From a virus, in IMG/VR virus record IMGVR_UViG_3300025117_000005, positions 1-64,000 of that record: a stretch of DNA of 64,000 nt, one strand, 5' to 3'. Made by a program: the position numbers and the translations under genes. This document shows positions 1-64,000 of the stretch, in pieces. The notes beneath the pieces were generated by a model that ran no database searches, was not told the origin of the DNA, and saw only the letters and a program-made list of their open reading frames with translations. Numbering within the stretch: the stretch's first letter is position 1; the number at the start of each line of letters is the position of its first letter.

Positions 1-143
1 TCCCCGGTTGCCGGGGTGGAACAAGCTGGACTGCCTACCACGATTGCTCCAGCAACACCTTGAGTAGTCCTGGCCTCCTGCCATTGAGTAAAGGCAGGAG
101 AAGCCAGTAACAAAAAGAATAAACAAAGGAAGTATCGCTTCAT
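1..143 (-). CDS. Exported protein, N-terminal part only
   Basis: The gene starts at the ATG at 143 and runs off the left edge, so only about 47 residues are visible. They begin MKRYFLCLFFLLLASPAF, a typical Sec signal peptide with a basic start, a hydrophobic core and a small-residue cleavage region near residue 18. The mature start (TQWQEARTTQGV) resembles no family I recognise. It lies 10 bp downstream of the exported fibre-like gene ending at 154, and is probably co-transcribed with it. The upstream Shine-Dalgarno is weak (AGGG). Function unknown; export is inferred from the signal peptide. Confidence 0.6.
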   Translation of the reverse strand, partial: MKRYFLCLFFLLLASPAFTQWQEARTTQGVAGAIVVGSPACSTPATG

Positions 144-153
144 GGTGTTTTCC

Positions 154-1755
154 CTAATATGTGCTGTTCAGCATAATTTTGGATTGATACTTGATCTCAA
201 TCCCAGCAAGGTCGAAGTCTTGAACATAAGTATCTGTCGTAGCTGCAACTCTTGTAACAATCATTTGGGCAGATTCACCAGCGGCGATACCTGTCAAGGT
301 GATCGCAGATGACCAAGCCCCCGTGATCCTGTCATACTGAACATAGGTCGCATCGGCAGTTAAGGTGCTCTCTTGGGCCGTACCTGCTGTGCACCCTAAG
401 ACCTCTGAATTGGCGAGCGAACAACCGGCTAAAGAAAAGGCTACAACCTCAGTGTTTGCTGGGGCCGTGGCGCTGCTCACATATCCGATGAATCTAAACT
501 TCACACCCCCAACATAATCATCCGGAACAAGCCAGTGCATCTCAAGATTCTCGTTAGAGGCCCCATCAAAGGCCCTCGCCCTCACTTTCCGAGTCGAGGC
601 AAGTACCGCTGAGGCCGCCGGAGGTGCCGCACCATCCTCCATGTAGGCAACAGGGAGGAATTCTGTTCTGACAACGATGGTGTAAGCAGTCCCTGAATCA
701 ATGACTGTTCTCACGTTGGTCCCATCGTAGTATTCAATCAGTCCGAATCCAGAAGCGTTTGTATCAGAAGAATCATGTCTGATCTGCCCCGCCGTAGTTC
801 CTGGATCGGCATCGGAAGATGGCAGGTTCACAGTCGTCACATTGATCGTATCCTTGAATTCCAAGGCATTGTTAGCAGCGTTCACACCAAGGATCTGATT
901 TGCAGCCGAACCGGTAAGCACAGACATGGCTCCTGCACCTGTCCATTGGATAATACTCACATCCGCCCCAGTAAGTCCCGCGAGGGCATCCAGGTTGGTG
1001 TTTGATGCCTGTGCTCCGATGACAGACAAGACCTCGGCCGGGGTTTTAAACTCTAAGGCTGTATTACCGGAATTGGAAGCTAAAAAATAATTGGGACCTC
1101 CACTTGTCACGACATTAACGGCATCAGCCCCCGTCCCCTCAATAATCGATACATCAGCTATCGTCAGCCCCGCCAGAGCCGTCAGGGTGGCGTCGAGAGG
1201 TTGGCCCGTGGCGGTGGTGAGGTAGGTTCCTGACAGATCCGGAATGTTCCCGGAATGGATGTTCGTCGCACCTTGGTCTGAGGTCCAGTCAACAACCCCA
1301 ATCGCAGTAGCAATCTGGCCCAGGGTGCTTTCAATCAACGCCCCACTCTGAGCAAGTACCGCTGTGGCCGTAGTCGCCGGGGTGCTATCGTCAGCCTGGC
1401 CCGTGATGTCTGTGACGGAGAATGCACCACCGCCACCGAGTCCTACCCATGCAGCCCCGCTATACCGACAGAGTACCGCCGTGGACCCGCCACCTGTGGT
1501 ACAGTCATCGGCGGCATTCCCATCAGTGACAACGACCACCTTCCCTGTAACCGCAACAGGGAGCGTAGCCACCGTATAACTCGTCAGCTTCAGGTCTTTG
1601 GACAGGGTGATCGTAGACCCGCTGACGGAGATCCCGTATGTAGCCAGAGCCTGTGTCCAAGCATTCCACCCCCCGGGGGGATTCCATGCAAGAGACACGG
1701 ACGGTAGCACGAGCAGTAGTAATAGAAGTGATATTGCAAGCCATCTTTTTATCAT
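154..1755 (-). CDS. Exported tail-fibre-like repeat protein
   Basis: 533 residues. The start at 1755 is chosen over an in-frame ATG at 1770 because GGGAGGTAACA lies directly before it. Residues 1-24 form a clear Sec signal peptide ending near VSLA. The body is low in charge and rich in Gly, Ala, Thr and Ser. It contains two copies of a roughly 70-residue unit beginning with LxALAGLTxADVSII and ending with NxALEFK, the kind of repeat seen in phage fibres. A segment near residue 100 (VLCRYSGAAWVGLGGG) also looks fibre-like. Phage fibres do not normally carry cleavable signal peptides, so this may be a host-surface protein made by a lysogen rather than a virion part. A terminator separates it from the gene upstream, so it needs its own promoter, which I could not identify. 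Confidence 0.75.
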   Translation of the reverse strand: MIKRWLAISLLLLLLVLPSVSLAWNPPGGWNAWTQALATYGISVSGSTITLSKDLKLTSYTVATLPVAVTGKVVVVTDGNAADDCTTGGGSTAVLCRYSGAAWVGLGGGGAFSVTDITGQADDSTPATTATAVLAQSGALIESTLGQIATAIGVVDWTSDQGATNIHSGNIPDLSGTYLTTATGQPLDATLTALAGLTIADVSIIEGTGADAVNVVTSGGPNYFLASNSGNTALEFKTPAEVLSVIGAQASNTNLDALAGLTGADVSIIQWTGAGAMSVLTGSAANQILGVNAANNALEFKDTINVTTVNLPSSDADPGTTAGQIRHDSSDTNASGFGLIEYYDGTNVRTVIDSGTAYTIVVRTEFLPVAYMEDGAAPPAASAVLASTRKVRARAFDGASNENLEMHWLVPDDYVGGVKFRFIGYVSSATAPANTEVVAFSLAGCSLANSEVLGCTAGTAQESTLTADATYVQYDRITGAWSSAITLTGIAAGESAQMIVTRVAATTDTYVQDFDLAGIEIKYQSKIMLNSTY

Positions 1756-1780
1756 TGTTACCTCCCGCATCCATCAAATA

Positions 1781-1806
1781 AAAAAGGCTACCCAGTTGAG
1801 TAGCCT
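1781..1806 (-). terminator. Rho-independent terminator after the repeat protein
   Basis: On the minus strand AGGCTAC and GTAGCCT pair as a perfect 7-bp stem (1785-1791 with 1800-1806) around an 8-base loop, followed by a run of T. It sits between the 1203-residue repeat gene and the exported fibre-like gene, and should end most transcription from the tail operon. Confidence 0.8.
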
Positions 1807-1833
1807 CCTGTTCACAAACATTAACGTTTACCT

Positions 1834-4800
1834 TTATTGAACAAACAGTTTCGCCGTCACGACCGTATCAGTAGGATTACCTGAAAGCCCCTGAGCGACC
1901 AGCCTGAAAAACCTCATCGGGGTGAGCGCTAAGGTTTTGACCTTCGGGAGCCCTATGGTACAGGCCAACCCTTCGGCTTTACATGCCGTAGGACCAAGCA
2001 CCTCCAGTAAGACGGTCTTTTCTAACCCGTCCATGGTCGCCCCCTGCGAACACGTCCATCCCTGTTCAGCATCGATTGATGCTACCAGTTCGGCCAGCGT
2101 ATCGAAAGCCGCGGCCGTCAGATCATACTCAGCAATAACCGATGTGTCTGTTGCGAACCATCCCCCGGGTGTGGTTTTGATATCCGTAGCCGACTTCGCC
2201 GCCAGAGAGAGCGACGTGACAACAGCGGCTGCTTCATATTGTGAGCCCATGACACAGGTATAATCTCCGAGCCCATCCAGAAAGGCTACCAGTTCTGCCA
2301 AGGCATCATAAGATGGATCACGGAAGAAGATCTTTCCACCGAGGCCGACATTGGTATCTGGGGTGGCATTGGGAGCCTCCACGAATAGGCACCGGTCCAT
2401 GACACAGGTGTACGGAGCCGCCTGACAAGCCTGAGCCGTAACCACTTTCAGGTTCTTTGAAAGTTCCGTTCCTACCATGTCTCCGTGTTTCGTGCATGTC
2501 CAACCGCCTTCCGCGTCAATCACGGCTACCAGTTCCGTGATTGTATCGTTGGCAGCTAACGTCAGATCGTAGGCAATGAGAACGGATGAGGAAGTCGTCA
2601 ACCACGCTCCCGGAGCCGATTTGATATCCGCAGCCCCGGCCGTTGCCAAGGCGTTTGAATCTACAGCGGTTTCGAAGGAAGACCCCATAATGCAGGTGTA
2701 ATCCCCTAACCCGTCCAAATAGGTGGTCAACTCTTCGAGGGTATTGTACGTGGCATCACTGAACCAGATCTTGCCCCCGGGACCCACATTGACATCCCCT
2801 GTCGCGTTCGGCGCTTCAACAAAGAGGCACCGTTCGGCCAGGCAGGTATAGGCCGCGGCCTGACAGGCTTGAGGTCCAATAACAGCGAGGTATTTTGAAA
2901 GTTCCGTGCCAGCCATCTGAGCACCGATCGTGCATGTCCAACCGCCCTCTCCGTCAATGGCCGCCACCAATTCAGATAGCGTATCACATGCTGCATCCGT
3001 CAGGTCGTAAGCCACGACAATTTCAGCCGTGGTGGCAAACCAGACATCTGCCGACTTGATATCCGTGGCAGCAACCGCAGACAGGGTGTTCGTGTCCACC
3101 GCCGTCTCTGCCGCAGATCCCATAATACATGTGTAATCTCCGAGCCCATTAAGAAAAGTGGTGAGCTCTGAAAGCGTATTGTATGAAGCATCCGAGAAGA
3201 AGATTTTTCCTCCCGGTCCAACATTCGCATCTCCCGCACCATTGGGAGCTTCGATGAACAGACATCTTTCCGTGAGGCACACATAAGGCGCAGCCTGACA
3301 CGCTTGAGCAGCTACGACCGCGAGGTACTTGGATAATTCCGTACCCCCCATCTGAGCGCCAGCGGTACAGGTCCAGCCCTCTTCCCCGTCAATCGATGCT
3401 ACGATCTCGGATATGGTATCGTAAGCGCCAGCGGTCAGGTCGTAGGTTACAGTCAGGGGCGCGGAGGTTGTGAACCATGCCCCTGGAGCGCCTTTAATAT
3501 CGACAGGGGCAGCAGCGGCCAGCGTGTTACTATCAACGTTCGTTTCCCACTGAGAACCGAGGACGCACGTGTAATCCCCGAGGGTATCCAGGACCGTTGC
3601 TATTTCCCCAATGGTGTCATAAGCTGCGTCCGAGAAGAAAAGTTTACCCCCAGGTCCGACATTGACGTCCCCCGTGCCATTTGGAGCCTCGATATAGAGG
3701 CATCTATCCATAACGCAAGCGTAACCTGCGGTTTTGCAATCCTGAGCCGCTACCACCGTCAGGTGGACGGTCAACTCTGTTCCAGCCATTAATGCCCCAG
3801 CCGAGCAAGTCCAGGCATTCAACCCGTCAATGAGGGCTACCAACTCCGTTACCGTATCGTTGGCAGCAATGGTAAGATCATAGTCAATCGTGATAGGACT
3901 GGTCGTTGTGAACCAGACCGCAGCCGTCTTGATATCGGTAGCCGCGACAGCGGAGAGGGTATTGGTATCCGCATTCGCCTCAGCCGCAGACCCCATGACA
4001 CAGGTATAGTCGACCAACCCATCAAGGTAGGCCGCCAGTTCCGTCAGGGTATCGTAGGCCGCATTCCGGAAGAAGACTTTACCCCCCGGACCAACGTTTT
4101 CGTCACCTGTCCCATTCGGTGCTTCGAGAAACAGGCACCGGTCCAAGGCGCAGGTGTAAACCGATGTTTTGCAATCCTGAGCCGCTACTATGGCGAGGTT
4201 GATAGACAATTCTGTCCCGAGCAGACTATCCCCAAGATTACAGGACCAGCCAGGCAGGATATCGATGGCGCTGGCCAGTTCAGCCAAGGTATTGTAAGCA
4301 GCATCCGTAATGTCAATGGTCGCCACTACATTCAGGGCGGGAGCGCATAGAACGAGGGAGTTTTCCAGCACTTCGACTGTAGCCGTAGCTTCAGCGCCCA
4401 CATACCTTACGGAAATGCCGTCCAGAGCGTCCAGGATGCTCGCCCTTGCACTTGCCTGAGCCCCGACATAGCGGAGTTGCATAGAGGCGTTTGCGATCAA
4501 TTCCAAGGTGTTGGCCTGAACTTCAACGGTAGCGGTGGGAGATCCACCGACGTATTGAATGGTAAACCCCTCAACAGCATCAAGAACCCTTGCCTCAGAA
4601 CTCGCCTCAGCCCCAACATAACGGATACGAATGCCGGGATCCGCACTCAATTCAAGGCTATTGGACTTTACTTCGACGGTTGCCGCAGCCGACCCGCCGA
4701 CATGCTGCACGGAGAGTCCATCAGGACCGTCCAGGACACTCGCCCTTGCCGAGGCTTGCCCGCCGGTATAGCGGAGCTTCATAGAGGCATCGGCAACCAG

Positions 4801-5445
4801 GTTGACAAGATTTTCCAAAACCTCCACGGTGGCCGCAGGAGATCCACCGACATGCTGGACGACAATGCCGTCAGGGGCATTCAGAACACTTGCCCGCGCC
4901 GTGGCTTCTATTCCGGTGTAACGCAGGCGTATGGAAGCGTCAGACACCAACTCCAGGCTGTTTTCCTTCAGTTCCACTGTAGCAGCCGGGGATCCACCTA
5001 CATGCTGAACAATGATACCATTGGGAGCGTCCAAGACGCTGGCCCTTGCCGTAGCCTCAGCCCCCGTATATCTCAGGCGCATGGAAGCATCGGCAACGAG
5101 TTCCAAGGTGTCTTCCTTAACCTCTGCCGTCGCAGCCACAGACCCGCCGACGTACTGAACAGTCAAGGCGGTAGGATTCGTCAGGAGAGTTTCGATATCA
5201 TCAGCCGAGACCGGGATGATAAAGTCTTCCTCTTCCAGGGTGGGAGACATCTCATAATACAGCCGCACCTTTGGGACTCCATCTTCGGAGTTCGCCTTAT
5301 ACCAGACCCCGAAGAATCCACGCTTGGCCAGGTCAAGGGCGTCCGAGACGTACCGCCCCGTAATCCCATCAATAATCTGTCCATTAATCAAGGTAAACAC
5401 GTCTCCATGATCTCCACCGGGTTTTAATACGTTCACGTTAGCCAT
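1834..5445 (-). CDS. Giant repeat structural protein with two tandem repeat families
   Basis: 1203 residues, probably a fibre or decoration-type structural protein. Residues 1-93 (FFGVWYKANS, VRLYYEMSP, FIIPVSADDI) and the last 35 (TPMRFFRLVAQGLSG...TVVTAKLFVQ) look like two halves of one beta-sandwich domain of a kind common in phage decoration proteins. Between them lie about 1000 residues of repeats. Six A repeats of about 50 residues come first (VQHVGGSPAATVEV ... LRYTGAEATARASVL). About five and a half B repeats of about 145 residues follow (AYDTLAELVASIDGEGGWTC ... EAPNGTGDVNVGPGGKIFF ... DYTCIMGS). Each B repeat has conserved cysteines, so disulfides or metal sites are possible. The same A/B unit occurs once in the protein at 26990-27664. 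The start overlaps the upstream stop as TAATG. The host receptor or ligand is unknown. Confidence 0.7.
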   Translation of the reverse strand: MANVNVLKPGGDHGDVFTLINGQIIDGITGRYVSDALDLAKRGFFGVWYKANSEDGVPKVRLYYEMSPTLEEEDFIIPVSADDIETLLTNPTALTVQYVGGSVAATAEVKEDTLELVADASMRLRYTGAEATARASVLDAPNGIIVQHVGGSPAATVELKENSLELVSDASIRLRYTGIEATARASVLNAPDGIVVQHVGGSPAATVEVLENLVNLVADASMKLRYTGGQASARASVLDGPDGLSVQHVGGSAAATVEVKSNSLELSADPGIRIRYVGAEASSEARVLDAVEGFTIQYVGGSPTATVEVQANTLELIANASMQLRYVGAQASARASILDALDGISVRYVGAEATATVEVLENSLVLCAPALNVVATIDITDAAYNTLAELASAIDILPGWSCNLGDSLLGTELSINLAIVAAQDCKTSVYTCALDRCLFLEAPNGTGDENVGPGGKVFFRNAAYDTLTELAAYLDGLVDYTCVMGSAAEANADTNTLSAVAATDIKTAAVWFTTTSPITIDYDLTIAANDTVTELVALIDGLNAWTCSAGALMAGTELTVHLTVVAAQDCKTAGYACVMDRCLYIEAPNGTGDVNVGPGGKLFFSDAAYDTIGEIATVLDTLGDYTCVLGSQWETNVDSNTLAAAAPVDIKGAPGAWFTTSAPLTVTYDLTAGAYDTISEIVASIDGEEGWTCTAGAQMGGTELSKYLAVVAAQACQAAPYVCLTERCLFIEAPNGAGDANVGPGGKIFFSDASYNTLSELTTFLNGLGDYTCIMGSAAETAVDTNTLSAVAATDIKSADVWFATTAEIVVAYDLTDAACDTLSELVAAIDGEGGWTCTIGAQMAGTELSKYLAVIGPQACQAAAYTCLAERCLFVEAPNATGDVNVGPGGKIWFSDATYNTLEELTTYLDGLGDYTCIMGSSFETAVDSNALATAGAADIKSAPGAWLTTSSSVLIAYDLTLAANDTITELVAVIDAEGGWTCTKHGDMVGTELSKNLKVVTAQACQAAPYTCVMDRCLFVEAPNATPDTNVGLGGKIFFRDPSYDALAELVAFLDGLGDYTCVMGSQYEAAAVVTSLSLAAKSATDIKTTPGGWFATDTSVIAEYDLTAAAFDTLAELVASIDAEQGWTCSQGATMDGLEKTVLLEVLGPTACKAEGLACTIGLPKVKTLALTPMRFFRLVAQGLSGNPTDTVVTAKLFVQ

Positions 5446-5624
5446 TATTCGTATCCTCCTTCGGAATCTATCGTTACCGGAATATAACAGGCCGGCTTGT
5501 TATTCTGACAAGATTGCTTCCATTCGCAGTCTTTGCAATGATGGTCGCAACACATATGCTTCGTGCCGTATGGCACCCACTGTCCACAGTCATAGCAGAC
5601 GTATGTAAAAAGATAACTGGACAT
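5445..5624 (-). CDS. Small cysteine-rich zinc-binding-like protein
   Basis: 59 residues from the ATG at 5624, which follows AGGGAG and lies 7 bp after the peptidase stop; a longer in-frame reading from 5717 would run back into the peptidase gene. It carries CYDCG, then MCCDHHCKDC, then a further Cys, spacing that suits one or two zinc sites. Its stop overlaps the start of the giant repeat gene (TAATG), so the two are translationally coupled. No family recognised; it could be a chaperone or regulator for its neighbour. Confidence 0.6.
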   Translation of the reverse strand: MSSYLFTYVCYDCGQWVPYGTKHMCCDHHCKDCEWKQSCQNNKPACYIPVTIDSEGGYE

Positions 5625-5631
5625 GGACTCC

Positions 5632-6375
5632 CTAGTTTTGCTTTCTGACCGTCCAAAAATCATCAGACAGGTTTCTATCCTTGATATATCCAAAGGGTAG
5701 GTATCCGTACCCGTCATCTCCCCATTTGCGCCCCCACGAATTCCGGATAATCAAACGCTCCTTCTCTGTGTACCCCACACCTACTATCGCGTGGCCCCCC
5801 TCCAGTGAATCGGTCTTCTTCGGCATAGGGATCTGTCCCGTCTTGCCGACCTTATCCGTCATCATGGATGAGTACACGGAAAACCCGAACATGAAGGCAA
5901 AACCATCCGCCAAACAGCCAAGAACATCATCCAGCGTGTTCAGCCTCTGGTATGCAGTGATCTTATGGTCCGAAGCGTCCTGGAAGAAAGATTGTGGAGG
6001 CTTCTCAAAAAACTTATCCGTCACGTAAGGCCATTTTGATTCATTTCCGAGCCCAAACTTCGCCATGGCCTTCACGGTATTTCGCAATGTCGCTCCAGAG
6101 TCAAACGGAACGGTGCCCTCCAGGCTGCGCGTCATCCAGTACAGCGCCAGCCGGCTTTTATCCTCATAGGGAGCCTTCATCTTATCCCCGACGAATTCAT
6201 ACACGCCAACCCCTGCCTGTGCGGTACAGGAGCCAATATTCCCTTGATCCTCTATCGGGGAACAAATCGCCCGCAAGTCCATACTTTTCGGAATCTCTCT
6301 CTTTGGGTGGACCCTCTTGAACTGAAAATCCCTGAAATCCAACGGGTCCGGCAACCATCCGAACGATCTCTTCAT
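5632..6375 (-). CDS. Papain-like (C1A) cysteine peptidase
   Basis: 247 residues with the complete papain catalytic set: oxyanion-hole Gln44 and nucleophile Cys50 in DQGNIGSC, His195 in GGHAIVGVGY, and Asn212 in IRNSWG. The RNSWG...WGDDGYGYL run is diagnostic of C1A enzymes. There is no signal peptide and only about 30 residues before the mature domain, so no classical inhibitory propeptide. It starts by ATGA overlap with the phosphoesterase gene and lies in the lysis and host-interaction block. The family is common in cells and uncommon in phages. Possible roles are virion protein processing, degrading a host surface protein, or cutting peptide cross-links; the sequence does not decide. Confidence 0.85.
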   Translation of the reverse strand: MKRSFGWLPDPLDFRDFQFKRVHPKREIPKSMDLRAICSPIEDQGNIGSCTAQAGVGVYEFVGDKMKAPYEDKSRLALYWMTRSLEGTVPFDSGATLRNTVKAMAKFGLGNESKWPYVTDKFFEKPPQSFFQDASDHKITAYQRLNTLDDVLGCLADGFAFMFGFSVYSSMMTDKVGKTGQIPMPKKTDSLEGGHAIVGVGYTEKERLIIRNSWGRKWGDDGYGYLPFGYIKDRNLSDDFWTVRKQN

Positions 6376-7085
6376 ATCTCAATTCTCCCTTCGGTAGTCC
6401 ACTTGGCCAGATGAAACTGACCGTCATCCAGGAATTCAACGCTCTCCCGGTCTAACTCCACACCAGAGCCGCAATTCCGATAATATCCAACCTCTTCGAG
6501 GTGATGAATGTGTCCGAAAACAGCATCGGCCTTCCGGGAATTAGCCCAATCCAGAAGGTCAACCCTCTGCCTTGCGTGGCGATCATCCGATCCGGGGAGT
6601 ACGGAAACGTCGATACCTAAGTTCTCAATCGCCGCGACACCGTACCGCACCAACAACTTGCCAAGTTCCCACCCCTCATCGTTGATCCACTCCCCTTGGT
6701 GACCATGGGCGCAAAAGATTTCCCGGCTCCCGACCGTGATAATGGCCGCTTCAGGATGACCCCCTTCGTAGTCATGGTTGCCGCCGATCCGAACGATTTG
6801 GCCCTTGTGCTGCTTCTCCTCCTCATATCCCCATAGATAAATGATCCTGCCAGCAATCTTCTCAATGTCGAACCGCCACAGGTCCCGATGGTCCCCAAGG
6901 AACACTACAACAAACCCAGCCTGGAAATAGTATTCCAGTGCGTTCAAGTGTTTCTTATAGTTCTTCATAAACGGATCCATCACGTAATGGCTGTCCGAGA
7001 CCCAGGCGACCTTTTTCCCGGCCGGATAGGTCAGCCGTAACGGAGGATTGGCACGTAGAGCGTCGAGCCGTTCAAACGTGTTCAT
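6372..7085 (-). CDS. Calcineurin-like metallophosphoesterase
   Basis: 237 residues with all metal-binding motifs of the family in order: D31-S-H33, G64-D65-x-x-D68, G-N103-H104-D105, H127-x-H129 and G-H192-I-H194. The protein should bind two metal ions and hydrolyse a phosphoester; the substrate (nucleic acid, nucleotide or protein) cannot be read from sequence. No signal peptide, so cytoplasmic unless carried in the virion. It is coupled by ATGA to the papain-like peptidase downstream. A second, more divergent member is at 34485-35342. Confidence 0.85.
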   Translation of the reverse strand: MNTFERLDALRANPPLRLTYPAGKKVAWVSDSHYVMDPFMKNYKKHLNALEYYFQAGFVVVFLGDHRDLWRFDIEKIAGRIIYLWGYEEEKQHKGQIVRIGGNHDYEGGHPEAAIITVGSREIFCAHGHQGEWINDEGWELGKLLVRYGVAAIENLGIDVSVLPGSDDRHARQRVDLLDWANSRKADAVFGHIHHLEEVGYYRNCGSGVELDRESVEFLDDGQFHLAKWTTEGRIEI

Positions 7086-7098
7086 ATGGACTGACCTC

Positions 7099-7731
7099 TT
7101 AAAGAAATTTCAGGTACGCCGCCATGAAGTCAGGGAACAGGAGTTTGGCGATATCTATGGCCGACTGGACCCCCATCCGGACCTCAGCCCCTAGGACATA
7201 GAAAGCGTTATACTCCTCGTCACTCCAATATTTCGATCCGTCCGGCTTCTGTGCCTTGTTCTCACACAGCTCCCGGAGCTCAATCAATCCCAGTACGGCG
7301 GCGGGGCTTTTGATAATGGGCCTCAGTTCGGAAGTCGTGTTGATCGGAAACTTCACCTTGTCCATAAGACCAAGACCATCTAAGAACCCAATATTCCCAG
7401 AACACTGGGTGAGGGCCTCTATGGCAAGTTTCTTATTCGCCACGTAATTCTCGTGACTCACTTTGACGAGAGGCCCGGAAACCGCAGCACATCCCATCCC
7501 CCCTGATAATGCAACCATTAGGGCGAAGCCCACAATCATTCTTAAGGCTGGCCCCGGAGGTGGTGTCTGTTTCAGCCAGGCCAGGAATACGCCAAGTGCC
7601 GGGAGGATACAGATAATCACAATCTGTTTGGTCGTCACGTTATCAGGTAGGGTGCCCCATGCAGCCAGCCCCGTCATCACCGCCGTAAGAATCGCTATAC
7701 ACGCTCCGTAAATCCAATTTCTCCAGTTCAT
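7099..7731 (-). CDS. Holin-like membrane protein with a lipoprotein-like C-terminal part
   Basis: 210 residues. Residues 1-64 hold two hydrophobic segments (about 9-28 and 36-54) and end in AWLKQTPPPG, resembling small phage holin-like proteins that end in LKQSPLPP. A third hydrophobic stretch (66-82, MIVGFALMVALSGGMGC) looks like the start of a lipoprotein, though its lipobox is poor. A soluble region of about 125 residues follows. This suggests a fusion of a holin-like head to a periplasmic domain, or an internal start at Met66, although no good Shine-Dalgarno precedes that Met. It is coupled by ATGA to the NlpC/P60-like gene and lies just downstream of the lysin, which fits a lysis role. 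Holin function is inferred. Confidence 0.55.
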   Translation of the reverse strand: MNWRNWIYGACIAILTAVMTGLAAWGTLPDNVTTKQIVIICILPALGVFLAWLKQTPPPGPALRMIVGFALMVALSGGMGCAAVSGPLVKVSHENYVANKKLAIEALTQCSGNIGFLDGLGLMDKVKFPINTTSELRPIIKSPAAVLGLIELRELCENKAQKPDGSKYWSDEEYNAFYVLGAEVRMGVQSAIDIAKLLFPDFMAAYLKFL

Positions 7732-8189
7732 AAAATCTCCTTTCGGACAAGTTCGAGCAATGGTGATATCCAGATATGCCCTGGATTAATGAAAGCCTTA
7801 TCTACCCGGCGTTGCAACATAACCCCGTGCTGTTGGTATGCCCAAAAAACTAACTCAGAGCAAAACCACCGGTCCTCGTCGTTTAGATCCTTATTGACCA
7901 AGAAACTCCCCAACCCGGCGTAGTCGTACCCCTTGCCCACTTGGGTCAGGGCGCTATCGACTATAGCCAGCCTTTGGACATCCGTTAAGGATGAGCACGT
8001 CAAGATGGCGTACTTCTTCAGTTCGTTCGCTCTCACATCCCTGCGTGTCACCCCGTCCGCATCGGCGCTGATGACTTGGGGCCAGCTTACGATCAAAGCC
8101 ACGTGCGACCATGGCGACCACGTTCTAAACTTGATCGCCTCTGAAACCACGTCGCTGGCAGTAGTGAAGAAGATGTCTGCCGGTTTCAT
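7728..8189 (-). CDS. NlpC/P60-superfamily hydrolase (YiiX/DUF830-like)
   Basis: 153 residues from the ATG at 8189 (MKPADIFFTT), which overlaps the lysin stop as ATGA. The arrangement is that of circularly permuted papain-like enzymes: a His in SPWSHVALIV near residue 30 and the Cys later in WFCSELVFWAYQ. No signal peptide. The family includes cell-wall peptidases and lipid or amide hydrolases. Its place directly after the endolysin suggests a second envelope-degrading activity, but the substrate is unknown. Confidence 0.75.
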   Translation of the reverse strand: MKPADIFFTTASDVVSEAIKFRTWSPWSHVALIVSWPQVISADADGVTRRDVRANELKKYAILTCSSLTDVQRLAIVDSALTQVGKGYDYAGLGSFLVNKDLNDEDRWFCSELVFWAYQQHGVMLQRRVDKAFINPGHIWISPLLELVRKEIL

Positions 8190-8725
8190 ACGTAATATTC
8201 TCCTATCCTCCTGGTCCACCCACGGGCAAATCTCAGTAGGTTGGCAGGATCTGCATACCTGAGCTCTACGTACCGCACAAACTGGAAACCGTTCAAGCAT
8301 ACGTGAAGGGCGCGGCGATCTTTCCCGCACCAGAAGTTTAGGGCTTCGAGCGTGATCGGTCCCATGATACCGTCAACGGCCATGATGCTCCCGAGGTAAT
8401 CCAGGGATCTCTGACAGATTTGGACGGCCAGCCTGCGCCCCATGTTGACGGCCGTGTCGAAGATTTCCATCTGGATCCAGCCATTGATGATCTCATCCAG
8501 CCTCAGCGGGTTCCAATAGTCCCGTAGATAAATCTGCATGGCTTCAGGCAAGGTCAGGTCCTGAATATCCAGAGCCGCATACTGAGCCGCGCTGATTCCG
8601 TACTTGGTGCCCTTCAGGATGCCTACACCGACCTGCCCCCCGGTCCAGTTCCCCTTATCATGGGGGTCATCGGTGAATTCACCCTCAAGCCCTACGGTGT
8701 GCTGAAAAGCCAGTTCAAAACTCAT
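8186..8725 (-). CDS. Endolysin, glycoside hydrolase family 108
   Basis: 179 residues, normal for GH108 (DUF847) muramidases. The N-terminal domain has the family signature EGEFTDDPHDKGNWTGG, in which Glu14 of the EGxF motif is the expected catalytic residue. The second half (about 85-175, with VDGIMGPITLEALNF) matches the peptidoglycan-binding domain that accompanies GH108. No signal peptide, so release needs a holin; the candidate is at 7099-7731. The gene is coupled by ATGA to its neighbours on both sides. Confidence 0.9.
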   Translation of the reverse strand: MSFELAFQHTVGLEGEFTDDPHDKGNWTGGQVGVGILKGTKYGISAAQYAALDIQDLTLPEAMQIYLRDYWNPLRLDEIINGWIQMEIFDTAVNMGRRLAVQICQRSLDYLGSIMAVDGIMGPITLEALNFWCGKDRRALHVCLNGFQFVRYVELRYADPANLLRFARGWTRRIGEYYV

Positions 8726-8910
8726 TCCGTGTCTACCCCAAACAGTTTCTTCTCCAGCCTCAGAAGCGCCCGGTTGGCTTGTTTCATCTTCAGGGCAATG
8801 CGTACCAATGCCCCTTCCGGGGTCTGCTTCTGCCTGGCTACCAGTTGAATGGTTGCGTCAGACTCCAATATTGCGTTCCTGATCTCAGCGATCTCCCCGG
8901 CGACACCCAT
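8722..8910 (-). CDS. Small helical protein of unknown function
   Basis: 62 residues, almost entirely predicted helix, with heptad-like leucines toward the end (ALLRLEKKLFGV). A strong Shine-Dalgarno (TAGGAGA) precedes the ATG, and the stop overlaps the lysin start as ATGA. No membrane segment. Unknown; its place suggests a lysis accessory. Confidence 0.65.
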   Translation of the reverse strand: MGVAGEIAEIRNAILESDATIQLVARQKQTPEGALVRIALKMKQANRALLRLEKKLFGVDTE

Positions 8911-8920
8911 AAGTCATCTC

Positions 8921-9223
8921 CTATTCTGGCGGTTCGTCTTGCAGGTATGGTAACTTCAACGCCCACATGATTCGATCAATCTTCTTGTTGAGCGCCCTAA
9001 ACTCCTTCACACCTTCTTTCAGTCCCAACTTGATCTCTTCTCTGTCACGCACAGACGTTTCCTCAATTTGTTCACACATAGTTTTGTCCTGCTTGCCCTC
9101 CTTGAGGGCGTCGATTTCAGCAAAAACGGTTCGACGAATAAAAAAGGCCAAAATAGTGCCGATCAAAGTTACAAAGCCGGCGATATATCCGATGATCTCA
9201 CCCACACCCAAAGTCACTTCCAC
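8921..9223 (-). CDS. Single-pass membrane protein with coiled coil (holin or spanin candidate)
   Basis: 100 residues: one transmembrane segment at about 9-29, a basic RR pair, then a long charged helix that should form a coiled coil (about 32-90). This shape occurs in XhlA-like holin partners and in inner-membrane spanins. It opens the lysis cluster, directly after the terminator at 9246. Which role it plays cannot be settled from sequence. Confidence 0.6.
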   Translation of the reverse strand: MEVTLGVGEIIGYIAGFVTLIGTILAFFIRRTVFAEIDALKEGKQDKTMCEQIEETSVRDREEIKLGLKEGVKEFRALNKKIDRIMWALKLPYLQDEPPE

Positions 9224-9245
9224 TCGACACCCCTTTCAGCCAATA

Positions 9246-9281
9246 AAAAAGCCCTGAACCATTTCGGTTACAGGGCTTTTT
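9246..9281. terminator. Strong bidirectional terminator
   Basis: AAAAAGCCCTG (9246-9256) and CAGGGCTTTTT (9271-9281) form a perfect 11-bp arm, extended inward by AACC/GGTT. Either strand ends in a U-run, so the hairpin can stop transcription both ways. It closes the exported fibre-like gene and isolates it from the lysis genes. Confidence 0.9.
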
Positions 9282-9307
9282 CGCCACTCCGCTATGTTGA
9301 TACTACG

Positions 9308-10345
9308 CTACTCCGGTCTTAGGTCATCCCACAGAACGAAGTAGTGATACGTGTCTCCACTGTTATTGACCTCTGCCCCATTGCCCACCGTGAATGTTCC
9401 ATCCCCAAAGGCCGTTATTCCGTCCGTGATGTACCCTGTCGAAGTACTCCAGTCCAGACAATTCCCTGCCCCCATGCTGGCGGTCCTGTACCTTGGCCTC
9501 CTACCTGAGCCACCAACGCCCTGGATAAATACCAAAGCGGGTGTGCCCTTCCTGTCAAGGGTGATCGTCTTCGATGATTGCCCGTCCCCCGTGTACGACC
9601 CGAAATGCGCCTTCGGGAAGAACCGGATCAGCATGTTCCCGTCGTTGCCAACGAATTCCGAGGGGCCGGGTTCGGCAAAGACGTAATCGATCCAGAAGGA
9701 TTTACTCACTCCTGAAGAGTTTGTGGCCTGTACGGAAAAAATCGTCACCCCATCCCTTGACCCGCTGGCAATTCCGGAAATGTCCCAAGTTTGCTTAACC
9801 CAGGTATTGGCGGGAGGAGGCGTGGTAACGGTATGGGACTGTTCGTTATACGCCGATTCCCCAAAGCGGAGATAGAACCAGATCATTGAGGAATTATCCG
9901 AACGGCGTAGTGATGCTTTAAGTGATTCGTACGCGCTAAGATCCCATGCCCCGCTTGATTTTGTGGCCTTGACTATAGCCGTCACCCCACCTGGTACAGT
10001 GACTTTAATTGATCCAGTTCCTTCATTCATAATGGAAGGATCCAGAGCAATAGTTACTCCCGCTCCGGAATGAATACTCCACACTGCTGTTCCGTCATCA
10101 ATGGCGTCGCAGTGATGAAGATCAAGAGGCTCCCCCATCACAAACTTCGCCTCTCCAACCGCAGGTAGGCCCGCATCCATCGGAAAATCTATGCCACCCT
10201 CGATTCTTGCCAGCACCATATTCCATGCCTCCTCTAAGGCCGCAACACGTTGTTCTAACCGGTGCACTTGCTTCTTTGCGCTTTCCCCAAAAGCAGGGAA
10301 CGCTATCACCAGAACCAGCAGTAACGAAATGAGAATCTTTTTCAT
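9308..10345 (-). CDS. Exported coiled-coil and fibre-tip-like protein
   Basis: 345 residues. Residues 1-20 are a classic signal peptide (KKILISLLLVLVIAFPAFG). A short coiled coil follows (about 25-48, VHRLEQRVAALEEAW), long enough to trimerise. The middle (about 75-225) looks like a beta-sandwich carbohydrate-binding domain (GTGSIKVTVPGG, WDLSAYESLKASLRR, WIDYVFAEPG). The end (about 240-345) resembles the C-terminal knob of phage tail fibres (FTVGNGAEVNNSGDTYHYFVLW). It has its own sigma70-type promoter at 10378-10406 and its own terminator at 9246-9281, the layout of a moron expressed separately from the late operon. Start supported by AAAGGAGGGAGATT. It may be a fibre, or a surface protein made by lysogens. 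Confidence 0.75.
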   Translation of the reverse strand: MKKILISLLLVLVIAFPAFGESAKKQVHRLEQRVAALEEAWNMVLARIEGGIDFPMDAGLPAVGEAKFVMGEPLDLHHCDAIDDGTAVWSIHSGAGVTIALDPSIMNEGTGSIKVTVPGGVTAIVKATKSSGAWDLSAYESLKASLRRSDNSSMIWFYLRFGESAYNEQSHTVTTPPPANTWVKQTWDISGIASGSRDGVTIFSVQATNSSGVSKSFWIDYVFAEPGPSEFVGNDGNMLIRFFPKAHFGSYTGDGQSSKTITLDRKGTPALVFIQGVGGSGRRPRYRTASMGAGNCLDWSTSTGYITDGITAFGDGTFTVGNGAEVNNSGDTYHYFVLWDDLRPE

Positions 10346-10377
10346 AATCTCCCTCCTTTCAACAAAATATTAGTCAT

Positions 10378-10406
10378 ACTATACACACATCGGAGGGAAA
10401 TGTCAA
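10378..10406 (-). promoter_or_regulatory. Near-consensus sigma70 promoter for the exported fibre-like gene
   Basis: On the minus strand TTGACA (10401-10406), a 17-bp spacer and TATAGT (10378-10383) lie between the J-like stop codon and the start at 10345. With 11 of 12 consensus bases it is the best promoter match I saw in the late region, and should be active with host RNA polymerase alone. Confidence 0.8.
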
Positions 10407-10408
10407 GA

Positions 10409-13400
10409 TTAATCAGAGGGCTCTCCCACCCCAATCACATCGTATGGCAGCAGCCGGAAGTCGTAATCAACATCTGACTCCATCTTGGATAACGTGATAC
10501 TCTTGGCTCCCTTGGTCGCTGTATCAATCAGGTATGCCGCCTCAATCGGACACGGCACCGTAGTTGAAGCGTAAACCTCAGTTTTATCCAGGTCTTGACG
10601 GGTTATCTCATCCCAGTCTGACCAACTGATAATGAACTTTCGACCGTTCCGTTTCGGCACTACACTAGGACTATATCCGGTCATGTCCGGAGCGGCCTTG
10701 GATAGTGCGACAGAATCCGCTGTCTCTGAAAAATTACCAGCTTTATCCCTTGCCTTCAGGTAGAAGGTCTTGCTTCGATCTCCCTCGAAGACGTTATGGT
10801 AATCGGTGTACAGAACCTTCGGTTTAGTTCCACGATAGACCAAACCGGACCCTTCCCCGCCCCAGTTTGCATCTTCCGTCCTAATTTCATAGTATTCAAG
10901 GTTTTTCGTGTCTGCTACCGGGGTCCAAATCAACCACGGATACACACCGTCGAAGTTACACTTCTGGTTACCTGTTCCCGCAGTGACAAATGTCACGTTC
11001 CCAAAGGCAGACGGAGAGGCCATGTTGGACGGATCGACCGACACGTTTCCGCTAATATCGATTCCCTTGAGCCAGTAATAATAGGTCTGACCATCCCCTA
11101 TATCCGTGTCTCTGAATGACCGAGAAGCCCTTGATTTCTTGTCGTAATAGTCATCCTCGCTGAACACGCCGGTCGTGTTGCGATAAATGTTCCATTCTGC
11201 AAGATCTGACTCCACGGAGGTCTTGGTCCACTTGAGAAGGTTAACCGCACGTTTGGAGCTCACCGTCAAGGTCACGTCGGCCATCGAGGGCGGCGTCTCA
11301 TCCTTCCCGGTCGCAATGGACTGGTCAGCACAGTAGTTCGTGACGTTCCTGGACGGGTCTGTCGCCCTCACCCGCCACCAATACGTGACGAGGGTTTCGA
11401 GACCAGGGATTGTCAACTCATTCGTCGTACTCGTCAGGCGTTTCTTCTTATCCGATGCTCCGTCCTTCCAGTATTCGACCTCGTATCTGACCGGACCACC
11501 TGTATCCGTGCAGACATTCCACGACAATACCAGTTCAACGAGCGTGCTGCCCTGGAGTTGGTCATTGTAAATATTGTCAACCGCAGCCATCCCTTCAGGA
11601 GGGTTCGGAGTCGGCGGCGTCGCATCAACCCCCGTGTTCGCATTAATCAGGACGGCCTGTTGCGAACAGTAGGCCGAATTATTAGCTGGATCTGCCTTGT
11701 CGTAAGACCTGACTTTTACGTACCATGTCTGTCCGCTCGCCGTACCCATGATGGTGCAAACATTATCCCGCCCGCGCTGTTTAAGGGTCGTCGCATCCGG
11801 CGCGAAGTCATCTACCATAGAAGCGTGGAACTCGAAGCCGTCAAAGTCCGTGTCTTCCGTGTTGGCATCGACCGTCGCCCGGATCAGTAAACCCTCAGAG
11901 TAAAGCAACAGGGTTGACGGAACAGACGGTGGGGTTGAATCGTGTCCGGTGATAAAGGCGTAGGCGTAGGCCGCAACCGGATTCTCGGGACGCTTGGCCG
12001 AGGCAGCAAATGAGTGCAACCGGAACAGTAACGACTGCCCCTGTTGAACATTGGTCATCCGATAGCGGGAGCCCTCAGCCGCAGCCAGGAAATTCCATGA
12101 CAGGGGCTTCAGAAAATAGAAGCAATCGAAGGACACCTCAATGCTTATCCCTGCCCCGATCTTCGCTCGACAGGAAAGTTCATACTGGGTGATTTCTGCC
12201 CACGTGATGCTACCCGATGTGGCAAAATCCGACTTGTGCGCCACGATGCAGTTAGGACCACTCTGCAATTCAGATTTGGACCGCGTGTATGAGAAATAGT
12301 TGGTGTCATCCTTTTTAAAGAGGACCTTGATGCACGTCCCGTCATAGATCTTGTCCAGATAGTCAATGAAGAAACTCAGGACCACGGTATCGTTTGCATC
12401 AGCGGAAAGGTCGGCCACGATGTTCCTGTTCGTGGAAGCCCATGCCCCGTTGGTTGACGTCACCTTGCGAGACGGAACGATCTTGGATTCAATAAAGGTT
12501 TCGTTCAACTCCCCGTTAACCCACCCCTCAGCGACCGCAAAGTCTCCGAGGATCGTGTTGATCTCGGCGGCACAGTGATAGATATTGCCCCCGAGATATT
12601 TGCCGACCACAGACGAGTTTTCCGGCTCTACCCAATCCAGGACGAGGTTGTAAAGGTAGTTCCCCTGCGTATCCGTCTTCTGGACTTCCTCGACGGCATT
12701 ACAGGCCAATATAGGATTAGGAGGTAATTCGGTAGGAGAAGGCAAGGGTACGACGTTGCTGTCGTCCAGCGTCCCGGCGTCCCAATAGACATTCTCATTG
12801 TATTCGAGGCAATGCAACTGGCAGGTCTGATTGCTCTTGCGCGTCATCTGCAGGACGGAGTAGAGTTTAAAGACCTTGTTGATTTCACCCACCGAGTACA
12901 GGTCGTATCTCTGAACGAGTTGGCTGAAGGGTGCTGTCACTGTCAAACTTGCGTAGGTGCCCGGTCCCTCTGCTACCCGGCGCTGCTCCACCACATCCGG
13001 ATTGTCCCCACCCGAGAAGCGCACGACGATATCATAGGTCTTATCCGCATCGAGCGTGATAGACTCATCCAGGAACACTTCGTTGAGTGCCGCAGAGTCC
13101 CCCCCCGCACGTCCTGATACTTGCCCCGCATTCCGGATAAACTCATGAGCGAACCGGATAACCTGCCCAGGGAGACACAGGATTGCATCAATACCAGCCT
13201 CAAAAGTAATGCCATGGTGCAGGAGTTTAGCGATATTGAGTTCATACTTCGCATTCCTGACCGCCAGGTTCCCATTGGTTGTTGCGGCCAGCGTAATATT
13301 CTTCAGCCGCACCGGGGTTTCAGCCATATCGACCTGGAATGCGTTGGGCTTGTAATTCTGGTTGGCCGCGAGATAGCTGACATGGTAGGCGTTATAACTC

Positions 13401-15511
13401 AACCGTTCGTCTACCCATTCCGGCTGCAACGACCCCTGAACGATATTGCCCATTGTGAAAAGCTGTGATGGCGTCCGCGGTCGATCCGGCACAACCAGGA
13501 ACTTGCCACCCGCCCGGAAGAACATCCCCCTGAATGTGCCCCAAACGTCTTGCAGGATAGGGTACAGTTTCTTTCTCTGGTCCCACACGAAGTTGCAGGA
13601 TTGACGCGGTATGCCGGCTGTCGCCCCCGAATAGAGATACGGCAAGGCTGCATCACCGGTATGAAGCATAGAGCCCCAGGCGTACACCTCATCGCCCGAG
13701 GTCGCAAACTTAATCCCGAACGATGGGTTTTCAACGGTTCGCGTATCGGTCACCCGGGTCCATGCGTCGGCGGTAATCGCCACGACTGTCCAGGTAGATC
13801 CGTCAGCCGTCACGGAAATGGCCCCAGTCCCGGTCTTACGTTTCAGGTAAATACTGCCCGTACGTTGCGCTGATACCCCTGTAATCGCTTGCAGGATTGT
13901 CGCATTGTTGGCGGTAGCCGTCAGGGTTTCAGCCTTCTCCGGATCGCTTGCGGCAGCGTAGGGAGCCTGAACGGTATCTTCTGCAACGGTCACGTTAGTT
14001 GCGACCCAAGCCGACCTTTGCAATTCTTCTGACCATACGAGCAGGTTGTTTTCGGCACAGTAGGCCGCATAATTCTTAATGTAGGTGTCATGCACAGGCT
14101 CCGCAGGCAACCACGACCCGAATCCCCATGTCGTGTTCTTGCAGAGCTCGCGTCCGAGAAACGCAGGATTGTCCGTCCAGGCATCAACCCAAGCCGAACC
14201 GTTCCATGTCGGCATGATAGAGCCTTCTGCCAGCGCCGTCACCGTAGGGGGATTATCAGAAAGATGCTCTGTAGCCAGCGCCTTAATGGCAATCATGGCA
14301 TAACCCGCATAGGTGCGCGGGTTGGTTTCCGTAATCTCCGTGATCTTCTTCACGAAAGTCCGGAAAGCCGCCCTCTGACCATCGTGTACGATAGTGAGAA
14401 GAGAAACCCGCACATCAAAGCGGTTTGGAGAGAGCCCGTCTACCCGTTGAGCCCACCGCAGCGCAGTGGTCTTAGATGCCTTCACATCAAACTGCCCGTC
14501 AACTGTCCACGGGTTTGACCCCTCCAGAGTGTAGACACGATGTTCGATCTTGTACGTAAGTTCATTCGGTAACATCCCGTCGTCACCCTGGAAGTACAGA
14601 CCCCCGGGACATTCCAAGTGAACCTTGAAGCCACTGAGAGCTACCCCCTCGGTGGTCGTATAGGTGTATGGAGTACCGCCCTGCTCGGGCGTCTTAATCT
14701 CCACGTTGGTTTCGTAGGTGGTTTGCGCCTCATCGAAACCAGGGATGGCTGTCTGATCCAGTGTGCCCAGCCGGGTGTAATACTCGACTTCGCTCCCGTA
14801 GTTGGTAATGGGGTTATCGTCAACCCTGATGTCCGTCAGACTCTGAATAGGTCCATGTCCAACACATCCGAGAATCTTCAGGTAAGATTTCGTCTGCGTC
14901 AGGTCGATCTTGGTCTTCGCTTTGTTGACATAGTATTCCTCTTCGATCGAGTAATGCACCACTTTGACGCTAACCCGATGCCGACCTAAGATAACCGGGA
15001 TTGAATCTCCAGGCCCATAACTATTTTGAATGCCGTTCCAGCCGTAGGACGTGGCCGATTCTGTCATGGCCTGCCCTTTGGGTTGAGCAGGGGCCAGAAG
15101 GAAGGACATTAATTGCCCAATCACCAGAGAGATGGCGGTCATGATGGCAAAGTTCAGCACCGCCGCAGAGACACCATAAACCGTACCGGCGATGGATATA
15201 CCGATAATGGTTCCGGCCGAAATAGGATCCCCCATGCCTGGTATCAGGGTAATCTCGTCTCCGTCCATCGGCAGGATACCATGTAACAGGGTGTCCATGA
15301 TCTCTTTGTCGCACGCAGACAAGTCACGATGAGGGGTAGCAGGCAAGGCCCGACCGTTCCAGACGACCTTGTTCCACTCCACATCCCGCAGGTCTTCTTC
15401 GATATAGAAGAAGATCGGTTGCCGAGGAACCCACTCGCGCTCGTATTCGTAGTATACCAGCGAGCCCTGTTCAGCAGTTTTGAATGGATCCGGAACCCGT
15501 ACCTTAATCAT
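10409..15511 (-). CDS. Tail tip / host specificity protein, J-like with fused I-like head
   Basis: 1700 residues. Residues 1-140 include a long hydrophobic stretch (about 92-139, ending FLLAPAQPKG) like that of lambda gpI, and no separate I gene exists between K and J, so I infer an I-J fusion. The gpJ-like hub follows from about 160 (YGPGDSIPVILGRHRVS). At about 487-634 the hub is interrupted by a module starting LLVWSEELQRSAW and ending GSMLHTGDAALPYL, typical of carbohydrate-binding domains inserted in phage tails; the hub then resumes (FRAGGKFLVVPDRPRTP). From about 1190 to the end there are roughly five fibronectin-III-like domains (PPSVPSTLLL, TYWWRVRATDPSRN, YYYWLKGIDISGN). It should form the distal tail tip and contact the receptor. 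It overlaps the K-like gene by 8 bp. Confidence 0.85.
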   Translation of the reverse strand: MIKVRVPDPFKTAEQGSLVYYEYEREWVPRQPIFFYIEEDLRDVEWNKVVWNGRALPATPHRDLSACDKEIMDTLLHGILPMDGDEITLIPGMGDPISAGTIIGISIAGTVYGVSAAVLNFAIMTAISLVIGQLMSFLLAPAQPKGQAMTESATSYGWNGIQNSYGPGDSIPVILGRHRVSVKVVHYSIEEEYYVNKAKTKIDLTQTKSYLKILGCVGHGPIQSLTDIRVDDNPITNYGSEVEYYTRLGTLDQTAIPGFDEAQTTYETNVEIKTPEQGGTPYTYTTTEGVALSGFKVHLECPGGLYFQGDDGMLPNELTYKIEHRVYTLEGSNPWTVDGQFDVKASKTTALRWAQRVDGLSPNRFDVRVSLLTIVHDGQRAAFRTFVKKITEITETNPRTYAGYAMIAIKALATEHLSDNPPTVTALAEGSIMPTWNGSAWVDAWTDNPAFLGRELCKNTTWGFGSWLPAEPVHDTYIKNYAAYCAENNLLVWSEELQRSAWVATNVTVAEDTVQAPYAAASDPEKAETLTATANNATILQAITGVSAQRTGSIYLKRKTGTGAISVTADGSTWTVVAITADAWTRVTDTRTVENPSFGIKFATSGDEVYAWGSMLHTGDAALPYLYSGATAGIPRQSCNFVWDQRKKLYPILQDVWGTFRGMFFRAGGKFLVVPDRPRTPSQLFTMGNIVQGSLQPEWVDERLSYNAYHVSYLAANQNYKPNAFQVDMAETPVRLKNITLAATTNGNLAVRNAKYELNIAKLLHHGITFEAGIDAILCLPGQVIRFAHEFIRNAGQVSGRAGGDSAALNEVFLDESITLDADKTYDIVVRFSGGDNPDVVEQRRVAEGPGTYASLTVTAPFSQLVQRYDLYSVGEINKVFKLYSVLQMTRKSNQTCQLHCLEYNENVYWDAGTLDDSNVVPLPSPTELPPNPILACNAVEEVQKTDTQGNYLYNLVLDWVEPENSSVVGKYLGGNIYHCAAEINTILGDFAVAEGWVNGELNETFIESKIVPSRKVTSTNGAWASTNRNIVADLSADANDTVVLSFFIDYLDKIYDGTCIKVLFKKDDTNYFSYTRSKSELQSGPNCIVAHKSDFATSGSITWAEITQYELSCRAKIGAGISIEVSFDCFYFLKPLSWNFLAAAEGSRYRMTNVQQGQSLLFRLHSFAASAKRPENPVAAYAYAFITGHDSTPPSVPSTLLLYSEGLLIRATVDANTEDTDFDGFEFHASMVDDFAPDATTLKQRGRDNVCTIMGTASGQTWYVKVRSYDKADPANNSAYCSQQAVLINANTGVDATPPTPNPPEGMAAVDNIYNDQLQGSTLVELVLSWNVCTDTGGPVRYEVEYWKDGASDKKKRLTSTTNELTIPGLETLVTYWWRVRATDPSRNVTNYCADQSIATGKDETPPSMADVTLTVSSKRAVNLLKWTKTSVESDLAEWNIYRNTTGVFSEDDYYDKKSRASRSFRDTDIGDGQTYYYWLKGIDISGNVSVDPSNMASPSAFGNVTFVTAGTGNQKCNFDGVYPWLIWTPVADTKNLEYYEIRTEDANWGGEGSGLVYRGTKPKVLYTDYHNVFEGDRSKTFYLKARDKAGNFSETADSVALSKAAPDMTGYSPSVVPKRNGRKFIISWSDWDEITRQDLDKTEVYASTTVPCPIEAAYLIDTATKGAKSITLSKMESDVDYDFRLLPYDVIGVGEPSD

Positions 15512-15863
15512 TCTTCATCCTGGAATGCCTGAGATAGCCAGCAATACGACCCTGATAATCATCATCCGTAACGCGGGATACCACCATGCCGGCCGTGCCA
15601 CCGTAATGGATAAACTCACCACCACCAAGGTAGATGCCGATATGGTTAATCACGATCGGGTGATTTCTCATAAGCACAATATCCCCGAACCGGAGATTAT
15701 CAGCCTCAACCGGCCGGAAGCGTGAAAGCATCTCTATGTAGTCCCGGTCGATCTCAATCCCAAACTCTTTTTTGTAGACCTCTTTGACAAAGAGGAAACA
15801 CCCCGACTTCCCTTGCCCGAACTGGCGACCAAGGTATTTGTCAACAAGTTCCGTAGGTGTCAT
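15504..15863 (-). CDS. NlpC/P60 tail-assembly peptidase (K-like)
   Basis: 119 residues with the NlpC/P60 triad: Cys22 in KSGCFLFV, His74 in VINHIGIYLGGG and His86 in EFIHYGG. Lambda gpK carries this domain fused to a JAB domain; here only the NlpC/P60 part is present, which is common in shorter homologues. It probably sits in the tail tip and cuts peptidoglycan peptides during entry. Order and ATGA overlap with the L-like gene match lambda M-L-K. Confidence 0.85.
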   Translation of the reverse strand: MTPTELVDKYLGRQFGQGKSGCFLFVKEVYKKEFGIEIDRDYIEMLSRFRPVEADNLRFGDIVLMRNHPIVINHIGIYLGGGEFIHYGGTAGMVVSRVTDDDYQGRIAGYLRHSRMKND

Positions 15864-16402
15864 ATGATCCCGAGCGAAACCCTTGGGTTTCCAGAAGGCA
15901 TTGCGGGAAACTTATCCCTGTCGTATGACTGGGTAGGCCCCTCTACGTTGTAGGCGTCAGCCGACAAGGCCAACGTGAAGACAACAATGTCCTGACCCGC
16001 AACGGCTATGATGGTGAAGAACTCAGGGATAAAAATCTGGCTGGCGCTCTCATACAGCACTTCCTCGTACCAGTCTTCTCCGTTGAGGTTGACCAGATAG
16101 ACATTCCCTTGTTTGCCCGCCAGTCCGTTATTCTCATAGAGGTATGCTGTAAGCGTTCCCGCCACATTGGAAATGCTGACCGTCGCGGTCTGTACTTCTC
16201 CCTTTGATGTAAACTTGATATCGGACACCGCCACAGGAAAAGAGATCCACAACTTACCGTCATAGACAACCGGGCGCACATGGGTTGTCACACGATACCA
16301 AACACCGGTTGTCAATTCCACTTCACACAGATAGACCCACGGGTCCTTCTGTTCTAACTTGTTCTTCTGTGTGAGCAGTTCAGGGGTTGATGCGTAAGGC
16401 AT
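15860..16402 (-). CDS. Minor tail protein L-like
   Basis: 180 residues from the ATG at 16402, which overlaps the M-like stop as TAATG; upstream in-frame codons lie inside the M-like gene. The core (ISFPVAVSDIKFTSKGEVQTATVSISN) resembles the DUF1833/gpL group of tail-tip proteins that link the tail tube to the hub. It lacks the Fe-S cysteine cluster known from lambda gpL, at least in recognisable form. The assignment rests on order, size and this motif. Confidence 0.7.
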   Translation of the reverse strand: MPYASTPELLTQKNKLEQKDPWVYLCEVELTTGVWYRVTTHVRPVVYDGKLWISFPVAVSDIKFTSKGEVQTATVSISNVAGTLTAYLYENNGLAGKQGNVYLVNLNGEDWYEEVLYESASQIFIPEFFTIIAVAGQDIVVFTLALSADAYNVEGPTQSYDRDKFPAMPSGNPRVSLGII

Positions 16403-16938
16403 TAGAACGCTTCCTCCACTACAATTTCCACTTCCAAAGCCGTGTAACCACCGTGAATCACGGTCCTGAAGGTAGGTTTGTAATCCTTTGCAAACCACAC
16501 CTGGACCGTCTCGTCACCGAGGATGGGGATATCAATGTCGAACTTCTCCACGCTCCCGCTACGATTGCGCCAGAACGTCAGGACGTTATCGAAGTTACCA
16601 TTCAGGAGTAGATATTTGGCCTTCCATGTCCGGGCCTCATATCCGAGTGACCGTCTCTCCTGATAGCCCTTCCCGAACTGGACTGAGTTCATGGGTCTGT
16701 CGAACTCAAATTCCTCGACATCATATGCCTCCGGATACTGCAGGCACTTCCATGTCACGGTCCCATCGGAAACCACTTGGCCTACCGTAGTGGGCCAGGT
16801 CGGTTCTGTAACCGCATGAGATGTTCCAGGCTGCATGCACTCATAGAACAACCCGTTTGCAGCCGTAGGCACGATCCATGTACCGAGATCATATGTCAGG
16901 TCGGCAAGCCATGTAGTGTCAGTCGGAAACCGTGCCAT
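16402..16938 (-). CDS. Minor tail protein M-like with N-terminal binding module
   Basis: 178 residues. Residues 1-68 form a small Trp-rich module (YECMQPGTSHAVTEPTWP, DGTVTWKC) like chitin-binding-type domains found in phage tails. The rest (from EEFEFDRPMNSVQFGKGYQERR) fits the gpM group: a tail-tip protein added directly after the tape measure. Preceded by GAGGAACTGA and placed 9 bp from the tape measure gene. The N-terminal module is an addition that lambda gpM does not have. Confidence 0.7.
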   Translation of the reverse strand: MARFPTDTTWLADLTYDLGTWIVPTAANGLFYECMQPGTSHAVTEPTWPTTVGQVVSDGTVTWKCLQYPEAYDVEEFEFDRPMNSVQFGKGYQERRSLGYEARTWKAKYLLLNGNFDNVLTFWRNRSGSVEKFDIDIPILGDETVQVWFAKDYKPTFRTVIHGGYTALEVEIVVEEAF

Positions 16939-16947
16939 TCAGTTCCT

Positions 16948-19900
16948 CTATCCGTTGGGCCGTATGGCCTTGCGCGTAGCGCCACCGCGTCTGTAGTCGG
17001 TGGCAACTGTCAGGGCAATTTCGTCCGAGGTCGGACGGACCTTTGCAATCAATCCATCATCGAGGTGAATATCTACATCCACCTTAGCTGTTCCACCACC
17101 TGGCACCTTGCCAGTCTGGTTCATGTAGTCCAGATTCCTCTTGCCGATCGCCCGAGCAGAACTGCTTCGTATCACGTACTCCTGATGCTGGAGGATAGCC
17201 AACATCTCGTCCCGTCCGAGACCTCCCGAGTGCATTCGATGTGCCCGAATTTCACCACCAGTATGGGCCATGATCGGAGGACCTACACCCGGGCTTCCCG
17301 GTGTCAATGGAATCTTTGGTATGCCGCCACCAAAGATGCTTCCGAGACCCTTTAACGCCCACCCAAAGATTCCAGCAAGGCCACCACTGCTACTCCCGCC
17401 TGATGTGGTCTTCTCGAACTTGAGCCAGTCCATAATCATGCGTTCGATCAGCTTCATCCAGATACTGCCGATACTCCGCATGGCATCCGCGAGGTATTCT
17501 TTCCATGTCTTGATCTTGCCGGTTGACAGGAAATCCTTCAGGGGGGCGAGCATGGAGTTTTTGACTGTCTCTCCAAATTCTTTACCGATCTGCTTGCCGA
17601 ACTCGAAGCCGGTTTCCATGTTCTTCCAGAAATCGTTCCATCCTTGTGTGACGCCAGGCAGAACACCGGAGAGCTGCTCCATATCCGTCCTGAGTTCTTT
17701 GTTGGCCTTACGAATCCGTTCATTGGCAGCATCCACCTGTTCCCGGAGCTTTGCAATGGCCGCCTGAACTTCGACGGATGTTCCCTCCATTTCCAGAAGA
17801 GCGATCTTGTTGTTAAGAACTTCAACGGTATTCTGGTTCAACGATATGGTAAGCTCATCCATCTGTTTCTTGAGCTTCCACCCGAATTCACTTTTCTTAT
17901 CAACTTCACTTAAGGCGTCGTACTGTTGCTCCTTGATAAGCAACATATCCTTGCTGGCACGGGTCTGTGTCTCCAGGTCTACCCGGACCTGCTTTTCGAT
18001 CTCACGAATTCTATCTGCCTCAGCAGACTTCCGTATTTCGCTGATGTCTTGCAGACCCTGATGGTATATGCGGGCTCTGTCAGCAACGTAACGCTGGTCT
18101 TCGGCCAGGATTAATGTGTTAGTCTCCGCAATAATCGCCTTTGCGTCTGCTCCCGCCTGTCCCAGTTGCTTCAACATATCACCGGCAATCTTGGCGCGGT
18201 TATCTCTCCATTTTGCTTCCGCACCAGTCAACTGCATATCGATGATATTATCCTGAGCGGCCAAACGGTCTTGCTCTGTCTTGGCAAGGGCAATCTCGGC
18301 ATTCACCGTTTCGGTTTGAATCTTCAGAAGATCGGATTGAAATCTCCTCTCGTTCGCCAAACGATCTGCACGCCGTTTCTGGCGCACTTTTTCCTTATCT
18401 CGCTCACCGTTGTCTTCTGCCTCTGCAAGTTTATCCGCGAGCGACCTACCGAGTTCAGCTAACAGATCTTCTTTTTGAGTTTTAGTGAAATCTTTTTCAG
18501 CTTCAATCTTCCCTCTCTTCGCCTGGTATTCCTCCAGGATTTCGAGACGCCTGATCTGTGTCATCTCGTCTATCCGGATCAACTCGTCAAACTCGTCCCT
18601 AGCTCGTTGCATCCGGTTTTTCAGGTCTTCTTGCCTAAATTGAGCAAGGTAACCAGCATATTTCTCTGCCCGCTCCAACCGATCTTTGTTGTACTTGTCT
18701 TCGATCTCTTTCCGTTTTGTGTTGTAATACTGCTCAATGAGCGCCCGCTTTTCCAGGGCCTTAACTAAGGCATCACCTTCCAAGAGGGACATATCACCCA
18801 AGCTATCAATCGCCTCCTGACGCTCCATAAGCAGCGCAGACAGTTCGCTCGCCGCCTTCTTTCTCCAATCCCGAAGAGACTTCAACTCTTCACTGGTTGC
18901 CTTATCCCTGGGTTTCCTCTCAACATCAGTAATGATGTCGTAGAGGTTACGGTATCCAACGGCTACGTCCTGGATGGATCGTGTAAGACCGGCATTTGCC
19001 AAAGCCTCCCTGATAGCATCTTCGGTATAGCCCTTCATCCCACGGGACATGGCCCGCAAAGCCTCATCGGCCCCCTCTACGGCCTTCCTCTGTTCCTCAA
19101 AGGCTTTCCCCATCCCCGTAGCCTTTAGGAATTGCTCGAAGTTCCCCTTGTTATTCTTCTGCCATTCCCCGTACCGAACCTGCATATCCTTCTGGAGTTT
19201 ATCGAACCGTTTTTGTTCCTCCTCCAGGGACGACGCAAGCGTAGTGAATCGTGTCATTTTCAGGTCATCAAACTGCTTCTTAGTTTTCGCCAAGACCTCT
19301 TCTATAATCCGGCCCAGTTCCTTCTCTTCTACCTGACCCTGACGGATAGCCTCGTTCAAGTCTTTATGGGTGGTAGCCACCTCTTCGATGGCATCCCTGA
19401 TCTCTTCCCGTGTGGCCTTCCCATCCTTCAGGAGGGCATTCACCTTCTCGTAGTCCATGATCTTCTTGCCCAGATCCTGCAACTCCCGGTCCTGCACCTT
19501 CAGGGTTTCCTGTAATTCCTTCTTGGTATCCCCGATGATGGCTTTTAGGGCGGCCCAACCCGTAATCAACACGGACAGACCCAACAGGAAGGGGTTGGCG
19601 GCGAGGAATGCCCATGCCGCACCCAATGCGTGAAGGGCTATAGTCAGATATTTTGCGACAGTAGTGAGATTCATCAGAACAGCGGCGAGGGCGATATATG
19701 GAGCCAGGTCTTTAATAGAGTCAACCAGCTTCAACAAGATTTCAAGGAGGAGGTTGAAGGCGGGGAGGGCTTTCTCTGTAATCGTCATTCCTGTGTCAAG
19801 CAGACGATTCGCCAGCACTTTCAGTCTGTTGACCGGACCTTCCATTGACCGATCGAACATGATCATCATGGCATTCGTTCCGGTAATGCGCTCCGTCATT

Positions 19901-22449
19901 TGCTTGAAAGCTTCAGCACCCATGTTCAACATAGAAGCGAGGGCTCCAGCCTGTCTTTTCTCTAATCCCTCGAAGATGTTGCCCATGTCGAAACCGGCGT
20001 CTTTTAACTTCCGCAGGATGTCGATGAGGTTGTTGCCGGGCATCCGGATATCGGACATCTTAAGTCCGACCGCAGATATTTCATCCTTAAACTTCTGTGT
20101 GGGCGCAATCAGTTGACCCAGTATCCCACGGAGGCCAGTACCGATTGTGGAGGCCCGAAGGCCAGCATTCGAAAGCACAGCGATCGATGAAGCCGTCTCT
20201 TCCAATGTCATTCCGACCTGTGAGGCAATCGCAGCCACGTAGTTAAATGAAGTCGCTAAGTCTCCGATCTCCAATTTAGAGTAGTTCAGCGCCGCCGCCA
20301 GGACGTTTCCAACCCGGGCAGCTTCCTTGGCAGAGAGGTTCCAGACATTCATAGCAGTCGTCAGAACCTTCACGGCCTCTTGTGAAGATGCCCCGGTAGC
20401 CGTCACAAGCATAGCAACCGTTCTGAGTGCTTCAGCGGATTCACGGGCTGTCAAACCAGCCTGACCGAGGATCTTTAATGCCTCAGCCGCTTCCATGAAC
20501 CCCATCTTTGTAGAGGTCGCTACATCTCTCGCGGCCTTCTCCAACACCAACATATCCGCAGCCGATGCTTCCGTAATGGCACCAACATCAATCATCGCCT
20601 GCCTGAACTCGAACATGGTCTTGACGGTCCCTACCAGGGCCTGCTGGATCTTAAAGACAGTCCCAAAGATAAGGGCTCCACCGACCAACCATGCCATTTG
20701 AGACTTCATCATGTCTTTGAAGCCAGAGCCCCACCTCTCCATGGCCCGGAGAGCGTCGCCCGTCCGTCTACTGAAAGAACCGACCTGGTACTGAACAGCC
20801 GTCAATGCTTCTGCAGCCTTCGCCATATCCTGATTCATTTTGGCCGTGGCCTGTCCCGTCATCTGGAACTCTTGACGGATGAGTTTCATCTTTTGAGCGA
20901 GAAGACCCTGCAACTTCTCCAGTTCGAGCGTTCCGATGCCGAGTTGCTTGATAGACTTCAGGTTAATCTCGACCCCGCCAGTCAACTTCTGGATTTCTGC
21001 GTTCGTCTGAGACAGGCCCTGCCGGACGGCTTTAAGTTGCACGGCCTCACCCTGAGCTGCAAGCTGTTTCAGTCTTTCCGTGAGTCCGTAGACAGCCTTG
21101 TCTAGGTTTACGATGTCATCGACTGGCAAACCCTTGGCTTTGAGGGCTTCGGCCTCCTGGATGGCTTTGGCGGTGTCTGAGATGTCCTTTCTGAGCTTGT
21201 CGAAGGGTTCAGCCATGCCACCGGCAACCCCTTGGGACCCCAAGTGCGCAATCTTGTTCGTCAGGTCAGAGATCTCCGCATTGATGGCCTTGGCGACCTC
21301 ACTCAGTCGGTTGAATTCGTCCGGGTTGAGGTAAGCCTTCAGTTGGATGGCCTGTAGTTTCTGTTGGAACTGAGAAACGGCCGCCCCGGCAATATTGATT
21401 TTTCCGATCAGATTATCCCAATCACCCCCACCCGAAGGGCCACCGATGCCGCCGCCCGCCGCGCCGACCGGACTGGCCTTGATTTTCGCGTAAGCAGCTT
21501 CTATTGCCTTAGCACTCTGCACCAATTTTTCATGACCGGAAACAGAGTCAAGGATGATATTTTTGACCGCCTCATGATCCTTCACGAGACTCTTCATCAC
21601 GTCATCGGACGCCTGATTGAGAACGTTGATATCTTTCGTCGTTCTCCATATATCTTCGAGATGCTTCTTTGCCCCGGCAAGATATTTTTCATCCGTATTG
21701 GTGAGTAACCCATGCTCCCCGAGCGTTTTGACAATCTGCTGAAATTCGGCAATCTTCGCCTTGGCCTGCACCTCTTCAGCGGTAGCCTTTGCAATTAATT
21801 CCTGCGTGGCCAGCCGAGCCCGCTCGTACGCCCCCATGTGGCCGATCAGTTCAGACATGCGCTGATACGTAGCCAGACGCTTTTGCTCGTACTGCTGAAT
21901 CGCGGAGGAAAACCCGATGTCGTAGTCCTGCCGGGATGCCTTACCCCCCTGCCCCTCGAACTCTTCAAGACCTACGGCGAATTGTCTGTCCGGGAAGTAC
22001 ATCTTCTTTGTCCGGGCAGAATATTTCGGAGTTCCCCAGTCTACAACGGGATCTTCGCCGCGTCTCAGGGTGTCGATGATCTTCGAATATTTGACAAATT
22101 CGGCTTCCAGTTTCCTCAGTTCCTTGCTGACCTGGGAACCCATTTCCTGAAATTCCGCTACACTCTTTTTCCGGACATCCTTAAATGTCCCCACCATCTT
22201 CTCTTCTACGCCGGACGTATCCAGCATCTTTGTGAGGGAAATGGCGGGGGCCGATTCGAGCATCTTATAGAAGGTGGCAACGGTGATCGATAGTGCCTTC
22301 CAACGGTTCTGCAACTGCGCGAGGGAAGGTTTAATCTTCTCGTCAAACTGCTTTACGGCGGCTTCTACGTTTTTCCCGAAGTCTGCGGAGACTTTCGATA
22401 CGAACTCAACCCCGAGTCTGTCTATCGTGGTTCCAACCGTGTCAGCCAT
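16948..22449 (-). CDS. Tape measure protein
   Basis: 1833 residues, setting tail length; at the usual 0.15 nm per residue this predicts a tail near 275 nm. Long coiled coils fill residues 1-570 and 1000-1650. The TP901-type tape measure domain lies at about 600-840 (FRQAMIDVGAITEAS, AAEALKILGQAG, GLRGILGQL). Hydrophobic stretches at about 583-605 and 915-975 are candidate membrane-inserting segments for DNA entry. The C terminus (MHSGGLGRDEMLAILQHQEYVI) is the standard tape measure ending. The start overlaps the stop of the frameshifted chaperone (TAATG). Confidence 0.95.
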   Translation of the reverse strand: MADTVGTTIDRLGVEFVSKVSADFGKNVEAAVKQFDEKIKPSLAQLQNRWKALSITVATFYKMLESAPAISLTKMLDTSGVEEKMVGTFKDVRKKSVAEFQEMGSQVSKELRKLEAEFVKYSKIIDTLRRGEDPVVDWGTPKYSARTKKMYFPDRQFAVGLEEFEGQGGKASRQDYDIGFSSAIQQYEQKRLATYQRMSELIGHMGAYERARLATQELIAKATAEEVQAKAKIAEFQQIVKTLGEHGLLTNTDEKYLAGAKKHLEDIWRTTKDINVLNQASDDVMKSLVKDHEAVKNIILDSVSGHEKLVQSAKAIEAAYAKIKASPVGAAGGGIGGPSGGGDWDNLIGKINIAGAAVSQFQQKLQAIQLKAYLNPDEFNRLSEVAKAINAEISDLTNKIAHLGSQGVAGGMAEPFDKLRKDISDTAKAIQEAEALKAKGLPVDDIVNLDKAVYGLTERLKQLAAQGEAVQLKAVRQGLSQTNAEIQKLTGGVEINLKSIKQLGIGTLELEKLQGLLAQKMKLIRQEFQMTGQATAKMNQDMAKAAEALTAVQYQVGSFSRRTGDALRAMERWGSGFKDMMKSQMAWLVGGALIFGTVFKIQQALVGTVKTMFEFRQAMIDVGAITEASAADMLVLEKAARDVATSTKMGFMEAAEALKILGQAGLTARESAEALRTVAMLVTATGASSQEAVKVLTTAMNVWNLSAKEAARVGNVLAAALNYSKLEIGDLATSFNYVAAIASQVGMTLEETASSIAVLSNAGLRASTIGTGLRGILGQLIAPTQKFKDEISAVGLKMSDIRMPGNNLIDILRKLKDAGFDMGNIFEGLEKRQAGALASMLNMGAEAFKQMTERITGTNAMMIMFDRSMEGPVNRLKVLANRLLDTGMTITEKALPAFNLLLEILLKLVDSIKDLAPYIALAAVLMNLTTVAKYLTIALHALGAAWAFLAANPFLLGLSVLITGWAALKAIIGDTKKELQETLKVQDRELQDLGKKIMDYEKVNALLKDGKATREEIRDAIEEVATTHKDLNEAIRQGQVEEKELGRIIEEVLAKTKKQFDDLKMTRFTTLASSLEEEQKRFDKLQKDMQVRYGEWQKNNKGNFEQFLKATGMGKAFEEQRKAVEGADEALRAMSRGMKGYTEDAIREALANAGLTRSIQDVAVGYRNLYDIITDVERKPRDKATSEELKSLRDWRKKAASELSALLMERQEAIDSLGDMSLLEGDALVKALEKRALIEQYYNTKRKEIEDKYNKDRLERAEKYAGYLAQFRQEDLKNRMQRARDEFDELIRIDEMTQIRRLEILEEYQAKRGKIEAEKDFTKTQKEDLLAELGRSLADKLAEAEDNGERDKEKVRQKRRADRLANERRFQSDLLKIQTETVNAEIALAKTEQDRLAAQDNIIDMQLTGAEAKWRDNRAKIAGDMLKQLGQAGADAKAIIAETNTLILAEDQRYVADRARIYHQGLQDISEIRKSAEADRIREIEKQVRVDLETQTRASKDMLLIKEQQYDALSEVDKKSEFGWKLKKQMDELTISLNQNTVEVLNNKIALLEMEGTSVEVQAAIAKLREQVDAANERIRKANKELRTDMEQLSGVLPGVTQGWNDFWKNMETGFEFGKQIGKEFGETVKNSMLAPLKDFLSTGKIKTWKEYLADAMRSIGSIWMKLIERMIMDWLKFEKTTSGGSSSGGLAGIFGWALKGLGSIFGGGIPKIPLTPGSPGVGPPIMAHTGGEIRAHRMHSGGLGRDEMLAILQHQEYVIRSSSARAIGKRNLDYMNQTGKVPGGGTAKVDVDIHLDDGLIAKVRPTSDEIALTVATDYRRGGATRKAIRPNG

Positions 22450-23143
22450 TAGCCTAAGATGCCCCCTGCGATTAATAAATACGCCTGGTTGTTGTCCGCG
22501 TTCAGTTGTTTCCCTTTCGGCTTATTCGGGTTACGCTCCACCTGCTCCCTCTCGCGTTCCTGGTCTTTATATTTCAGGAAACTCACATGCGAGATCAGAG
22601 TGATTTGGGCCATGCTGTAACCATCCAAAAGGGTTCTCAGTGTGATACCGTACTTCTCACAGACCGAATCAAAGACCGCTAACTCTCTGAGTTCTGGAGG
22701 GATACTGCTCCGGTTGCCGGCATCATCTTTAGAAGTTGATAAAAAAAACCCGACACCAGGTCTCCAATCTTGTTTTTGTTCAACTGCTTGACGAAGATAG
22801 CCAGGAGATCAGCCGCGCACAGGTTTTCTTCGATATACTCCGTGGTGACGGTGGAATCGTGTTTCTTACAGATGATATGGACAAACTCAATCAGCGCATC
22901 GGCGCAATCAGCTAATCCTTGACCGCCCATTTTCCCCAGGAAGTCCCACACTGATTCTGGTTTCCATTCAGACACTTTCTTGAGGATGGGATCGATCGCA
23001 AGCAGGATCTTTTTCTCGTAAGCAATCGGCAGGATCTGGATAGGGATTTCCTTGTCGCCCACCTTGAAGGAATCTTTGGATAGGGAAGGATCGGTTACTT
23101 CATCGATTTGGGCTTTGGTAGGCTTTTCTTGTGGTTCAGACAT
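22449..23143 (-). CDS. Tail assembly chaperone, frameshift product (GT-like)
   Basis: A -1 ribosomal frameshift at the T-run (22741-22748) converts the 154-residue G-like protein into a 231-residue fusion. After residue 134 the new frame stays open for 97 codons (LSTSKDDAGNRSS ... QAYLLIAGGILG) and ends at a TAA that overlaps the tape measure ATG. The extension has a helical, charged stretch (KDQEREREQVERN). Lambda gpG/gpGT works the same way: the G part coats the tape measure and the T part recruits tail tube protein. Position, open frame and slippery sequence all agree. Confidence 0.9.
22679..23143 (-). CDS. Tail assembly chaperone, unshifted product (G-like)
   Basis: 154 residues, mostly helical, with a C-terminal part that ends 20 residues past the slippery site (YQLLKMMPATG). 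It lies between the tail tube and tape measure genes. The start at 23143 follows AAGGAGGGTACG. It is expected to be made in excess over the shifted form and to bind the tape measure during tail assembly. It does not appear in mature virions in well-studied relatives. Confidence 0.85.
   Translation of the reverse strand: MSEPQEKPTKAQIDEVTDPSLSKDSFKVGDKEIPIQILPIAYEKKILLAIDPILKKVSEWKPESVWDFLGKMGGQGLADCADALIEFVHIICKKHDSTVTTEYIEENLCAADLLAIFVKQLNKNKIGDLVSGFFYQLLKMMPATGAVSLQNSES
22741..22751 (-). other. Slippery heptamers for -1 frameshift
   Basis: In the chaperone mRNA the codons read TCG GGT TTT TTT TAT. This gives two overlapping canonical heptamers in frame, G_GGT_TTT and T_TTT_TTT. No obvious strong stem-loop was found just downstream, as in several phage chaperone sites. 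Confidence 0.9.
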
Positions 23144-23181
23144 CGTACCCTCCTTGGTGAGGATGAGGTTGTAAGGCTCTT

Positions 23182-23214
23182 AAAAACGGGGAGACGGCAT
23201 CAACCATCTCCCCG
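23182..23214 (-). terminator. Terminator or attenuator after the tail tube gene
   Basis: Minus-strand CGGGGAGA and TCTCCCCG pair perfectly (23187-23194 with 23207-23214) around 12 bases, followed by TTTTTAAG. It lies between the tail tube and chaperone genes, so it likely lowers chaperone expression relative to the abundant tube protein. A second hairpin, GCGGCT/AGCCGC, lies at 23229-23249. Confidence 0.8.
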
Positions 23215-23295
23215 CTGGACTTTAAGCTGCGGCTTCGCAATGCAGCCGCGTTACCCTATCTACCCATGGTAGTAGGGGCACAGATACCTTATACC

Positions 23296-24372
23296 TTAGT
23301 CGAAGAAAAATGGGAGCTGGAGGATTACCTTCGATGTGCCGTCATTAACGACCTGCGTGGTGGACTGCACTGTGAAGGTCGCCTGTCCGTCCATCGGATT
23401 TTCGTTGTTCTTGAAGTCCGGCGCGAAAGCCCCGCCAGTCGTCACCTTCGGATACCAGATGGCAAGCTGGCGCTGAACGCTGTTGACAACGGCATCGAAG
23501 AAGACAAGAAGCGACTTCTCGTTGATGGTGCCAAGAGGGTCCAACATCTCAATGGACTTGTAGGCCGCCAAGAGATTCGGAGATGCAGGGGTGCCGGTAA
23601 ACGCTGCATTCAGGTTGAGAATGGCCCCACCGCCATCAACGGAGACAATATAGTTCCTGTCCGTCTTTGCCAACAGTGCGCTGATATTGTCAGTCACAAC
23701 AGGATGGAAGATTACCCGATCACCGGCCGCAAACCGATTCGCCTCACCCGCGCCCAAGGTGATAGTCTTGTTGGCTGAACTGTATGAAGCCACGGTGCCG
23801 ACCTTGGCAATGATAATGTCACCCGCTTCAGGTGGGACGGCCCACGTACCATCAGCGGTCACGGTCTTCGCCGATACATCGATGGACTTGATGGTTTCCT
23901 CACCGACGATGACATCACCGGAAATATCCCAGAAAGAAATCTTGTCCCCCACAACAAACTTGCTTACCTCTTTCGAGGTCGCAAAGGTTGTGACCGCATC
24001 TCCGATATTGGTCTGTGTTACGACCGTTCCCATCGACACCACGTTCGATTGGGTCATACCCATGACCTGCGCCAGGACTTCGGCATGCATTTCATGGTAC
24101 GTAAACGTGACCTGTGCCGTGCGCTCTCCTTCCCATGACAAACGGGTTGTCTTGGGCAAACCGAGCTTGAGTTCTCCGATGTTCTTGGTCACAGGCACTG
24201 CGACACCGGAAATGAGCCCGAGGTCAGTCCATCCACTCAGGGGTGAAGAGACCGCCAGGATGCTCTGCCCCGAATAGAGAATGTCTGCTGCATAGTCCCG
24301 GGCGAAGACACGGGGAGACGAGATAAAAATAAATCCTTCATGTTTGATTGGCTGCTCAAAGGAAAAGCTCAT
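23296..24372 (-). CDS. Major tail tube protein
   Basis: 358 residues, on the long side for a tail tube protein. It lies between the tail-completion genes and the chaperone, has a strong Shine-Dalgarno (AACAGGAGGATATCA) and is followed by its own terminator, as expected for an abundant protein. The sequence is beta-rich: an N-terminal part (LGLPKTTRLSWEGERTAQVTFTYHEM) and a C-terminal part (ATFTVQSTTQVVNDGTSKVILQLPFFF) flank a 130-residue middle insert (about 115-245) with repeated SVDGGGA/KTVTADG-type strands. The insert may be a surface-exposed Ig-like domain. Assigned mainly by order and size. Confidence 0.75.
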   Translation of the reverse strand: MSFSFEQPIKHEGFIFISSPRVFARDYAADILYSGQSILAVSSPLSGWTDLGLISGVAVPVTKNIGELKLGLPKTTRLSWEGERTAQVTFTYHEMHAEVLAQVMGMTQSNVVSMGTVVTQTNIGDAVTTFATSKEVSKFVVGDKISFWDISGDVIVGEETIKSIDVSAKTVTADGTWAVPPEAGDIIIAKVGTVASYSSANKTITLGAGEANRFAAGDRVIFHPVVTDNISALLAKTDRNYIVSVDGGGAILNLNAAFTGTPASPNLLAAYKSIEMLDPLGTINEKSLLVFFDAVVNSVQRQLAIWYPKVTTGGAFAPDFKNNENPMDGQATFTVQSTTQVVNDGTSKVILQLPFFFD

Positions 24373-24477
24373 TGATATCCTCCTGTTACGTGATTTTCTA
24401 CTGGCCTCGCACCCAACTTCACGTTGCAGCTCGGATGCGATACCGCTAAATTGTTTAAGTTAAAAAGCCGATACACA

Positions 24478-24726
24478 TCATCTCCCATGATGCTTGGATT
24501 GCTGCTCTATAATCCGAGCGAATTCATGATCAGATATCTCCCGTCCAACTGGAGTGTCAGAGAAACTATCTCTCCACTCAAAAAGACGTGTTTCAAACTG
24601 CTTCCCAAAATATCCAGAACCATCAAGTTGAACCGTGAGGCTCCCCTTCGCTTTCGACATGGCCAGGGCTTTCAGCCGCTTGACAATGCACTGTAGCTGC
24701 CTGTCCAGCTCTGGATCTTCACTCAT
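24478..24726 (-). CDS. Small protein of unknown function
   Basis: 82 residues, mainly helical and charged, with the stretch GSGYFGKQFETRLFEWRD. Starts by ATGA overlap with the tail terminator-like gene. No family recognised; probably a tail-completion accessory or a small unrelated protein. The following 105 bp before the tail tube gene contain only its ribosome binding site and no clear promoter. Confidence 0.55.
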   Translation of the reverse strand: MSEDPELDRQLQCIVKRLKALAMSKAKGSLTVQLDGSGYFGKQFETRLFEWRDSFSDTPVGREISDHEFARIIEQQSKHHGR

Positions 24727-25169
24727 GAGAACACGTGTCTCGCTTCAACCTGATAGAGAAGAATGACATCCACGGCACGATGTACGAACCCTTCGGAATA
24801 TGGAAGCGCGGGCCTTACCGTCACGTCCTTAACCTCGATCGTACCGTAGTTGGCGCTGCCACTTTCGTTCGTGAACTGAAAAGTACGCTTGCCGGTCGTC
24901 GGTCTGTCTAACTTGTCAACGACCGTACTCACTAATTCCGCAATGAGGATCCCATCGGGATCATTTTTCGTTACGCAGAAGATCCGGGGAAAGCTGAACG
25001 ACATTCCCCCGATCCGGTCATCCTGAAAAGACACGACCAAAAACTTGTCCGAGGTGATCTCTTTCGGACGTAATACAGGATTGTAGTATTGTGGAATGGT
25101 CGGAAACTGAGCATACAGATACCTTCTGAACGACCAAAACATATTCAAAAAGGTCTTGGAGTTTGCCAT
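24723..25169 (-). CDS. Tail terminator-like protein
   Basis: 148 residues in the slot where lambda has gpU, between the tail completion protein and the tail tube. The alpha/beta pattern (an N-terminal helix with FWSFRRYLYAQFP, and a late strand VHRAVDVILLYQVEA) fits the tail terminator fold, which caps the tube and joins it to the head. No diagnostic motif exists, so this rests on position and size. Start coupled as TAATG to the preceding gene. Confidence 0.55.
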   Translation of the reverse strand: MANSKTFLNMFWSFRRYLYAQFPTIPQYYNPVLRPKEITSDKFLVVSFQDDRIGGMSFSFPRIFCVTKNDPDGILIAELVSTVVDKLDRPTTGKRTFQFTNESGSANYGTIEVKDVTVRPALPYSEGFVHRAVDVILLYQVEARHVFS

Positions 25170-25711
25170 TAATTCCCCAACCCACTCACAGCCGACCGAA
25201 CAGCCTTCTTGAAAGCGTCCATCATGCGCTGCTTCTCGAAGGAGTTGAATGCCATTTCCCGTCCACCTGGACCAAACAAGGGACGGCCAGGATTCGGAAT
25301 GCCACCGGATACCGCCGTCGCTCCAAACTCGTTACGGACCGCTTTCAGCATGACGTCCGGGCTCACCCCTTTTAAACCAACAAAGATCTTCAACCCGTCC
25401 GGCATGGTTTCAACCCCATGAATTTTCACGGCCCCTTTGATTTCCCCTGTGGCTTCCCATATCTCTTCTACCCAACCCTCTTCTCTCTTCTCTTCGAGCC
25501 ACACAGGGCTTAGGGGTTGCCAGTACACATCAGCAAAGACCATCCCGCCAGTGTGCTCACCCATGCGGGAGATAATTATTTCGTAATACTGCTCACCAAC
25601 CGCCTGAAGCGCCTTACCCGAATGCGAGACAAGGCCAGCCTTCAACTGCGCCATCTTTCCTTGAAACTTCTGCAACGCATTGGGTTCAAGTCTTGCGCTG
25701 AATTCGATCAT
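25169..25711 (-). CDS. Tail completion / neck protein (HK97 gp10-like)
   Basis: 180 residues from the ATG at 25711, which overlaps the previous stop as ATGA; a longer reading from 25747 lies inside the previous gene. The pattern (MIEFSARLEPNALQKFQGKMAQLK, a GxPNPGRPLFG segment and a terminal basic helix MDAFKKAVRSA) resembles the gp10/gpZ group of tail completion proteins. Typical length and position. Confidence 0.6.
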   Translation of the reverse strand: MIEFSARLEPNALQKFQGKMAQLKAGLVSHSGKALQAVGEQYYEIIISRMGEHTGGMVFADVYWQPLSPVWLEEKREEGWVEEIWEATGEIKGAVKIHGVETMPDGLKIFVGLKGVSPDVMLKAVRNEFGATAVSGGIPNPGRPLFGPGGREMAFNSFEKQRMMDAFKKAVRSAVSGLGN

Positions 25712-26319
25712 ACCCGTTTGTCCCCTGAACACAGGGCCTGATAGCACCCCGGATAGAGGGTCTTGTCAAGCGAATCGATCTGTAGATTTTTACCGTCAGG
25801 CATCGTGATCCGGTCGCCATCCTTGGGAACGTAGGCCCCCAATCTCCGGGCCGAGAAAATCACACGCACCTTATCGAAAGAGAGCTCTCCCGCAGGGGTC
25901 AGTGAGTCACCCTGTGAGAGATAGGAAATGTTCATGTAGTCATTGAACTTCACTGTCGGAGTGAAGGTTCTCTTACCAGATCCCGTCGTAACAGTCTCGA
26001 CCAACTGATAATAGGTACACTGGTAATTGCACTTATACGCTAGCGCCTGCTGCCCAATCTTGACCGTCCCGTCGTCCAGGAAGTTGCAAGTCGCAACCAA
26101 GAAATACTCCCCGGTCAGTGTTACCTGAAAAATATCACCGTCCACAACCTGAGAATTCCAGATGAAGTATGCGTCTCTAGCAAACTCTTTCCGGAAAGGA
26201 TCGGTTGATTTGCTCGGAACGACAAAGGCCCTCTCCGAGATATTTCCCGCATCACGCTGAATAGATACGGCGCTGCCGTACTTCTCAATGTTGACGGTTA
26301 ATTCGCTCTGGAAACTCAT
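25708..26319 (-). CDS. Head-tail connector or stopper candidate
   Basis: 203 residues, beta-rich, in the connector region between the head-tail adaptor and the neck protein. It contains four cysteines in the middle and end (CNFLD, CNYQC, PGCYQALC) and a DGDRITMPDGKNLQIDSLD strand pair. No known signature recognised; stopper role inferred from order. Coupled by ATGA at both ends. Confidence 0.45.
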   Translation of the reverse strand: MSFQSELTVNIEKYGSAVSIQRDAGNISERAFVVPSKSTDPFRKEFARDAYFIWNSQVVDGDIFQVTLTGEYFLVATCNFLDDGTVKIGQQALAYKCNYQCTYYQLVETVTTGSGKRTFTPTVKFNDYMNISYLSQGDSLTPAGELSFDKVRVIFSARRLGAYVPKDGDRITMPDGKNLQIDSLDKTLYPGCYQALCSGDKRV

Positions 26320-26777
26320 GGAAACAATTCCTCATCCAACTCCGACAGGTCAGTAAACATCGGTGTTGGCGGGGAAGATATCACAACAATATTGAGATCC
26401 GGGATTACCCCGGATTTCGCCAGGTTCATGTTCGCGTAGCAGAAAGAAAGATTGCCTTTCTCTTCCTGCTCCCAATCTATCTGTTGCAGTTCGCGGGTAA
26501 AGACACCACCCGCGATACTCACCCGTTTGGCCTGGGTCTTTGCTAGAACCTTGCAGACCTTGGCCGCAATATGGAAGATAGCTGCCCTGTTGAAGTAGGC
26601 AGGCTTTGTTGGTTGCAGTACAGCCCAATCCGTGATTTTGCTCTTCACGAAGTCTTCGGAATCCACGGCGTAAAGGTCATCGGCCAAGAGGGCATCGGGA
26701 ATGTCCGTAGAGGACACATTTCCACATGCACGCCGGACTGAGGCCTCCCAGCCGGCCAACAGGAATGAGTAGGCCAT
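26316..26777 (-). CDS. Head-tail adaptor candidate
   Basis: 153 residues, the first gene of the connector run. The N-terminal half is helical with alternating hydrophobic positions (AAIFHIAAKVCKVLAKTQAKRVS), as in adaptor proteins that dock on the portal ring; the C-terminal half is loop-rich. No signature motif. The stop overlaps the next start as ATGA. Function by position only. Confidence 0.45.
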   Translation of the reverse strand: MAYSFLLAGWEASVRRACGNVSSTDIPDALLADDLYAVDSEDFVKSKITDWAVLQPTKPAYFNRAAIFHIAAKVCKVLAKTQAKRVSIAGGVFTRELQQIDWEQEEKGNLSFCYANMNLAKSGVIPDLNIVVISSPPTPMFTDLSELDEELFP

Positions 26778-26780
26778 AAC

Positions 26781-26990
26781 TTACACGTCCATCCATATAT
26801 GCCCTGTAGCAGAGCAATCCTTGAGAAAGTTAAAGAGTGTCATGACAACCTCAGCATCCACTTGCCTTGCAAATCTAAGAGCAAGATTCGCATCCCGAGT
26901 CCATTCCCACTCTGCAGACAGAAGGTTCCCCATTAACCATTCGGGACCCGCTGGAGTATCATGCTCAATAAGCCAGGCAACTTCTGTCAT
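26781..26990 (-). CDS. Small protein of unknown function
   Basis: 69 residues, Trp-rich and acidic (EWLMGNLLSAEWEWTRDANLALRF), coupled to the previous gene by a TAATG overlap. Short proteins of this look, with a W..DAN.A..F pattern, are frequent in phages between virion genes, without a known role. No signal or membrane segment. Confidence 0.55.
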   Translation of the reverse strand: MTEVAWLIEHDTPAGPEWLMGNLLSAEWEWTRDANLALRFARQVDAEVVMTLFNFLKDCSATGHIWMDV

Positions 26991-27664
26991 TAGATGCTCA
27001 AGGGTGTTGCTTCAAAATCTCTCTCTTCGTAGTTGACAGAGAGATACCCCGCAGTCATTGCGGCAGAGTTCACCAACTTGATCGTTGCCTGTTCTCCGGC
27101 ATCGATTGTGATCTTGTCGAACTTGTCCTGAGCTTCGACGGTTGTAGCCCCGCCGTCTTCTTGCCACACCAGCGTATCGCCGTTGTAAATCTTGAGCGCG
27201 GACGTTCCGCTACCATAAGTTGACTTACTCACGATGCCGGTGAGGTTGACCCGTTTGCCGGTGGCGACCGCAGGCAACACGACCTTGATCTGAAGGTGGG
27301 CATCCTGGACGAATACAACCGGGGCGGTTTTTACATCGGCGGCACCCACGACTGTCAGGCTTGCAGATGCTTCCGTACCGTCAAACTGATCCCCAAGCGT
27401 GCATTCCCAGTCAGCCAGGCCATTGATGTGGGCCACCAATTCGGCCAGGGTATTGTAGGCAGCCGCCGTCAGGTCGATATCCGCAACTACCGTCAGCGCC
27501 GGTGCAGCAAGTTCCAGGGAGTTGGCCTTTACCTCAGCCGTGCCTGTATCCTCTTCACCTACATAGAGGATACTAATGGCGTTTTTGTTCCATGTCTGAT
27601 GTACGGCCTTGTGCTCTTTGCGAAGGTCGAAAACTGATTCGTTAACGAGATTTTCATTTTTCAT
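26990..27664 (-). CDS. Head-region structural protein sharing a module with the giant repeat protein
   Basis: 224 residues. About residues 28-115 match the A/B junction of the 1203-residue protein at 1834-5445: both have YVG, a TAEV/TVEV strand, APAL, VVAxIDxT, AAYNTLAELxxxI, a W-x-C-x-LGD turn and a TE element, roughly half of the residues identical by eye. The remainder (LQIKVVLPAVATGKRVNLTG ... ATIKLVNSAAMTAGYLSV) is a separate beta domain. It sits directly downstream of the major capsid gene, so it is probably a head decoration or head-fibre protein. Confidence 0.65.
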   Translation of the reverse strand: MKNENLVNESVFDLRKEHKAVHQTWNKNAISILYVGEEDTGTAEVKANSLELAAPALTVVADIDLTAAAYNTLAELVAHINGLADWECTLGDQFDGTEASASLTVVGAADVKTAPVVFVQDAHLQIKVVLPAVATGKRVNLTGIVSKSTYGSGTSALKIYNGDTLVWQEDGGATTVEAQDKFDKITIDAGEQATIKLVNSAAMTAGYLSVNYEERDFEATPLSI

Positions 27665-27691
27665 GACGATTCACCCCTACCTATGTCAAGC

Positions 27692-27722
27692 GGGGGATGA
27701 GTATAACGTGACCCCATCCCCC
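27692..27722. other. Intergenic hairpin downstream of the capsid gene
   Basis: GGGGGATG (27692-27699) and CATCCCCC (27715-27722) form a perfect 8-bp stem with a 15-base loop. No T-run follows on either strand, so it is more likely an mRNA-stabilising or processing hairpin than a terminator. Confidence 0.5.
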
Positions 27723-27737
27723 TTCGCGGATTGTTGT

Positions 27738-28865
27738 CTATGCGTCTGTGTTTAAACGCTTCCTCGCGGACGCAAAAAGTATCTGAAAACCGACGGTGTT
27801 ACTCATAACTATTTCTGTGAACTGTCCATTGATAATACGATCTGTTTCCGTCAGGTCCGTCCCAATTTCACGATATCCGATCATGCCATACCGCCTATCA
27901 AGGCCCACAAGGTCGTTGGCGGGAATATCGGCATGCTCGACGTACCGGATATTCGGAGCGGCCTTTACGTTCACAAGAGTAGGAGCACCAGGAAGACCGG
28001 CTGTCCTGACGTTGTTGTTGAACCACAGTGGCAGGGCCGTGGGACTGGCGACCAGCCATGCCTCCATCACGTCGGCACTATTTGAAATGATCGTGGTGCA
28101 TTGGCCGGGATAGAATGTGGCAAGCCATGTCAGATATCCTGGGAGAGTCATATCGGAAGTTCCGGTAGGAGCCCCGCCCTGATGCGTGGAAAGGTTGCTC
28201 TGCGCAATGGCGGCACCATTGGCATGACCAGAGCCATCACCACTCAGGAGCACGCTAATCGCCAGAGAAATCTCGTCCATCCTTCTCTGAAGCATGATAC
28301 GCCCAATCAGGATCTGGATAAGGGGCATGGTCGCCCTTCTTACGAAGTCGTAAGACATCTTGATCCGTACACCGAATTTCTTGAGCGTGGTCGTTTTCTC
28401 GGACCAATTGATAGTCGTGGTCGGGAACTCGCCCATCTCACCAACCCTAGAAGTCTGTCGGTCCGCTTCCGTATCGTCGATGTAGATAGCCCGGAGAATG
28501 GCACTGTCATTGATCGTCTCCATGCTGGCAACGAGCTCGGGTAGGATATCCGTTTCATCCATCAATGCTATCCGCGCCATACGGTTCAGAACCTCCGGGA
28601 AAAGGATAGCCGATGCAGGATGATTGGACTGAAAAAACAGGGCACCAGTAGATGCGGGGATGCCGGACTTTGGATCCTGGTGAAGCCGGATATTGAATCG
28701 TGCCAACTGTCTCTCGAAGGCATCCAGGCCGGTATTGTCACCAGGTTCCGTGGGAGACATAAGTTCCAAAAGCTGCGAAAACGATACCCCCATGTCAATG
28801 GCCTGCTCATAGAGCTTCCGTGACAGCGGGACATCTTTGGTTCCATATTTGACGATTTCAATCAT
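27738..28865 (-). CDS. Major capsid protein (HK97 fold)
   Basis: 375 residues from the ATG at 28865, which has GGAGGAATTTTCA in front; an in-frame GTG at 28913 would read through the upstream hairpin and lacks such a site. It has an N-terminal helical region (DVPLSRKLYEQAIDM), a basic central part (MSYDFVRRATMPLIQILIGRIMLQRRMDEISL) like the spine helix of HK97-type capsids, and a C-terminal P-domain and A-domain pattern (YREIGTDLTETDRIINGQ, MSNTVGFQILFASARKRLN). It follows the decoration gene as in lambda D-E. No delta domain, since scaffold is fused to the protease. Confidence 0.85.
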   Translation of the reverse strand: MIEIVKYGTKDVPLSRKLYEQAIDMGVSFSQLLELMSPTEPGDNTGLDAFERQLARFNIRLHQDPKSGIPASTGALFFQSNHPASAILFPEVLNRMARIALMDETDILPELVASMETINDSAILRAIYIDDTEADRQTSRVGEMGEFPTTTINWSEKTTTLKKFGVRIKMSYDFVRRATMPLIQILIGRIMLQRRMDEISLAISVLLSGDGSGHANGAAIAQSNLSTHQGGAPTGTSDMTLPGYLTWLATFYPGQCTTIISNSADVMEAWLVASPTALPLWFNNNVRTAGLPGAPTLVNVKAAPNIRYVEHADIPANDLVGLDRRYGMIGYREIGTDLTETDRIINGQFTEIVMSNTVGFQILFASARKRLNTDA

Positions 28866-28901
28866 TGAAAATTCCTCCTGTCGAAGAATGATTTTTTCAA
28901 C

Positions 28902-28927
28902 AAAAAAGGCCACCCGAAAGCAGCCTT
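28902..28927 (-). terminator. Weak terminator or attenuator before the capsid gene
   Basis: Minus-strand AAGGC/GCCTT (28923-28927 with 28906-28910) forms a 5-bp stem with a 12-base loop followed by a T-run. It lies between the decoration and capsid genes and may tune their ratio. The short stem makes it a weak candidate. Confidence 0.45.
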
Positions 28928-28961
28928 GATTTCAAACACGATCTTGTGAATCTCGTTTTTG

Positions 28962-29378
28962 TTATGAAGGGTCCAGCTTGAAAGTCACTAACTTATTCGA
29001 GGTATCGACCCACACTACGCGCCGGAGGGGAGTGCCAGCCGCAGCCGTGATCTTCTTCACGGACGTCGCCACGGTAAAGGCCGGGGTGCCGTCGCCGCCA
29101 CCAGCCTGCAAGCAGTTCCAACCAACCGTAGGAGCATGGTTGCTGTCATACCCCATGGTCACGTACCCGTCTTCCTGAACGGAAGCGAGCTTGTCATCCT
29201 GGTCGATCACCCTGACAATACCGATGAATTCATCATTCTCGGCCGTAACCGCCACAACCGTCCCGTTGGTAGACATTTTCACGAGTTTGCCTTCATCAGT
29301 GTGCTTGGTCAGCGCACTCAGGTAATTGATAAACGCGCCAGTCTTTTTTCCAACAAAGGAAATAGTTCTCGAAGCCAT
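28962..29378 (-). CDS. Capsid decoration / head-stabilising protein
   Basis: 138 residues, beta-rich and low in charge, between the protease-scaffold and capsid genes exactly where lambda has gpD. The pattern (ALTKHTDEGKLVKMSTNGTVVAVTAENDEFIGIVRVID) resembles the DUF2190/decoration group of phage proteins that cap capsomer three-folds. Assigned by position and pattern. Confidence 0.65.
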   Translation of the reverse strand: MASRTISFVGKKTGAFINYLSALTKHTDEGKLVKMSTNGTVVAVTAENDEFIGIVRVIDQDDKLASVQEDGYVTMGYDSNHAPTVGWNCLQAGGGDGTPAFTVATSVKKITAAAGTPLRRVVWVDTSNKLVTFKLDPS

Positions 29379-29411
29379 TATACGAACCTCCTGATTTGAA
29401 TTTGAAAACCG

Positions 29412-30800
29412 TTATTTCCCGAACTTGTAAAGTGCGGGGTCGACGGGTTGATTGTCTTCTGGAAGATCATGTCCCCTATCCACGAGCCCGCCGGCCTGTT
29501 GCGTTTTCCTCCCCACCGGAATCATCTGCGCAAGCTGGATCTGCATGAGGTCCGACTTCTTAACCAGGTCATCCACGCTCAGGGCTGCGATCTCTTTGTC
29601 GAACAACTCGTCGTTGTGAGCCGCGCCGTTGATCGCCACCGAGAGCTTCCGGCACTGGTCTTTCAGGCTGGTGACATACTTCTCTGCCACCTTTTTCTGC
29701 GCCTCAAGGTCGGCCTGCAACTGCGTAATCTGCCCCTCTGCGTCGGCCAATTTAATCTGAAGATCGGCCTTGTCATGCTCGGACTGGCCGAGAATACCAG
29801 TCAAGGTCTTAACCTCGTTCTCTTTCTGAGCCAGAGTAGTCTGTGCAGTCTGCAACTGGCCCTTGACCTCCTCCAGGGAAACCTTAATACCATCAACCTG
29901 AGCCTGAAGGGTGTTTTTCTCTGCCGTCATTGCGTTCAAAGCGTCCTGCAATTCTTTTATGGTCATCTCGCCCTCTCCTACCACTTCGCCCACCCTCTCG
30001 ATACTCCCGTCAAACCGGAGATTGAATCGGAGGATGTCGGTGGGTTTAAAGTCTTTAATATTGGTGGACATGATACAAACGTCATTCCCGTTGACGAGCT
30101 TACCGTCCTTAATGGAAAGATTCGTGCTGTCCGGAATAGAAAGGTCGCCCCGGATCCTGGCCCCCGGGAGCCCCGCCGCGTACACGGCAGACAACTCGAT
30201 AAGGTTCCGCTTCTTCACCGCGCCCTGATGGACCGTGTAGGTCGCCAGCTTCATGACGGGCGTTTCACCTTCAGGAGCCGTGTTGTACCACCTGCCCGGG
30301 ATATGGGCACAGTCCCAACTCCGCACATCGTTCCCGCAAATATCGCACAGATAGGAACCCGCCTGAAAACCGACACTGACGGCTTCAGTCTGACCGGCAT
30401 TCACGGCCTTTGCATAATCATCCGTGTTGATACCGGAAACGTTCAGGTTCTTTCGCATGGACACCGTGGGTCGAAAATGTTTGATGGTCAATGCATCTGC
30501 GATTGGTTGTTCTGCAACCTCCGACTTGAAAAGAAGACCGGAAGGGATCATATTGTCGTTGTGTCCGAAGAGAAACCCGACCTTCTCCGCATTCTCATTG
30601 GTATGCCGAGCCATTACGTCATCGTGGAACCCCTGGATCATGTCTTCCCCGAGGAAGGAAAAATAAGCCGTCATCTGTCCGGAGTTTGCGGCTTCAACAT
30701 CAAAAATGTATACGTCATCTTCCTTGACTGGCTCTGGTGCGAAGAACTTGTTAATGGTTTCCAGTTCCTGTACCGTTGGTTTACGAATGAGTTTAAGCAT
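29412..30800 (-). CDS. Prohead protease fused to scaffold
   Basis: 462 residues. Residues 1-220 look like an HK97-type prohead protease: a candidate His80 in FLFGHNDNMIPSG and the ELSAVYAAGLPGA motif with Ser204. A zinc-type insertion lies between (CDIC 152-155, then CAH 164-166), a feature I know from other phage prohead proteases. Residues about 278-395 are a long coiled coil (EVKGQLQTAQTTLAQKENEV), the scaffold part, with a basic, Pro-rich tail. Lambda makes scaffold by an internal start in C; here Met277 in EGEMTIKELQDALN is a possible internal start. Protease action would clear the scaffold from the prohead. Confidence 0.8.
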   Translation of the reverse strand: MLKLIRKPTVQELETINKFFAPEPVKEDDVYIFDVEAANSGQMTAYFSFLGEDMIQGFHDDVMARHTNENAEKVGFLFGHNDNMIPSGLLFKSEVAEQPIADALTIKHFRPTVSMRKNLNVSGINTDDYAKAVNAGQTEAVSVGFQAGSYLCDICGNDVRSWDCAHIPGRWYNTAPEGETPVMKLATYTVHQGAVKKRNLIELSAVYAAGLPGARIRGDLSIPDSTNLSIKDGKLVNGNDVCIMSTNIKDFKPTDILRFNLRFDGSIERVGEVVGEGEMTIKELQDALNAMTAEKNTLQAQVDGIKVSLEEVKGQLQTAQTTLAQKENEVKTLTGILGQSEHDKADLQIKLADAEGQITQLQADLEAQKKVAEKYVTSLKDQCRKLSVAINGAAHNDELFDKEIAALSVDDLVKKSDLMQIQLAQMIPVGRKTQQAGGLVDRGHDLPEDNQPVDPALYKFGK

Positions 30801-30814
30801 GTGAAATCACCCCG

Positions 30815-31021
30815 TTATGCGAATGTGCAACCTTCGATAAAGTGACGCGCCTCTTCCCGCTCTACTTCTTCCAGAAAGATTGCTTTCTCCGGTGGTATTT
30901 CCGGTTCTGGCCTATTTTCCTGTTTGCGAAACTTGTTCCGGTAGCCCTCACTGATCATCCCGTGCAGTTTGTGCCCTGTCTTGTCATGGTTCAAACCGGT
31001 ATGTCTGATCTTGGCGAACAC
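30815..31021 (-). CDS. Small basic protein after portal
   Basis: 68 residues if started at GTG 31021, directly after the portal stop (TAAGGTG) and preceded by GGGGGGAGATTAAG, an ideal Shine-Dalgarno; the next ATG is at 30958 with a poor site. It is charged (GYRNKFRKQENRPEPEIPPEKAIFLEEVEREEARHF). Unknown function; coupling to portal suggests a role in head assembly. Confidence 0.55.
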   Translation of the reverse strand: MFAKIRHTGLNHDKTGHKLHGMISEGYRNKFRKQENRPEPEIPPEKAIFLEEVEREEARHFIEGCTFA

Positions 31022-31022
31022 C

Positions 31023-32507
31023 TTAATCTCCCCCCCCCGTCCTACGATCCCGGTTCGTCTCGCCACGCTTCTCTTCCTTCCCGTCTTCCTGGGAAGCATC
31101 ACGCTGAGGATTGTTTTTACCCTGCGGGGAGAAGCCCTCCATCCGCTTTGCATCCGGGGGTTTGTCCCCCTTCACCCGAAGCATACGCCGAGCCTTGCCA
31201 TCCCGCTCGGACTGCGAAATCGTACCCATCATCTCTTCTTCCCAAAGTAGGAGGGAGTACGCAGCCAAATACTGCGCAGATTCGTATTCCGGCCGTAGCG
31301 CCGGATCCTGCCACTGCCAATCCGCATACGCCTGAATCCCGGCATCGACCTGTAGCGCCAGAGTAAACATCCGGTCCAGGAGGCGCTTCAGTATGGCCTG
31401 GAAGCCCTGAATGAGCTTGATGAATAGGAGGGCCTCAATCGACGTGTAGCCCTCCGTAGACCCCCCAAAACGTTTACCAAGGATGGTTGCATAGGACTTG
31501 AGCGCCGAGGCCATATCGGAGAGCAGAACATTCACTATGGCCTGGACGTCAATCCCAGATTTCGCGTTCTGTCCAGTCAGGGGCGTGAGCTTCACCATGT
31601 CCCAATGGGCCGGGTTATCATCTGCCTCCAGGGATTGCATGGAGGTTTTGGCCTCTTCGAGAACCCGGTTCAATTCTTCCACTATCTTGGCCGGGTCCGT
31701 GATGCCCTTGGACTTGCAGGCCGCCAGAACATCTTCCTGGCTGATGGAAATGTCTATCCGGTCGAACCCGATATTGTGCAGGGCTCGGGCAAAGTCCTGT
31801 AACAGCCGAAACTTATTCATCACGGTCTGGATGGCCGAGATGATCTGATTCGTACCGTATGGGTCGCCGGCGATCGGGTCTACAGGGATATAAAAGAAGT
31901 TGCGGTAGTCAAGCCTGACTTCATCCGCACCCATCCCCTGCACAGGTATGAGCCTTCCATCCGTATTCGTCTTAAAATCAATCGTGGTCGGGTCAACATA
32001 ATGGAATCCGGATACCTTATATCCTTCCCCAAACGCCGCTTCTGCCGAAACAGCGCCATCAATCAGGATTGACAAGGCAGATTGCAGATAAAAGCCGGAC
32101 ACTGAACTGTCCAAAACAAACCCGTTGGAAACAGGGTTGTTGAATCGATCTATCAACCCATCCAAGTACGACTGACCCTGTTGATGAATGGACCCCGATG
32201 GTTTCCGGGCCGCCAGGAAAAACCCGCTGTCGAAGACACGCAAGTAGTTGCTGATGGCATGGCTGACTGTGGGCTCCACATAAACCAGGAGGCGAAGGAT
32301 CGTTGTGGAACTCAGGGTTGAGAGCTTTGAAAGATCGTACTTGTGAAAATCCTGGAATTGCCGGGGAAGGTAGGCAAATGGGTTTTGCTGGTTTGTGACC
32401 TGCGTGATATAGTCTACAGACTTCTTGCCAATGGATATAGCTTGAGTACGAGGGACGGCCGGGGCAAGACGCTCTGGTGTCTTACGCAGAAAATCAAGAA
32501 AGGACAA
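31023..32507 (-). CDS. Portal protein
   Basis: 494 residues, normal for a portal. Features include an N-terminal FLRK region, the wing domain (VDPTTIDFKTNTDGRLIPVQGM, FFYIPVDPIAGDPYG), a stem helix region and the C-terminal helical crown (FIKLIQGFQAILKRLLDRMFTLALQVDAG), ending in a hydrophilic tail rich in K, R and D. It should form the dodecameric DNA entry ring at one capsid vertex and dock terminase. The last codons include a run of nine G that also forms the Shine-Dalgarno of the next gene. Confidence 0.85.
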   Translation of the reverse strand: MSFLDFLRKTPERLAPAVPRTQAISIGKKSVDYITQVTNQQNPFAYLPRQFQDFHKYDLSKLSTLSSTTILRLLVYVEPTVSHAISNYLRVFDSGFFLAARKPSGSIHQQGQSYLDGLIDRFNNPVSNGFVLDSSVSGFYLQSALSILIDGAVSAEAAFGEGYKVSGFHYVDPTTIDFKTNTDGRLIPVQGMGADEVRLDYRNFFYIPVDPIAGDPYGTNQIISAIQTVMNKFRLLQDFARALHNIGFDRIDISISQEDVLAACKSKGITDPAKIVEELNRVLEEAKTSMQSLEADDNPAHWDMVKLTPLTGQNAKSGIDVQAIVNVLLSDMASALKSYATILGKRFGGSTEGYTSIEALLFIKLIQGFQAILKRLLDRMFTLALQVDAGIQAYADWQWQDPALRPEYESAQYLAAYSLLLWEEEMMGTISQSERDGKARRMLRVKGDKPPDAKRMEGFSPQGKNNPQRDASQEDGKEEKRGETNRDRRTGGGD

Positions 32508-32679
32508 TAGGCTCCCTCACCGGTGTTCTACCTGACCTGCGGGTTTCCTCAAGAAACCATTCTTTTCGGTTGGCCTCGGCAAAACTGTAGCCTTCACAAA
32601 AAAAACAGTTCTTCCAGTTCTCACCCGAAGTCTGTCGTAAATGGGCGTCGCATCTTGGGCATCTCTCTTCGATGAACAT
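32494..32679 (-). CDS. Small zinc-ribbon protein
   Basis: 61 residues with two CxxC pairs, CPRC (7-10) and CFFC (25-28), the spacing of a zinc ribbon, and an Arg-rich tail. Preceded by ACGGAG and overlapping the portal start by 14 bp. No catalytic features. A competing frame (32517-32708) lacks such a pattern and is treated as a shadow. Confidence 0.6.
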   Translation of the reverse strand: MFIEERCPRCDAHLRQTSGENWKNCFFCEGYSFAEANRKEWFLEETRRSGRTPVREPIVLS

Positions 32680-32715
32680 TGATCGGCTCCGTGCCGACCC
32701 AAGGACAATATAATC

Positions 32716-32997
32716 CTACGTATCTAACCTTGAGTCGGCCTGTTTCGCTTTTTGTTGTAAACGTGAGATGATAGCCCTTAATATATCACCCGGAATATCA
32801 AGGGCTTGCTCCACTTCTGCCCGGACCTCTCTACGGTCTAAAAGCGAAACAACGAATCTGAGAATCTTTGTTTCGAGGGGGCTAAAACGGATGCCACCGG
32901 GGCCACGATACTTGGGATTGTCTTGCCCAACGTACAGTTCGGCCTCTTCGCATAAAACTCTACATTGATTTCGATCTGGACATTCTCGACACAACAT
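32716..32997 (-). CDS. Cys-cluster and helix-turn-helix protein
   Basis: 93 residues from ATG 32997 (GGAGGCCGTC in front; the upstream in-frame TTG is part of that site). The N terminus has MLCRECPDRNQC...LC, a small Cys cluster. The C-terminal half (FSPLETKILRFVVSLLDRREVRAEVEQALDIPGDILRAIISRL) looks like a sigma-region-4-type helix-turn-helix. It may regulate late transcription; no target is evident. Confidence 0.55.
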   Translation of the reverse strand: MLCRECPDRNQCRVLCEEAELYVGQDNPKYRGPGGIRFSPLETKILRFVVSLLDRREVRAEVEQALDIPGDILRAIISRLQQKAKQADSRLDT

Positions 32998-33062
32998 GAC
33001 GGCCTCCAACTGTTCTGGTCAGCCGTCCGCTGTCGGGTGGGATGACGGGGGTGAAATATCGG

Positions 33063-33266
33063 CTACAAAAGCGCAAGTAATGCCACAATGAAACAAATTA
33101 TTACGAAGGCTCCGGTGAGCAGGAAGGAACGAGTGCTACCAAACTGGCCATGCTCATACCATTCACAAAACGCCGGGTCCAACTCCTGCAACGTGCGTGC
33201 GCCAGCATTCCAGCGTTTATCAAATTCCTCATGCGTCAACGGTTCAGGCGGCGGTATGAAACCCAT
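33063..33266 (-). CDS. Small C-terminally anchored membrane protein
   Basis: 67 residues: a soluble acidic region followed by one transmembrane helix at the very C terminus (about 48-67, LLTGAFVIICFIVALLALL). GAGGGG precedes the start. Tail-anchored layout; function unknown. Confidence 0.6.
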   Translation of the reverse strand: MGFIPPPEPLTHEEFDKRWNAGARTLQELDPAFCEWYEHGQFGSTRSFLLTGAFVIICFIVALLALL

Positions 33267-33273
33267 TTTCCCC

Positions 33274-33579
33274 TCATTCTCCCGGCCGTAGCATCTCCAC
33301 GACCTTATGCAGCATCGCAGCTGCCTGTTCTCTCAGGGCAATCACTTGTGTAAAGAGCGTCCCTGATTCAGAAAACTTGTCCCGGTCATACGGCATGAGC
33401 AGGCTTTCTTCGATATCCACGACTTGCCCGTCCCACATCCGGCGCACGGAGTAAAGTGGTATATCGGGACGCTTCTCGTTTGCCTTCACGCCTTCGATCG
33501 GACCCACAACCGGGACTTCCATGAAGCCCATCACGTACTGGTTGATCTGAAATTTAGGTGGTAGTTTGGCTGCTTCCAT
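33274..33579 (-). CDS. Conserved-looking phage protein, unknown
   Basis: 101 residues with a beta-rich N-terminal part (YVMGFMEVPVVGPIEGVKANEKRPDIPLYSV) and a C-terminal helix (FTQVIALREQAAAMLHKVVEML). No known motif. Weak Shine-Dalgarno (GAGGT, 14 bp upstream); the stop lies 7 bp before the next start. Confidence 0.5.
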   Translation of the reverse strand: MEAAKLPPKFQINQYVMGFMEVPVVGPIEGVKANEKRPDIPLYSVRRMWDGQVVDIEESLLMPYDRDKFSESGTLFTQVIALREQAAAMLHKVVEMLRPGE

Positions 33580-33616
33580 TGTTGTGTTTTTTACCTCAAT
33601 CGTAGTGAATTTTACA

Positions 33617-33913
33617 TCATGCCGTCATGAACGGCACCTTCTTAGTTGACCGTTTCTTTTTCTTTGGCTTCCGGCTCGCCACAACCCATGTGCCGGCCAC
33701 CGCCCCGATAATCGCCGCGCAGATATATCCAATCTCCCAATCACTCCTTGCGATCGTCCGGAGAACTGCGTAGGTGATGATTAGGGCACCCGCGTCATAC
33801 ATGACAGCTTCCCACTTCTTGCGACTCACCATCTTCACCATGGACATATCGGCCATATACGACCAAAGAAATTCAGCGCAACCGATACATAGGAAGTAGA
33901 AAACATCTTTCAT
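33617..33913 (-). CDS. Membrane protein with three hydrophobic segments
   Basis: 98 residues from the ATG at 33913, which overlaps the preceding stop as ATGA. Hydrophobic stretches at about 3-20, 42-58 and 62-78 are followed by a strongly basic tail (KPKKKKRSTKK). The shape resembles small phage holin or inner-membrane proteins, but the gene is far from the lysin, among head genes. Function unknown; a superinfection or membrane role is possible. Confidence 0.55.
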   Translation of the reverse strand: MKDVFYFLCIGCAEFLWSYMADMSMVKMVSRKKWEAVMYDAGALIITYAVLRTIARSDWEIGYICAAIIGAVAGTWVVASRKPKKKKRSTKKVPFMTA

Positions 33914-34248
33914 GATACCCAAATCAAATTCGCCATCAAATCATCAAACGAGAAAAACACAGGGATTTCGGCAGTGATTGCTGTCTCTATCTCTCTGTCT
34001 GCCCCCACGCTTTCCCCGGGAAGGCGCAAAAGCGCATCACAGCGTTTCAGGATGTGTAAATCGTATGCGTACCAGAATGCGGGCTCATGCGGGACAACCA
34101 AATTCCAGGCCAGCGTAAGATGGGGTACGTAAGGGATGCAACCGTGTTTTAGGAGGAGCTCGGCCGCCTGGATAGCCTTGTGGGTATTTTCAACGGGGTC
34201 CGGGTGTGTATATGGGGACGCAATGTAGACCAAGATTTTCTTTTGCAT
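33910..34248 (-). CDS. DUF4406/DUF1937-like nucleotide-binding-fold protein
   Basis: 112 residues starting KILVYIASPYTHPD, with AELLLKHGCIPYVPHLTLAWNL and the phosphate-binding-like PGESVGADREIETA. This is the pattern of the DUF4406/DUF1937 group, related to nucleoside 2-deoxyribosyltransferases. Such proteins are common in phages, where a role in nucleotide salvage or base processing is suspected but unproven. The Glu in the GADREIE motif would be the catalytic candidate. Confidence 0.7.
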   Translation of the reverse strand: MQKKILVYIASPYTHPDPVENTHKAIQAAELLLKHGCIPYVPHLTLAWNLVVPHEPAFWYAYDLHILKRCDALLRLPGESVGADREIETAITAEIPVFFSFDDLMANLIWVS

Positions 34249-34485
34249 TCATTCCCCCACGTTCACCATCAACCGCTCTCTCGTGAAGTCGATTGATGCC
34301 TTTGACCCTTTGGCTATTTTTCCGTCATGGACTTTCAGCCAGATTTCTCCCTGAAAGGTGATATTGGCTTCCAAATACTCCCCGTCCTGCTTCACCATCT
34401 TCCGGGCATACAGGACGGCCAGTTCCCGGAGCAGGCCCGGCGTGACATCTTCCTCTTTCGTGATCTGGATCGGAAGTTTCAGCAT
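34249..34485 (-). CDS. Small protein of unknown function
   Basis: 78 residues, mixed alpha/beta, with no motif recognised (ITFQGEIWLKVHDGKIAKGSK). Coupled to the phosphoesterase-like gene by TGATG and immediately followed by the DUF4406-like gene. Confidence 0.5.
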   Translation of the reverse strand: MLKLPIQITKEEDVTPGLLRELAVLYARKMVKQDGEYLEANITFQGEIWLKVHDGKIAKGSKASIDFTRERLMVNVGE

Positions 34486-35342
34486 CAGAGAACCACCTTT
34501 CTGACGTTGGTGATCTTGCGGTGATTGACTTCGACCACGGCGTAACCGATTTCTATAGGGTCGTACTCGGCCATCTCGCTGTAAGAGGACACGTTTTCAC
34601 CGAATGTTTTCAGGAAAGAACCTGAATTCACGTACCAACGTGCATCGGGATGAATATACCCCACGTTAGCCGGATACCCCGTGTAATGCTCTTGGATGTG
34701 AGGAGTATATTCCAGACCACGCAACTCTGTGTCCAGGTACAGCGTAGGCTCCGGCACTGAAACGATGAGCCTGTGTGTGTGTCCCTTTGCCATCAGGGAA
34801 CAGCAGCCGTTTTTGTTTTTAAGGTGCTGCTTGAGTTGGAGTTTCTCGTTAGCCAACCGGCGTACAGGGTCATCGGCGATAGACCGGATCAGCCTCTTCC
34901 CATGCGTGAAGAATCCCTTAAAATAAAGCCCGTGCTTGTCTTTGAAGTGGACCACACAGGAGAACCCGCCGTATTGTACCTTGAGATTCTCGCAGGTGAA
35001 CTTCGTAATATCACCGATCTTAGGGGAAAGCCTGTGCGTGTGGTTGCCATAAAGTATCGTGATAAGGCGTCTCGCCTTCGCTACTGGCCGTAAGTCAGCC
35101 TCGACTACCCTCTGCTGTGCTAAAGGATCTTCGATGAGCGTTTCCGGGGTGTACCGTGGATCGTCGATCCAGTACGCTTCCTGCTCGTCACCCATATGGA
35201 TCAGGAAGCGATTCTTGGCCTCCAAGACGTACTGGATCATTGCAAGGTAGCCCTTCTTGTATTGCAACACGTTACCTTCCTGGTTATCTCCAGCCAGGAC
35301 TAATTCAAAGCTATCAGGCACATATTGCTCTAAAATTCGCAT
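34485..35342 (-). CDS. Divergent metallophosphoesterase-like protein
   Basis: 285 residues. Motifs in family order but degenerate: AGDNQEG (18-24) where DxH is expected, MGDEQEAY (50-57), YGNHTHR (98-104, Thr replacing the usual Asp/Glu), FFTHGKR (145-150) and KGHTHR (186-191). The His motifs are kept while the first metal motif is DNQ, so one metal site may be altered. The gene lies between terminase and portal. It may be an active phosphoesterase on nucleic acid or nucleotides. Good Shine-Dalgarno GAGGAGGT, 11 bp upstream. Confidence 0.65.
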   Translation of the reverse strand: MRILEQYVPDSFELVLAGDNQEGNVLQYKKGYLAMIQYVLEAKNRFLIHMGDEQEAYWIDDPRYTPETLIEDPLAQQRVVEADLRPVAKARRLITILYGNHTHRLSPKIGDITKFTCENLKVQYGGFSCVVHFKDKHGLYFKGFFTHGKRLIRSIADDPVRRLANEKLQLKQHLKNKNGCCSLMAKGHTHRLIVSVPEPTLYLDTELRGLEYTPHIQEHYTGYPANVGYIHPDARWYVNSGSFLKTFGENVSSYSEMAEYDPIEIGYAVVEVNHRKITNVRKVVL

Positions 35343-35607
35343 TTATAAATGACCTCCTCATTGAATGTTCTCGGCAAGTTATACAACCCATGTGCCCCGC
35401 GTCCATTTCTTCATGCATGGGCCACCCGCAGTGTATACATCGACCTTGTTGCCTCCTACGTAGCTTTTGCCTCCTTGATGCCGATTGAAAGAACTGATAG
35501 CATTTCTGACACCTAACGTGAGGAAAACCATGCCTATCTTTTCCACATTGGACACACAGTCCCTTCCTTCGCCTTTTCCAATACGTCGCCTTGCTGTGCC
35601 CAGGCAT
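35314..35607 (-). CDS. Double zinc-finger, Arg-rich protein
   Basis: 97 residues with two similar halves: CVQC ... CQKC (18-36) and CIHC ... CITC (57-78), joined by a very basic stretch (SRRQKLRRRQQGR). The pattern suits a nucleic-acid-binding zinc protein, possibly HNH-like, although no His-Asn-His set is visible. It starts 1 bp after the terL stop and overlaps the next gene by 29 bp. Confidence 0.6.
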   Translation of the reverse strand: MPGHSKATYWKRRRKGLCVQCGKDRHGFPHVRCQKCYQFFQSASRRQKLRRRQQGRCIHCGWPMHEEMDAGHMGCITCREHSMRRSFINANFRAICA

Positions 35608-37521
35608 CTATGTTCGTCCCTTCATGCGGATGCCGGAAATCTGCCCGGAGGCGACTACAATAATCGGGCTAAGATAATCAACCCGGTGATACAAGGACGC
35701 GGCTTGAAATGCGAACTTGCCAGACATTCCGAAGTGATCGCCCCCGCTCCCAACGCAGTAGTAATGCGTCATGTATTTCTTCTTCCCGTGCGCCCCAATT
35801 TTTTCTTCTATGGTCTTCTTGATGCTTATGTGCTGTTGGATGACCTGCTCCATCTCTTCCTCATGCTCTGGAATTTCCAAGCCACCCGAATTAAGAAAAT
35901 TAAAATACGCATCCAATGCACCCGCCTTGTCCTCCACAATCTTCGCCACCCATATCTCTTCACCGGACGGCTCCTTTTCTTTGTCGGTCCACTTAAAACC
36001 GAGCATAGGATCATCAAAGTTTGCGATAGTGGAATGGTTTACCCACACTTTCGGGGATGGCTTCAGGTAATCGAGTTGAAAATTGTGTGCATCATTTCCG
36101 GAGGGTTCGGCATCCACCACACACAGGACCACATGAAATTTCTCCATTAACTCGTTGAGCCGCCCGGGTTGCGGGTACATCTTGCCGTCATTACCTGTCG
36201 TAAATGTCTTGAACGCTTCGCTGTCCGGTGAAAACTCGGCCCATACTACTTGCCACTGACCAATAGGGAATTGCTCTGATTTCGTGTGTGGCCGTAACCG
36301 CCACACAGTCGCGTAGGCCCCCTGGTCTACCCCCATCACATGCACATATCCGGATTCATACCCAAACTGAAGACCTGGGGTTTTAGCTGCCTCAAACACG
36401 TCTATCGTCAAACCACTTTTCTTGTCTTCGTAAGGAATGCCCAGGGTATGATGGTGAAAATACAAAACTGAATTCTGGTCCCGTTCCCGCATTACTTCAT
36501 GAACAGAAGAGGAATACCCCCAAGGAATACGATAGCCACGCACCCCCTCACCGTAGCGGGTTACCGTGTCGTAATATTCCTTCCTCATCGGAACCCACTC
36601 GCAACGATGAATCTTCAGGGGATCAGATGGACGCCACTTGCCGATTTCCGAAAAGTCAAGTTCTTCGTGACAATGAAGGCACATATAAAAAGGCTCGCCC
36701 TTCCTGGTATGCCCTTTTTCATAGTAATTCCCCATTGACTCGGGATAACTCATCTCCTGCCAGTGGTTGCAGCGGCTACACTGGATCATAAATACGTGTT
36801 GATCGCTCAGTTCATCGTAATCTTTCGAGACCCCCCAATCGGACTGCTCCGGTGTAGAAAACTTCAGGAACATGCCCCGCTGTGTCTTGGACCGAAAGAA
36901 TGGGGATGCCTTTAACCGTGATTCTGCCTGCTCTGCGACCTGCCGATCCTCTGTACGGTCCCATTCATCACCGACGACGATATCACCCGGCACCGTGGTG
37001 ACGGCCTTTATGTTTTGGCGACCACCAATATACAGGCCGGCACGGCCAAACTTCTTTAACTGGATTTGATCGATCTCCCCATCTTCCAATAAGTCTTCGA
37101 GGAACTTGTTTTCCCGAATAAGATCTCCCAGCCTGTCCGACGAAAACTGGCTGGCCTTGGTGCTGGTTTCCAGGGTGTAGATAACGGTAGGGAACCTCGA
37201 CATTTCTATACCCTGATCTGATTTATAGTAGTACGGCATTAAGGCGTACTGCTCCAAGAACAGGATAATCTTGAGTAGCCTCACAAACGTATCGCCCACC
37301 TGAGACCGTTTCGTATCTACCTGGCGGGGGTGATCGTCGTTCAGAAGTTGAATCTGCCACTCGAACCCAGCAAACTGGATAGGATTTCCCTGATAGCGAT
37401 AATACCTCACGGCCCGTTCAGCGTAGGTCAGCGAGAAGTCCCTTTGTAGGGCGTCGATATGGGATCTGAAGACGCGCAAGACGTGATCTATGGATTTTGG
37501 TACTTCAGATTGAAACGGCAT
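35608..37521 (-). CDS. terL: Terminase large subunit (GpA-like)
   Basis: 637 residues, close to lambda gpA. ATPase: adenine/Walker-A-like segment DTKRSQVGDT (69-78) and Walker B IVVGDEWD (181-188). A zinc-finger pair (CSRC ... CLHC, about 248-284) follows, as in the GpA family. Nuclease domain: MGVDQG with the first Asp, LCVVDAEPSG with the second, and a C-terminal GMSGKFAFQAASL. It should drive DNA packaging and cut concatemers. Family membership suggests cos-type ends, though pac-type members exist. Coupled by TAATG to the gene before it, but separated from terS by a 2-kb cargo. Confidence 0.9.
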   Translation of the reverse strand: MPFQSEVPKSIDHVLRVFRSHIDALQRDFSLTYAERAVRYYRYQGNPIQFAGFEWQIQLLNDDHPRQVDTKRSQVGDTFVRLLKIILFLEQYALMPYYYKSDQGIEMSRFPTVIYTLETSTKASQFSSDRLGDLIRENKFLEDLLEDGEIDQIQLKKFGRAGLYIGGRQNIKAVTTVPGDIVVGDEWDRTEDRQVAEQAESRLKASPFFRSKTQRGMFLKFSTPEQSDWGVSKDYDELSDQHVFMIQCSRCNHWQEMSYPESMGNYYEKGHTRKGEPFYMCLHCHEELDFSEIGKWRPSDPLKIHRCEWVPMRKEYYDTVTRYGEGVRGYRIPWGYSSSVHEVMRERDQNSVLYFHHHTLGIPYEDKKSGLTIDVFEAAKTPGLQFGYESGYVHVMGVDQGAYATVWRLRPHTKSEQFPIGQWQVVWAEFSPDSEAFKTFTTGNDGKMYPQPGRLNELMEKFHVVLCVVDAEPSGNDAHNFQLDYLKPSPKVWVNHSTIANFDDPMLGFKWTDKEKEPSGEEIWVAKIVEDKAGALDAYFNFLNSGGLEIPEHEEEMEQVIQQHISIKKTIEEKIGAHGKKKYMTHYYCVGSGGDHFGMSGKFAFQAASLYHRVDYLSPIIVVASGQISGIRMKGRT

Positions 37522-37847
37522 TACTTATCTTCCCTCTTCGTGTACCACTCAGTAGTCTCCGGGGTCATAATCAGTGCAGAATGCTGATACATTCGGTCCA
37601 ACAACAGGAGGGCGAGTTGTCGTGCCCGCCCCATAATCGTGTTCGCATCCTGCGGAAACCTCGGATAGTTGATCAACCCCACAACAAACCCCGTTTCCTC
37701 GCCGCCAGTATAGATGAATTTCGTGGGTTCTACGGTGACGCATAGCCCCTCATGGTAGCAACTCTCACGGCATACCTGCTCTGCAACCGCTATAGAACCA
37801 CTCATGTAAATTTTTGCCCAGAAAGTTGTTTCTACTTCGACTCGCAT
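37521..37847 (-). CDS. Conserved-looking phage protein, unknown
   Basis: 108 residues from ATG 37847 (AGGAGG, 5 bp spacing). It contains CRESCYHEGLCVTVEPTKF and FVVGLINYPRFPQD; three Cys lie close together (27-37). The sequence has the look of a single-domain alpha/beta protein. No function known; it lies between the ATP-PPase and terL. Confidence 0.6.
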   Translation of the reverse strand: MRVEVETTFWAKIYMSGSIAVAEQVCRESCYHEGLCVTVEPTKFIYTGGEETGFVVGLINYPRFPQDANTIMGRARQLALLLLDRMYQHSALIMTPETTEWYTKREDK

Positions 37848-37856
37848 CACTTCCTC

Positions 37857-38642
37857 CTAAACAAAACAAACACCCGAATTACAGTAAAGACCCGAATCAA
37901 AAAGCGTAGGCTCTTTTGAGAAATCAACCTTGTCCAGTGGGATGCAGGATTTATGGAGCCATGCATAAGGATCGAATTCTTGAATCTCTTTCTCGAAGTC
38001 AATGGCCTTTTGAAATTCATCGGGATAATTTTGTTTCAGTTCGCTCCATTGATCATCTGTCTGGTTTGGACACATCCAACACCGTGACCGAGGAGGAGTC
38101 GGCCAGCCCATTGATTCTACAATCGAAATTGCCTGTTGGCGGGTAAGAGGAAAGTCTTTACACAATGGGAGTCTGACAAGTCCATTTTTACCGTCATCTG
38201 TTACCATTATTCGTTGTGCCCGTCGCCACTCATCCATACTAAATCCGATCCACTTTATGTACTGTTTCCGAGTAATTGAATGTTGACGGCTTAAATATCT
38301 ATCTATCGGCCTGACTTTCCAACGGCCTGAACAAAATCCACCCAACTTCCCGACATTGCCGGTTTGATCAGACCACGCCCCCACAAGAAGCGTTTCCCCC
38401 TCATGCCAGTCCTTCCCATCCGGCCTTCCTTTGTACCAATCGTGCCCTACTTTCTGCACTTGAATCCCCACGCCCAAAAGGGCAGGTTCGACAATGGCAT
38501 CAAGGTATTTCCATGTAGCAGCGCATTCTCGCCCGGTATCTGCAATAACCACAATATCGGGCTTCGGCAATTTTCCTTGGACGATCAGGGCCGCAATCGC
38601 CGTGCTTTGAGTGCCTCCACCGGAAGAGAAAACTTCGATCAT
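37857..38642 (-). CDS. PAPS reductase-like ATP-pyrophosphatase
   Basis: 261 residues from ATG 38642 (ATGA overlap with the previous gene). The PP-loop SSGGGTQST (6-14) and VIADTGRE that follows are hallmarks of the adenine nucleotide alpha-hydrolase superfamily that includes PAPS reductase and sulfur-modification enzymes. A Cys pair, CWMCPNQTDDQW, near 195 and a terminal CNSGVCFV may bind metal or take part in redox or sulfur chemistry. Phage members of this group are common and their substrates unknown; base or tRNA sulfur chemistry is a guess. It is the third gene of the cargo between terS and terL. Confidence 0.75.
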   Translation of the reverse strand: MIEVFSSGGGTQSTAIAALIVQGKLPKPDIVVIADTGRECAATWKYLDAIVEPALLGVGIQVQKVGHDWYKGRPDGKDWHEGETLLVGAWSDQTGNVGKLGGFCSGRWKVRPIDRYLSRQHSITRKQYIKWIGFSMDEWRRAQRIMVTDDGKNGLVRLPLCKDFPLTRQQAISIVESMGWPTPPRSRCWMCPNQTDDQWSELKQNYPDEFQKAIDFEKEIQEFDPYAWLHKSCIPLDKVDFSKEPTLFDSGLYCNSGVCFV

Positions 38643-38962
38643 TGCTTTGCCCTCACTATCTTGAACCCCGCACCCTCTGGGAGCCGAATCGTCATATCCC
38701 AATCCAGCGTGTGAATCTTGTCACCCATCTGTATCCGGTCACGCATCAGGAACTTGAGACGAGCAACCCCTGGATCAGACACGTCTAACTCCGTCCCGAT
38801 CATTTTCCGGTCAATAAGGAAGGTTGAAAGCCCTGCACTATCCGTCCCCTTAACCTCCACTGAATAGTTCGCCATGGAGTCAAGGGAACCCTTGCAACCG
38901 CTTCCAATTACGGCGATCAGGATACACAAGCCGATCAGTAAGGTGGCAGCCCTAATCGCCAT
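38639..38962 (-). CDS. Small exported (possibly lipid-anchored) protein
   Basis: 107 residues with an N-terminal signal (AATLLIGLCILIAVIGSGC). The Cys at residue 23 could be lipidated, but the lipobox GSGC is atypical, so a transmembrane anchor is the alternative. The rest is a small beta-rich domain (YSVEVKGTDSAGLSTFLIDRK, IHTLDWDMTIRLPEG). Near-perfect Shine-Dalgarno AAGGAGGTGAAAC. It overlaps the protease gene by 11 bp, so the two are made together; it may be a partner, substrate or inhibitor of that protease. Confidence 0.65.
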   Translation of the reverse strand: MAIRAATLLIGLCILIAVIGSGCKGSLDSMANYSVEVKGTDSAGLSTFLIDRKMIGTELDVSDPGVARLKFLMRDRIQMGDKIHTLDWDMTIRLPEGAGFKIVRAKQ

Positions 38963-39830
38963 GTTTCACCTCCTTCTCTGCATCTTTCTTCTGTGACTTC
39001 AGCCAAGCCTCGTGATCGGGAGCGTTAGGATCGAACAGCATGGCCCACCCGGTATCAGTCAGCCACTTATATATCCGGGATATTGGGATGATATAGTTCA
39101 TATGGTAGACGGCATTGGGTGCCCAGTTCGCCCAGGTCACCGCAATTCGACTTGGTATCCCTATAAACTCCCTGCTATCAGCCAGAAACGCACCCCCGCC
39201 ACTGTTCCCGAACACAGCTGGCGCGTTCAGCATCCAGTAAGGTAAGTTCTCAATTTCGTCATTCAAGGAAGCGATTTGACCACTGGTGGGAAACGGGGAC
39301 CGACCCAACCCCGCACCACAGACGAAGACAGACTGAAATATTCTGAGTTTTTCGACGGCATCCGCAGGTAATAGCTTCACGGTTAGACACCGTTCGTCAC
39401 TCCGTAATTTCAGTATGGCCAGGTCATGCTCTTTGTTCCACTCGACAATATCGGCCTGAATCAAGAGTGTGCCCGTAGAGACACTCATATTCTGGTACTT
39501 GAATATTTCCACCTCAATCGTTGCCCGAGTTTCCTTTTTTATCATCTTCTTCTTCAGGCTGTCCCACTGTTCCTGAATCTGAATGGCACCTTCGATCACG
39601 TGGTGATTCGTCAAGACATAGGTCGCAAAGCATCCCTCAACGCCTGGGACTTTGTTTGAGGCTATCATCACCCCGGACCCAACCCCCCCCGAGGCCCTGA
39701 CCCGTACCGTGGGATAGAGAATCTCTTTGTGTAAATCCTCCACGGAAGATGCGAAGCCAGTCACCGCAAAAGCTATAACGATCGTCATAGCAACGACAAA
39801 CACCGATAATCTGCTACTCAACCCCGTCAT
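38952..39830 (-). CDS. Exported trypsin-like (HtrA-type) serine protease
   Basis: 292 residues. A signal peptide (1-28, FVVAMTIVIAFAVTGFAS) directs it out of the cytoplasm. The triad is complete: His77 in TNHHVIEG, Asp136 in EHDLAILKL and Ser210 in GNSGGG. An oxyanion-loop-like GAGLGRSPF and a short C-terminal helix follow; there is no PDZ domain. Strong start (AGGAGGTGTCCAG). As a periplasmic protease it could change the host envelope, block superinfection, or process envelope proteins in lysis. An exported protease between terS and terL is unusual. Confidence 0.85.
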   Translation of the reverse strand: MTGLSSRLSVFVVAMTIVIAFAVTGFASSVEDLHKEILYPTVRVRASGGVGSGVMIASNKVPGVEGCFATYVLTNHHVIEGAIQIQEQWDSLKKKMIKKETRATIEVEIFKYQNMSVSTGTLLIQADIVEWNKEHDLAILKLRSDERCLTVKLLPADAVEKLRIFQSVFVCGAGLGRSPFPTSGQIASLNDEIENLPYWMLNAPAVFGNSGGGAFLADSREFIGIPSRIAVTWANWAPNAVYHMNYIIPISRIYKWLTDTGWAMLFDPNAPDHEAWLKSQKKDAEKEVKHGD

Positions 39831-40045
39831 CTGGACACCTCCTGTTGTGCTTTTGAATGCTTCCCCCTTCTTGGTTTACTTGCTTCCAGGTCATCCTTCG
39901 ACACGTAGGGGCAGTGATAATGCCCGTCCACTATTCTAAGGCTTCCGGCATGCTTGCATCCGGTTCTGTCGCAGACAGTTCTTGCCGTTCTGCGCCTTCG
40001 TTCAGAACAATAGAGCCAGATACTTTCTGTACAGGTTTCTTCCAC
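39827..40045 (-). CDS. Small zinc-binding-like protein nested at the end of terS
   Basis: 72 residues from GTG 40045, preceded by the strong site GGAGGGGGAA inside the terS gene, which it overlaps by 115 bp. A Cys/His set (TVCDRTGCKHAG ... DGHYHCPY) could bind zinc. Basic C terminus. The stop overlaps the protease start as ATGA, which supports the reading. Unknown function. Confidence 0.5.
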   Translation of the reverse strand: MEETCTESIWLYCSERRRRTARTVCDRTGCKHAGSLRIVDGHYHCPYVSKDDLEASKPRRGKHSKAQQEVSR

Positions 40046-40824
40046 TTCCCCCTCCTTTTGGCTTGCCTTACCTTTTTGTCCATTTCGTTTTCCTGCTCAC
40101 GTTGCTCCTGAGCCCGCACAAACAGCTTATACAGGTCACGATAGCCCTCTTCTAATGCCTCTCCGACCAGTACCTTAGCGTCTACCTTGAGCTTGAACGG
40201 TGCCAGGATCTTCGTCATATGCACCACAAACTCACTGGTAAAGAACTGTAGCCAGCGCTTGTTGAGCTTCCACATCTTCTCTGTATCGGACCGCTTTATT
40301 TGGTCCTGGGCAAGAATGAGGGACCTCGCCACATCTACGCTGTTCTTGTCTATCTTGTTCGAGTAGACGGCTAGGGTGATCGTGCGCCGCGCCCCGGTCA
40401 TAGCAAAATTTATGAACTCGTCCGGCTCCATTTTTTCTACTTCTTCCAGGCTTGCGGGTATGTCGGCGCTTAACCCCCACTGCATAGACTGTGAAGCCTT
40501 ATCCGTCCGGAGTTTCTCTAAGCGTCCGGAGATGGTTTGCTGGCTAACCCGGAAGAGTGCCGCAATCTCGGGCTGCGAGAAACCGATATCGGAGAGCACT
40601 TGCAGGTATACGTTTTTGAGGTGTTGGGACGTGAGGTTTTTGTGGAAGGCAACCCCATCCAGACAGGATTTGAGGGAGCTGCGGTCAATGTCCATAGTGA
40701 AGGCTTTGGCCGCGTCGGATAATTCCTCAAGAATCTTATCCAATGCCTTCTTGCGTGGCCCAGGTATGTTAGTGTGACCGATCCACGCCATGAGTTTTTC
40801 GTAAATAGTTTCGAGAGCGTTCAT
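39931..40824 (-). CDS. Terminase small subunit candidate
   Basis: 297 residues, long for a small terminase. A helix-turn-helix lies at about 82-108 (FSQPEIAALFRVSQQTISGRLEKL), then a helical oligomerisation-like region and a basic, acidic-ended tail. It opens the packaging block and follows a promoter. Alternative: a transcription factor for late genes. No Shine-Dalgarno is close to the ATG (GGGAG lies 12-13 bp upstream). Confidence 0.55.
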   Translation of the reverse strand: MNALETIYEKLMAWIGHTNIPGPRKKALDKILEELSDAAKAFTMDIDRSSLKSCLDGVAFHKNLTSQHLKNVYLQVLSDIGFSQPEIAALFRVSQQTISGRLEKLRTDKASQSMQWGLSADIPASLEEVEKMEPDEFINFAMTGARRTITLAVYSNKIDKNSVDVARSLILAQDQIKRSDTEKMWKLNKRWLQFFTSEFVVHMTKILAPFKLKVDAKVLVGEALEEGYRDLYKLFVRAQEQREQENEMDKKVRQAKRRGKWKKPVQKVSGSIVLNEGAERQELSATEPDASMPEALE

Positions 40825-40830
40825 GAAATT

Positions 40831-40859
40831 AATTTACTCCCAGTTAAGTGAAATGTCAA
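40831..40859 (-). promoter_or_regulatory. Promoter candidate for the packaging/head operon
   Basis: Minus-strand TTGACA (40854-40859), 17-bp spacer, TAAATT (40831-40836). The -10 ends only 6 bp before the terS ATG, so the transcript from it would begin at or next to the start codon and be nearly leaderless. Confidence 0.55.
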
Positions 40860-40872
40860 AAAAAAGCCACTC

Positions 40873-41301
40873 CTAAAAGTCATCAGTATCCAGAACAGGG
40901 GTCGCAGTGTCCGGCACAATACTGAGAATGAAGTTCTGGCTACACACCCACGTATTATTGTCAACATAAACTGGCAGATCATTCAGGTCCGGCCGTAATT
41001 CTTCGAAGTGAAGCATAGCAAAGATGTTCCAAGCAGCCTGAGCCAGATGGTCTTCATCACGCTTCCCTTCTTTGTACTGGTTCAGGTGACGCAAGGCCGA
41101 ATCCAGACAGCGGGACATCGGTATTCCCTTGGTCCAGTTGTGGTCATCGTACTTGGCTGCACCCCTCTCATATACGAGTGCCAGTCTACGCAATGCGATC
41201 GGGCTGATAAGATCGAAACGTCCCTTACCTTCTCTGGTATCGCGCTTCGCCCCCGTGGCAAACTCCTCACGTTTTCCGCTATCGTGCAGTACGTGTTCCA
41301 T
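40873..41301 (-). CDS. DUF5664 dATP/dGTP diphosphohydrolase-like (MazZ/MazG-type)
   Basis: 142 residues. The core GAKRDTREGKGRFDLISPIALRRLALVYERGAAKY, then HLNQYKEGKRDEDHLAQAAWNIFAML, is the DUF5664 family signature, an all-helical NTP pyrophosphohydrolase fold related to MazG; the E/D-rich helices bind Mg. Characterised relatives (MazZ) turn dATP and dGTP into monophosphates in phages that replace adenine by 2-aminoadenine. No PurZ is in this window, so that chemistry is not shown. Strong AGGAGGTG start. Placed between DNA-metabolism and packaging genes. Confidence 0.75.
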   Translation of the reverse strand: MEHVLHDSGKREEFATGAKRDTREGKGRFDLISPIALRRLALVYERGAAKYDDHNWTKGIPMSRCLDSALRHLNQYKEGKRDEDHLAQAAWNIFAMLHFEELRPDLNDLPVYVDNNTWVCSQNFILSIVPDTATPVLDTDDF

Positions 41302-41316
41302 GTGCTACTACACCTC

Positions 41317-41634
41317 CTAATTCAGGTTTGCCAGCAACCCCGTAGGTTGTGGTTGTGGCTGGATGTTCTGGTACAAGCATGTGGGGTCTTGCACCCTGTA
41401 AATGGGGATCATATCGAACAGCCGCCAAACCCACCAGATCCGGTACAGGCCCTTCATGTCCTTACCGAGCAAATGATGCTTCACCACTTCCTTGTCGAAT
41501 TCCTGACGCTTGCTGATAAAACAGGGCTTCCATCCTTGCGACCAATCCCGTGGTACGGGTTCTACCGATTTCACCGCACATACAGGGCATGGTCCTTGAC
41601 GCAGGTAACTCACTCCGCATGATGTACAAATCAT
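41317..41634 (-). CDS. N-terminal zinc-ribbon protein
   Basis: 105 residues beginning ICTSCG ... CPVC, a classic zinc ribbon of about 18 residues. The rest is Trp-rich (YRIWWVWRLFDMIPIYRV). No catalytic motif seen. Coupled by ATGA to the previous gene; function unknown. Confidence 0.6.
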   Translation of the reverse strand: MICTSCGVSYLRQGPCPVCAVKSVEPVPRDWSQGWKPCFISKRQEFDKEVVKHHLLGKDMKGLYRIWWVWRLFDMIPIYRVQDPTCLYQNIQPQPQPTGLLANLN

Positions 41635-41864
41635 AACTTGATTAACCTCCCTTCAGGTGAATCTGCGGGTTGGATAATAGGCGACTTGATTTTCTGCACC
41701 AGTGGTTGTAAGTGCGACCATGGCACGTAAATACACCCACATTTACAAATCACACCCCCGCTATTGGTGTCCTTGAGTATCCCGCCCCACTCCTTGTTCA
41801 AGTTGACCAACTTCTTCTTGCAGGCGGGGCATTGATCTGTCGGACTGATAGTAAAAGTGTCCAT
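41631..41864 (-). CDS. Small four-cysteine zinc-ribbon protein
   Basis: 77 residues from ATG 41864 (CAAGGAGTAGAT in front), 3 bp after the previous stop. CPACKKK (about 12-15) and CKCGC (about 40-44) form a zinc-ribbon pair. Unknown role. Confidence 0.6.
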   Translation of the reverse strand: MDTFTISPTDQCPACKKKLVNLNKEWGGILKDTNSGGVICKCGCIYVPWSHLQPLVQKIKSPIIQPADSPEGRLIKL

Positions 41865-41866
41865 AT

Positions 41867-42484
41867 CTACTCCTTGTGCGCTGTGACGATCGCGTTGCAA
41901 CTGCTCATAACGTTTTTGTCTTGGATGAAGTTCCCATTCGCAATCTTCGCCAAGTGGTACGACCAGAGCATGTATCCCCCGAGCTTTTCTTTTAATAACG
42001 CCGGGTACTCGCACGCAATATTATCCCGGCAGCACGGCATCAAGATGAGGTGCTTCGCAGCGGAGGCCAAATAGAGTTCCACAACACGTTTTGCGAGGTT
42101 CTTACATGGATGGACAGCGATAAAAATTAGGTCCGTTCCGTGGGGTCCCTTCACCATCTCCGTAAAGGATGCGTCAAAGATATTCGCGTTGACGTACCTG
42201 AATTTTTTCACAGCATCGTAATGCCTTTTGCGCACAGCAATGTCCACGGCCAGCGCCCCGACATTCTTGAAGAGATGCACAGCCAGGACGCTCGTCAGAG
42301 CGTTCCCCGCGCAGAGGTCGATGACAGTGAACTGCTTGTCCGGGTCTGCAAGGACGATAGGCTTGAGCAGCCGGATCATACCCATGGACTCCGTGATCTC
42401 CTTGGAGGGCTTGTTAATCAGGCCACAGGCGTTCATCACGTCCCCACTGCAACTCAGACTCAAGAAACGATCAACGTATCTCAT
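41867..42484 (-). CDS. SAM-dependent methyltransferase-fold protein
   Basis: 205 residues with a motif-I-like VIDLCAGNALTSVLAVHLF (about 54-72) followed by a motif-II acidic ALAVDIAVRKR, then FIAVHPCKNLA (in the motif IV position) and LILMPCC. The overall order is that of class I methyltransferases, and HPC in place of a DPPY or NPPY argues for an RNA, protein or small-molecule target rather than DNA N6. Start supported by ACGGAGGACAAG. Confidence 0.6.
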   Translation of the reverse strand: MRYVDRFLSLSCSGDVMNACGLINKPSKEITESMGMIRLLKPIVLADPDKQFTVIDLCAGNALTSVLAVHLFKNVGALAVDIAVRKRHYDAVKKFRYVNANIFDASFTEMVKGPHGTDLIFIAVHPCKNLAKRVVELYLASAAKHLILMPCCRDNIACEYPALLKEKLGGYMLWSYHLAKIANGNFIQDKNVMSSCNAIVTAHKE

Positions 42485-42495
42485 CTTGTCCTCCG

Positions 42496-42876
42496 TTAGA
42501 AAGGCACGTCATCATCCGGTGCCCCGCCATGGTCGCCCGCAGTATTACCACCGTTCCCGCCCTTACCGCCCAACATCTGCATCTGTTGTGCCAGGACTTC
42601 CGTTTTGTAGTGCTTCGTGCCGTCCTTTTCCCAACTACGGGTCCGGAGTTTGCCTTCGATGTAGACCAGGGAACCCTTCACGAGGTACTGACCGCATATG
42701 TCAGCCAGCTTCCCCCAGGCAACAATGTTCACCCATTCCGTCAGGGGATCTTTATCCTTCCGTTTCTCCGTGACGGCTACCGAGAAGTTTGTAACCGTAG
42801 CGCCGTCTGGAAGACACTTCACTTCCGGGTCTCGCCCGAGGTATCCGATGATGATAACAAGATTCTTAGCAGCCAT
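42496..42876 (-). CDS. ssb: Single-stranded DNA-binding protein
   Basis: 126 residues: an OB-fold (NLVIIIGYLGRDPEVK, TNFSVAVTEKRKD, TEWVNIVAWGKLADICGQYLVKGSLVYIEGKLRTRSW) followed by a short Gly-rich linker and the acidic tip DDDVPF that recruits replication proteins. A standard bacterial-type SSB, shorter in the linker than host SSBs. AGGGGTAACGT precedes the start. Confidence 0.95.
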   Translation of the reverse strand: MAAKNLVIIIGYLGRDPEVKCLPDGATVTNFSVAVTEKRKDKDPLTEWVNIVAWGKLADICGQYLVKGSLVYIEGKLRTRSWEKDGTKHYKTEVLAQQMQMLGGKGGNGGNTAGDHGGAPDDDVPF

Positions 42877-42905
42877 ACGTTACCCCTTTCAAAACTTGCC
42901 GACTC

Positions 42906-43166
42906 CTAATTCATCCATTCCCTGATTCTCTCAATACAACCATCGTGAATATCCCTTGCGTGCGCGTACCCCAGACACACCAGGGCCTTGCAGTTTTCCA
43001 AATGTTCGTAGTCCATATACGTCACCACGTAGGTTGTATCATCCACGCGCCATAGGTTTGTCTTGCGGTGTCCCAACTCGTAGCCCATCACACAGGTCAG
43101 GTCCCGTAAAGGGTCTGATTCGGATTCTGCAATGGCGTGCTGGAGACTGGAAAGAGTGAGTACCAT
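42906..43166 (-). CDS. Small protein of unknown function
   Basis: 86 residues from ATG 43166, overlapping the previous stop as TGATG. Mixed alpha/beta with one His-rich segment (GYAHARDIHDGC). Not recognised; it lies between ssb and an exported coiled-coil protein. Confidence 0.5.
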   Translation of the reverse strand: MVLTLSSLQHAIAESESDPLRDLTCVMGYELGHRKTNLWRVDDTTYVVTYMDYEHLENCKALVCLGYAHARDIHDGCIERIREWMN

Positions 43167-43567
43167 CACTTTTTCTCCGGCACTGCGGGTTGAGGTTCAG
43201 GTTTGGCCTCAGACTTGGAAGTAGGTTTTCTACTCCCCTTGGCCTTGGCGTCCTTTTCCTCCTTTTCCTGTTTCTCTATGGCCTGTAGCTGTGCCGTCAG
43301 AGCCTTCAACGACTGTCGCGCCGCCGTCAGGTCTTGGCTCCGTTCCCGAAACTGGTTCTGGATCAGCGTCAACTGCATCTCCAGGCGCATCACTTGTTCT
43401 GATGCAAGATCCTTTTTCACTTGAAGGAACTCCTTGGGCGATACAGGTGGCGGTGTCGGAGATGTCGATACGGCGGCCGGGGGCGTCTCCTGCGCCTGCA
43501 CTTCCATAAAACCACCAAAAAGTATGCCTGCCATCACCATTACGATAATCAAAAACGATTTTCTCAT
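43166..43567 (-). CDS. Exported coiled-coil protein
   Basis: 133 residues. A signal peptide (1-25, SFLIIVMVMAGILFGGFMEVQA) is followed by a Pro-rich stretch, a coiled coil at about 45-95 (VMRLEMQLTLIQNQFRERSQDLTAARQSLKALTAQL), and a Lys/Pro-rich tail. AAGGAGGATACAGTT precedes the start. An unexpected periplasmic protein among replication genes. It may be a lysogenic-conversion gene; function unknown. Confidence 0.65.
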   Translation of the reverse strand: MRKSFLIIVMVMAGILFGGFMEVQAQETPPAAVSTSPTPPPVSPKEFLQVKKDLASEQVMRLEMQLTLIQNQFRERSQDLTAARQSLKALTAQLQAIEKQEKEEKDAKAKGSRKPTSKSEAKPEPQPAVPEKK

Positions 43568-43707
43568 AACTGTATCCTCCTTGATTTTAATTTGGCTGGC
43601 CGGGTTAGTTTTACTATCCCAGTTTTCCCTGTCCCCTCCAGCCCGTTTGCGCCGCCGGGATTTGCTGCCGGGACCCGTTTGGGATTAGCGATATTCGTAT
43701 TCGTCAT
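43564..43707 (-). CDS. Very small basic protein
   Basis: 47 residues from ATG 43707; the last part is basic (KLTRPAKLKSRRIQL). It overlaps the end of the gene before it by 23 bp and its stop overlaps the exported coiled-coil start as ATGA. The overlap supports translation, but no good Shine-Dalgarno is seen, so this is tentative. Confidence 0.35.
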   Translation of the reverse strand: MTNTNIANPKRVPAANPGGANGLEGTGKTGIVKLTRPAKLKSRRIQL

Positions 43708-44032
43708 CATCAAGGCCAGCCCCCACCGGCCGTTCAGGTTTTGATGCAATCTGCTTGATCTCCGGCATGTAGACGCTGATCGGCTCGGGTTTGTACCGCT
43801 GCACAAAGAGACGGACCACCTCTTCCGAGACAGGGGTGATTGAGTAGATCGCACCATTCCCGTAGAGATGGGTCACAGCCATGGAGTCCTCGACGGCAGG
43901 GGTATCAACCCTCACAAATGCACAACCACCGATCGTTGTTTCACTCAAAAACCCCGCCACCCGGGTATGCCCGAACAGATCAACGAGAGCCCAAAATCCT
44001 TCACCGATACTTGCTGTTTTTTTATCGACCAT
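43685..44032 (-). CDS. Conserved-looking phage protein, unknown
   Basis: 115 residues with EGFWALVDLFGHTRVAGFLSE and GGCAFVRVDTPA, a pattern I know from many phage genomes without an assigned role. Acidic C terminus (LDDDEYEYR). It overlaps the methyltransferase end by 11 bp. Confidence 0.65.
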   Translation of the reverse strand: MVDKKTASIGEGFWALVDLFGHTRVAGFLSETTIGGCAFVRVDTPAVEDSMAVTHLYGNGAIYSITPVSEEVVRLFVQRYKPEPISVYMPEIKQIASKPERPVGAGLDDDEYEYR

Positions 44033-44732
44033 TGTTTGCCCTCCTTAAACTTTTGTACCCCGCATCCATTTTTTCACGGGGTGGCCTCCTAAAGTCGAAC
44101 CGTTCCTGCCCATAATGATCTTCCAGCCTCTTCTTGGCCGCCTCAAAATAGTCTTTGTCGATCTCGAAACCCGTCAAATCAAAGCCCATGTCGTGACAGG
44201 CTACGGCGATTGAGCCGGAACCGAGATGGGTGTCCAGGATCTTGTCGCCGTCATGGGCGTAGTTTTTGAGAAGCCACTTGTAAAGGGCAACTGGCTTCTG
44301 GGTTGGATGTATCTTCTCGTCCTGAATAGACACAATGAATCCTGCATTTCCACAAAACCTAAAAAGCCTGGCCGGTGAGTCAAAGGAAGTCCACGCATAT
44401 TCGACCTGAGAAAAGTTTTCAACAGCTCGGATTTTGTCCCATGCGATGAAACATCGGCACGGCCTCAATACAAAATAATTCCCCCCAAAAATTATCTGAT
44501 TCTGACTTACACTGAAAAGATTTTTGAAATATTGTTCATTGGGTACCTCATTCCACTTTTTGCTATTTTCTTTATAGGCTTGGTGAAATTTGACTTGAGA
44601 CTTCGTATTGCTTCCCCCTCCGCTCGATATATTACAAGCCTCTCCATACGGCGGGTCCACAATGGCAAGCTGAAAGTACTTGTCGGGATAACGCTTCATC
44701 CCCTCCATGCAGTCCTCGTTAAAAAAGCTCAA
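44022..44732 (-). CDS. DNA adenine/cytosine-N4 methyltransferase
   Basis: 236 residues. The catalytic DPPYG lies near the N terminus (26-30) and the SAM-binding motif HLGSGSIAVAC late (about 163-175), the permuted order of beta-class DNA amino-methyltransferases; HPTQKPVALYKWLL just before it is also typical. The start appears to be TTG (44732), since a stop codon precedes it in frame and the next Met would cut off conserved residues. It probably methylates phage DNA for protection against host restriction or for regulation; the recognition site is unknown. No partner endonuclease nearby. Confidence 0.85.
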   Translation of the reverse strand: MSFFNEDCMEGMKRYPDKYFQLAIVDPPYGEACNISSGGGSNTKSQVKFHQAYKENSKKWNEVPNEQYFKNLFSVSQNQIIFGGNYFVLRPCRCFIAWDKIRAVENFSQVEYAWTSFDSPARLFRFCGNAGFIVSIQDEKIHPTQKPVALYKWLLKNYAHDGDKILDTHLGSGSIAVACHDMGFDLTGFEIDKDYFEAAKKRLEDHYGQERFDFRRPPREKMDAGYKSLRRANNGR

Positions 44733-44760
44733 TCACAGGGTCCCCCACACTCCTCCGGCC

Positions 44761-45294
44761 TCAAACACAGCTCATGTACGGCACCGCATCACCCCTCTGC
44801 TCCTGTGCTAATTTCTGAAACTTCTCCTGGATCCATTCAAACCATTCCCGGTTTGAATGGTTCCAGTGAATCAACCCTGCTATATGAGCGTTCCACCTGT
44901 ACTCCATCAACTCTCCGCTCAACAAAGCCCGGGGAAGATAGGTCCACCATTTCTCGAAGAGGACTGACGCTTTATCTGCCCAACAGAGCTTCGATGGTTC
45001 AACTCCGGCCGTCCTTGCGTAGTGACGGGAGTGAAACAGACAGAGACGGTAGTACCTGCCCCCGAGCCACCGGTAGGCGACCCCTGCCGCCCATTCCGGA
45101 TGCTTCTCGCCGGCCTCGTCATCCATGTTGTCGCAATCCATAAAAAAATATCCCCAATCATGCATGACGATACAGACCATTTCCCTCCAGTTTGGCAGGG
45201 ATCGGTACAACCACACCCATGCCAGGAAAACGGTGACGGGATGAATGAGGAATTGATGGACACCAAAGAGGATTGATTTACGGCCTACTTTCAT
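44761..45294 (-). CDS. HD-like predicted metal-dependent hydrolase
   Basis: 177 residues with a His/Asp pattern spread like an HD-superfamily site: His13, His18, His45-Asp46 (VMHDWGYF), His65 (EKHPEWAA), His88/His91 (FHSRHYA) and Asp107. The N-terminal half is hydrophobic enough to touch the membrane (VTVFLAWVWLY). Could act on nucleotides or a phosphate ester. Overlaps the ATPase end by 17 bp. Confidence 0.5.
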   Translation of the reverse strand: MKVGRKSILFGVHQFLIHPVTVFLAWVWLYRSLPNWREMVCIVMHDWGYFFMDCDNMDDEAGEKHPEWAAGVAYRWLGGRYYRLCLFHSRHYARTAGVEPSKLCWADKASVLFEKWWTYLPRALLSGELMEYRWNAHIAGLIHWNHSNREWFEWIQEKFQKLAQEQRGDAVPYMSCV

Positions 45295-46081
45295 TTTCTT
45301 CTCCTTCCATCACTTCAACCAAATACCCCTTATGCTTCATTAAGTTGACCACCTTCTCTAAAACCCCTGTACGTCGGTGAAACTCCACCCGTAACCGCGC
45401 CGTAAACTCACCAGCCTTTGGTGTTCTCTTGATCATCAACACGGAATCTGACTCCTGAGCAATAAATGAAGAATCTCGCATCGACTCGTAGGAGAGGTGA
45501 TCGTCACTGGCCCCCTTGGTGGTATGACACAAGAGAAAAATAATAAACTGGCCCTGCACCGCAAGCGTTTTGAGTTGACGGATGATCTGTCCGATCTCGA
45601 TCGATGGGTTTCGAATCTTGGCAAGGTCTATCAGGTAATGCAGATGGTCGATGAAAATAATTCTCGTACGATACTTTGCAAAACTCTCGAGCACGCGATC
45701 GTTGAACCATGGCAAGGCATGAGCCTTGAGTTTGGCGGGCATATATATCATGGGGAGGGTGTGAAATTGATTCAGAAATTGCCGGGCAGGCACTTCATAC
45801 GAGAACCAGAGCGGATAATATTGCTGCTTCATAAACTGGACGGTTAAGGACTGGCAGAACAAGGTTTTCCCGGATTTCGTTGGACCCGACACCGTAATGA
45901 GTTCACCATCTTGAAATCCCTCAATCGCTGCATCAAGGGATGGAATATTGCTTTTAACCTTGACCAAGGCATCGGGTTGCTCTTTGAGCCGCAAATACAT
46001 CTCCTGAGAAGAAATGACCTGATCTTCCCCGGTGTATTCAGCCCAGTTTGGTTTGTGTTCGATTAAGTTCTTTCCGGTCAT
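45278..46081 (-). CDS. DnaB/RecA-like replicative ATPase
   Basis: 267 residues with Walker A GPTKSGKT (66-73) and Walker B IIFIDHLHYL (141-150), then FIIFLLCHTTKGASDD, the sensor region of DnaB-type helicases (CHTxK). It corresponds to the C-terminal motor domain only; the N-terminal primase-binding domain of DnaB is absent. It probably unwinds DNA at the phage fork, loaded with the DUF1376 protein upstream. Confidence 0.75.
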   Translation of the reverse strand: MTGKNLIEHKPNWAEYTGEDQVISSQEMYLRLKEQPDALVKVKSNIPSLDAAIEGFQDGELITVSGPTKSGKTLFCQSLTVQFMKQQYYPLWFSYEVPARQFLNQFHTLPMIYMPAKLKAHALPWFNDRVLESFAKYRTRIIFIDHLHYLIDLAKIRNPSIEIGQIIRQLKTLAVQGQFIIFLLCHTTKGASDDHLSYESMRDSSFIAQESDSVLMIKRTPKAGEFTARLRVEFHRRTGVLEKVVNLMKHKGYLVEVMEGEENESRP

Positions 46082-46310
46082 TCGCTATGCGCTCCATCAG
46101 GTACTGGATCTTCCTTGCGTTTTCGAAAAGGATTTCCTCACAGGCAATGGCAATCTGCCATTCAGATTGATGCTTTTCCCGGATCTCCTGGAAGAGCCTA
46201 TTCTCTTGGTGGATAAATTGGATGTACTCAATGCGATCGTCAATCCCTTCTTGGTAAAAGGCCTGCCAGTCGATTTCACCAGGTTGACTTTGTGGGCTTG
46301 GTTCCACCAT
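46038..46310 (-). CDS. Small helical protein
   Basis: 90 residues, glutamate- and glutamine-rich helix (YIQFIHQENRLFQEIREKHQSEWQIAI), overlapping the replication gene by 35 bp and the ATPase by 44 bp. Overlap on both sides and the operon position suggest a helicase accessory; no homology recognised. Confidence 0.5.
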   Translation of the reverse strand: MVEPSPQSQPGEIDWQAFYQEGIDDRIEYIQFIHQENRLFQEIREKHQSEWQIAIACEEILFENARKIQYLMERIANDRKELNRTQTKLG

Positions 46311-46920
46311 TCTTGCGTTCCCAATTCAAAATGGTTGCGTAGTGACTCTTGTACTGCTTTCCCTTAGAGGCAAGGTACTGAGAAAGATTCTCTATCTGGT
46401 CACGTGTCCCATGCTCCCCAAAACGGTCGGTGAGTTTCTTGAATTCCTCATCGGTGAGCTTCACGTTTTTGAATTCACCGTACACGTTTTTTTCTTCTTT
46501 ATATATTTCTTCTTTTAAAGAAGAAGAAGAGTTACAATCCGGTATTAACGCCGGTTGAACCGGTGTTATAACGCCGGTTACATGACTACCCCATCTTTTC
46601 TGGGCACTCTTTTTACCGCGTTCAGATTGTGATTCCCGATACTTACGTTGTTTTTCCCTGACCTCTTCCATCTTCGGATTTCTGTAACGCAAGTCGTCTG
46701 AGAGAATGAACTTCTGTAGCACTTCTTTTGAAAATTTCTTGAAAAAATATTGAGACGAACCCGTGATACGCATCAATTCTTTCTCGTTAGCACTGACACT
46801 TCCGTTGGCCCATTGGCAAAGTAACATCCTCGTATACATCCCCACTGCATAAGGATCCCACTCAGCCGTGTCGATATAAAAAAGATCCGAGTACATCTGA
46901 AAAGCTGGTCCATCTTTCAC
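46276..46920 (-). CDS. DUF1376-type replication initiation / helicase-loading protein
   Basis: 214 residues by the longest reading (GTG at 46920). ATG 46896 (MYSDLFYID) is an alternative with somewhat better spacing to its upstream site. The N-terminal domain FYIDTAEWDPYAVGMYTRMLLCQWANGSV is the DUF1376 signature found next to phage helicases, a winged-helix fold. The C-terminal part (LTDEEFKKLTDRFGEHGTRDQIENLSQYL ... YKSHYATILNWERK) resembles the DnaD-like end of phage replisome organisers. First gene of the minus operon, served by the promoter at 47250-47278. Confidence 0.75.
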   Translation of the reverse strand: MKDGPAFQMYSDLFYIDTAEWDPYAVGMYTRMLLCQWANGSVSANEKELMRITGSSQYFFKKFSKEVLQKFILSDDLRYRNPKMEEVREKQRKYRESQSERGKKSAQKRWGSHVTGVITPVQPALIPDCNSSSSLKEEIYKEEKNVYGEFKNVKLTDEEFKKLTDRFGEHGTRDQIENLSQYLASKGKQYKSHYATILNWERKNGGTKPTKSTW

Positions 46921-47025
46921 CCTTGAATAACCCCCTACACCACCGTTTTGCAGATGACCTTCCTACCAGTATACGAACACTTCACGAGTGTCTTGTGGCA
47001 GGTTCAGTATCGGAAATGTGGGGTT

Positions 47026-47068
47026 GTATGACTACAGAGATCGACTTCGCAGGCGGTATGACTACAGA
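47026..47068. repeat. Two direct 13-bp repeats, 30-bp period
   Basis: GTATGACTACAGA occurs at 47026-47038 and 47056-47068. The 30-bp spacing puts both on the same face of the helix to within about a third of a turn. Candidate protein-binding sites upstream of the replication gene. Confidence 0.6.
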
Positions 47069-47249
47069 TAACCGTGTCTGACTTTTCTTTTTTGTGTTGC
47101 AAGGTTGACTTGGGGGTCTTGGGTTTGCGTGGCATTAGAAAAGCTCCTTTGTATTTTTTTTTGATTCTCAGGGATCAGTCTACATACAAATCACCTCCCT
47201 CCCTTCTACACCAGCACTTTTCCTAGGCTTTCTTAACTCTCAGTGAATT

Positions 47250-47278
47250 CTTTTACCAGATTCAGGCTTTTTTGTCAA
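47250..47278 (-). promoter_or_regulatory. Promoter candidate for the replication operon
   Basis: Minus-strand TTGACA (47273-47278), 17-bp spacer, TAAAAG (47250-47255). It is 330 bp upstream of the DUF1376 gene. The -10 is identical to that of the plus promoter at 59572. Confidence 0.55.
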
Positions 47279-47303
47279 GTTTAAACTTCACCCGGAGGAA
47301 ATT

Positions 47304-47432
47304 GTAAGACCGAACCCGGGTAAAAATCAAGGGTTTCTGGACCAATCTTTGCCGGAAACCGGGAAAGTGGGTTGTGAATGGACACGTCTTACCATCTGTG
47401 CGATCACTGGATGCCATCAGGCGGTAAGACCG
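47304..47432. repeat. Three GTAAGACC elements, iteron-like
   Basis: GTAAGACCG occurs at 47304-47312 and 47424-47432, and its reverse complement GTCTTACC at 47386-47393. The last two form an 8-bp inverted repeat (GTCTTACC/GGTAAGAC, 47386-47393 with 47423-47430). Confidence 0.5.
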
Positions 47433-47779
47433 GGGTTTTGAACGTGCCGTTGATGGTTGGAAAATAGTTATGGATTTGTTCATGGTATGGTTTAATAGTA
47501 ATTTTAATGAGTTACGGAAAGTCAAAAAAGAGGTTGAAGTTTTGGGCGTATGAATAGAAAAATAGGAGGACTGCCCTCTGAAGGTTTCCCGGATGACCGG
47601 GGGATTAATACGGGTATGGTGTTGTAAGTATGCGAAATCATAAGGGTAAAATCAATAAATCAAATTATAGGATATAATCTGTCATCACCCTAAAATTGGC
47701 ATAGTGGGACCGGTCAAAACGACGCTCCAGGATGCTCTGGGACGGGCGATCGGCCCTTATGATTGACCGATTTCAAGAC

Positions 47780-47922
47780 CTACTGTTTAACGTTATGCAA
47801 CACTAAACACAGCTACGATATAGCTGCGCTCCATCGGCGTCCACAACCAGTTCCCCCCGCAAGCCATATACTACCAACTCCCAGATACCGCCACCGACTA
47901 CTGTTTAACGACGTGCAACACT
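47780..47922. repeat. Two 25-bp near-identical repeats
   Basis: CTACTGTTTAACG-nnn-TGCAACACT with matching flanks occurs at 47780-47804 and 47898-47922, 22 of 25 positions identical; the three differences are adjacent (TTA versus ACG). They are 118 bp apart and lie before the plus promoter. Confidence 0.7.
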
Positions 47923-47983
47923 CCACATATCCCCATAGTATACCCACACAGAACTGTAAAGTAGTGTAAAGTTGTAAAGAAAC

Positions 47984-48012
47984 TTGACACATTGTGAAAC
48001 ATAAGGTACAAT
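47984..48012 (+). promoter_or_regulatory. Early promoter of the right-hand operon
   Basis: TTGACA (47984-47989), 17-bp spacer, TACAAT (48007-48012); 11 of 12 consensus positions. It is the obvious driver of the plus-strand genes from 48226. A leader of about 205 bases precedes the first gene. Confidence 0.8.
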
Positions 48013-48143
48013 GCTGTAATCATTAAACAAAACAGCTTGACAGTAAAACATGTGTCGGAATTCCTTACAATAACGAACATCCTTCACAAGCGGCCTTTCC
48101 TGAGCAGCTCGTAACTACCAGTTAATATTGAGAAATAAAAAAG

Positions 48144-48155
48144 TTACTGACAGTT
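48144..48155 (+). promoter_or_regulatory. Operator candidate TTACTGACAGTT
   Basis: The 12-bp sequence TTACTGACAGTT is found again, exactly, at 59611-59622 next to the repressor promoters. A partial copy (TGACAGT) is at 48039-48045. It may be a repressor-binding site controlling the early operon. Confidence 0.5.
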
Positions 48156-48225
48156 AAATTATGGTACATAACTTGCATTTACTAAGGGTAAATCAGGAGA
48201 GACACAGGAAGGGAGGAAAAGGGAA

Positions 48226-48414
48226 ATGAGAAAATCTACCAACCAGTACAAGGCAGGGCAGCTCCAGAACGGCTACGACTACGATCTCCAGTGCTGGGTT
48301 GTCAATGGGCTTGTGGTCCGCTGTGGACATCTGGAATCGATGAAATGCACCTGTAACGGTAGGATCTACGAGGGTACGAAGATCACACAGGCCAGGGCAG
48401 AGTTAGGATTGTAA
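48226..48414 (+). CDS. Small conserved-looking early protein
   Basis: 62 residues, preceded by GGGAGGAAAAGGGAA. Contains CWVVNGLVVRCGHLESMKCTCNGRIYEG with four Cys and one His, a pattern seen in small phage proteins of unknown role and able to bind zinc. First gene after the early promoter. Confidence 0.65.
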   Translation: MRKSTNQYKAGQLQNGYDYDLQCWVVNGLVVRCGHLESMKCTCNGRIYEGTKITQARAELGL

Positions 48415-48473
48415 CCCCTAAAAGAAGCAAAAAGGAGATCACCGGGAAGTACCAGGAGGGACACTTTGACGGC

Positions 48474-48929
48474 ATGCAAGACCTTTACGAATACAACCAG
48501 TCGGTATTCCCACATCTTTTTGGTGGCGCGAAGTATGTTTTTGAAAACCGGAAGTATTCACAGGGTTTTATTTCCCGCATTGCCGAAGACTTTGGAATCC
48601 AGATCACCTTCACCCAATACGGGAGCCACAAAAGCGGAGATTTTGAAAAAGACCGGATGATAAGCCGCGCTATGCAAGAAACCAGCTTTTACACCCCGCC
48701 AGACCCCACACAGACCCCGCCGCCCGAGGTATCCACAGGAGACGTATCAATCCGGAAGAACGAAGAGAAGAACGGCATTGAAGTAAAATTTCCTTCCAAG
48801 CCAGCACCCGAGGTCATTGACTATCTCAAAGCAAACGGTTTCAGATGGAGCAAATTTCAGAGCCTTTGGTACGCCAGGCATAACGACAGCCTTTTAAACC
48901 AGATCACCGAACGGCTACAGGCAGCTTAA
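48474..48929 (+). CDS. Early protein with a C-terminal GFRWS domain
   Basis: 151 residues. The C-terminal 45 residues (GIEVKFPSKPAPEVIDYLKANGFRWSKFQSLWYARH) match a small domain often fused to or found beside phage helicases and antirestriction-type proteins; its role is unknown. The N-terminal half is a separate domain (HLFGGAKYVFENRKYSQG). The frame is open upstream without a usual start codon, and that stretch looks coding, so a non-standard start or an old N-terminal truncation is possible. Confidence 0.6.
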   Translation: MQDLYEYNQSVFPHLFGGAKYVFENRKYSQGFISRIAEDFGIQITFTQYGSHKSGDFEKDRMISRAMQETSFYTPPDPTQTPPPEVSTGDVSIRKNEEKNGIEVKFPSKPAPEVIDYLKANGFRWSKFQSLWYARHNDSLLNQITERLQAA

Positions 48930-48957
48930 CCCCAAACCCAACAAGGAGGGAAACACC

Positions 48958-49647
48958 ATGGACCAGAAGAAACCCGTCATCACCGCAATCCTGTCAGGCC
49001 ACACGTCACCAGAGACCGCCCACCTCGTTAATGACTACCCGTATGGGTTCCGGCTCCGCTGCAAAATCCGGTACTGGCTGGAACACCACCCGAAGAAGGG
49101 AAGCCGGTTTTGCTCACAGACCACCAACCCCAAATGCGCCGGAGAACCCTGGAACAAACCCAAGGCGAGCACATACGCCTATTTGGCCGGCTGCATGTAC
49201 CTGAACGAAGAGGGACATGTCACGTGGGCAGCCCTGGACGAGTACACGACCGCCCAGGAATCGATTGACTGGTACGAGACATACAAAACCGGGTTGACCC
49301 CGGAAGTCGCCGCCAGAGTAGAGAAGTGGATCCGCGCCAAACTCAATTACGAAGAAAAACTGAACACGGGACAGATCAAAATTACGGTAACCAGTGAACC
49401 CATATCACCACACCCAGACCGGAAACACTTTGGCCCCGAACGCTATGCCCAAGGGAATATTAAGGAGGGGGAGACATTCAGTATTTCGAGCCACATGGGA
49501 GGCTCATTCACCGTTGAATTCATGGGATGGGATGACGACAACAAGGGACTTTGGCAGGTCACTAACGAAGGCTGGCAAGGGTCCGTGTACTCATTCACCG
49601 CCGAGGAAGCAGCCCAACGGCTATTTATTTACACCGAACCAGCTTAA
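48958..49647 (+). CDS. Conserved-looking phage protein, unknown
   Basis: 229 residues, strong Shine-Dalgarno (AAGGAGGGAAACACC). The N-terminal 120 residues (DYPYGFRLRCKIRYWLEHHPKKGSRF, SQTTNPK, WNKPKASTYAYLAGCMYLNEEGHVTWAAL) follow a pattern common in phages with no known function. The C-terminal 90 residues (HFGPERYAQGNIKEGETFSISSHMGGSF) look like a separate small beta domain. Probably cytoplasmic. Confidence 0.65.
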   Translation: MDQKKPVITAILSGHTSPETAHLVNDYPYGFRLRCKIRYWLEHHPKKGSRFCSQTTNPKCAGEPWNKPKASTYAYLAGCMYLNEEGHVTWAALDEYTTAQESIDWYETYKTGLTPEVAARVEKWIRAKLNYEEKLNTGQIKITVTSEPISPHPDRKHFGPERYAQGNIKEGETFSISSHMGGSFTVEFMGWDDDNKGLWQVTNEGWQGSVYSFTAEEAAQRLFIYTEPA

Positions 49648-49701
49648 CCCTCCAATCACAACCGACGCGCCCGACATAACACCGAGGCAGAGAGGCAAAC
49701 C

Positions 49702-49908
49702 ATGTTACACCTATCAGGCCAGGACTGGACAGACCTTGAGAGACTACACCGGGACGCGTACTATTTTCTTCTACACCGCTCCCTGTACCGAGAGCGGATA
49801 AGCCTGCTATCCTGCCACCCCAACCAACTGAACGACTGGCAGACCCGCAGACTCGATGAATTGAACGCCCTGAACACAAACACCGGGAACAGTTTAGACA
49901 ACCTGTAA
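49702..49908 (+). CDS. Small helical protein, unknown
   Basis: 68 residues, His/Arg/Leu-rich helices (LERLHRDAYYFLLHRSLYRERI). Weak Shine-Dalgarno (AGAGG). It lies in register with the other small early genes; no motif. Confidence 0.5.
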   Translation: MLHLSGQDWTDLERLHRDAYYFLLHRSLYRERISLLSCHPNQLNDWQTRRLDELNALNTNTGNSLDNL

Positions 49909-49925
49909 CCACGGAGGCACCAGAC

Positions 49926-50867
49926 ATGCAGCCTTTTACATTTCCCCCGACCCACAGCACGACTCGAGGATTTTGTATCAACGATGACCACAACGAACAG
50001 CATTGCATTCTGGACGATCCGAACCTTTGTAAATGGGATTTCTTCTCACAATGCGCCGAGGCCAACCCCGAGAAGGCCCGAGCTGTTGGCAAGACCAGGA
50101 AGCCCAGGAAATCATTTTACACCGACGAGGCACCCACCCCACACCACACCCCAAGCCCCCGAACACCCCCAGCCCCGGAGGGAAGGGAGAGGCAACCCGC
50201 CGCCCCCCTTCCCGCCCACCTCAATTCCCATGGGGATAGTGGGGATTCTGCCCCCCCCGCGCCAGACGAGGCCGGAGACAAGAGCAATCAGGCCGAGCTA
50301 CCCCCGGACCCGCAGGAAGAGAAACCGCCTTATGAAGCAAAAGGCCAGTTGATTGAAATGGGTAATGGTAATATCGATGTTACTTTTGACATGGCGACAG
50401 ATACCCTCAAGCGACTGGCACGCCAAGAAACCAAGACATCAAAAGAATTTGCGGCTCTACTCTCCCAGGTAAAGGACCAATATTTTTCCGGACGTGGGAA
50501 AAAGGCTGGCTGGAAGAAGTACATTGAAAACCAGATCGGTTATAGCTACCAACACGCCCAATCTCTCTTAAAGGCCCACTCGACCCCGATCATCCTGGAG
50601 TTTTGGGACCAACTTGGAGTGTTTAAGGTCCGCCTGCTATCCCGATGCAAGGGCGAGCTCACCACTGACACCATTAACTCTATCCTGCCAATCACCACCC
50701 GGGAGGCCCAACAAATCCTTTTCCCCCGCCAACCCCGAGGGGGCAAGACGAGCCCAGTAAGCCACCTGATTGACCGGCTCCGGAAGATCACACCCGAAAA
50801 CCTGGACATGAAAGGACGGCAGGCACTCATTAAGGCACTGCTGGAACTGTTGAAAAATCTGAAATGA
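49926..50867 (+). CDS. DUF3102-like protein with Pro-rich linker
   Basis: 313 residues. An N-terminal Cys-containing domain (about 1-50, with GFCIN, HCILDDPNLC and QC) is joined by a Pro/Thr-rich linker (about 65-140) to a helical domain (about 155-230, WKKYIENQIGYSYQHAQSLLKAHS) like the DUF3102 group. The C-terminal helices (MKGRQALIKALLELLKNLK) are basic. DUF3102 proteins occur on plasmids and phages and are suspected DNA-binding or partition-type factors. The linker-encoding DNA has a run of eight C (50251-50258). Confidence 0.5.
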   Translation: MQPFTFPPTHSTTRGFCINDDHNEQHCILDDPNLCKWDFFSQCAEANPEKARAVGKTRKPRKSFYTDEAPTPHHTPSPRTPPAPEGRERQPAAPLPAHLNSHGDSGDSAPPAPDEAGDKSNQAELPPDPQEEKPPYEAKGQLIEMGNGNIDVTFDMATDTLKRLARQETKTSKEFAALLSQVKDQYFSGRGKKAGWKKYIENQIGYSYQHAQSLLKAHSTPIILEFWDQLGVFKVRLLSRCKGELTTDTINSILPITTREAQQILFPRQPRGGKTSPVSHLIDRLRKITPENLDMKGRQALIKALLELLKNLK

Positions 50868-50880
50868 AGGGAGGAACGCT

Positions 50881-51045
50881 ATGTGGAAATGCACGACGCA
50901 GGCAAGAGCCTTAAACATCCTGTCAGAATTACAGTCTGAGGGACACCACCATCTCTGTTATGGCCGATCCATTTACGACAATCACTGGTACATTGGAACC
51001 CGGGACGAACTGAAAGCCATCGGGATCATCGAGGTGAACCCATGA
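50881..51045 (+). CDS. Small early protein, 54 residues
   Basis: Starts at ATG 50881 after GGGAGGAACGCT and ends with a stop overlapping the next ATG (ATGA). Contains GHHHLCYGRSIYDNHWYIG and a final hydrophobic EVNP. His-rich; no family recognised. Confidence 0.6.
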   Translation: MWKCTTQARALNILSELQSEGHHHLCYGRSIYDNHWYIGTRDELKAIGIIEVNP

Positions 51046-51224
51046 TCACAGCATATGGACCAACCCAAGTTGTTGACAACCCGTGCCCTACATGTTGTCA
51101 ACCATCGGTAGCGATCCTTGACAACGAAGGCATCATACCCGTGGAATGCTGGACCTGCTTTTTAAAAGCAGCATACGGACTGAGAAAGGAGGATCAGACA
51201 TGTGGCTCTTTATCGTTGGTCTGA
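51042..51224 (+). CDS. Small Cys-rich early protein
   Basis: 60 residues with PCPTCCQ (15-19) and ECWTC (35-39), a zinc-ribbon-like arrangement. ATGA coupling with the preceding gene; its 3' end overlaps the next small membrane protein. Confidence 0.6.
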   Translation: MITAYGPTQVVDNPCPTCCQPSVAILDNEGIIPVECWTCFLKAAYGLRKEDQTCGSLSLV

Positions 51225-51301
51225 TGATAGGTGGATTTTGCGGGATCGTCCTAATGTCCCTGCTCATTATCAGCAGAGAGGAAGGAGCACCAACACCATG
51301 A
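51200..51301 (+). CDS. 33-residue single-pass membrane peptide
   Basis: ATG 51200 follows AAAGGAGGATCAGAC. The peptide is nearly all hydrophobic (LFIVGLMIGGFCGIVLMSLLII) with a short polar tail. It overlaps the gene before by 25 bp and ends at an ATGA with the next one. Likely a membrane-inserting modulator; function unknown. Confidence 0.6.
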   Translation: MWLFIVGLMIGGFCGIVLMSLLIISREEGAPTP

Positions 51302-51396
51302 AGGAAACCATACGAGACATTATCCTGTCGATTTTTGCAACCCTTTTGTGGACGTGGATCATCATGTCATTGATCCTACACGCCGGGATCGAGTAA
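51298..51396 (+). CDS. 32-residue single-pass membrane peptide
   Basis: Starts by ATGA overlap at 51298, with GAGGAAGGAG upstream. One hydrophobic helix (IILSIFATLLWTWIIMSLIL). Paired with the preceding membrane peptide; the two may form a complex. Confidence 0.6.
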   Translation: MKETIRDIILSIFATLLWTWIIMSLILHAGIE

Positions 51397-51423
51397 CAGG
51401 GAACAAAGAAAGGAGAAAAGACC

Positions 51424-51900
51424 ATGTGTTGTTGCGACCATCCAAATATTAACGGCCACTTCGGATACTCGTGGGACGGTAAATCAACGGGAGTATACCC
51501 TGTACACCCCCCAGATTTAAAAGAGGGTGACATGCTTCTTCACGACGAACCCGGGAGATGTGGAGGATTAGATTCACACTCATACCACTACCGGGTTGTA
51601 ATGGCTCGTTTTGGGGGATTGTATCTCTACGTAAGGCATGGAGCAGGACAAGAATATATCCGCTTGAGTACGGAGAAAACGCTGAGAGATAGGCTTGCGG
51701 CGATGGACTCAGACACCCGTTATTGGATTTTGGGGGCGATTTATCACGCCTCGTGTGATGCAGATACAAACAGCAGAAACACAACAAACGGTATTTGGCA
51801 ACAGGCCGCAGCAGAGAAACGCATTAAGACTAAGAAGCAACGTGGCAGTGCATCTGTAAGGGTCTGGATTGCAGCGGCCCCCCTACACGCCGGGAGGTGA
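51424..51900 (+). CDS. Early protein with N-terminal Cys cluster, unknown
   Basis: 158 residues after AAAGGAGAAAAGACC. It begins MCCCDHPN, with three adjacent cysteines that may bind metal, followed by a beta-rich domain (YHYRVVMARFGGLYLYVRHG) and a basic C-terminal tail. Not recognised. Confidence 0.55.
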   Translation: MCCCDHPNINGHFGYSWDGKSTGVYPVHPPDLKEGDMLLHDEPGRCGGLDSHSYHYRVVMARFGGLYLYVRHGAGQEYIRLSTEKTLRDRLAAMDSDTRYWILGAIYHASCDADTNSRNTTNGIWQQAAAEKRIKTKKQRGSASVRVWIAAAPLHAGR

Positions 51901-51905
51901 TCATC

Positions 51906-52073
51906 ATGATTCGGGAATGCTGTGAATGCAAAATTATTATGGGAGAGAAAGAACCCTATGAAGATCGATCCGTGACGAGCGGACTCTGTGACCCATGTTT
52001 GCAGCAGGCCCGAGAGAAGATCCGCAAATTCCACGAGCAGCAAAAGCAACAGGAGAAGGAGCAATTATCATGA
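51906..52073 (+). CDS. Small zinc-finger protein, 55 residues
   Basis: ATG 51906 after GGGAGGTGATCATC. CCEC (5-8) and CDPC (28-31) form a zinc-ribbon pair, followed by a Gln/Lys-rich helix (REKIRKFHEQQKQQEKEQ). Ends in ATGA overlap with the next gene. Confidence 0.65.
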   Translation: MIRECCECKIIMGEKEPYEDRSVTSGLCDPCLQQAREKIRKFHEQQKQQEKEQLS

Positions 52074-52588
52074 AACCCTTCGACCACCAAGGAAAACGTT
52101 ACATTATAATAAACGGGAAAGAATACTTCCTGATTCGCGGCTACCGGGACCATGACGGATACCGGGGAAACCTGATCTTTATCCAGGTCGCAGGCCGGAC
52201 CCCGTTGCACAAAGAAGACCTACCGGACCAGGATTGGACCCTGATCAAGACCAAAGGCCCGGAGCACAACGTTTACACCGCGTACCTGGACAAGTATTTC
52301 GACTATGAGCCCCCGGCCCAGGACAAAACCAAGCGGCTGTACTTTATCGGTATGACACCCCGGGGCACCACGTTTTTGATGCTGAACTTTTTGCGGGATG
52401 CCTACAATTTGAGCCCCACGCCCGCCCAGTTCCGGAAGGCTCTTGACGACTGGAAGCCAATACGCCGGGGAGACGTGGAGTATCGGCAGGACCACGGCAA
52501 CAGCGAGGTATCCGCGTTATCCGTGGAGGTTGGCCCGTACAGGATGGACTATGACCGAGCAGTTGACTTGTTTGGTTTGAGAGCGTAA
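52070..52588 (+). CDS. Early protein of unknown function
   Basis: 172 residues from ATG 52070 (ATGA). The N-terminal half is beta-rich (KRYIIINGKEYFLIRGYRDHDG), then GMTPRGTTFLMLNFLRDAYNLSP. The C terminus ends VDLFGLRA. No motif recognised. Translationally coupled to the zinc-finger gene. Confidence 0.5.
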   Translation: MKPFDHQGKRYIIINGKEYFLIRGYRDHDGYRGNLIFIQVAGRTPLHKEDLPDQDWTLIKTKGPEHNVYTAYLDKYFDYEPPAQDKTKRLYFIGMTPRGTTFLMLNFLRDAYNLSPTPAQFRKALDDWKPIRRGDVEYRQDHGNSEVSALSVEVGPYRMDYDRAVDLFGLRA

Positions 52589-52616
52589 AATCTGAGAAAA
52601 AAAGGAGGATAAGACT

Positions 52617-53171
52617 ATGACCGCACAAGAAATCATCCAGAAAATTGAGGCAGGCGAATACGAGATTAAATATGCGATGAATTGTGGATGCTCTTTTGAC
52701 TGGCATATCGATGGGGACGACATCCAGGACGGCGCAAACAGTGACGAGTGTTGGGAGGGTCAGGTACTGTATGTCGGAGAAGACCAGATTGCCGAGTCTA
52801 TCCGATACGAGGGCCGCCGGGTATTGATGGATGGCATTGATGCAGATGATATTCCCAGCGAGGTATGGGACCAGATGGGCATGTCGGACATGGTAACGCA
52901 GGGAGACAGCCCTAACAATCAGGATCACGAGGATAACCGACGCGCAACCCTCATCGACTGGTTGCAAGAGTTGGTTAACGATGGGTATAAGCTCTATAGA
53001 GACGACCTGCGTAACTTTGCCAACGAGTTTTGTTCCATCCTTGTGAGACCGGACACGGAAGACGCAATTGACGACGATTGGACAGAGCGCACACCGGAAG
53101 GGTGGGCAGGTGATTATTTGTATAATGGGGATGCCGCCACCCAAGCATATAACACCGTCCGGGTTATTTAA
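52617..53171 (+). CDS. Very acidic early protein (DNA-mimic candidate)
   Basis: 184 residues with 43 Asp/Glu and 13 Lys/Arg by my count, so a strong negative charge. Acidic runs include DGDDIQDGANSDECWEG, DGIDADDIPSE and EDAIDDDW. Two N-terminal Cys (MNCGC). It lies among small early genes; acidic phage early proteins often bind host DNA-binding enzymes, but no specific family is recognised. Strong AAGGAGGATAAGACT start. Confidence 0.55.
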   Translation: MTAQEIIQKIEAGEYEIKYAMNCGCSFDWHIDGDDIQDGANSDECWEGQVLYVGEDQIAESIRYEGRRVLMDGIDADDIPSEVWDQMGMSDMVTQGDSPNNQDHEDNRRATLIDWLQELVNDGYKLYRDDLRNFANEFCSILVRPDTEDAIDDDWTERTPEGWAGDYLYNGDAATQAYNTVRVI

Positions 53172-53187
53172 GAGGATAGCCAACCTT

Positions 53188-53277
53188 ATGAACGGACTAC
53201 GACACGTTTTAGGGGGCCACGGGACCCCGAAACCGTGTTACGCCGGGGAGTATGGGTTAGGACATGCCTGTGAATAG
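53188..53277 (+). CDS. Possible 29-residue peptide
   Basis: ATG 53188 with a GAGGAT site 9 bp upstream; encodes a Gly/His-rich peptide (HVLGGHGTPKPCYAGEYGLGHACE). Too short to judge. The rest of the 200-bp gap (53278-53371) carries two TTGTCAA repeats (53308 and 53328) and the next ribosome binding site. Confidence 0.25.
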   Translation: MNGLRHVLGGHGTPKPCYAGEYGLGHACE

Positions 53278-53371
53278 CCAGCGACTAACCCAGAAACCCG
53301 GTAACTTGTCAATCCCAGTTTAAATTGTCAAGGATAACTATACCGGGAGTACCGGAACCACGGAGGGAATA

Positions 53372-53620
53372 ATGCGATTTAAATTGAGTACCACATGCCA
53401 CACCTACGATGATCGGGAACAGATCCAGAAATTAAAGGGATTTGGTTTTTTATTTCAGCCATCCCGGCAACACGTCGAGGAATACGAAATCAGCGGGGAA
53501 CCGGAGATGGAAATAACTACTATGGATGATTTGATCACATTTTTACGGGCATGCGAAGAACTCATCATCCTGGACGTGGACCCTCTATCAATAGAGATCT
53601 ACGACGGACACAGAGAATAA
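53372..53620 (+). CDS. Small early protein, unknown
   Basis: 82 residues after CACGGAGGGAATA. Acidic, alpha/beta (LSTTCHTYDDREQIQKLKGFGFLF, MEITTMDDLITFLRACEELIILDVD). The pattern is like small phage proteins that bind a partner protein, but nothing specific is recognised. Confidence 0.55.
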   Translation: MRFKLSTTCHTYDDREQIQKLKGFGFLFQPSRQHVEEYEISGEPEMEITTMDDLITFLRACEELIILDVDPLSIEIYDGHRE

Positions 53621-53637
53621 ACAGGAGGAATAAACCC

Positions 53638-53847
53638 ATGTCTACCACCTATTCCATAGCGTGTAGAGACTGCAAACAACATCTATGGATCGCTCAGAGC
53701 CACAGTGGTCAAGGATACATTTATATAGCACCACAGAATGTAAAAGCGTTATACGACTTTCTGACAGCCCACAGACGTCACAACCTGATTTATGATGAAA
53801 ATTGCGAATCCGAAATAGCGGAATACATTGAGGTGGAAGTATCGTAA
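53638..53847 (+). CDS. Small early protein with Cys pair
   Basis: 69 residues from ATG 53638, preceded by ACAGGAGGAATAAACCC; upstream in-frame codons overlap the previous gene. CRDCKQHLWIAQS near the N terminus, plus one later Cys and several His (AHRRHN). Unknown function. Confidence 0.55.
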   Translation: MSTTYSIACRDCKQHLWIAQSHSGQGYIYIAPQNVKALYDFLTAHRRHNLIYDENCESEIAEYIEVEVS

Positions 53848-53868
53848 AAAAAGGAAAGCGAGGAACCC

Positions 53869-54039
53869 ATGAAAATAATCATTCTCAAAATCTTATTTCG
53901 CATGTTTCTTTGGATTTACCCGAACGATCATTGCACGGTCCACGACAAGCAGGATCGGGTTTTACTGTTTACGACCATCCCGCCTTTAGGTACAACGAGA
54001 ACCATTACAATTTGGAAAAGCATTCAGTCAGAGGAATAA
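53869..54039 (+). CDS. Small early protein, 56 residues
   Basis: ATG 53869 after GCGAGGAACCC; stop at 54037. Starts with a short hydrophobic stretch (KIIILKILFRMFLWIYP) that could sit in the membrane, then a polar domain. It ends 4 bp before the large fusion gene. Confidence 0.5.
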   Translation: MKIIILKILFRMFLWIYPNDHCTVHDKQDRVLLFTTIPPLGTTRTITIWKSIQSEE

Positions 54040-54043
54040 ACCC

Positions 54044-57000
54044 ATGGCTTACCACTCCAACAAATTCAAACACTGGGACGTACCGCACCCAGGACCGATA
54101 CAGAGCGAGGAACCCATGACCGAAGCCGAAGAGATATTGACCGACACGGGACGCGCGGCAAACCATGATTTGTCGTTCCGCCGATGGTCCGCTTCCCGCC
54201 ACGCACAATATTTTACAAATATGCGCGTCTCGAATCTTTTGTGTTCCATGGTAGCCTTGCTCCTGCCAACTCCGGAAAGCATCAAGCTCCTGCACGTCCT
54301 TGACCCCACATGCGGAACCGGACGCCTGCTCTATCCGTTCAAACGCAAGGAGGCCCGGGTTGTCGGGGTAGAACTGGACAAAGAGCAGAGCGACAAGGCA
54401 AAGCAGCTTCTGGGAAAGGAAGCCGTCAGGCCCGGCTCAATTCTGGACTACGCGCAGTACCTGGAATCCTCTTTCGATATCGTAGTCACCAACCCGCCCT
54501 ACGGTATCCTGTGGAGCCAGGAAGACACGCCATTTGAGTTTGAAGGATTGTCCTACGCAAAGAACATCGAGAGCCAGAACGCCACCCTTCAAATCTGTCA
54601 CAAGGCGCTTAAAGGTCACGGCTGGATGTTTGCAATCATCCCTACCAGCTCATTCACCAACGACAAAGACAGCTCGCTCCGGCAGTACCTGTACCATAAT
54701 TTTACCGTGTGCTTTCGGGCAACCCTGAACGGACTGTTTAAGGAGGAATACGGCATTGACGTCCAGGTTGACCTTGTGGCTGCGGCGCGGAAGGGGTATG
54801 GGCATGACAGGTCATCCCTTAAACCGATCGAACTGGACGCAACAGACCCGCTTTTAGAGCAAAAGGTGATTGAGGCATGGAAGCCAATTGCCCAGGCCCT
54901 GGGCATCCCCGCATATAACCTCTATGACCACGAAACCGCCGTACCTTTTTTGAACAACCTGATTGAGATGCCAGTTTCAACAAATGCTGAAATCACGGCC
55001 CGGGGTGTAAAGGCCGACCCGACCAGCCTTGCTATGATGGACTTCTATAATGAAACTTTGAGATTTTACAACCCCGTGGTAGGAAAGCCGACCGGGATCA
55101 AAGACGCTTTCCTTGAGGCCCCCGCACTCTGTAAGCGTGGAGTAGAGAAGGCTGAGGAAATATTGACGGCGATCGGTTACAATGTGACGGTCACAGATAC
55201 AGCCCGGAAGAAGATTGCCGCCCTACAAGAGAAATTCAAGCTGCTATCCATCCCGATCTACCCCCCGAAGGACCACCAGTTACTTGCCTACTTCGACGAG
55301 AGAGAGTACACGGCGAAGGCCGACGTTTATGACATCACGGAAGACAACGAGTACAGACAGGATCACCGGGATAATGGACAGGGCAAAAACCCCGTCATCC
55401 TCTTTAAGAAGGGGAAGGCCTACCACCTGAAGCCATCATGGGTACGACAAAAGGAGTGCGCCGGGATTGAGGTTATCGGAGAAGGCAAACAGCAGAAGAC
55501 CATCACGACCGAGATCGACCGCGGGTTTCTGTCAATCTCCGTGGACACCGAGCAGGGTAACCGCGAGTTCAGGGAACCCGAGCCAATGGAGGTAGCTCTT
55601 TTTTTAGAAGCATTTGATTTACCAGTAGTGAACGACATCATGACCGAGAGGCCCGAGCAGGTCAAGGCATGGAAGGCAAAACTTCTTAAAACGTATCCAC
55701 ATGTTTTTACCCCTGAGTTCGACTACCAAGCCGAAGACCTGTCACGGATCCTCACAAAGACAAAATCCGCGTACATCGGTTACGATATGGGAGGGGGTAA
55801 GAGCGTGTCGGCCCTTGCATTTCACGCCGTCCGCAACGTCAAGCGAGTTCTGGTTGTCTGTCAATCTTCGCTGGTAGACAACTGGACCAATGAGGCCGAG
55901 AAGTTTGGATTTAAGGCCCAGAGATTAACCAACCATAAATCGATTGACCTGTTACTACAGGCCATCGACAGTAAAACCGAATCACCCGGAACGACGTTTT
56001 ACATCACATCCTATGAATTCCTATCCCTTGACACCGGCAAGGTATATGACCCCTGGACCTGTGTTAAATACGATAAGGACGGGAACGAGCGCCACCGGGT
56101 AGAGGGGAACCGAGGCCGGACATGCCAGCAGTGCAATACTGAATATTCATCCCTGCAAAGGGAGTGCCCGAAGTGCAAGGCCAAGGAGGAATGGACCGGG
56201 GAACAGTGTTTGAAATGCGGGTACAGCGCATACACTTATTCGTCGAAGCTGAAGCAGTACCCCGCATACCGAAGAATCAACAAGCTGTTTCGCTCAGTGA
56301 TTATCGACGAGAGCCAGCAGGCAAAATCGAAATCCAGCTTTCGCGGCCAGGCCGTCAGAGCCCTCCACGCCAAGAGCAGACTGGAATTGACCGGCACATT
56401 GATGAAGGGCTACATCACAGACACCTTTTTCAATCTTGGATATGTGGCCCACCATAACAACCCACTGTTCCCGTACCGGTTCGACAGGAGAGGAAGCAAG
56501 CTATTTGCGGAAGAGTTCAGCACGTTCGAATTCAAGTCAATCGAGTTTGAGGACACACTTTCAAGAGGCCGCAAAAAGGAATTACCAGAGGTCTCTAACC
56601 TGAACCGGTTCTGGAAGATCCTTGCAGCGTTCGCAGTGCGCCGCCTCAAAGACGATATGGTGAAACTCCCTCCTAAGTACCGGCGCATTATGGCCCTACC
56701 CCTGGACCCCGCACACGCGACCGAGTACGGGATTGCAGCCAGTAACGCAAAGGAAAAGATCGACCGGGAAATGAGAAAGCCAGAGGAAGAGATCAACATG
56801 GGTGTCATTTCGAAAGCCCTGTGGTCTATGAGGTTCGCGGCCACCGTCCCTAGGATCTACCCGCAGGATAACGTCAAGATCCGGAAGGCAATCGAAATCA
56901 CCGCAGAGGCCAGAGCCAAAGGGGAAAAGACAATCGTATTTTCCGCACTCCGGGAAATGCAACTCACACTACACCAGGAGTTTGAACGCCGAGGCATCAA

Positions 57001-57619
57001 CCATATCTTCATCCCCTCGACCGTGCAGACGAAGGACCGATTCAGACACATCAAGCGATTTCAGGAAGACCTAGATATCACCTGCATTATTGCCGGCCTG
57101 AACGTCCTGAACCGGGGATTTACCATCACCGCCGCAAACCATGTGATCTTTACGGACGTGGAGTACAGCCCGGAGAGCACCGACCAGGGAGAGGACCGGG
57201 CGCACAGGACAGGCCAGGACAAGCCCGTGACGTGCTGGTATCTCCTGATCGACTGGACAGACGAAGACCAGAACATAGATTTCAAGATGTTCGATCTCAT
57301 CCACGCTAAAAAGCAGGCGATTTCCAACGCGATCGATGGCAAAGTGAGATTCGACAAGACCGCCCGTGTTCTACGCGCCGGAGGGGATTTCTTAGCTCTT
57401 GCAAAAGCGATCAGCGGGGAAGTGGAAACCCCGGTATCGTTCGAGTACGAGAGGATAGGAGACAGCCACGCAGAACCCCCGCAGATGCAGGAGACAACGG
57501 TTATCGAAGACGAGAAGTGGTACACCCTGTACGAGCAGGTTCACCAGGAGAAGGCAGATAAACCCGCGATCGTGAGGAAGAAGAACGGAAACGAAAACCA
57601 GTTAAGCATGTTTGGATAA
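54044..57619 (+). CDS. DNA methyltransferase - SNF2 helicase fusion with zinc ribbons
   Basis: 1191 residues. Methyltransferase part: SAM motif LDPTCGTGRL (86-95) and catalytic NPPYG (150-154), the gamma-type order of N6-adenine enzymes. Helicase part: Walker A DMGGGKS (581-587), motif Ia VVCQSSLVDNW, motif II DESQ (755-758), motif III LTGTLMKGY, motif V LNRGFTITAANHVIF and motif VI EDRAHRTGQ, which place it in SNF2/superfamily 2. Six Cys (694, 697, 708, 711, 722, 725) form zinc-ribbon-like knuckles between motifs Ia and II. The last residues, NQLSMFG, match the QLxLF beta-clamp-binding pattern. No nuclease motif seen. Resembles the domain pair of phage P1 DarB. Start at 54044 (GAGGAATAAACCC); ATG 54116 also has a good site. 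Confidence 0.85.
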   Translation: MAYHSNKFKHWDVPHPGPIQSEEPMTEAEEILTDTGRAANHDLSFRRWSASRHAQYFTNMRVSNLLCSMVALLLPTPESIKLLHVLDPTCGTGRLLYPFKRKEARVVGVELDKEQSDKAKQLLGKEAVRPGSILDYAQYLESSFDIVVTNPPYGILWSQEDTPFEFEGLSYAKNIESQNATLQICHKALKGHGWMFAIIPTSSFTNDKDSSLRQYLYHNFTVCFRATLNGLFKEEYGIDVQVDLVAAARKGYGHDRSSLKPIELDATDPLLEQKVIEAWKPIAQALGIPAYNLYDHETAVPFLNNLIEMPVSTNAEITARGVKADPTSLAMMDFYNETLRFYNPVVGKPTGIKDAFLEAPALCKRGVEKAEEILTAIGYNVTVTDTARKKIAALQEKFKLLSIPIYPPKDHQLLAYFDEREYTAKADVYDITEDNEYRQDHRDNGQGKNPVILFKKGKAYHLKPSWVRQKECAGIEVIGEGKQQKTITTEIDRGFLSISVDTEQGNREFREPEPMEVALFLEAFDLPVVNDIMTERPEQVKAWKAKLLKTYPHVFTPEFDYQAEDLSRILTKTKSAYIGYDMGGGKSVSALAFHAVRNVKRVLVVCQSSLVDNWTNEAEKFGFKAQRLTNHKSIDLLLQAIDSKTESPGTTFYITSYEFLSLDTGKVYDPWTCVKYDKDGNERHRVEGNRGRTCQQCNTEYSSLQRECPKCKAKEEWTGEQCLKCGYSAYTYSSKLKQYPAYRRINKLFRSVIIDESQQAKSKSSFRGQAVRALHAKSRLELTGTLMKGYITDTFFNLGYVAHHNNPLFPYRFDRRGSKLFAEEFSTFEFKSIEFEDTLSRGRKKELPEVSNLNRFWKILAAFAVRRLKDDMVKLPPKYRRIMALPLDPAHATEYGIAASNAKEKIDREMRKPEEEINMGVISKALWSMRFAATVPRIYPQDNVKIRKAIEITAEARAKGEKTIVFSALREMQLTLHQEFERRGINHIFIPSTVQTKDRFRHIKRFQEDLDITCIIAGLNVLNRGFTITAANHVIFTDVEYSPESTDQGEDRAHRTGQDKPVTCWYLLIDWTDEDQNIDFKMFDLIHAKKQAISNAIDGKVRFDKTARVLRAGGDFLALAKAISGEVETPVSFEYERIGDSHAEPPQMQETTVIEDEKWYTLYEQVHQEKADKPAIVRKKNGNENQLSMFG

Positions 57620-57631
57620 GGAGGAAACCCG

Positions 57632-58573
57632 ATGAACCACGCCATCACCGCCCTACTACTGCAACCCGAGGCCCAGGAGGCCCAGGAGGCCCAGGCCCCA
57701 CAGTCCCATTATGACCGCTTCCAAGGGGTGTTCGAATCGTTCAAGGCATCCTACGTCAACGAGCGCCACCCCACGGAGAACACGTTGCGCAGCCTGAAAA
57801 TGGTTGTCCCCAGGTTTCTCACATTCATCTCGAAAAACCGCCAGGACGTGAACGAGATCGACAAGCAGGACGTGATTGACTATCTCAATAGCTTGAAGGG
57901 GTTAAGGACATCCAGCCGCCTCTTGCACCTGAGAATCATCACCCTCTTTATGAACTGGCTGCACCACATGGGAACCCTTAAGGCGCAGTGGGAAACCGTA
58001 ACTTACAAAGGCCGGGCAGATGTCCCCAGAGCCCCCCAGAAGGAATTAACCAAGGAAGAGGTCGAGAAGATTCTGAATCACATGGACAATCTGAAGGGGA
58101 AGGAGAAGGTCTTGATTCAGCTACTTCTTGCTCGACCACTCCGGATAGGGGAACTGGCAAAGCTGGAGGTCCGGGACGTGGATCTGACCGGGAGAACCAT
58201 CACCATCACTAAGGGGAAGAACAAAAAGACCCGGACCATCTCTATCCCAGAAACGATCTATGACGGACTGAGCCAGTTGATTGAAAGCGCAAAACTCCGA
58301 CACGACCTTGTCTTTGGATTGCAGACTGTTTCGATGATCCATATCGTGAACCGGGTTCTGGAAAAGGCAGGAGTTATCAGGAATGGAAGGTCTACACACT
58401 CACTGAGGCATACGGTGATAATGAGGATGAGACACGAGGCCCATGTTGATGTCGAGGTTGTAGCTGAACTGGCAGGCAACACGCCCGGGACCATCTACCG
58501 GAATTACAATCACGTGCCGGTTGCCGCCCAGCGCCAAGCCGAACAAGATTTAGATAGACTTCTTTCTGTGTGA
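57632..58573 (+). CDS. int: Tyrosine recombinase / integrase
   Basis: 313 residues. Core-binding domain about 27-115 (FESFKASYVNERHPTENTLRSL), catalytic domain about 137-313. Active-site residues by motif: Arg171 (RIGEL), Lys194 (TKGKNKK), His256 and Arg259 (HSLRH), and nucleophile Tyr292 (RNYNHV). The usual LGH His is Asn283 here (AGNTPGTIY), a substitution tolerated in some family members. It may integrate the phage or resolve dimers; no att core was identified nearby. The N terminus has a three-copy GAGGCCCAG DNA repeat (QEAQEAQ). Strong start AAGGAGGAAACCCG. Confidence 0.85.
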   Translation: MNHAITALLLQPEAQEAQEAQAPQSHYDRFQGVFESFKASYVNERHPTENTLRSLKMVVPRFLTFISKNRQDVNEIDKQDVIDYLNSLKGLRTSSRLLHLRIITLFMNWLHHMGTLKAQWETVTYKGRADVPRAPQKELTKEEVEKILNHMDNLKGKEKVLIQLLLARPLRIGELAKLEVRDVDLTGRTITITKGKNKKTRTISIPETIYDGLSQLIESAKLRHDLVFGLQTVSMIHIVNRVLEKAGVIRNGRSTHSLRHTVIMRMRHEAHVDVEVVAELAGNTPGTIYRNYNHVPVAAQRQAEQDLDRLLSV

Positions 58574-58614
58574 ATGCTACCATACCCTTATCTCTTATGA
58601 CAGGAGGTAGGGGT

Positions 58615-58926
58615 ATGAAAAAGATCATTCTGCTTGTAACCTGTCTACTGTTGATTGGCTGCGCCATCACCCCGCGCACGAACCTCACCGACCACCCCGC
58701 CTATCGCAATGCCTCTCAGGATAACCGGGAACGGATTAAAAACCACCGGGTAGGTGTTGGCATGACGATTGAAGAATGCCAGATCTCATGGGATCAAGGC
58801 ATCTTCAGGAAGGTCAGGGCCGATTCTCTGGGCTATGAATTATGGAGAGTAAAAAATGGGGATAGAGACGTGTATTTGCACGTGAGAGGTGGCGTAGTAA
58901 CGTCTTGGTCAGAATACATTCCCTAA
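58615..58926 (+). CDS. Lipoprotein, BamE/SmpA-like
   Basis: 103 residues from ATG 58615 (GGAGGTAGGGGT). A lipoprotein signal (KKIILLVTCLLLIGC) with a good lipobox LIGC puts the lipid on Cys16. The mature part (GVGMTIEECQISWDQGIFRKV, YELWRVKN, VRGGVVTSWSEY) follows the BamE/SmpA pattern of small outer-membrane lipoproteins. Placed between integrase and repressor, the usual site of lysogenic-conversion genes. Its stop overlaps the repressor's stop by convergent transcription. Confidence 0.75.
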   Translation: MKKIILLVTCLLLIGCAITPRTNLTDHPAYRNASQDNRERIKNHRVGVGMTIEECQISWDQGIFRKVRADSLGYELWRVKNGDRDVYLHVRGGVVTSWSEYIP

Positions 58927-59363
58927 GCGCCGTTATGATGCTGCTTGAGGTATTCCGAGATCAGGCCTGCCCTTATCCTTATCAAGTCATTGAAGAGTTG
59001 TTCGTTTTGTGCTGCGGTCAACCGGCTATCCTTCAGGACTACTCTACGCCAGTCCTGTTCGGTATCTTGCAGGAACCATATGGGAGGAACATCGTATGCT
59101 TTACACAGGGCTTCCAGCGTATCGACCTCAATCGGTTTCCTCCCGTGTTTCATTTGTGAAATTAGCGAGGCAGAGAAACCGATTTTCCGTGCCACCTGCT
59201 CTTGCGTAACACCTTCCTTATCAAGTCGTTCCAACAGGAGTAGGTAATTCTTCCGAATGATCTCACCGAGTTTACTGCTCTGCATGGCCTCACAAATTAG
59301 TTGTACCTTATCCGGCACAATCTCCCCCCTGCTCTGGGCTACTTTAGAAAGTGAAAGTATCAT
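58923..59363 (-). CDS. XRE/Cro-CI-type transcriptional repressor
   Basis: 146 residues from ATG 59363 (GGAGGACGCAAAT; an in-frame TTG at 59378 lies in that site). The helix-turn-helix covers about 50-75 (VTQEQVARKIGFSASLISQMKHGRKP), followed by the usual XRE helices (VDTLEALCKAYDVPPIWFL). N- and C-terminal extensions are helical. No S24 peptidase domain, so induction is not by RecA-driven self-cleavage. Divergent from the plus operon, with promoter 59394-59422. Likely the main lysogeny regulator. Confidence 0.75.
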   Translation of the reverse strand: MILSLSKVAQSRGEIVPDKVQLICEAMQSSKLGEIIRKNYLLLLERLDKEGVTQEQVARKIGFSASLISQMKHGRKPIEVDTLEALCKAYDVPPIWFLQDTEQDWRRVVLKDSRLTAAQNEQLFNDLIRIRAGLISEYLKQHHNGA

Positions 59364-59393
59364 ATTTGCGTCCTCCAATCAAGCATTAAATTA

Positions 59394-59422
59394 ATGATAT
59401 TACCAGAATTGATGATTGTCAA
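59394..59422 (-). promoter_or_regulatory. Repressor promoter
   Basis: Minus-strand TTGACA (59417-59422), 17-bp spacer, TATCAT (59394-59399), 11 of 12 consensus positions. About 30 bp upstream of the repressor start. Confidence 0.8.
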
Positions 59423-59552
59423 TACAAATTTTGTCTCACAGTTAACCTTTTTTCCTATACCCCCCCCCAACACCCACAGTACATATCTAATATATTCGAT
59501 ATGTTATGATCTATTACTATCCTGGCTCGGAATTTGCGTCTAAACTATTCTG

Positions 59553-59622
59553 TACTGTCAGAAAATTTTTCTTGACATTCCTTCTCAAAAAGTGTAAAAG
59601 AGTATTAAATTTACTGACAGTT
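59553..59622. promoter_or_regulatory. Inverted operator-like sites flanking the plus promoter
   Basis: TACTGTCAG at 59553-59561 and its inverse CTGACAGTT at 59614-59622 flank the promoter at 59572-59600. The right copy sits within TTACTGACAGTT, the same 12 bp as at 48144. Likely repressor sites that could permit looping or cooperative binding. Confidence 0.55.
59572..59600 (+). promoter_or_regulatory. Promoter of the right-end plus operon
   Basis: TTGACA (59572-59577), 17-bp spacer, TAAAAG (59595-59600). It points away from the repressor gene, so the two promoters lie back to back, as in lambdoid immunity regions. Confidence 0.7.
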
Positions 59623-59655
59623 CACCGATGGGTGGTGGACACAAGGAGGGGGCGT

Positions 59656-59844
59656 ATGGGGAGGGTGGCACAAATCCAAAGTAATAATGTACCAGCAACA
59701 CAGACCAGTCTGATCACCAAGAAGGAATGCCAGAAGTGTGAGTTGTGCGTGGTTTGTATCTTCTATGATGCCTTTACAAGCCATCCCAATTTAGTCTCGT
59801 TGATCTTTAGAGACGGCTGCCCCGGGAGCGATTTAAAACGCTAA
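59656..59844 (+). CDS. Small Cys-rich protein downstream of the divergent promoter
   Basis: 62 residues from ATG 59656 (AAGGAGGGGGCGT). CQKCELCVVC (about 25-34) could bind zinc. It takes the cro position, but no helix-turn-helix is visible. A terminator follows. Confidence 0.55.
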   Translation: MGRVAQIQSNNVPATQTSLITKKECQKCELCVVCIFYDAFTSHPNLVSLIFRDGCPGSDLKR

Positions 59845-59852
59845 GAGTCACG

Positions 59853-59891
59853 ACGCCTGCATAAGTAATCGGCAGATAGGCGTTATTTTTT
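59853..59891 (+). terminator. Terminator after the small Cys-rich gene
   Basis: ACGCC (59853-59857) and GGCGT (59879-59883), with inner TGC/GCA pairing, followed by TATTTTTT. Transcription to the recombination genes must read through it or restart beyond it. Confidence 0.7.
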
Positions 59892-59928
59892 GTCCGGATG
59901 ATTTACTATAGGTTAACTATTTCCCCCA

Positions 59929-60020
59929 CCCGTCAGGGGCCTAACGGATAATGACGGGCATGGTTTTACCTCCTTTCTCGACCCGTGGGGATTGGGTCTG
60001 GTCAACCCGATCCTCACGGG
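59929..60020 (+). other. Tandem hairpins in the leader of the recombination operon
   Basis: CCCGTCA/TGACGGG (59929-59935 with 59952-59958) is followed by a 16-bp stem (59982-59997 with 60005-60020) around a 7-base loop. The stem includes two G-U pairs that work only in plus-strand RNA. No U-run follows, so it is not an intrinsic terminator. Between the hairpins, 59968-59978 (ACCTCCTTTCT) equals the anti-Shine-Dalgarno end of 16S rRNA; read on the minus strand it is a perfect ribosome site before a 6-codon frame (MPVIIR). Confidence 0.6.
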
Positions 60021-60046
60021 GAATCTAAAAAAGTTCAGGAGAAGAT

Positions 60047-60223
60047 ATGCTTGCTTATCTTATGAAAGACGAACTGAAGAACCTGGTCCAAAATGTCATG
60101 CTCCCAGCCCTAGATGGCCTGACATATAAGGATGCCCAAGATGTCCTTACCTTCTGCGAGGAAGTTCTCCGTCACAACTTGAACAAGGCGGTCATCAACT
60201 TCCCCATATCGAAGAAGGAGTGA
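60047..60223 (+). CDS. Small helical protein, 58 residues
   Basis: ATG 60047 after TCAGGAGAAGAT. Helical throughout (LMKDELKNLVQNVMLPALDGL, KDAQDVLTFCEEVLRHNLNKAV). First gene after the leader hairpins; no family recognised. Confidence 0.6.
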   Translation: MLAYLMKDELKNLVQNVMLPALDGLTYKDAQDVLTFCEEVLRHNLNKAVINFPISKKE

Positions 60224-60229
60224 AACCAT

Positions 60230-60487
60230 ATGAACGATAAAAAAGCGAAGGCTCTCCGTAGACAGGTTTATGGCTCGGGCTCCAAAAGAAACGAAGGTCA
60301 ATATAAATACGACACCAAGACCGTGGAGCGTCAGGTGAAGGGTCCTAACGGAACATGTAAGGTAGGGGAAGACGGAAAACCCAAACTCGAAAAGGTCAAG
60401 GTCATGGTCGGCGGTTTCTACTGCGTGGGCAAAAGAGCCGAATATCTCAAGCTCAAAAAGGAGAGTAAGGAGGCCCGGACGCAATGA
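60230..60487 (+). CDS. Small basic protein
   Basis: 85 residues, rich in Lys and Arg (DKKAKALRRQVYGSGSKRN, KLEKVKVMVGGF). GAAGGAGTGAAACCAT precedes the ATG. Likely nucleic-acid-binding by charge; no motif. Confidence 0.55.
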   Translation: MNDKKAKALRRQVYGSGSKRNEGQYKYDTKTVERQVKGPNGTCKVGEDGKPKLEKVKVMVGGFYCVGKRAEYLKLKKESKEARTQ

Positions 60488-60696
60488 GCAAGTTCCTCTC
60501 CTACGTCGGCATCGGACTCCTATGCTTCGCCCTGGGATCTTTCTATGGGCACTGGAAGGATAAGGATAATTACAAACTCCTGGAGGCCCAGTTTAACACC
60601 TTGAACGGGCGAGTGAAGGTCTTGGAAAAGGGCACGTTCAAGATAATACCAAAACCCAACAAATCCACCAAGATGCAGTTGAAGAGGACCCCATGA
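60484..60696 (+). CDS. Small single-pass membrane protein
   Basis: 70 residues with one N-terminal transmembrane helix (FLSYVGIGLLCFALGSFYG) and a short coiled-coil-like stretch, ending in a basic tail. Coupled by ATGA on both sides. Confidence 0.6.
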   Translation: MSKFLSYVGIGLLCFALGSFYGHWKDKDNYKLLEAQFNTLNGRVKVLEKGTFKIIPKPNKSTKMQLKRTP

Positions 60697-60983
60697 AGAC
60701 ATGCTTGGATTGCCTACATTGCAAGGTCATCTTTCCTGTCAACCAGGAGAACCCACTTTTGACGGACCTCACCGTCACTACTTCGGTGAATAGTTCCTCG
60801 CAGCACGTGCGGAATCTACGGTGTGCTAAGGATCGATGGGACACTGAGACAGGGGTACAGAAGAAGACAATACGCTATGACGCGGGAGCCAAGAAGCATG
60901 CACAGAACGGAAAGAGCAGGTTCTTGAATTTAAATCGATTTTGTGAAGACCGCGAATACATGGAGGACCACGATGAATCCTAA
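60693..60983 (+). CDS. Small Cys-motif protein
   Basis: 96 residues starting KTCLDCLHCKV (three Cys, with more later: RCAKDRW and RFCEDR). Looks like a small zinc-binding protein. Overlaps the resolvase start by 11 bp. Confidence 0.55.
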   Translation: MKTCLDCLHCKVIFPVNQENPLLTDLTVTTSVNSSSQHVRNLRCAKDRWDTETGVQKKTIRYDAGAKKHAQNGKSRFLNLNRFCEDREYMEDHDES

Positions 60984-61452
60984 TATTTTAGGGCTTGACC
61001 TATCCCTCGTAGAGACAGGGGCCTACTGCTACGACCCGGTAGAGGGCGGGGAGGTGTTTCAGACGATAGTAACCTCTAAACCGAACCCGGATGTAAGCGA
61101 CATCCAGAGGATCAACACGATCCTTGCCGCCATTCAACTCTTGATAGATAGGGCCAACCCGAGCCTTGTTTGCATAGAGGGATTGAGTTACGGCAGTAAG
61201 AACACGTCCTCGCTCTGCCAGCTCGCCATGCTCTCTTATGCCGTCCAAAACTATCTGCTTAAGAATGGCATCCAGTACGCGATGGTCCCCCCGACGACCC
61301 TGAAGAAGTTCACAACTGGGAAGGGAAATGCAAAGAAGGAACAGATGCTTTTGCAGATCTTCAAGAGGTGGGGAAAAGAATTCTCCAACAACAACCTTGC
61401 GGATGCTTTCGCTCTGGCAAAATGGGGCGAACGGTCGTTTCAACAAGAGTAG
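60973..61452 (+). CDS. RuvC-like Holliday junction resolvase
   Basis: 159 residues from ATG 60973 (GGAGGACCACG). RNase-H-like fold with catalytic Asp9 (ILGLDLS), Glu69 (LVCIEGLSYGS) and Asp144 (NNNLADAFALA). The Ser/Thr-rich CIEGLSYG turn and the APP/VPPTTLKKF segment are standard in RuvC relatives. It should resolve branched DNA produced by recombination or packaging. First of a recombination set with the ATPase and RecT. Confidence 0.85.
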   Translation: MNPNILGLDLSLVETGAYCYDPVEGGEVFQTIVTSKPNPDVSDIQRINTILAAIQLLIDRANPSLVCIEGLSYGSKNTSSLCQLAMLSYAVQNYLLKNGIQYAMVPPTTLKKFTTGKGNAKKEQMLLQIFKRWGKEFSNNNLADAFALAKWGERSFQQE

Positions 61453-61462
61453 GAGGACTAGA

Positions 61463-63439
61463 ATGCTGGAAATTAAGCTCAACAAACTATCCCTACGTGA
61501 TTTCCAGGGAGGAACCATCAATCTGAATTTGGGTGGTAATGACGCCTCTATCTTTGCCGCCAACGCGGGGGGGAAGACGCGCCTCGTGTCGGCCTTTTCG
61601 TGGTTGCTTTTTAATAAAGACGCTCTTGGCCGCTCCGCTTTTGAAATTAAAAACCTTGACGCACAGGGCGAGGCTGCGCACGGCCTTGAGCACTCTGTTG
61701 AGGCTGACCTCGATGTAAACGGCCAGATTGTAAACCTAAAAAAGGTATATCAGGAGAAGTGGCAAAAGAAACGTGGGAGCGCGAACAAGGATTTTACGGG
61801 GCATACCACAAACTTCTACATCGATGGAGTACCCACGCAGGAAAAGGACTACGTTTCCCGGATCTCGGAGATTGCCGGGGATGAATCCCGGTTCAGGCTT
61901 TTGACCTCTCCCACGACGTTTCCTGCCCTCCACTGGAAAAACCAGAGGGCGCTTTTGCTCGACATCTGCGGTGACATCACGGACCAGGACGTCATGCTCT
62001 CAAACGAAAAACTCTCCGGTCTGACCGCTATCCTCGGAAAACATACCCTTGATGACCACCGGAGGGTTGTCGCCGCCCGCCGTTCGGAAATCAATAAGGC
62101 CATGGAGCAACTGCCTGTCAGGATAGACGAAGTGCGCCGTGGCATCCCGGATGTGACCGGGATTGACCGAAAGAAAGCCGAGCAGGAAGCGCAACACTTC
62201 GAAACTGCCCTGAATGATGCAAAATTGAGGCTCCAGGGCATTAATACCGGGGGGAGCATAGCAACCCTCACGACAACACTCTCAGGGCTCAACGCGGACC
62301 TGCGGAAGATGGAGGACGCCCACAGGTCCGGCTCTCTGTCTACCCTAAACAGGCTGAATCAGCAGATCTCTGAATTGGAGGCAAAAGTCACCGCGTCCCG
62401 CCGGCGAGTCGAAGTCATCAATGGGGAGTTAAAGTGGAAAGATGGACAGGTCCAGGGGATGGACGCCGATCTCTCGGGACTGCGTGAAAAATGGGCTCTC
62501 GTTGATGCCGACGCCTTCAAAGACACGACGATCGACACGTGTGCGGCCTGCGGGCAGGCCCTGCCCTCTGATCGTGTCCAGGAAGCCAGAGAGAAGGCCA
62601 TGTCCGCATTTAATCAGGGTAAGGCTGACCGTCTGGGAGATATCCAACAGAAAGGGAAGACCCTCCGGGAACAGAAAGACAGGCTTGAGACCGATCGGAA
62701 AGCTCTTAAAGACGAACTCGGGGGATTGGTTCTTAGGCTACCCAACGAAGAAAGCGAACTAAAACGATTGACAGAGGACCGCGACGCTCTGAAACGCAAC
62801 TCAGAAGACTTCGCAGGGGTTCATGGAAGGTCTGACCTTCTGGCTCAGATTGCGGAGGCCGAAGCCGAGATCAGGACTGAGCGGGATGGCAAGTCGCAAG
62901 ACATCGAGGCAATCAACGGAGAGATCCGTGGGCTCCAGACTGCACTCTCCACCGCGAAAGGGAATGTGAATCTCTTCACCCGCCGGGAACAGGGAGAAAA
63001 GCGCATAGAGGAATTGAAAGTAGACGAGAAAAAACTGGCCGCAGAGTTTGAAAAACTGGAAGGAGAAATCTATTGGATGGAGCAGTTCATCAAGACGAAG
63101 GTTGCCCTTCTCACCGACAGGATCAACGGGAAATTCGAAACGGTGAGGTTCAAACTGTTTAACCAGTTGGTAAATGGAGGTATCGAGGACTGCTGTGAAA
63201 TCACTGTGGGAGGCATTGGGTTCAACTCTGGATTGAATAATGCTGCCAGGATCAATGCAGGCCTCGAAATCGTGAAAGTTCTGCAACAGCACGATCAGAT
63301 TAAAGCACCAGTCTTCGCCGATAATGCTGAGGCCGTGAATAACCTGGTGGATGTTGGATGCCAGATGATCAGGCTCTATGTATCGGAGGATAAGCAGCTA
63401 CGGATTGAGGTTGCAACAAAAGAGAGGCTGGCAGCATAA
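61463..63439 (+). CDS. SbcC/Rad50-like ATPase with zinc hook
   Basis: 658 residues from ATG 61463 (GTAGGAGGACTAGA; upstream in-frame codons overlap the resolvase). Walker A AANAGGKT (32-39) is a variant of the usual GxNGxGKS. Coiled-coil arms flank a zinc hook CAACGQ (Cys360, Cys363). The end holds signature-like NNAARINAGLEIVKVL and Walker B APVFADNAEAV (about 616-626). It resembles SbcC/Rad50 but is half its length. The partner nuclease (SbcD-like) is not in the window. It probably prepares DNA ends for RecT. Confidence 0.8.
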   Translation: MLEIKLNKLSLRDFQGGTINLNLGGNDASIFAANAGGKTRLVSAFSWLLFNKDALGRSAFEIKNLDAQGEAAHGLEHSVEADLDVNGQIVNLKKVYQEKWQKKRGSANKDFTGHTTNFYIDGVPTQEKDYVSRISEIAGDESRFRLLTSPTTFPALHWKNQRALLLDICGDITDQDVMLSNEKLSGLTAILGKHTLDDHRRVVAARRSEINKAMEQLPVRIDEVRRGIPDVTGIDRKKAEQEAQHFETALNDAKLRLQGINTGGSIATLTTTLSGLNADLRKMEDAHRSGSLSTLNRLNQQISELEAKVTASRRRVEVINGELKWKDGQVQGMDADLSGLREKWALVDADAFKDTTIDTCAACGQALPSDRVQEAREKAMSAFNQGKADRLGDIQQKGKTLREQKDRLETDRKALKDELGGLVLRLPNEESELKRLTEDRDALKRNSEDFAGVHGRSDLLAQIAEAEAEIRTERDGKSQDIEAINGEIRGLQTALSTAKGNVNLFTRREQGEKRIEELKVDEKKLAAEFEKLEGEIYWMEQFIKTKVALLTDRINGKFETVRFKLFNQLVNGGIEDCCEITVGGIGFNSGLNNAARINAGLEIVKVLQQHDQIKAPVFADNAEAVNNLVDVGCQMIRLYVSEDKQLRIEVATKERLAA

Positions 63440-63651
63440 CAACTGATGGCCTGGCAGGGCAATCGCCCGAACCGGGGGTGGAAGGTGCCGAGGCAACCCC
63501 TGGCCATCAACAGGAATCACGGGGGACCGAGTTGGCACGGAGTTAAAAGGTTAAGACTGATCCGAGGGCCTCTGGAAAATCATCAGTTGATCACAAGCCC
63601 ATCTCTGAAAAACTCGGTCCCTCATATCAAAAACCAAAGGAGGAAACACCC
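63440..63651 (+). other. Structured non-coding leader before recT
   Basis: 212 bp without a gene. TGATGGCC/GGCCATCA (63444-63451 with 63502-63509) encloses GGGC-aatc-GCCC (63457-63468) and GGGGT/ACCCC (63475-63479 with 63496-63500). Then GGGACCGAGTT/AACTCGGTCCC (63523-63533 with 63611-63621), an 11-bp stem, encloses GACTGAT/ATCAGTT (63555-63561 with 63582-63588). This is a folded RNA by appearance. The recT ribosome site (AAAGGAGGAAACACCC) follows. Confidence 0.65.
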
Positions 63652-64000
63652 ATGGCAACACCGCAAACAGCATTAAAGAAAATCAGTCAAGAGCCCGCCC
63701 CGCTACAGGCTACCAAATCGATTGTTGATATCGTGGCTGATCGGGTCAACCAGTTCATCGCCAGGGGAGAAATGGATCTCCCGAAGGCATACAGTCCGGA
63801 CAATGCCCTAAAAAGCGCCTATCTCATTCTTCAGAACACCGTTGACAAGGAAGGCAGAAAGGCCCTCGACGTTTGCGAACGCTCTTCTATCGCAAACGCC
63901 CTCCTGGACATGATCGTCCAGGGACTGAACCCCGGCAAGAAGCAAGTCTATTTCATCGTATACGGAAAGTCCCTCGTCGCACAGCGCTCCTACTTCGGCT
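63652..64000 (+). CDS. recT: RecT single-strand annealing protein, N-terminal part
   Basis: 116 residues visible before the window ends. The stretch ERSSIANALLDMIVQGLNP, then GKKQVYFIVYGKSLVAQRSYFG, is the RecT family signature. RecT anneals complementary DNA strands and promotes strand exchange. Here it is preceded by the SbcC-like ATPase in place of the usual RecE exonuclease. Start after AAAGGAGGAAACACC. Confidence 0.95.
   Translation, partial: MATPQTALKKISQEPAPLQATKSIVDIVADRVNQFIARGEMDLPKAYSPDNALKSAYLILQNTVDKEGRKALDVCERSSIANALLDMIVQGLNPGKKQVYFIVYGKSLVAQRSYFG

Follow-up and report, generated by a model that had tools for sequence, protein, structure and literature searches.

Two exported proteins, one of them a trypsin-like protease, are encoded between the presumed small and the large terminase genes of a bacteriophage known from environmental DNA, and their location raises the question of whether they belong to a packaging operon or to another part of the phage life cycle. 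The locus lies in a window of 64,000 nucleotides (positions 1 to 64,000 of the 76,274-base virus record IMGVR_UViG_3300025117_000005). A sequence-only reading of this window had proposed that the protease, a dedicated exported partner, and a PAPS-reductase-like enzyme form one cassette, carried as cargo in a packaging operon and directed at the host envelope, perhaps to exclude superinfecting phages or change surface receptors.

Gene content of the interval between the terminase genes

Genes on the minus strand of the window between ~47 kb and 0.1 kb include those for packaging, structural, single-strand-binding-like, and lysis functions. On this strand, the interval reads TerS-like HTH gene, 72-aa Cys-rich gene, protease, lipoprotein, ATP-PPase, 109-aa gene, and terL (Table 1). 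The exported trypsin-like protease (His77, Asp136, Ser210) is indeed encoded between the HTH gene and terL, and the exported 107-residue protein whose gene overlaps it is likewise present and also passes a lipobox rule. All three genes that had been placed in the interval were recovered, but the 72-aa and 109-aa genes had been missed. The tight coupling of stops and starts was borne out: the 72-aa gene overlaps the last part of the HTH gene and, with its TGA, the ATG of the protease, and the protease and lipoprotein genes overlap by 11 bp. In addition, AGGAGGTG-type ribosome sites precede both the protease and the lipoprotein genes. We counted 2 promoter-like and 4 terminator-like sites, versus 3.1 and 2.6 expected from shuffles.

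Table 1. Genes of the terminase interval and of the lysis region of the window
Feature	Position	Strand	Basis
TerS-like HTH protein, 297 aa	39931-40824	-	positional assignment; HTH_28 0.0075, phrog_141 TerS 0.007
72-aa Cys-rich gene, GTG start	39827-40045	-	homologue in L002
Exported trypsin-like serine protease, 292 aa, 'GNSGGG'	38952-39830	-	PF13365, triad
Putative outer-membrane lipoprotein, 107 aa, Cys23	38639-38962	-	lipobox rule
ATP-PPase, PAPS-reductase-like, SspD-like	37857-38642	-	phrog_424, PADLOC SspD
109-aa gene phrog_4848	37521-37850	-	phrog_4848 2.5e-35
Terminase large subunit, GpA-type ATPase	35608-37521	-	PF05876 1.1e-15, phrog_675 2.3e-58
345-aa exported-looking protein, head of lysis cassette	9308-10345	-	44% identical to L007 340-aa protein
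TM + coiled-coil protein, 100 aa, i-spanin-like topology	8921-9223	-	weak homology
62-aa helical ORF	8722-8910	-	homologues in L007, L022
Endolysin, GH108 + PG_binding_3	8186-8725	-	PF05838 9.8e-18, phrog_315 5.3e-33
C1 (papain-like) peptidase	5632-6375	-	PF00112 2.2e-11, phrog_16701

The HTH protein has a DNA-binding HTH according to weak matches, and its match to the TerS family phrog_141 is weak as well, being restricted to 27 residues of the HTH part. NCBIfam yielded no TerS match and PDB no match for this protein. Of the earlier small-terminase assignment, we retain a putative, positional label, supported by gene order and the weak HTH match.

The protease and the lipoprotein behave as a unit

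Scanning IMG/VR with single sequences and profiles gave nine contigs beyond the window, with repeat copies of contigs already in the set counted once. By our own grouping, these fall into six lineages (window/L003/L002, L007/L010/L011, L005, L008, L022, and L023). L003, a fragment almost identical to the phage in the window, adds to the number of contigs and not to that of lineages. It is a small sample, and most of the relatives are short contigs. Only L002 (contig 3300037484_000335) shares the arrangement of the window; a TerL profile scan likewise returned the L002 contig only.

Nucleotide identity between the window and L002 is ~0.9 from inside the signal peptide (~39775) to the stop codon of the lipoprotein gene, where it ends exactly; beyond this stop there is none until terL (~0.72). 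At the amino acid level, the mature protease is 96.6% and the lipoprotein 93.4% identical to its L002 counterpart, compared with 80.7% for terL, ~57-58.0% for the TerS-like protein, and 51.4% for the 72-aa gene, whose counterpart encodes 77 aa (L002:6608-6841). Synonymous divergence is 0.47 and 0.63 for the pair, 2.5 for terS, 1.2 for the 72-aa gene (a short gene that overlaps terS), and saturated for terL and the dGTP gene. Third codon positions agree at 273 of 371 sites in the pair and at 404 of 929 in terS and terL together (Fisher p = 2.6e-23, calculated on rounded counts). Both proteins are under purifying selection, with a protease dN/dS of ~0.05. The third-position and synonymous data thus indicate that the common ancestor of the pair is younger than that of its neighbors. 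Judging from these sequence comparisons, the protease and the lipoprotein behave as a real unit that was exchanged recently and independently of the flanking genes.

The ATP-PPase has a different history. It matches phrog_424 (1.8e-35), in keeping with its description as a PAPS-reductase-like enzyme, and PADLOC SspD (1.1e-15), but its Pfam PAPS_reduct score of 15.2 is under the cut-off of 22.5. Its start had also been misplaced: it lies at ATG 38642 and not at TTG 38702, and counted from the former the PHROG match sets in at residue 3. Similar genes to the ATP-PPase and the 109-aa gene occur in many cultured phages, with relatives of the former in 21 phage records and sequences similar to the latter in 170. 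L002 has neither gene, and the edges are clean. Given that the sole relative with the same arrangement lacks both, they are an insert separate from the protease and lipoprotein pair, and a single cassette that includes the ATP-PPase was rejected.

An exported protease without a PDZ domain and a putative lipoprotein

With 49.5 bits, the window protease lies above the curated cut-off (27.6) of the Trypsin_2 profile PF13365, which the L022 and L023 proteases match likewise. All nine aligned homologues share H77, D136, and S210. The N-terminus resembled a Sec signal peptide in 7 of 7 rows examined, as judged by simple hydropathy and acceptable -3/-1 sites rather than by SignalP, and in most aligned rows a conserved DLHxxILYP-like stretch opens the mature protein. 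The closest profiles and solved structures are those of Do/DegP/DegQ (DegQ/DegP-like). We rejected membership in the Do/HtrA family because no PDZ domain was found in the window protease at E<=1 in Pfam, and its score against the NCBIfam Do model (39.8 bits) is far under the cut-off of 416.2. Assignment as a defense protease was rejected as well, given that the PADLOC matches to LmuA and RT-Protease_XI (E 1.8e-8 to 7e-6) reflect other trypsin-like domains and that the protein looks exported. The AF2 model of the protease (pLDDT 49) was discarded. A tblastn search of 50,697 phage records with the window protease gave no match at E<=0.01, and GTDB scans found no relative. Among phage records, the proteases of L023 and L008 matched MT836729.1 alone, which was left out as a PDZ-type, HtrA-looking ORF with bacterial-looking flanks.

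The N-terminus of the 107-residue protein is signal-like, with a cysteine at position 23 followed by Lys. A PROSITE-style lipobox rule, used in place of SignalP, was passed by all four homologues checked, as well as by 6 of 387 window ORFs; after letter shuffling of the N-terminus of the window lipoprotein, 68 of 2000 copies passed it. Among those six ORFs, 38639-38962(-) and 58597-58926(+) look like real genes, and the remainder of the record (in L006) holds one further match, a 55-aa ORF that we did not take for a gene. The window lipobox reads GSGC, in which the Gly at -3 is unusual. Because the +2 residue is Lys or Gly, not Asp, the lipoprotein is probably located in the outer membrane. 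Its AF2 model (overall pLDDT 73) shows a helix, a disordered linker, and a three-strand meander (pLDDT ~90), for which PDB and BFVD contain nothing at E<=0.001. The sequence has no match in Pfam, PHROG (0 at E<=1), or NCBIfam.

Relatives place the protease mostly near lysis genes

The protease lies in a lysis neighborhood in 6 of 10 contigs (4 of 6 lineages), usually between a membrane/coiled-coil gene and an endolysin. In L005, a TM/coiled-coil gene is followed by the protease, the lipoprotein, a 68-aa ORF, and a GH24 endolysin (PF00959, 1.2e-10). L007, L010, and L011 carry a 340-aa exported gene, a TM/coiled-coil gene, the protease, the lipoprotein, a helical ORF, an M15-like endolysin (phrog_465, 2e-4 in L007), and a C1 peptidase, within which the L010 contig is cut. 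The L023 protease overlaps the stop of an Rz-like gene and precedes a 55-aa ORF and an M15 endolysin (phrog_1768, 1.4e-4), beyond which lie a holin-like gene and two lipoproteins of other kinds. In L022, the order is a 59-aa two-TM gene, the protease, a helical ORF, and a holin-like gene (phrog_9987 holin, 1.9e-5), with no endolysin before the contig end. The L008 protease, without a lipoprotein, is flanked by a scaffold-like gene and by a 106-aa gene that lies behind the portal. The window, L002, and L003 have the pair outside a lysis cassette, terS-terL being the position of that lineage. A single gene, that directly before the L023 protease, matches an Rz-like family (phrog_739 spanin, 1.1e-5, to which coiled-coil bias possibly contributes); the L005 TM/coiled-coil gene is homologous to it (z 15.9).

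Comparison of the interval across relatives thus shows that the cassette is not fixed in place, with three genomic positions of the protease overall, and the frequency of lysis neighborhoods argues against cargo of a packaging operon. A gene read only in its local neighborhood, in this case packaging, can mislead, as relatives place the protease elsewhere. Genomic neighborhood, for its part, does not amount to function.

In 7 of 10 contigs, representing 3 of 6 lineages, the lipoprotein gene comes after that of the protease. All six contigs returned by the lipoprotein search hold the protease too, and a lipoprotein profile search of nine records (L010 was excluded here and from the protease search) found none in L008, L022, and L023, all of them fragments, or in L015. 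The notion of a protease with a dedicated partner did not hold up, and, with three lineages lacking the lipoprotein, we rejected an obligate pair.

The lysis cassette of the window has an empty slot

The window has a lysis cassette of its own, far from the pair. The 345-aa gene at its head is homologous to the 340-aa gene upstream of the L007 protease, and the C1 peptidase belongs to the same family as that of the L007 lysis region. The TM/coiled-coil gene shows weak similarity to L005 (z 4.7) and L007 (z 3.2) and none to L023; in all three relatives the protease follows a gene of this topology, for which homology among relatives is shown only in part. Similarity of the helical ORF to L007 (z 12.2) and L022 (z 13.2) was not reached in any of 500 shuffles, and its homologue comes after the protease and lipoprotein in L007 and after the protease in L022. 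The L010 TM/coiled-coil ORF (shortened, 71 aa) and the L015 helical ORF were kept out of these tests. In L007, the TM/coiled-coil gene and the helical ORF directly flank the pair, and in the window a gap of 10 bp without any trace of the pair separates them. On these homologies, the window cassette (8186-10345) is a matching cassette in which the slot of the pair is empty. Three lysis-cassette proteins from the window had no match in the L002 record, possibly a fragment, so its lysis slot is not comparable.

A similar cassette is present in L015, with no protease anywhere in the 43.8-kb record, and therefore the protease is not essential for lysis in this group; the window clade likewise has a lysis cassette without the protease in place. 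In the protease tree, which is unrooted and small, the two terS-terL copies sit beside L022 (82/87), among lysis-located copies, and clustering of the location labels was not significant (shuffles as low in 27 of 200). This placement suggests, without proving, a move from the lysis cassette to the packaging interval.

A possible accessory of lysis

With an Rz-like gene and an endolysin as neighbors, the protease would be expected to act late in infection, at its end, and its position favors a role at or near lysis. On balance, we lean toward the view that the pair belongs to the lysis module as a mobile cassette for a periplasmic protease, that it serves lysis or release as an accessory, and that it moved to its present site. 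From the above data, we infer the lysis function, the periplasmic activity and its timing, the substrates, the role of the lipoprotein, and the direction of the move.

The core would be a two-gene cassette, composed of a Sec-exported trypsin/HtrA-like serine protease without PDZ and an overlapping downstream outer-membrane lipoprotein, whose home would be the lysis module of an uncultured phage group and which, in the window lineage, would have moved into the terS-terL interval. During late expression, the protease would be exported by Sec, lose its signal peptide, and accumulate in the periplasm, where the lipoprotein, in the inner leaflet of the outer membrane, might concentrate or control it. 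The protease would cleave envelope proteins at about the time of holin and endolysin action on the inner membrane and the wall, respectively, and so complete release. Candidate substrates are tethers between the outer membrane and peptidoglycan, endolysin inhibitors, and receptors that trap progeny on debris. The receptor idea of the sequence-only reading would count among these submechanisms when the effect comes at lysis, but would be a rival explanation when it comes early.

That early rival, superinfection exclusion or receptor removal, is a live alternative, though in our estimate a fairly unlikely one. In it, the protease would trim receptors on the cell surface, or the lipoprotein would block them from the inner side of the outer membrane, in the way T5 Llp acts on FhuA, such that phage would cease to bind infected cells and debris. 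Small phage lipoproteins are known to act so, and the mobility and patchy presence of the pair fit such a trait. The protease also comes closely after tail or exported genes in L007/L010/L011 and L022, and PMC9586334 places T5 llp directly downstream of the receptor-binding protein gene. However, the 107-residue protein has no Cor or Llp family match (0 PHROGs, E<=1), and the weak Cor match in the window (phrog_1119, 0.0099) belongs to a different lipoprotein, 58570-58926(+). Furthermore, promoter-like sites do not exceed the shuffle frequency, and the protease goes without the lipoprotein in 3 of 6 lineages.

Two further explanations assign the protease other periplasmic tasks. As an HtrA-like quality-control degradase, it would relieve envelope stress from exported phage proteins and keep the cell alive until lysis. 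The closeness to Do/DegP/DegQ agrees with this, as do further exported-looking window proteins (9308-10345 and 43166-43567); we nonetheless regard it as improbable, since Do proteases handle substrates with the PDZ domain that is absent here, the Do score is far too low, and in 4 of 6 lineages the protease resides in a lysis cassette. Equally improbable to us is a lysis-timing factor that degrades an antiholin or another periplasmic regulator and thereby sets lysis onset. Proteases of the periplasm are able to act on regulators of lysis, the T4 antiholin RI being reported as a DegP substrate (PMC8385771), but T4 lysis inhibition was unaffected by degP deletion (same paper), and we identified no antiholin here. 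A virion or head-maturation protease that processes capsid or tail proteins is highly improbable: the L008 protease lies between portal and scaffold-like genes and that of the window beside terminase genes, but the export-type N-terminus in 7 of 7 rows, the lysis neighborhood in 4 of 6 lineages, and the lack of a match to any named prohead protease family speak against it.

Returning to an accessory of lysis, we also consider, as a speculative extension that we rate as rather doubtful, a third route through the outer membrane in phages of diderm hosts, in which, in some of these phages, a secreted trypsin-like protease, placed by an outer-membrane lipoprotein, would complete lysis by cutting the tethers between membrane and wall. 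In this reading, the protease gene occupies, directly after the Rz-like gene, the usual Rz1 place of many phages. The cassette would then be functional from any late position and could therefore move between terS and terL. According to Kongari et al. 2018 (PMC6139136), spanins are missing in 91 of 677 phages, and the word protease is absent from the main text; the paper also describes a lambda lysogen test for complementation of a lysis defect due to missing spanins. The protease of PMC9671378 is a capsid protease, a different matter. Full-text searches of one open-licence library gave no paper described as dealing with such a protease in a lysis cassette.

Of the envelope-directed cargo first suggested for this locus, the exported, mobile pair stands, whereas the ATP-PPase as part of it, the dedicated partner, and the packaging-operon membership find no support. 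Our analysis suggests a little-known helper of cell lysis, and an exported protease with an optional lipoprotein in lysis cassettes represents a concrete, testable candidate for an envelope-dissolving accessory.

Comparison with known systems

The ATP-PPase resembles the PAPS-reductase-like phage genes of phrog_424 and SspD in sequence and differs from them in being part of a separate insert. The protease shares the Trypsin_2 domain, the His-Asp-Ser triad, and export with HtrA/Do proteases of clan PA (DegP, DegQ, and DegS), but it is a single-domain protein of 260-292 aa without PDZ.

Rz/Rz1 spanins are comparable in that the lysis cassette has a TM/coiled-coil gene (Rz-like in L023) and may hold an outer-membrane lipoprotein. 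Like an o-spanin, the 107-residue protein is a small lipoprotein, probably of the outer membrane (lipobox in 4 of 4). Close pairing with an i-spanin gene is not seen, however: the protease gene intervenes between the TM/coiled-coil gene and the lipoprotein in L005 and L007, and in the window the two are ~30 kb apart (38639 versus 9223). The cassette lipoprotein is, moreover, beta-stranded, with no PHROG match.

T5 Llp and Cor are, like the cassette lipoprotein, small mobile phage lipoproteins; the cassette lipoprotein differs in having no sequence match to them, being tied to a protease gene, and lying on the structural-gene strand. Finally, although promoters and terminators of its own are not above chance at the pair (2 and 4, as counted above), it resembles phage morons in being patchy, exchanged as a unit, and packed tightly between conserved genes.

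Genes of the lysis region

In the lysis region of the window, the 210-aa ORF looks like a holin and a lipoprotein-like domain combined in one protein, with a GMGC motif following its third hydrophobic stretch. At the same place, the related uncultured viral contigs L007 and L011 carry separate holin-like and lipoprotein genes, whereas the window has this single ORF, within which no start fitting the lipobox rule (a pattern check for lipoprotein signal sequences) was found. L007 also has a member of the family to which the window's C1 papain-like peptidase belongs. In L010, from the same lineage, the TM/coiled-coil ORF encodes 71 aa versus 97 aa in L007 and L011, and its C-terminus is altered, as after a frameshift. 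The tail-like proteins heading the lysis cassettes are 340-359 aa long.

Features in the window and related contigs
Feature	Stretch	Position	Strand	Remark
C1 papain-like peptidase	window	5632-6375	-	lysis region
210-aa ORF	window	7099-7731	-	lysis region; holin fused to lipoprotein-like domain, by appearance
C92 (YaeF/YiiX-like) permuted papain-fold enzyme	window	7728-8330	-	lysis region
Tail-like protein	window	9308-10345	-	heads lysis cassette; signal-peptide-like N-terminus, then coiled coil
Tail-like protein	L007	4580-5602		as above
Tail-like protein	L015	5932-7011		as above
TM/coiled-coil ORF	L010	5106-5321		
ATP-PPase	window	37857-38642	-	
Protease signal-peptide region	window	39750-39830	-	
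Small exported-looking coiled-coil protein	window	43166-43567	-	upstream, same gene block
Gene similar in appearance to the preceding	L002	3501-3857		
Second lipoprotein gene	window	58570-58926	+	109 aa from 58597; strand opposite to 107-aa protein gene

Candidate for superinfection exclusion, segment exchange and possible DNA modification

The N-terminus of the second lipoprotein has two weak matches: one, at E=0.0099, is to the Cor superinfection-exclusion family, and the other, at E=0.081, is to an Rz-like family. We consider this product a better candidate for superinfection exclusion than the 107-aa lipoprotein neighboring the protease. The mature protease is 96.6% identical between the window and L002, a relative with the same gene pair, and the signal-peptide region is divergent; the edge of the exchanged segment seems to fall within the signal peptide.

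A possible role of the ATP-PPase is to help modify DNA or to counter host defence. Its likeness to SspD (PADLOC, E=1.1e-15) is clearer than that to the PAPS reductase domain of Pfam, and SspD, to which it is similar in sequence, is a component of the Ssp phosphorothioation/defence system.

Follow-up and report, generated by a model that had tools for sequence, protein, structure and literature searches.

A phage protein joining an N6-adenine methyltransferase, an SNF2 motor and a candidate beta-clamp-binding peptide

Background

Why should a phage build an adenine methyltransferase and an SNF2 motor into a single polypeptide, and end that polypeptide with a peptide of the type that docks on the beta clamp? 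The question is raised by one gene of an uncultivated phage, located in the stretch of 64,000 nucleotides analysed here (the window). Methylase-SNF2 fusions are also known from phage and plasmid proteins that are not polyvalent (Iyer et al. 2017, PMC5512222), and a preliminary description of the gene had compared its product with P1 DarB. Here the domain organization, relatives, genetic neighbourhood and C-terminus of the protein are examined, and the possible roles are weighed as the evidence that bears on them is presented.

Results

Gene and domain organization

The 1191-aa open reading frame at 54044-57619 (+) was confirmed as earlier described. Since its homologues begin at MTE.. and a GAGGAA ribosome-binding site lies upstream of the ATG at 54116, translation more probably starts at that ATG, giving a product of 1167 aa (residues are numbered below in the 1191-aa frame). 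From the N-terminus, a gamma-class N6-adenine methyltransferase is followed by a middle region of 260 residues and then by an SNF2 motor, into which three CxxC pairs are inserted; QLSMF stands at the C-terminus. The Pfam matches of N6_Mtase, SNF2-rel_dom and Helicase_C all exceed the curated cut-offs, and relatives retain the motifs of both enzymes, which substantiates the earlier claim of an N6-type methyltransferase and a complete SNF2 motor in one frame. The accompanying claim that a nuclease motif is lacking also held, in that family profile searches of the 1191-aa protein matched no nuclease family. A full-length AlphaFold2 model, built with five close sequences, had a mean pLDDT of 36 and was set aside; the structural reading is therefore limited to a model of the methyltransferase and middle region.

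The methyltransferase domain occupies residues 47-285 (54182-54898, +), as supported by Pfam N6_Mtase (residues 47-221, E 3e-8), the model and its fold matches. It carries a motif X-like QYFT, motif I as DPTCGTGRLL (54302-54331) and NPPY at residue 150 (54491-54502), that is, DPTCGTG and NPP[YF] in the order X-I-IV within a matching fold. Across most of residues 60-250 the pLDDT is about 85-90, and the best fold matches are Listeria lmo1582 (Z 22.5), BsaXI (Z 21.4) and EcoKI HsdM (Z 20.0), followed by M.BseCI (Z 19.2) and M.TaqI (Z 17.8). A fold match, on which the preliminary description had made its reading depend, is thus in hand for the methyltransferase; the model resembles DNA adenine methyltransferases, and the corresponding activity is predicted.

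The middle region, residues 286-545 (54899-55678, +), is conserved in all full-length relatives and was modelled with a pLDDT of mostly 70-90. In the window's protein it had no match in a PHROG search, and a profile search against the PDB returned nothing better than weak OmpA matches with E values of 0.13 and above, a likeness that we treated as noise. Its position fits that of a DNA target-recognition region, although any role in sequence-specific targeting is a guess.

The motor begins with SNF2 lobe 1, residues 559-905 (55718-56758, +), supported by Pfam SNF2-rel_dom (residues 579-905, E 4.5e-14), by alignment and by phrog_62 DNA helicase, which spans residues 479-1112 with an E value of 1.4e-60. 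Lobe 2 (Helicase_C, E 4.2e-14) covers residues 947-1057 (56882-57214, +). The two lobes together contain the SWI2/SNF2 signatures, namely a Walker A DMGGGKS at residue 581 (55784-55804), DESQ as the DExQ box at residue 755 (56306-56317), motif III LTGT, and DRAHRTGQ as the RxxRxGQ motif VI at residue 1051 (57194-57217). The six cysteines earlier seen between motor motifs resolve into three CxxC pairs starting at residues 694, 708 and 722; they lie within lobe 1, after Walker A and before DESQ, and residues 694-725 (56123-56218, +) may form a double zinc ribbon, the zinc-ribbon Pfam model DZR matching residues 692-726 below threshold. In an alignment of eight sequences C694, C708, C711, C722 and C725 are invariant, and the sixth cysteine is partly replaced in distant relatives.

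Relatives and selection

Related viral contigs yielded relatives with 69-75% identity and more divergent, full-length ones (33-41%); the architecture is kept in all. Neither NPPYG nor the DEAD-type residues of the motor have been lost in close relatives, where NPP[YF] and the motor motifs are conserved, and the catalytic motifs of both enzymes persist in every full-length relative. Against L007, the relative that allowed measurement, omega was 0.20 for the methyltransferase and 0.04 for the motor, values which indicate purifying selection on both. Among cultivated phages no record covered 80% of the protein and there was no near DNA match; the sole return of a scan of genome contigs was an ordinary type I HsdM-like gene from an ANME-1 archaeon.

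The C-terminal peptide

The published consensus for beta-clamp binding is Q(aliphatic)x[L/M][F/L] (PMC11139829), which is fitted by QLSMF at residues 1186-1190 (57599-57613, +). A peptide of the general form Q-hydrophobic-x-hydrophobic-(x)-F is kept in the relatives with a complete C-terminus: QLSMF, QMTLF, QLTLF, QFTLF, QMELF, QLAMF, QLCIEF, QMCIEF and QIEFDF all occur, of which QFTLF, QMCIEF, QLCIEF and QIEFDF fit a looser consensus. The QIEFDF of L028 departs from the strict form, and in L009 the motif is followed by 12 extra residues. The peptide lies beyond a polar, fast-evolving linker, residues 1127-1184 (57422-57595, +), in which dN is 0.42-0.87 versus 0.14-0.19 in the motor, with synonymous sites near or at saturation; it nevertheless persists after this fast-evolving tail in lineages about 30-40% identical.

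Five-residue motifs can mislead, and the frequency of such endings was therefore counted. Among 335 open reading frames from eight sequences, six end in a clamp-type peptide, and all six are the methyltransferase-SNF2 gene. Across 13 loci the count was 13 of 247 non-overlapping frames, 11 of them this gene, where shuffles predict 0.27. A frame in the window at 23296-24372 (-) with a loose hexamer match, QLPFFF, was taken as chance. No clamp-type ending was present in any of the eight standalone phage SNF2 helicases checked, in P1 DarB or in one plasmid methyltransferase-SNF2 protein. The second methyltransferase of the same phage (44022-44732) also lacks the peptide, so that clamp tethering does not appear to be a general need in this phage. 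With its consensus or hexamer form, terminal position and conservation, the C-terminus has by sequence the marks of a clamp client, and the clamp-like peptide of the preliminary description gains from both its depth of conservation and its rarity in shuffles. We regard it as a candidate beta-clamp dock.

As to the clamp itself, the distant relatives L023 and L027 reside in phage records (G005 and G006) that encode three-domain beta clamps, in which stretches reading TDG[RK]..V and MPLR can be recognized. No clamp gene was found in the record of the window phage, and DNA polymerases A, B and III-alpha were not found in nine records, as would be expected if the host replicase is used. A conserved clamp-type peptide in a phage with no clamp found in its record would also suit a scheme of host takeover, in which the peptide occupies the host clamp and slows host replication and the enzymes act separately. 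That two relatives' phages bring their own clamp speaks for partnership rather than poisoning, and so large and constrained an enzyme would make a costly inhibitor; we consider this scheme very improbable.

Gene neighbourhood

The gene belongs to an early replication and recombination block, on the strand opposite to the structural genes and away from them. Directly downstream, and in the same position in close relatives, is a tyrosine recombinase (57632-58573, +; Pfam Phage_integrase 1.3e-21). The same block contains a RuvC-like resolvase (60943-61452, +) and an SbcC-like recombination ATPase (61328-63439, +; phrog_77 6e-66), after which comes a RecT-like annealing protein (L006:5653-6636; phrog_148 2.8e-58). 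Sak4, UvrD and an exonuclease are further neighbours.

Such company could point to a protein that is chiefly a recombination or fork-restart motor, with the SNF2 part remodeling forks or stripping proteins at the clamp; the methyltransferase would mark new DNA so that strands can be told apart or genes controlled, and antirestriction would not be its purpose. The motor is indeed the most constrained part, and the kindred standalone phage SNF2 helicases (Dp-1 gp61, phage G gp594, Sticker17 gp57 and others; PHROG 62), which belong to the same motor family by profile and phmmer, in several cases adjoin replication or recombination genes, namely DnaC/DnaB, RecT or RuvC. However, those helicases are 470-663 aa in length and have neither methyltransferase, three-CxxC insert nor clamp peptide, and the methyltransferase catalytic motifs of the present family are kept over deep divergence, which argues that methylation is not incidental. 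This role is possible, but in our judgement unlikely.

Comparison with known systems

Like P1 DarB, the protein is a single phage polypeptide in which a SWI2/SNF2 motor comes after an adenine-type methyltransferase, and it shares a plausible antirestriction role; this pairing is the general one of PMC5512222. To this extent the earlier comparison stands. Kinship with DarB beyond the dyad does not: similarity is confined to 67 SNF2 residues (33% identity, E 1e-5) and a marginal methyltransferase match (E 0.28), and no DarB-like PHROG was matched at E 0.01. The protein is half the size of DarB, and has the CxxC insert, the middle region and the clamp peptide; its NPP[YF] is intact, where DarB has NVPF. 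The N-terminal four-helix LPD36 is missing, as there are only about 22-46 residues ahead of the methyltransferase domain. Membership in the DarB family was therefore rejected. On the same lines of evidence, a DarB-type antirestriction protein, carried in the virion and shielding injected DNA from type I enzymes, is decidedly improbable here, the more so with a gene placed in an early block opposite to the structural-gene strand and a clamp dock that would suit replication rather than injection.

Type ISP enzymes have a nuclease and the order nuclease-motor-methyltransferase-target domain. LlaGI and LlaBIII of this type resemble our protein as single chains with a gamma-class adenine methyltransferase and a superfamily 2 motor (fold match Z 17-18), but here the methyltransferase comes first and the N-terminal nuclease was not found, so that membership was rejected. 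The defence families ZorD, DISARM DrmD and BREX PglX were likewise rejected by the curated cut-offs, the NCBIfam scores being 68 versus 1500, 16 versus 610-950 and 18 versus 500, respectively. The SNF2 part nevertheless resembles ZorD and DpdE, two defence proteins, and methyltransferase and motor are paired as in R-M systems; one could thus imagine a superinfection-exclusion or restriction-like device, its methyltransferase guarding self and its motor attacking or stalling on unmethylated foreign DNA. With no nuclease domain matched and scores so far under the cut-offs, we find such a device improbable.

Replication-coupled protection has precedents in mobile elements. Plasmid methyltransferases tied to replication shield plasmid DNA from restriction, and M.EcoGIX and M.BceJIII are adenine methyltransferases of this kind; they differ in being beta-class, motorless and dependent on DNA polymerase I, and a clamp peptide is not described in the part of the source drawn on here (PMC7736820). 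Eukaryotic maintenance methylation, with DNMT1 and PCNA and the SNF2 remodeler HELLS/DDM1, is a works-like analogy only: methyltransferase, motor and clamp all take part in replication-linked methylation, but there as separate proteins acting on cytosine, and homology of the methyltransferases is not claimed. DNMT1 has a PCNA-binding box. Links of HELLS and of PCNA/PAF15 to replication-linked methylation have been described (PMC11343034).

Discussion

The architecture, the intact catalytic motifs, the modelled methyltransferase fold, the conserved clamp-type peptide and the replication and recombination neighbours are observed. The reading that we favour, with a probability of roughly one in two, is that a clamp-recruited methyltransferase-motor methylates phage DNA during replication and thereby confers restriction resistance or marks the DNA as self. 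The earlier proposal that the peptide links the enzyme to replication is strengthened by those neighbours and by the two relatives whose phages encode a beta clamp themselves.

In mechanistic terms, an early phage protein composed of a gamma-class N6-adenine methyltransferase and an SNF2 double-strand DNA translocase would be tethered through its C-terminal peptide to the beta clamp, which would be that of the host for the window phage and probably the phage's own in the two relatives. Clamps remaining on freshly copied phage DNA would recruit the protein, and the motor would then drive the enzyme along the duplex or clear bound proteins from it, with the CxxC insert as a module that would contact DNA or proteins. 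Newly made DNA would receive N6-methyladenine from the methyltransferase, which the middle region may direct. In this way the genome of the phage may be re-marked at the pace of copying, so that progeny are shielded from restriction enzymes or phage DNA is told apart from host DNA. Clamp binding, methylation, translocation and protection are all steps that we infer.

Conclusions

The protein is a variant of the already known methylase-SNF2 dyad that bears a clamp-type peptide. More tentatively, phages may carry a distinct family of clamp-tethered methyltransferase-motors that re-methylate the genome at the fork, with a phage-encoded clamp as partner in two cases, and phage methyltransferases of the unrelated beta class may likewise have come to be tethered to the clamp through a C-terminal peptide. 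If the favoured reading is true, one phage polypeptide would keep methylation in step with DNA copying, as eukaryotes do by means of DNMT1, PCNA and an SNF2 remodeler, and there would be a reason, so far missing, why mobile elements recurrently pair adenine methyltransferases with an SNF2 motor.

Reading frame and domain organization

The open reading frame at window 54044-57619 (+), which lies in a virus record of 76,274 bases, was found to be real and uninterrupted. The start sites of homologues match the ATG at 54116, upstream of which there is a GAGGAA site, making a protein of 1167 aa probable rather than the 1191 aa to which our residue numbers refer. As proposed in the preliminary description, this single frame combines a methyltransferase with an SNF2 motor: three Pfam domains, N6_Mtase (residues 47-221), SNF2-rel_dom (residues 579-905) and Helicase_C (residues 947-1057), scored above cut-off, and PHROG 62 (DNA helicase) matched residues 479-1112 (1.4e-60). 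The six Cys noted between the motor motifs form three CxxC pairs (694, 708, 722) between Walker A and DESQ. Family searches of the protein matched no nuclease, consistent with the reported lack of one.

In a structure model of residues 1-580, based on an alignment of ten sequences (mean pLDDT 75), the predicted methyltransferase (residues 47-285) has the anticipated fold, matching the adenine methyltransferases EcoKI M, BsaXI, M.BseCI, M.TaqI and type ISP enzymes (Z 17-22, rmsd 2.6-5.5). The best viral structural match was to a phage methyltransferase of 493 residues; the alignment spanned 544 columns but gave no good overall superposition. For the middle region (residues 286-545), PHROG and PDB sequence searches gave no match.

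Conservation among viral relatives

Scans of viral contigs revealed close relatives (L001, L002/L003, L007, L008/L009/L010, L012 and L015) that are 69-75% identical to the window protein, as well as distant relatives with 33-41% identity that share the full architecture (L022, L023, L027/L029 and L028). L023 and L027 are 77% identical and form one clade. No cultivated phage or plasmid record searched reached 80% coverage of the window protein. Loss of the NPP[YF] or motor motifs was not seen; NPP[YF], Walker A and motif VI are present in all full-length members. In comparisons between most lineages, synonymous substitutions have reached saturation or come close to it. For the window versus L007, the motor had the lowest omega (0.04), followed by the middle region (0.16) and the methyltransferase (0.20).

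The SNF2 motor also carries probable inteins in some relatives. In L002 and L023 one sits at Walker A, that of L023 matching Pfam Intein_splicing (3e-20); in L002 and L003 one lies, judging by sequence, directly behind DESQQ. The gene is a repeated target of these probable inteins.

A conserved clamp-type peptide at the C-terminus

Clamp-binding peptides follow the accepted consensus Q(aliphatic)x[L/M][F/L] or a hexamer version of it that is one residue longer (PMC11139829). Every family member with a complete C-terminus has a clamp-type peptide at its end or within 12 residues of it: QLSMF in the window, QMTLF in L007, QLTLF in L001, L012 and L015, QFTLF in L002 and L003, QMELF in L009/L010 (12 residues from the end), QLAMF in L022, QMCIEF in L023, QLCIEF in L027 and QIEFDF in L028. 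The consensus is matched more loosely by QFTLF, QIEFDF and the two CIEF forms. The tail preceding the peptide is the least conserved part of the protein (dN 0.42-0.87, window versus other lineages). The 13 loci examined contain 247 non-overlapping ORFs. Clamp-type ends occur in 13 of them, against 0.27 expected by chance from shuffled tails, and 11 of these 13 are the methyltransferase-SNF2 gene. The peptide was absent from eight standalone phage SNF2 helicases and one Bacillus plasmid methyltransferase-SNF2 protein used as controls. This pattern supports the original assignment of QLSMF as a putative clamp-binding peptide.

Clamp-like ends were also observed on unrelated beta-class methyltransferases of the relatives' phages (L028:9642-10505; L043:98-898 and 968-2236; L045:1450-2271; L044:1438-2685), as NQIKLEF, NQLKLEF and VQTELEF and the looser DQLMFL and VQKVLFA. 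Strict-pattern terminal peptides occurred in 7/64 de-duplicated phage beta-class methyltransferases versus 1/549 other ORFs of the same loci (Fisher p 7e-7, which overstates independence because these enzymes are mutually homologous and share a Q-rich C-terminal helix); the apparent enrichment is a lead, not a result. The window encodes a second methyltransferase of this class at 44022-44732 (-) (PF01555, 1e-16; DPPY), at whose C-terminus no such peptide was found.

Phage-encoded sliding clamps

A search of nine viral records for a beta clamp (PF00712) was positive in two, G005 and G006, the records in which relatives L023 and L027 lie. Since these relatives belong to one clade, the co-occurrence represents one evolutionary instance. 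Both clamps of these uncultivated phages are full-length and have all three domains; they are encoded at L032:8326-9465 (-; 379 aa) and L033:8692-9816 (-; 374 aa). By our own reading, the stretches TDG[RK]..V and MPLR in the G005 and G006 clamps resemble the E. coli pocket region. Pfam searches for polymerases of families A, B and C were negative in all nine records, those of the clamp-encoding phages included; several of the records are fragments. G005 also encodes a 210-aa protein (L045:2888-3520, -) ending in DQIQLDLGGV, another hexamer-like clamp motif.

Genomic context

The methyltransferase-SNF2 gene has a replication/recombination setting, not a virion one. Its + strand block includes a RuvC-like resolvase, an SbcC-like ATPase and, 13 bases downstream, a tyrosine recombinase (window 57632-58573, +), with RecT just after the block; a nearby repressor-like gene is on the opposite strand, and the terminase, portal, head, tape measure and tail fibre genes are on the - strand. 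Neighbours of L023 include Sak4, UvrD, an ArdC/metallopeptidase protein and a Cas4-like exonuclease, and those of L028 an SMC/SbcC-type ATPase and a PolB-exonuclease-like protein.

The tyrosine recombinase is a conserved downstream neighbour in close relatives, with one gene between in L009/L010; a second, different one lies at L006:13613-14749, in the window phage's own record. Upstream of the L023 family member, in a phage with its own clamp, L023:1257-2138 fuses an ArdC N-terminal domain to a polyvalent-type metallopeptidase. A phosphoadenosine phosphosulfate reductase-like gene (window 37857-38702, -; phrog_424, 7e-36) adjoins the terminase.

Relationship to DarB and proposed function

Methylase-SNF2 dyads are already known in phages and plasmids (PMC5512222), and the parallel previously drawn with the P1 antirestriction protein DarB is valid at that level. 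Beyond that level the two differ: the window protein lacks LPD36, the N-terminal domain of the DarB family, and DarB has NVPF where the window family has NPP[YF] and, unlike that family, ends without a clamp-type peptide.

The architecture, intact motifs, conserved clamp-type peptide, replication/recombination neighbours and, in the model, methyltransferase fold were all demonstrated. The methyltransferase-SNF2 protein with its clamp-type peptide is real, conserved and functionally coherent. In the simplest mechanism using all conserved parts, the sliding clamp would recruit this methyltransferase-translocase to newly made phage DNA, and clamp binding would be followed by translocation, m6A deposition and protection. 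M.EcoGIX is a precedent, in that adenine methylation coupled to replication can protect a mobile element (PMC7736820).
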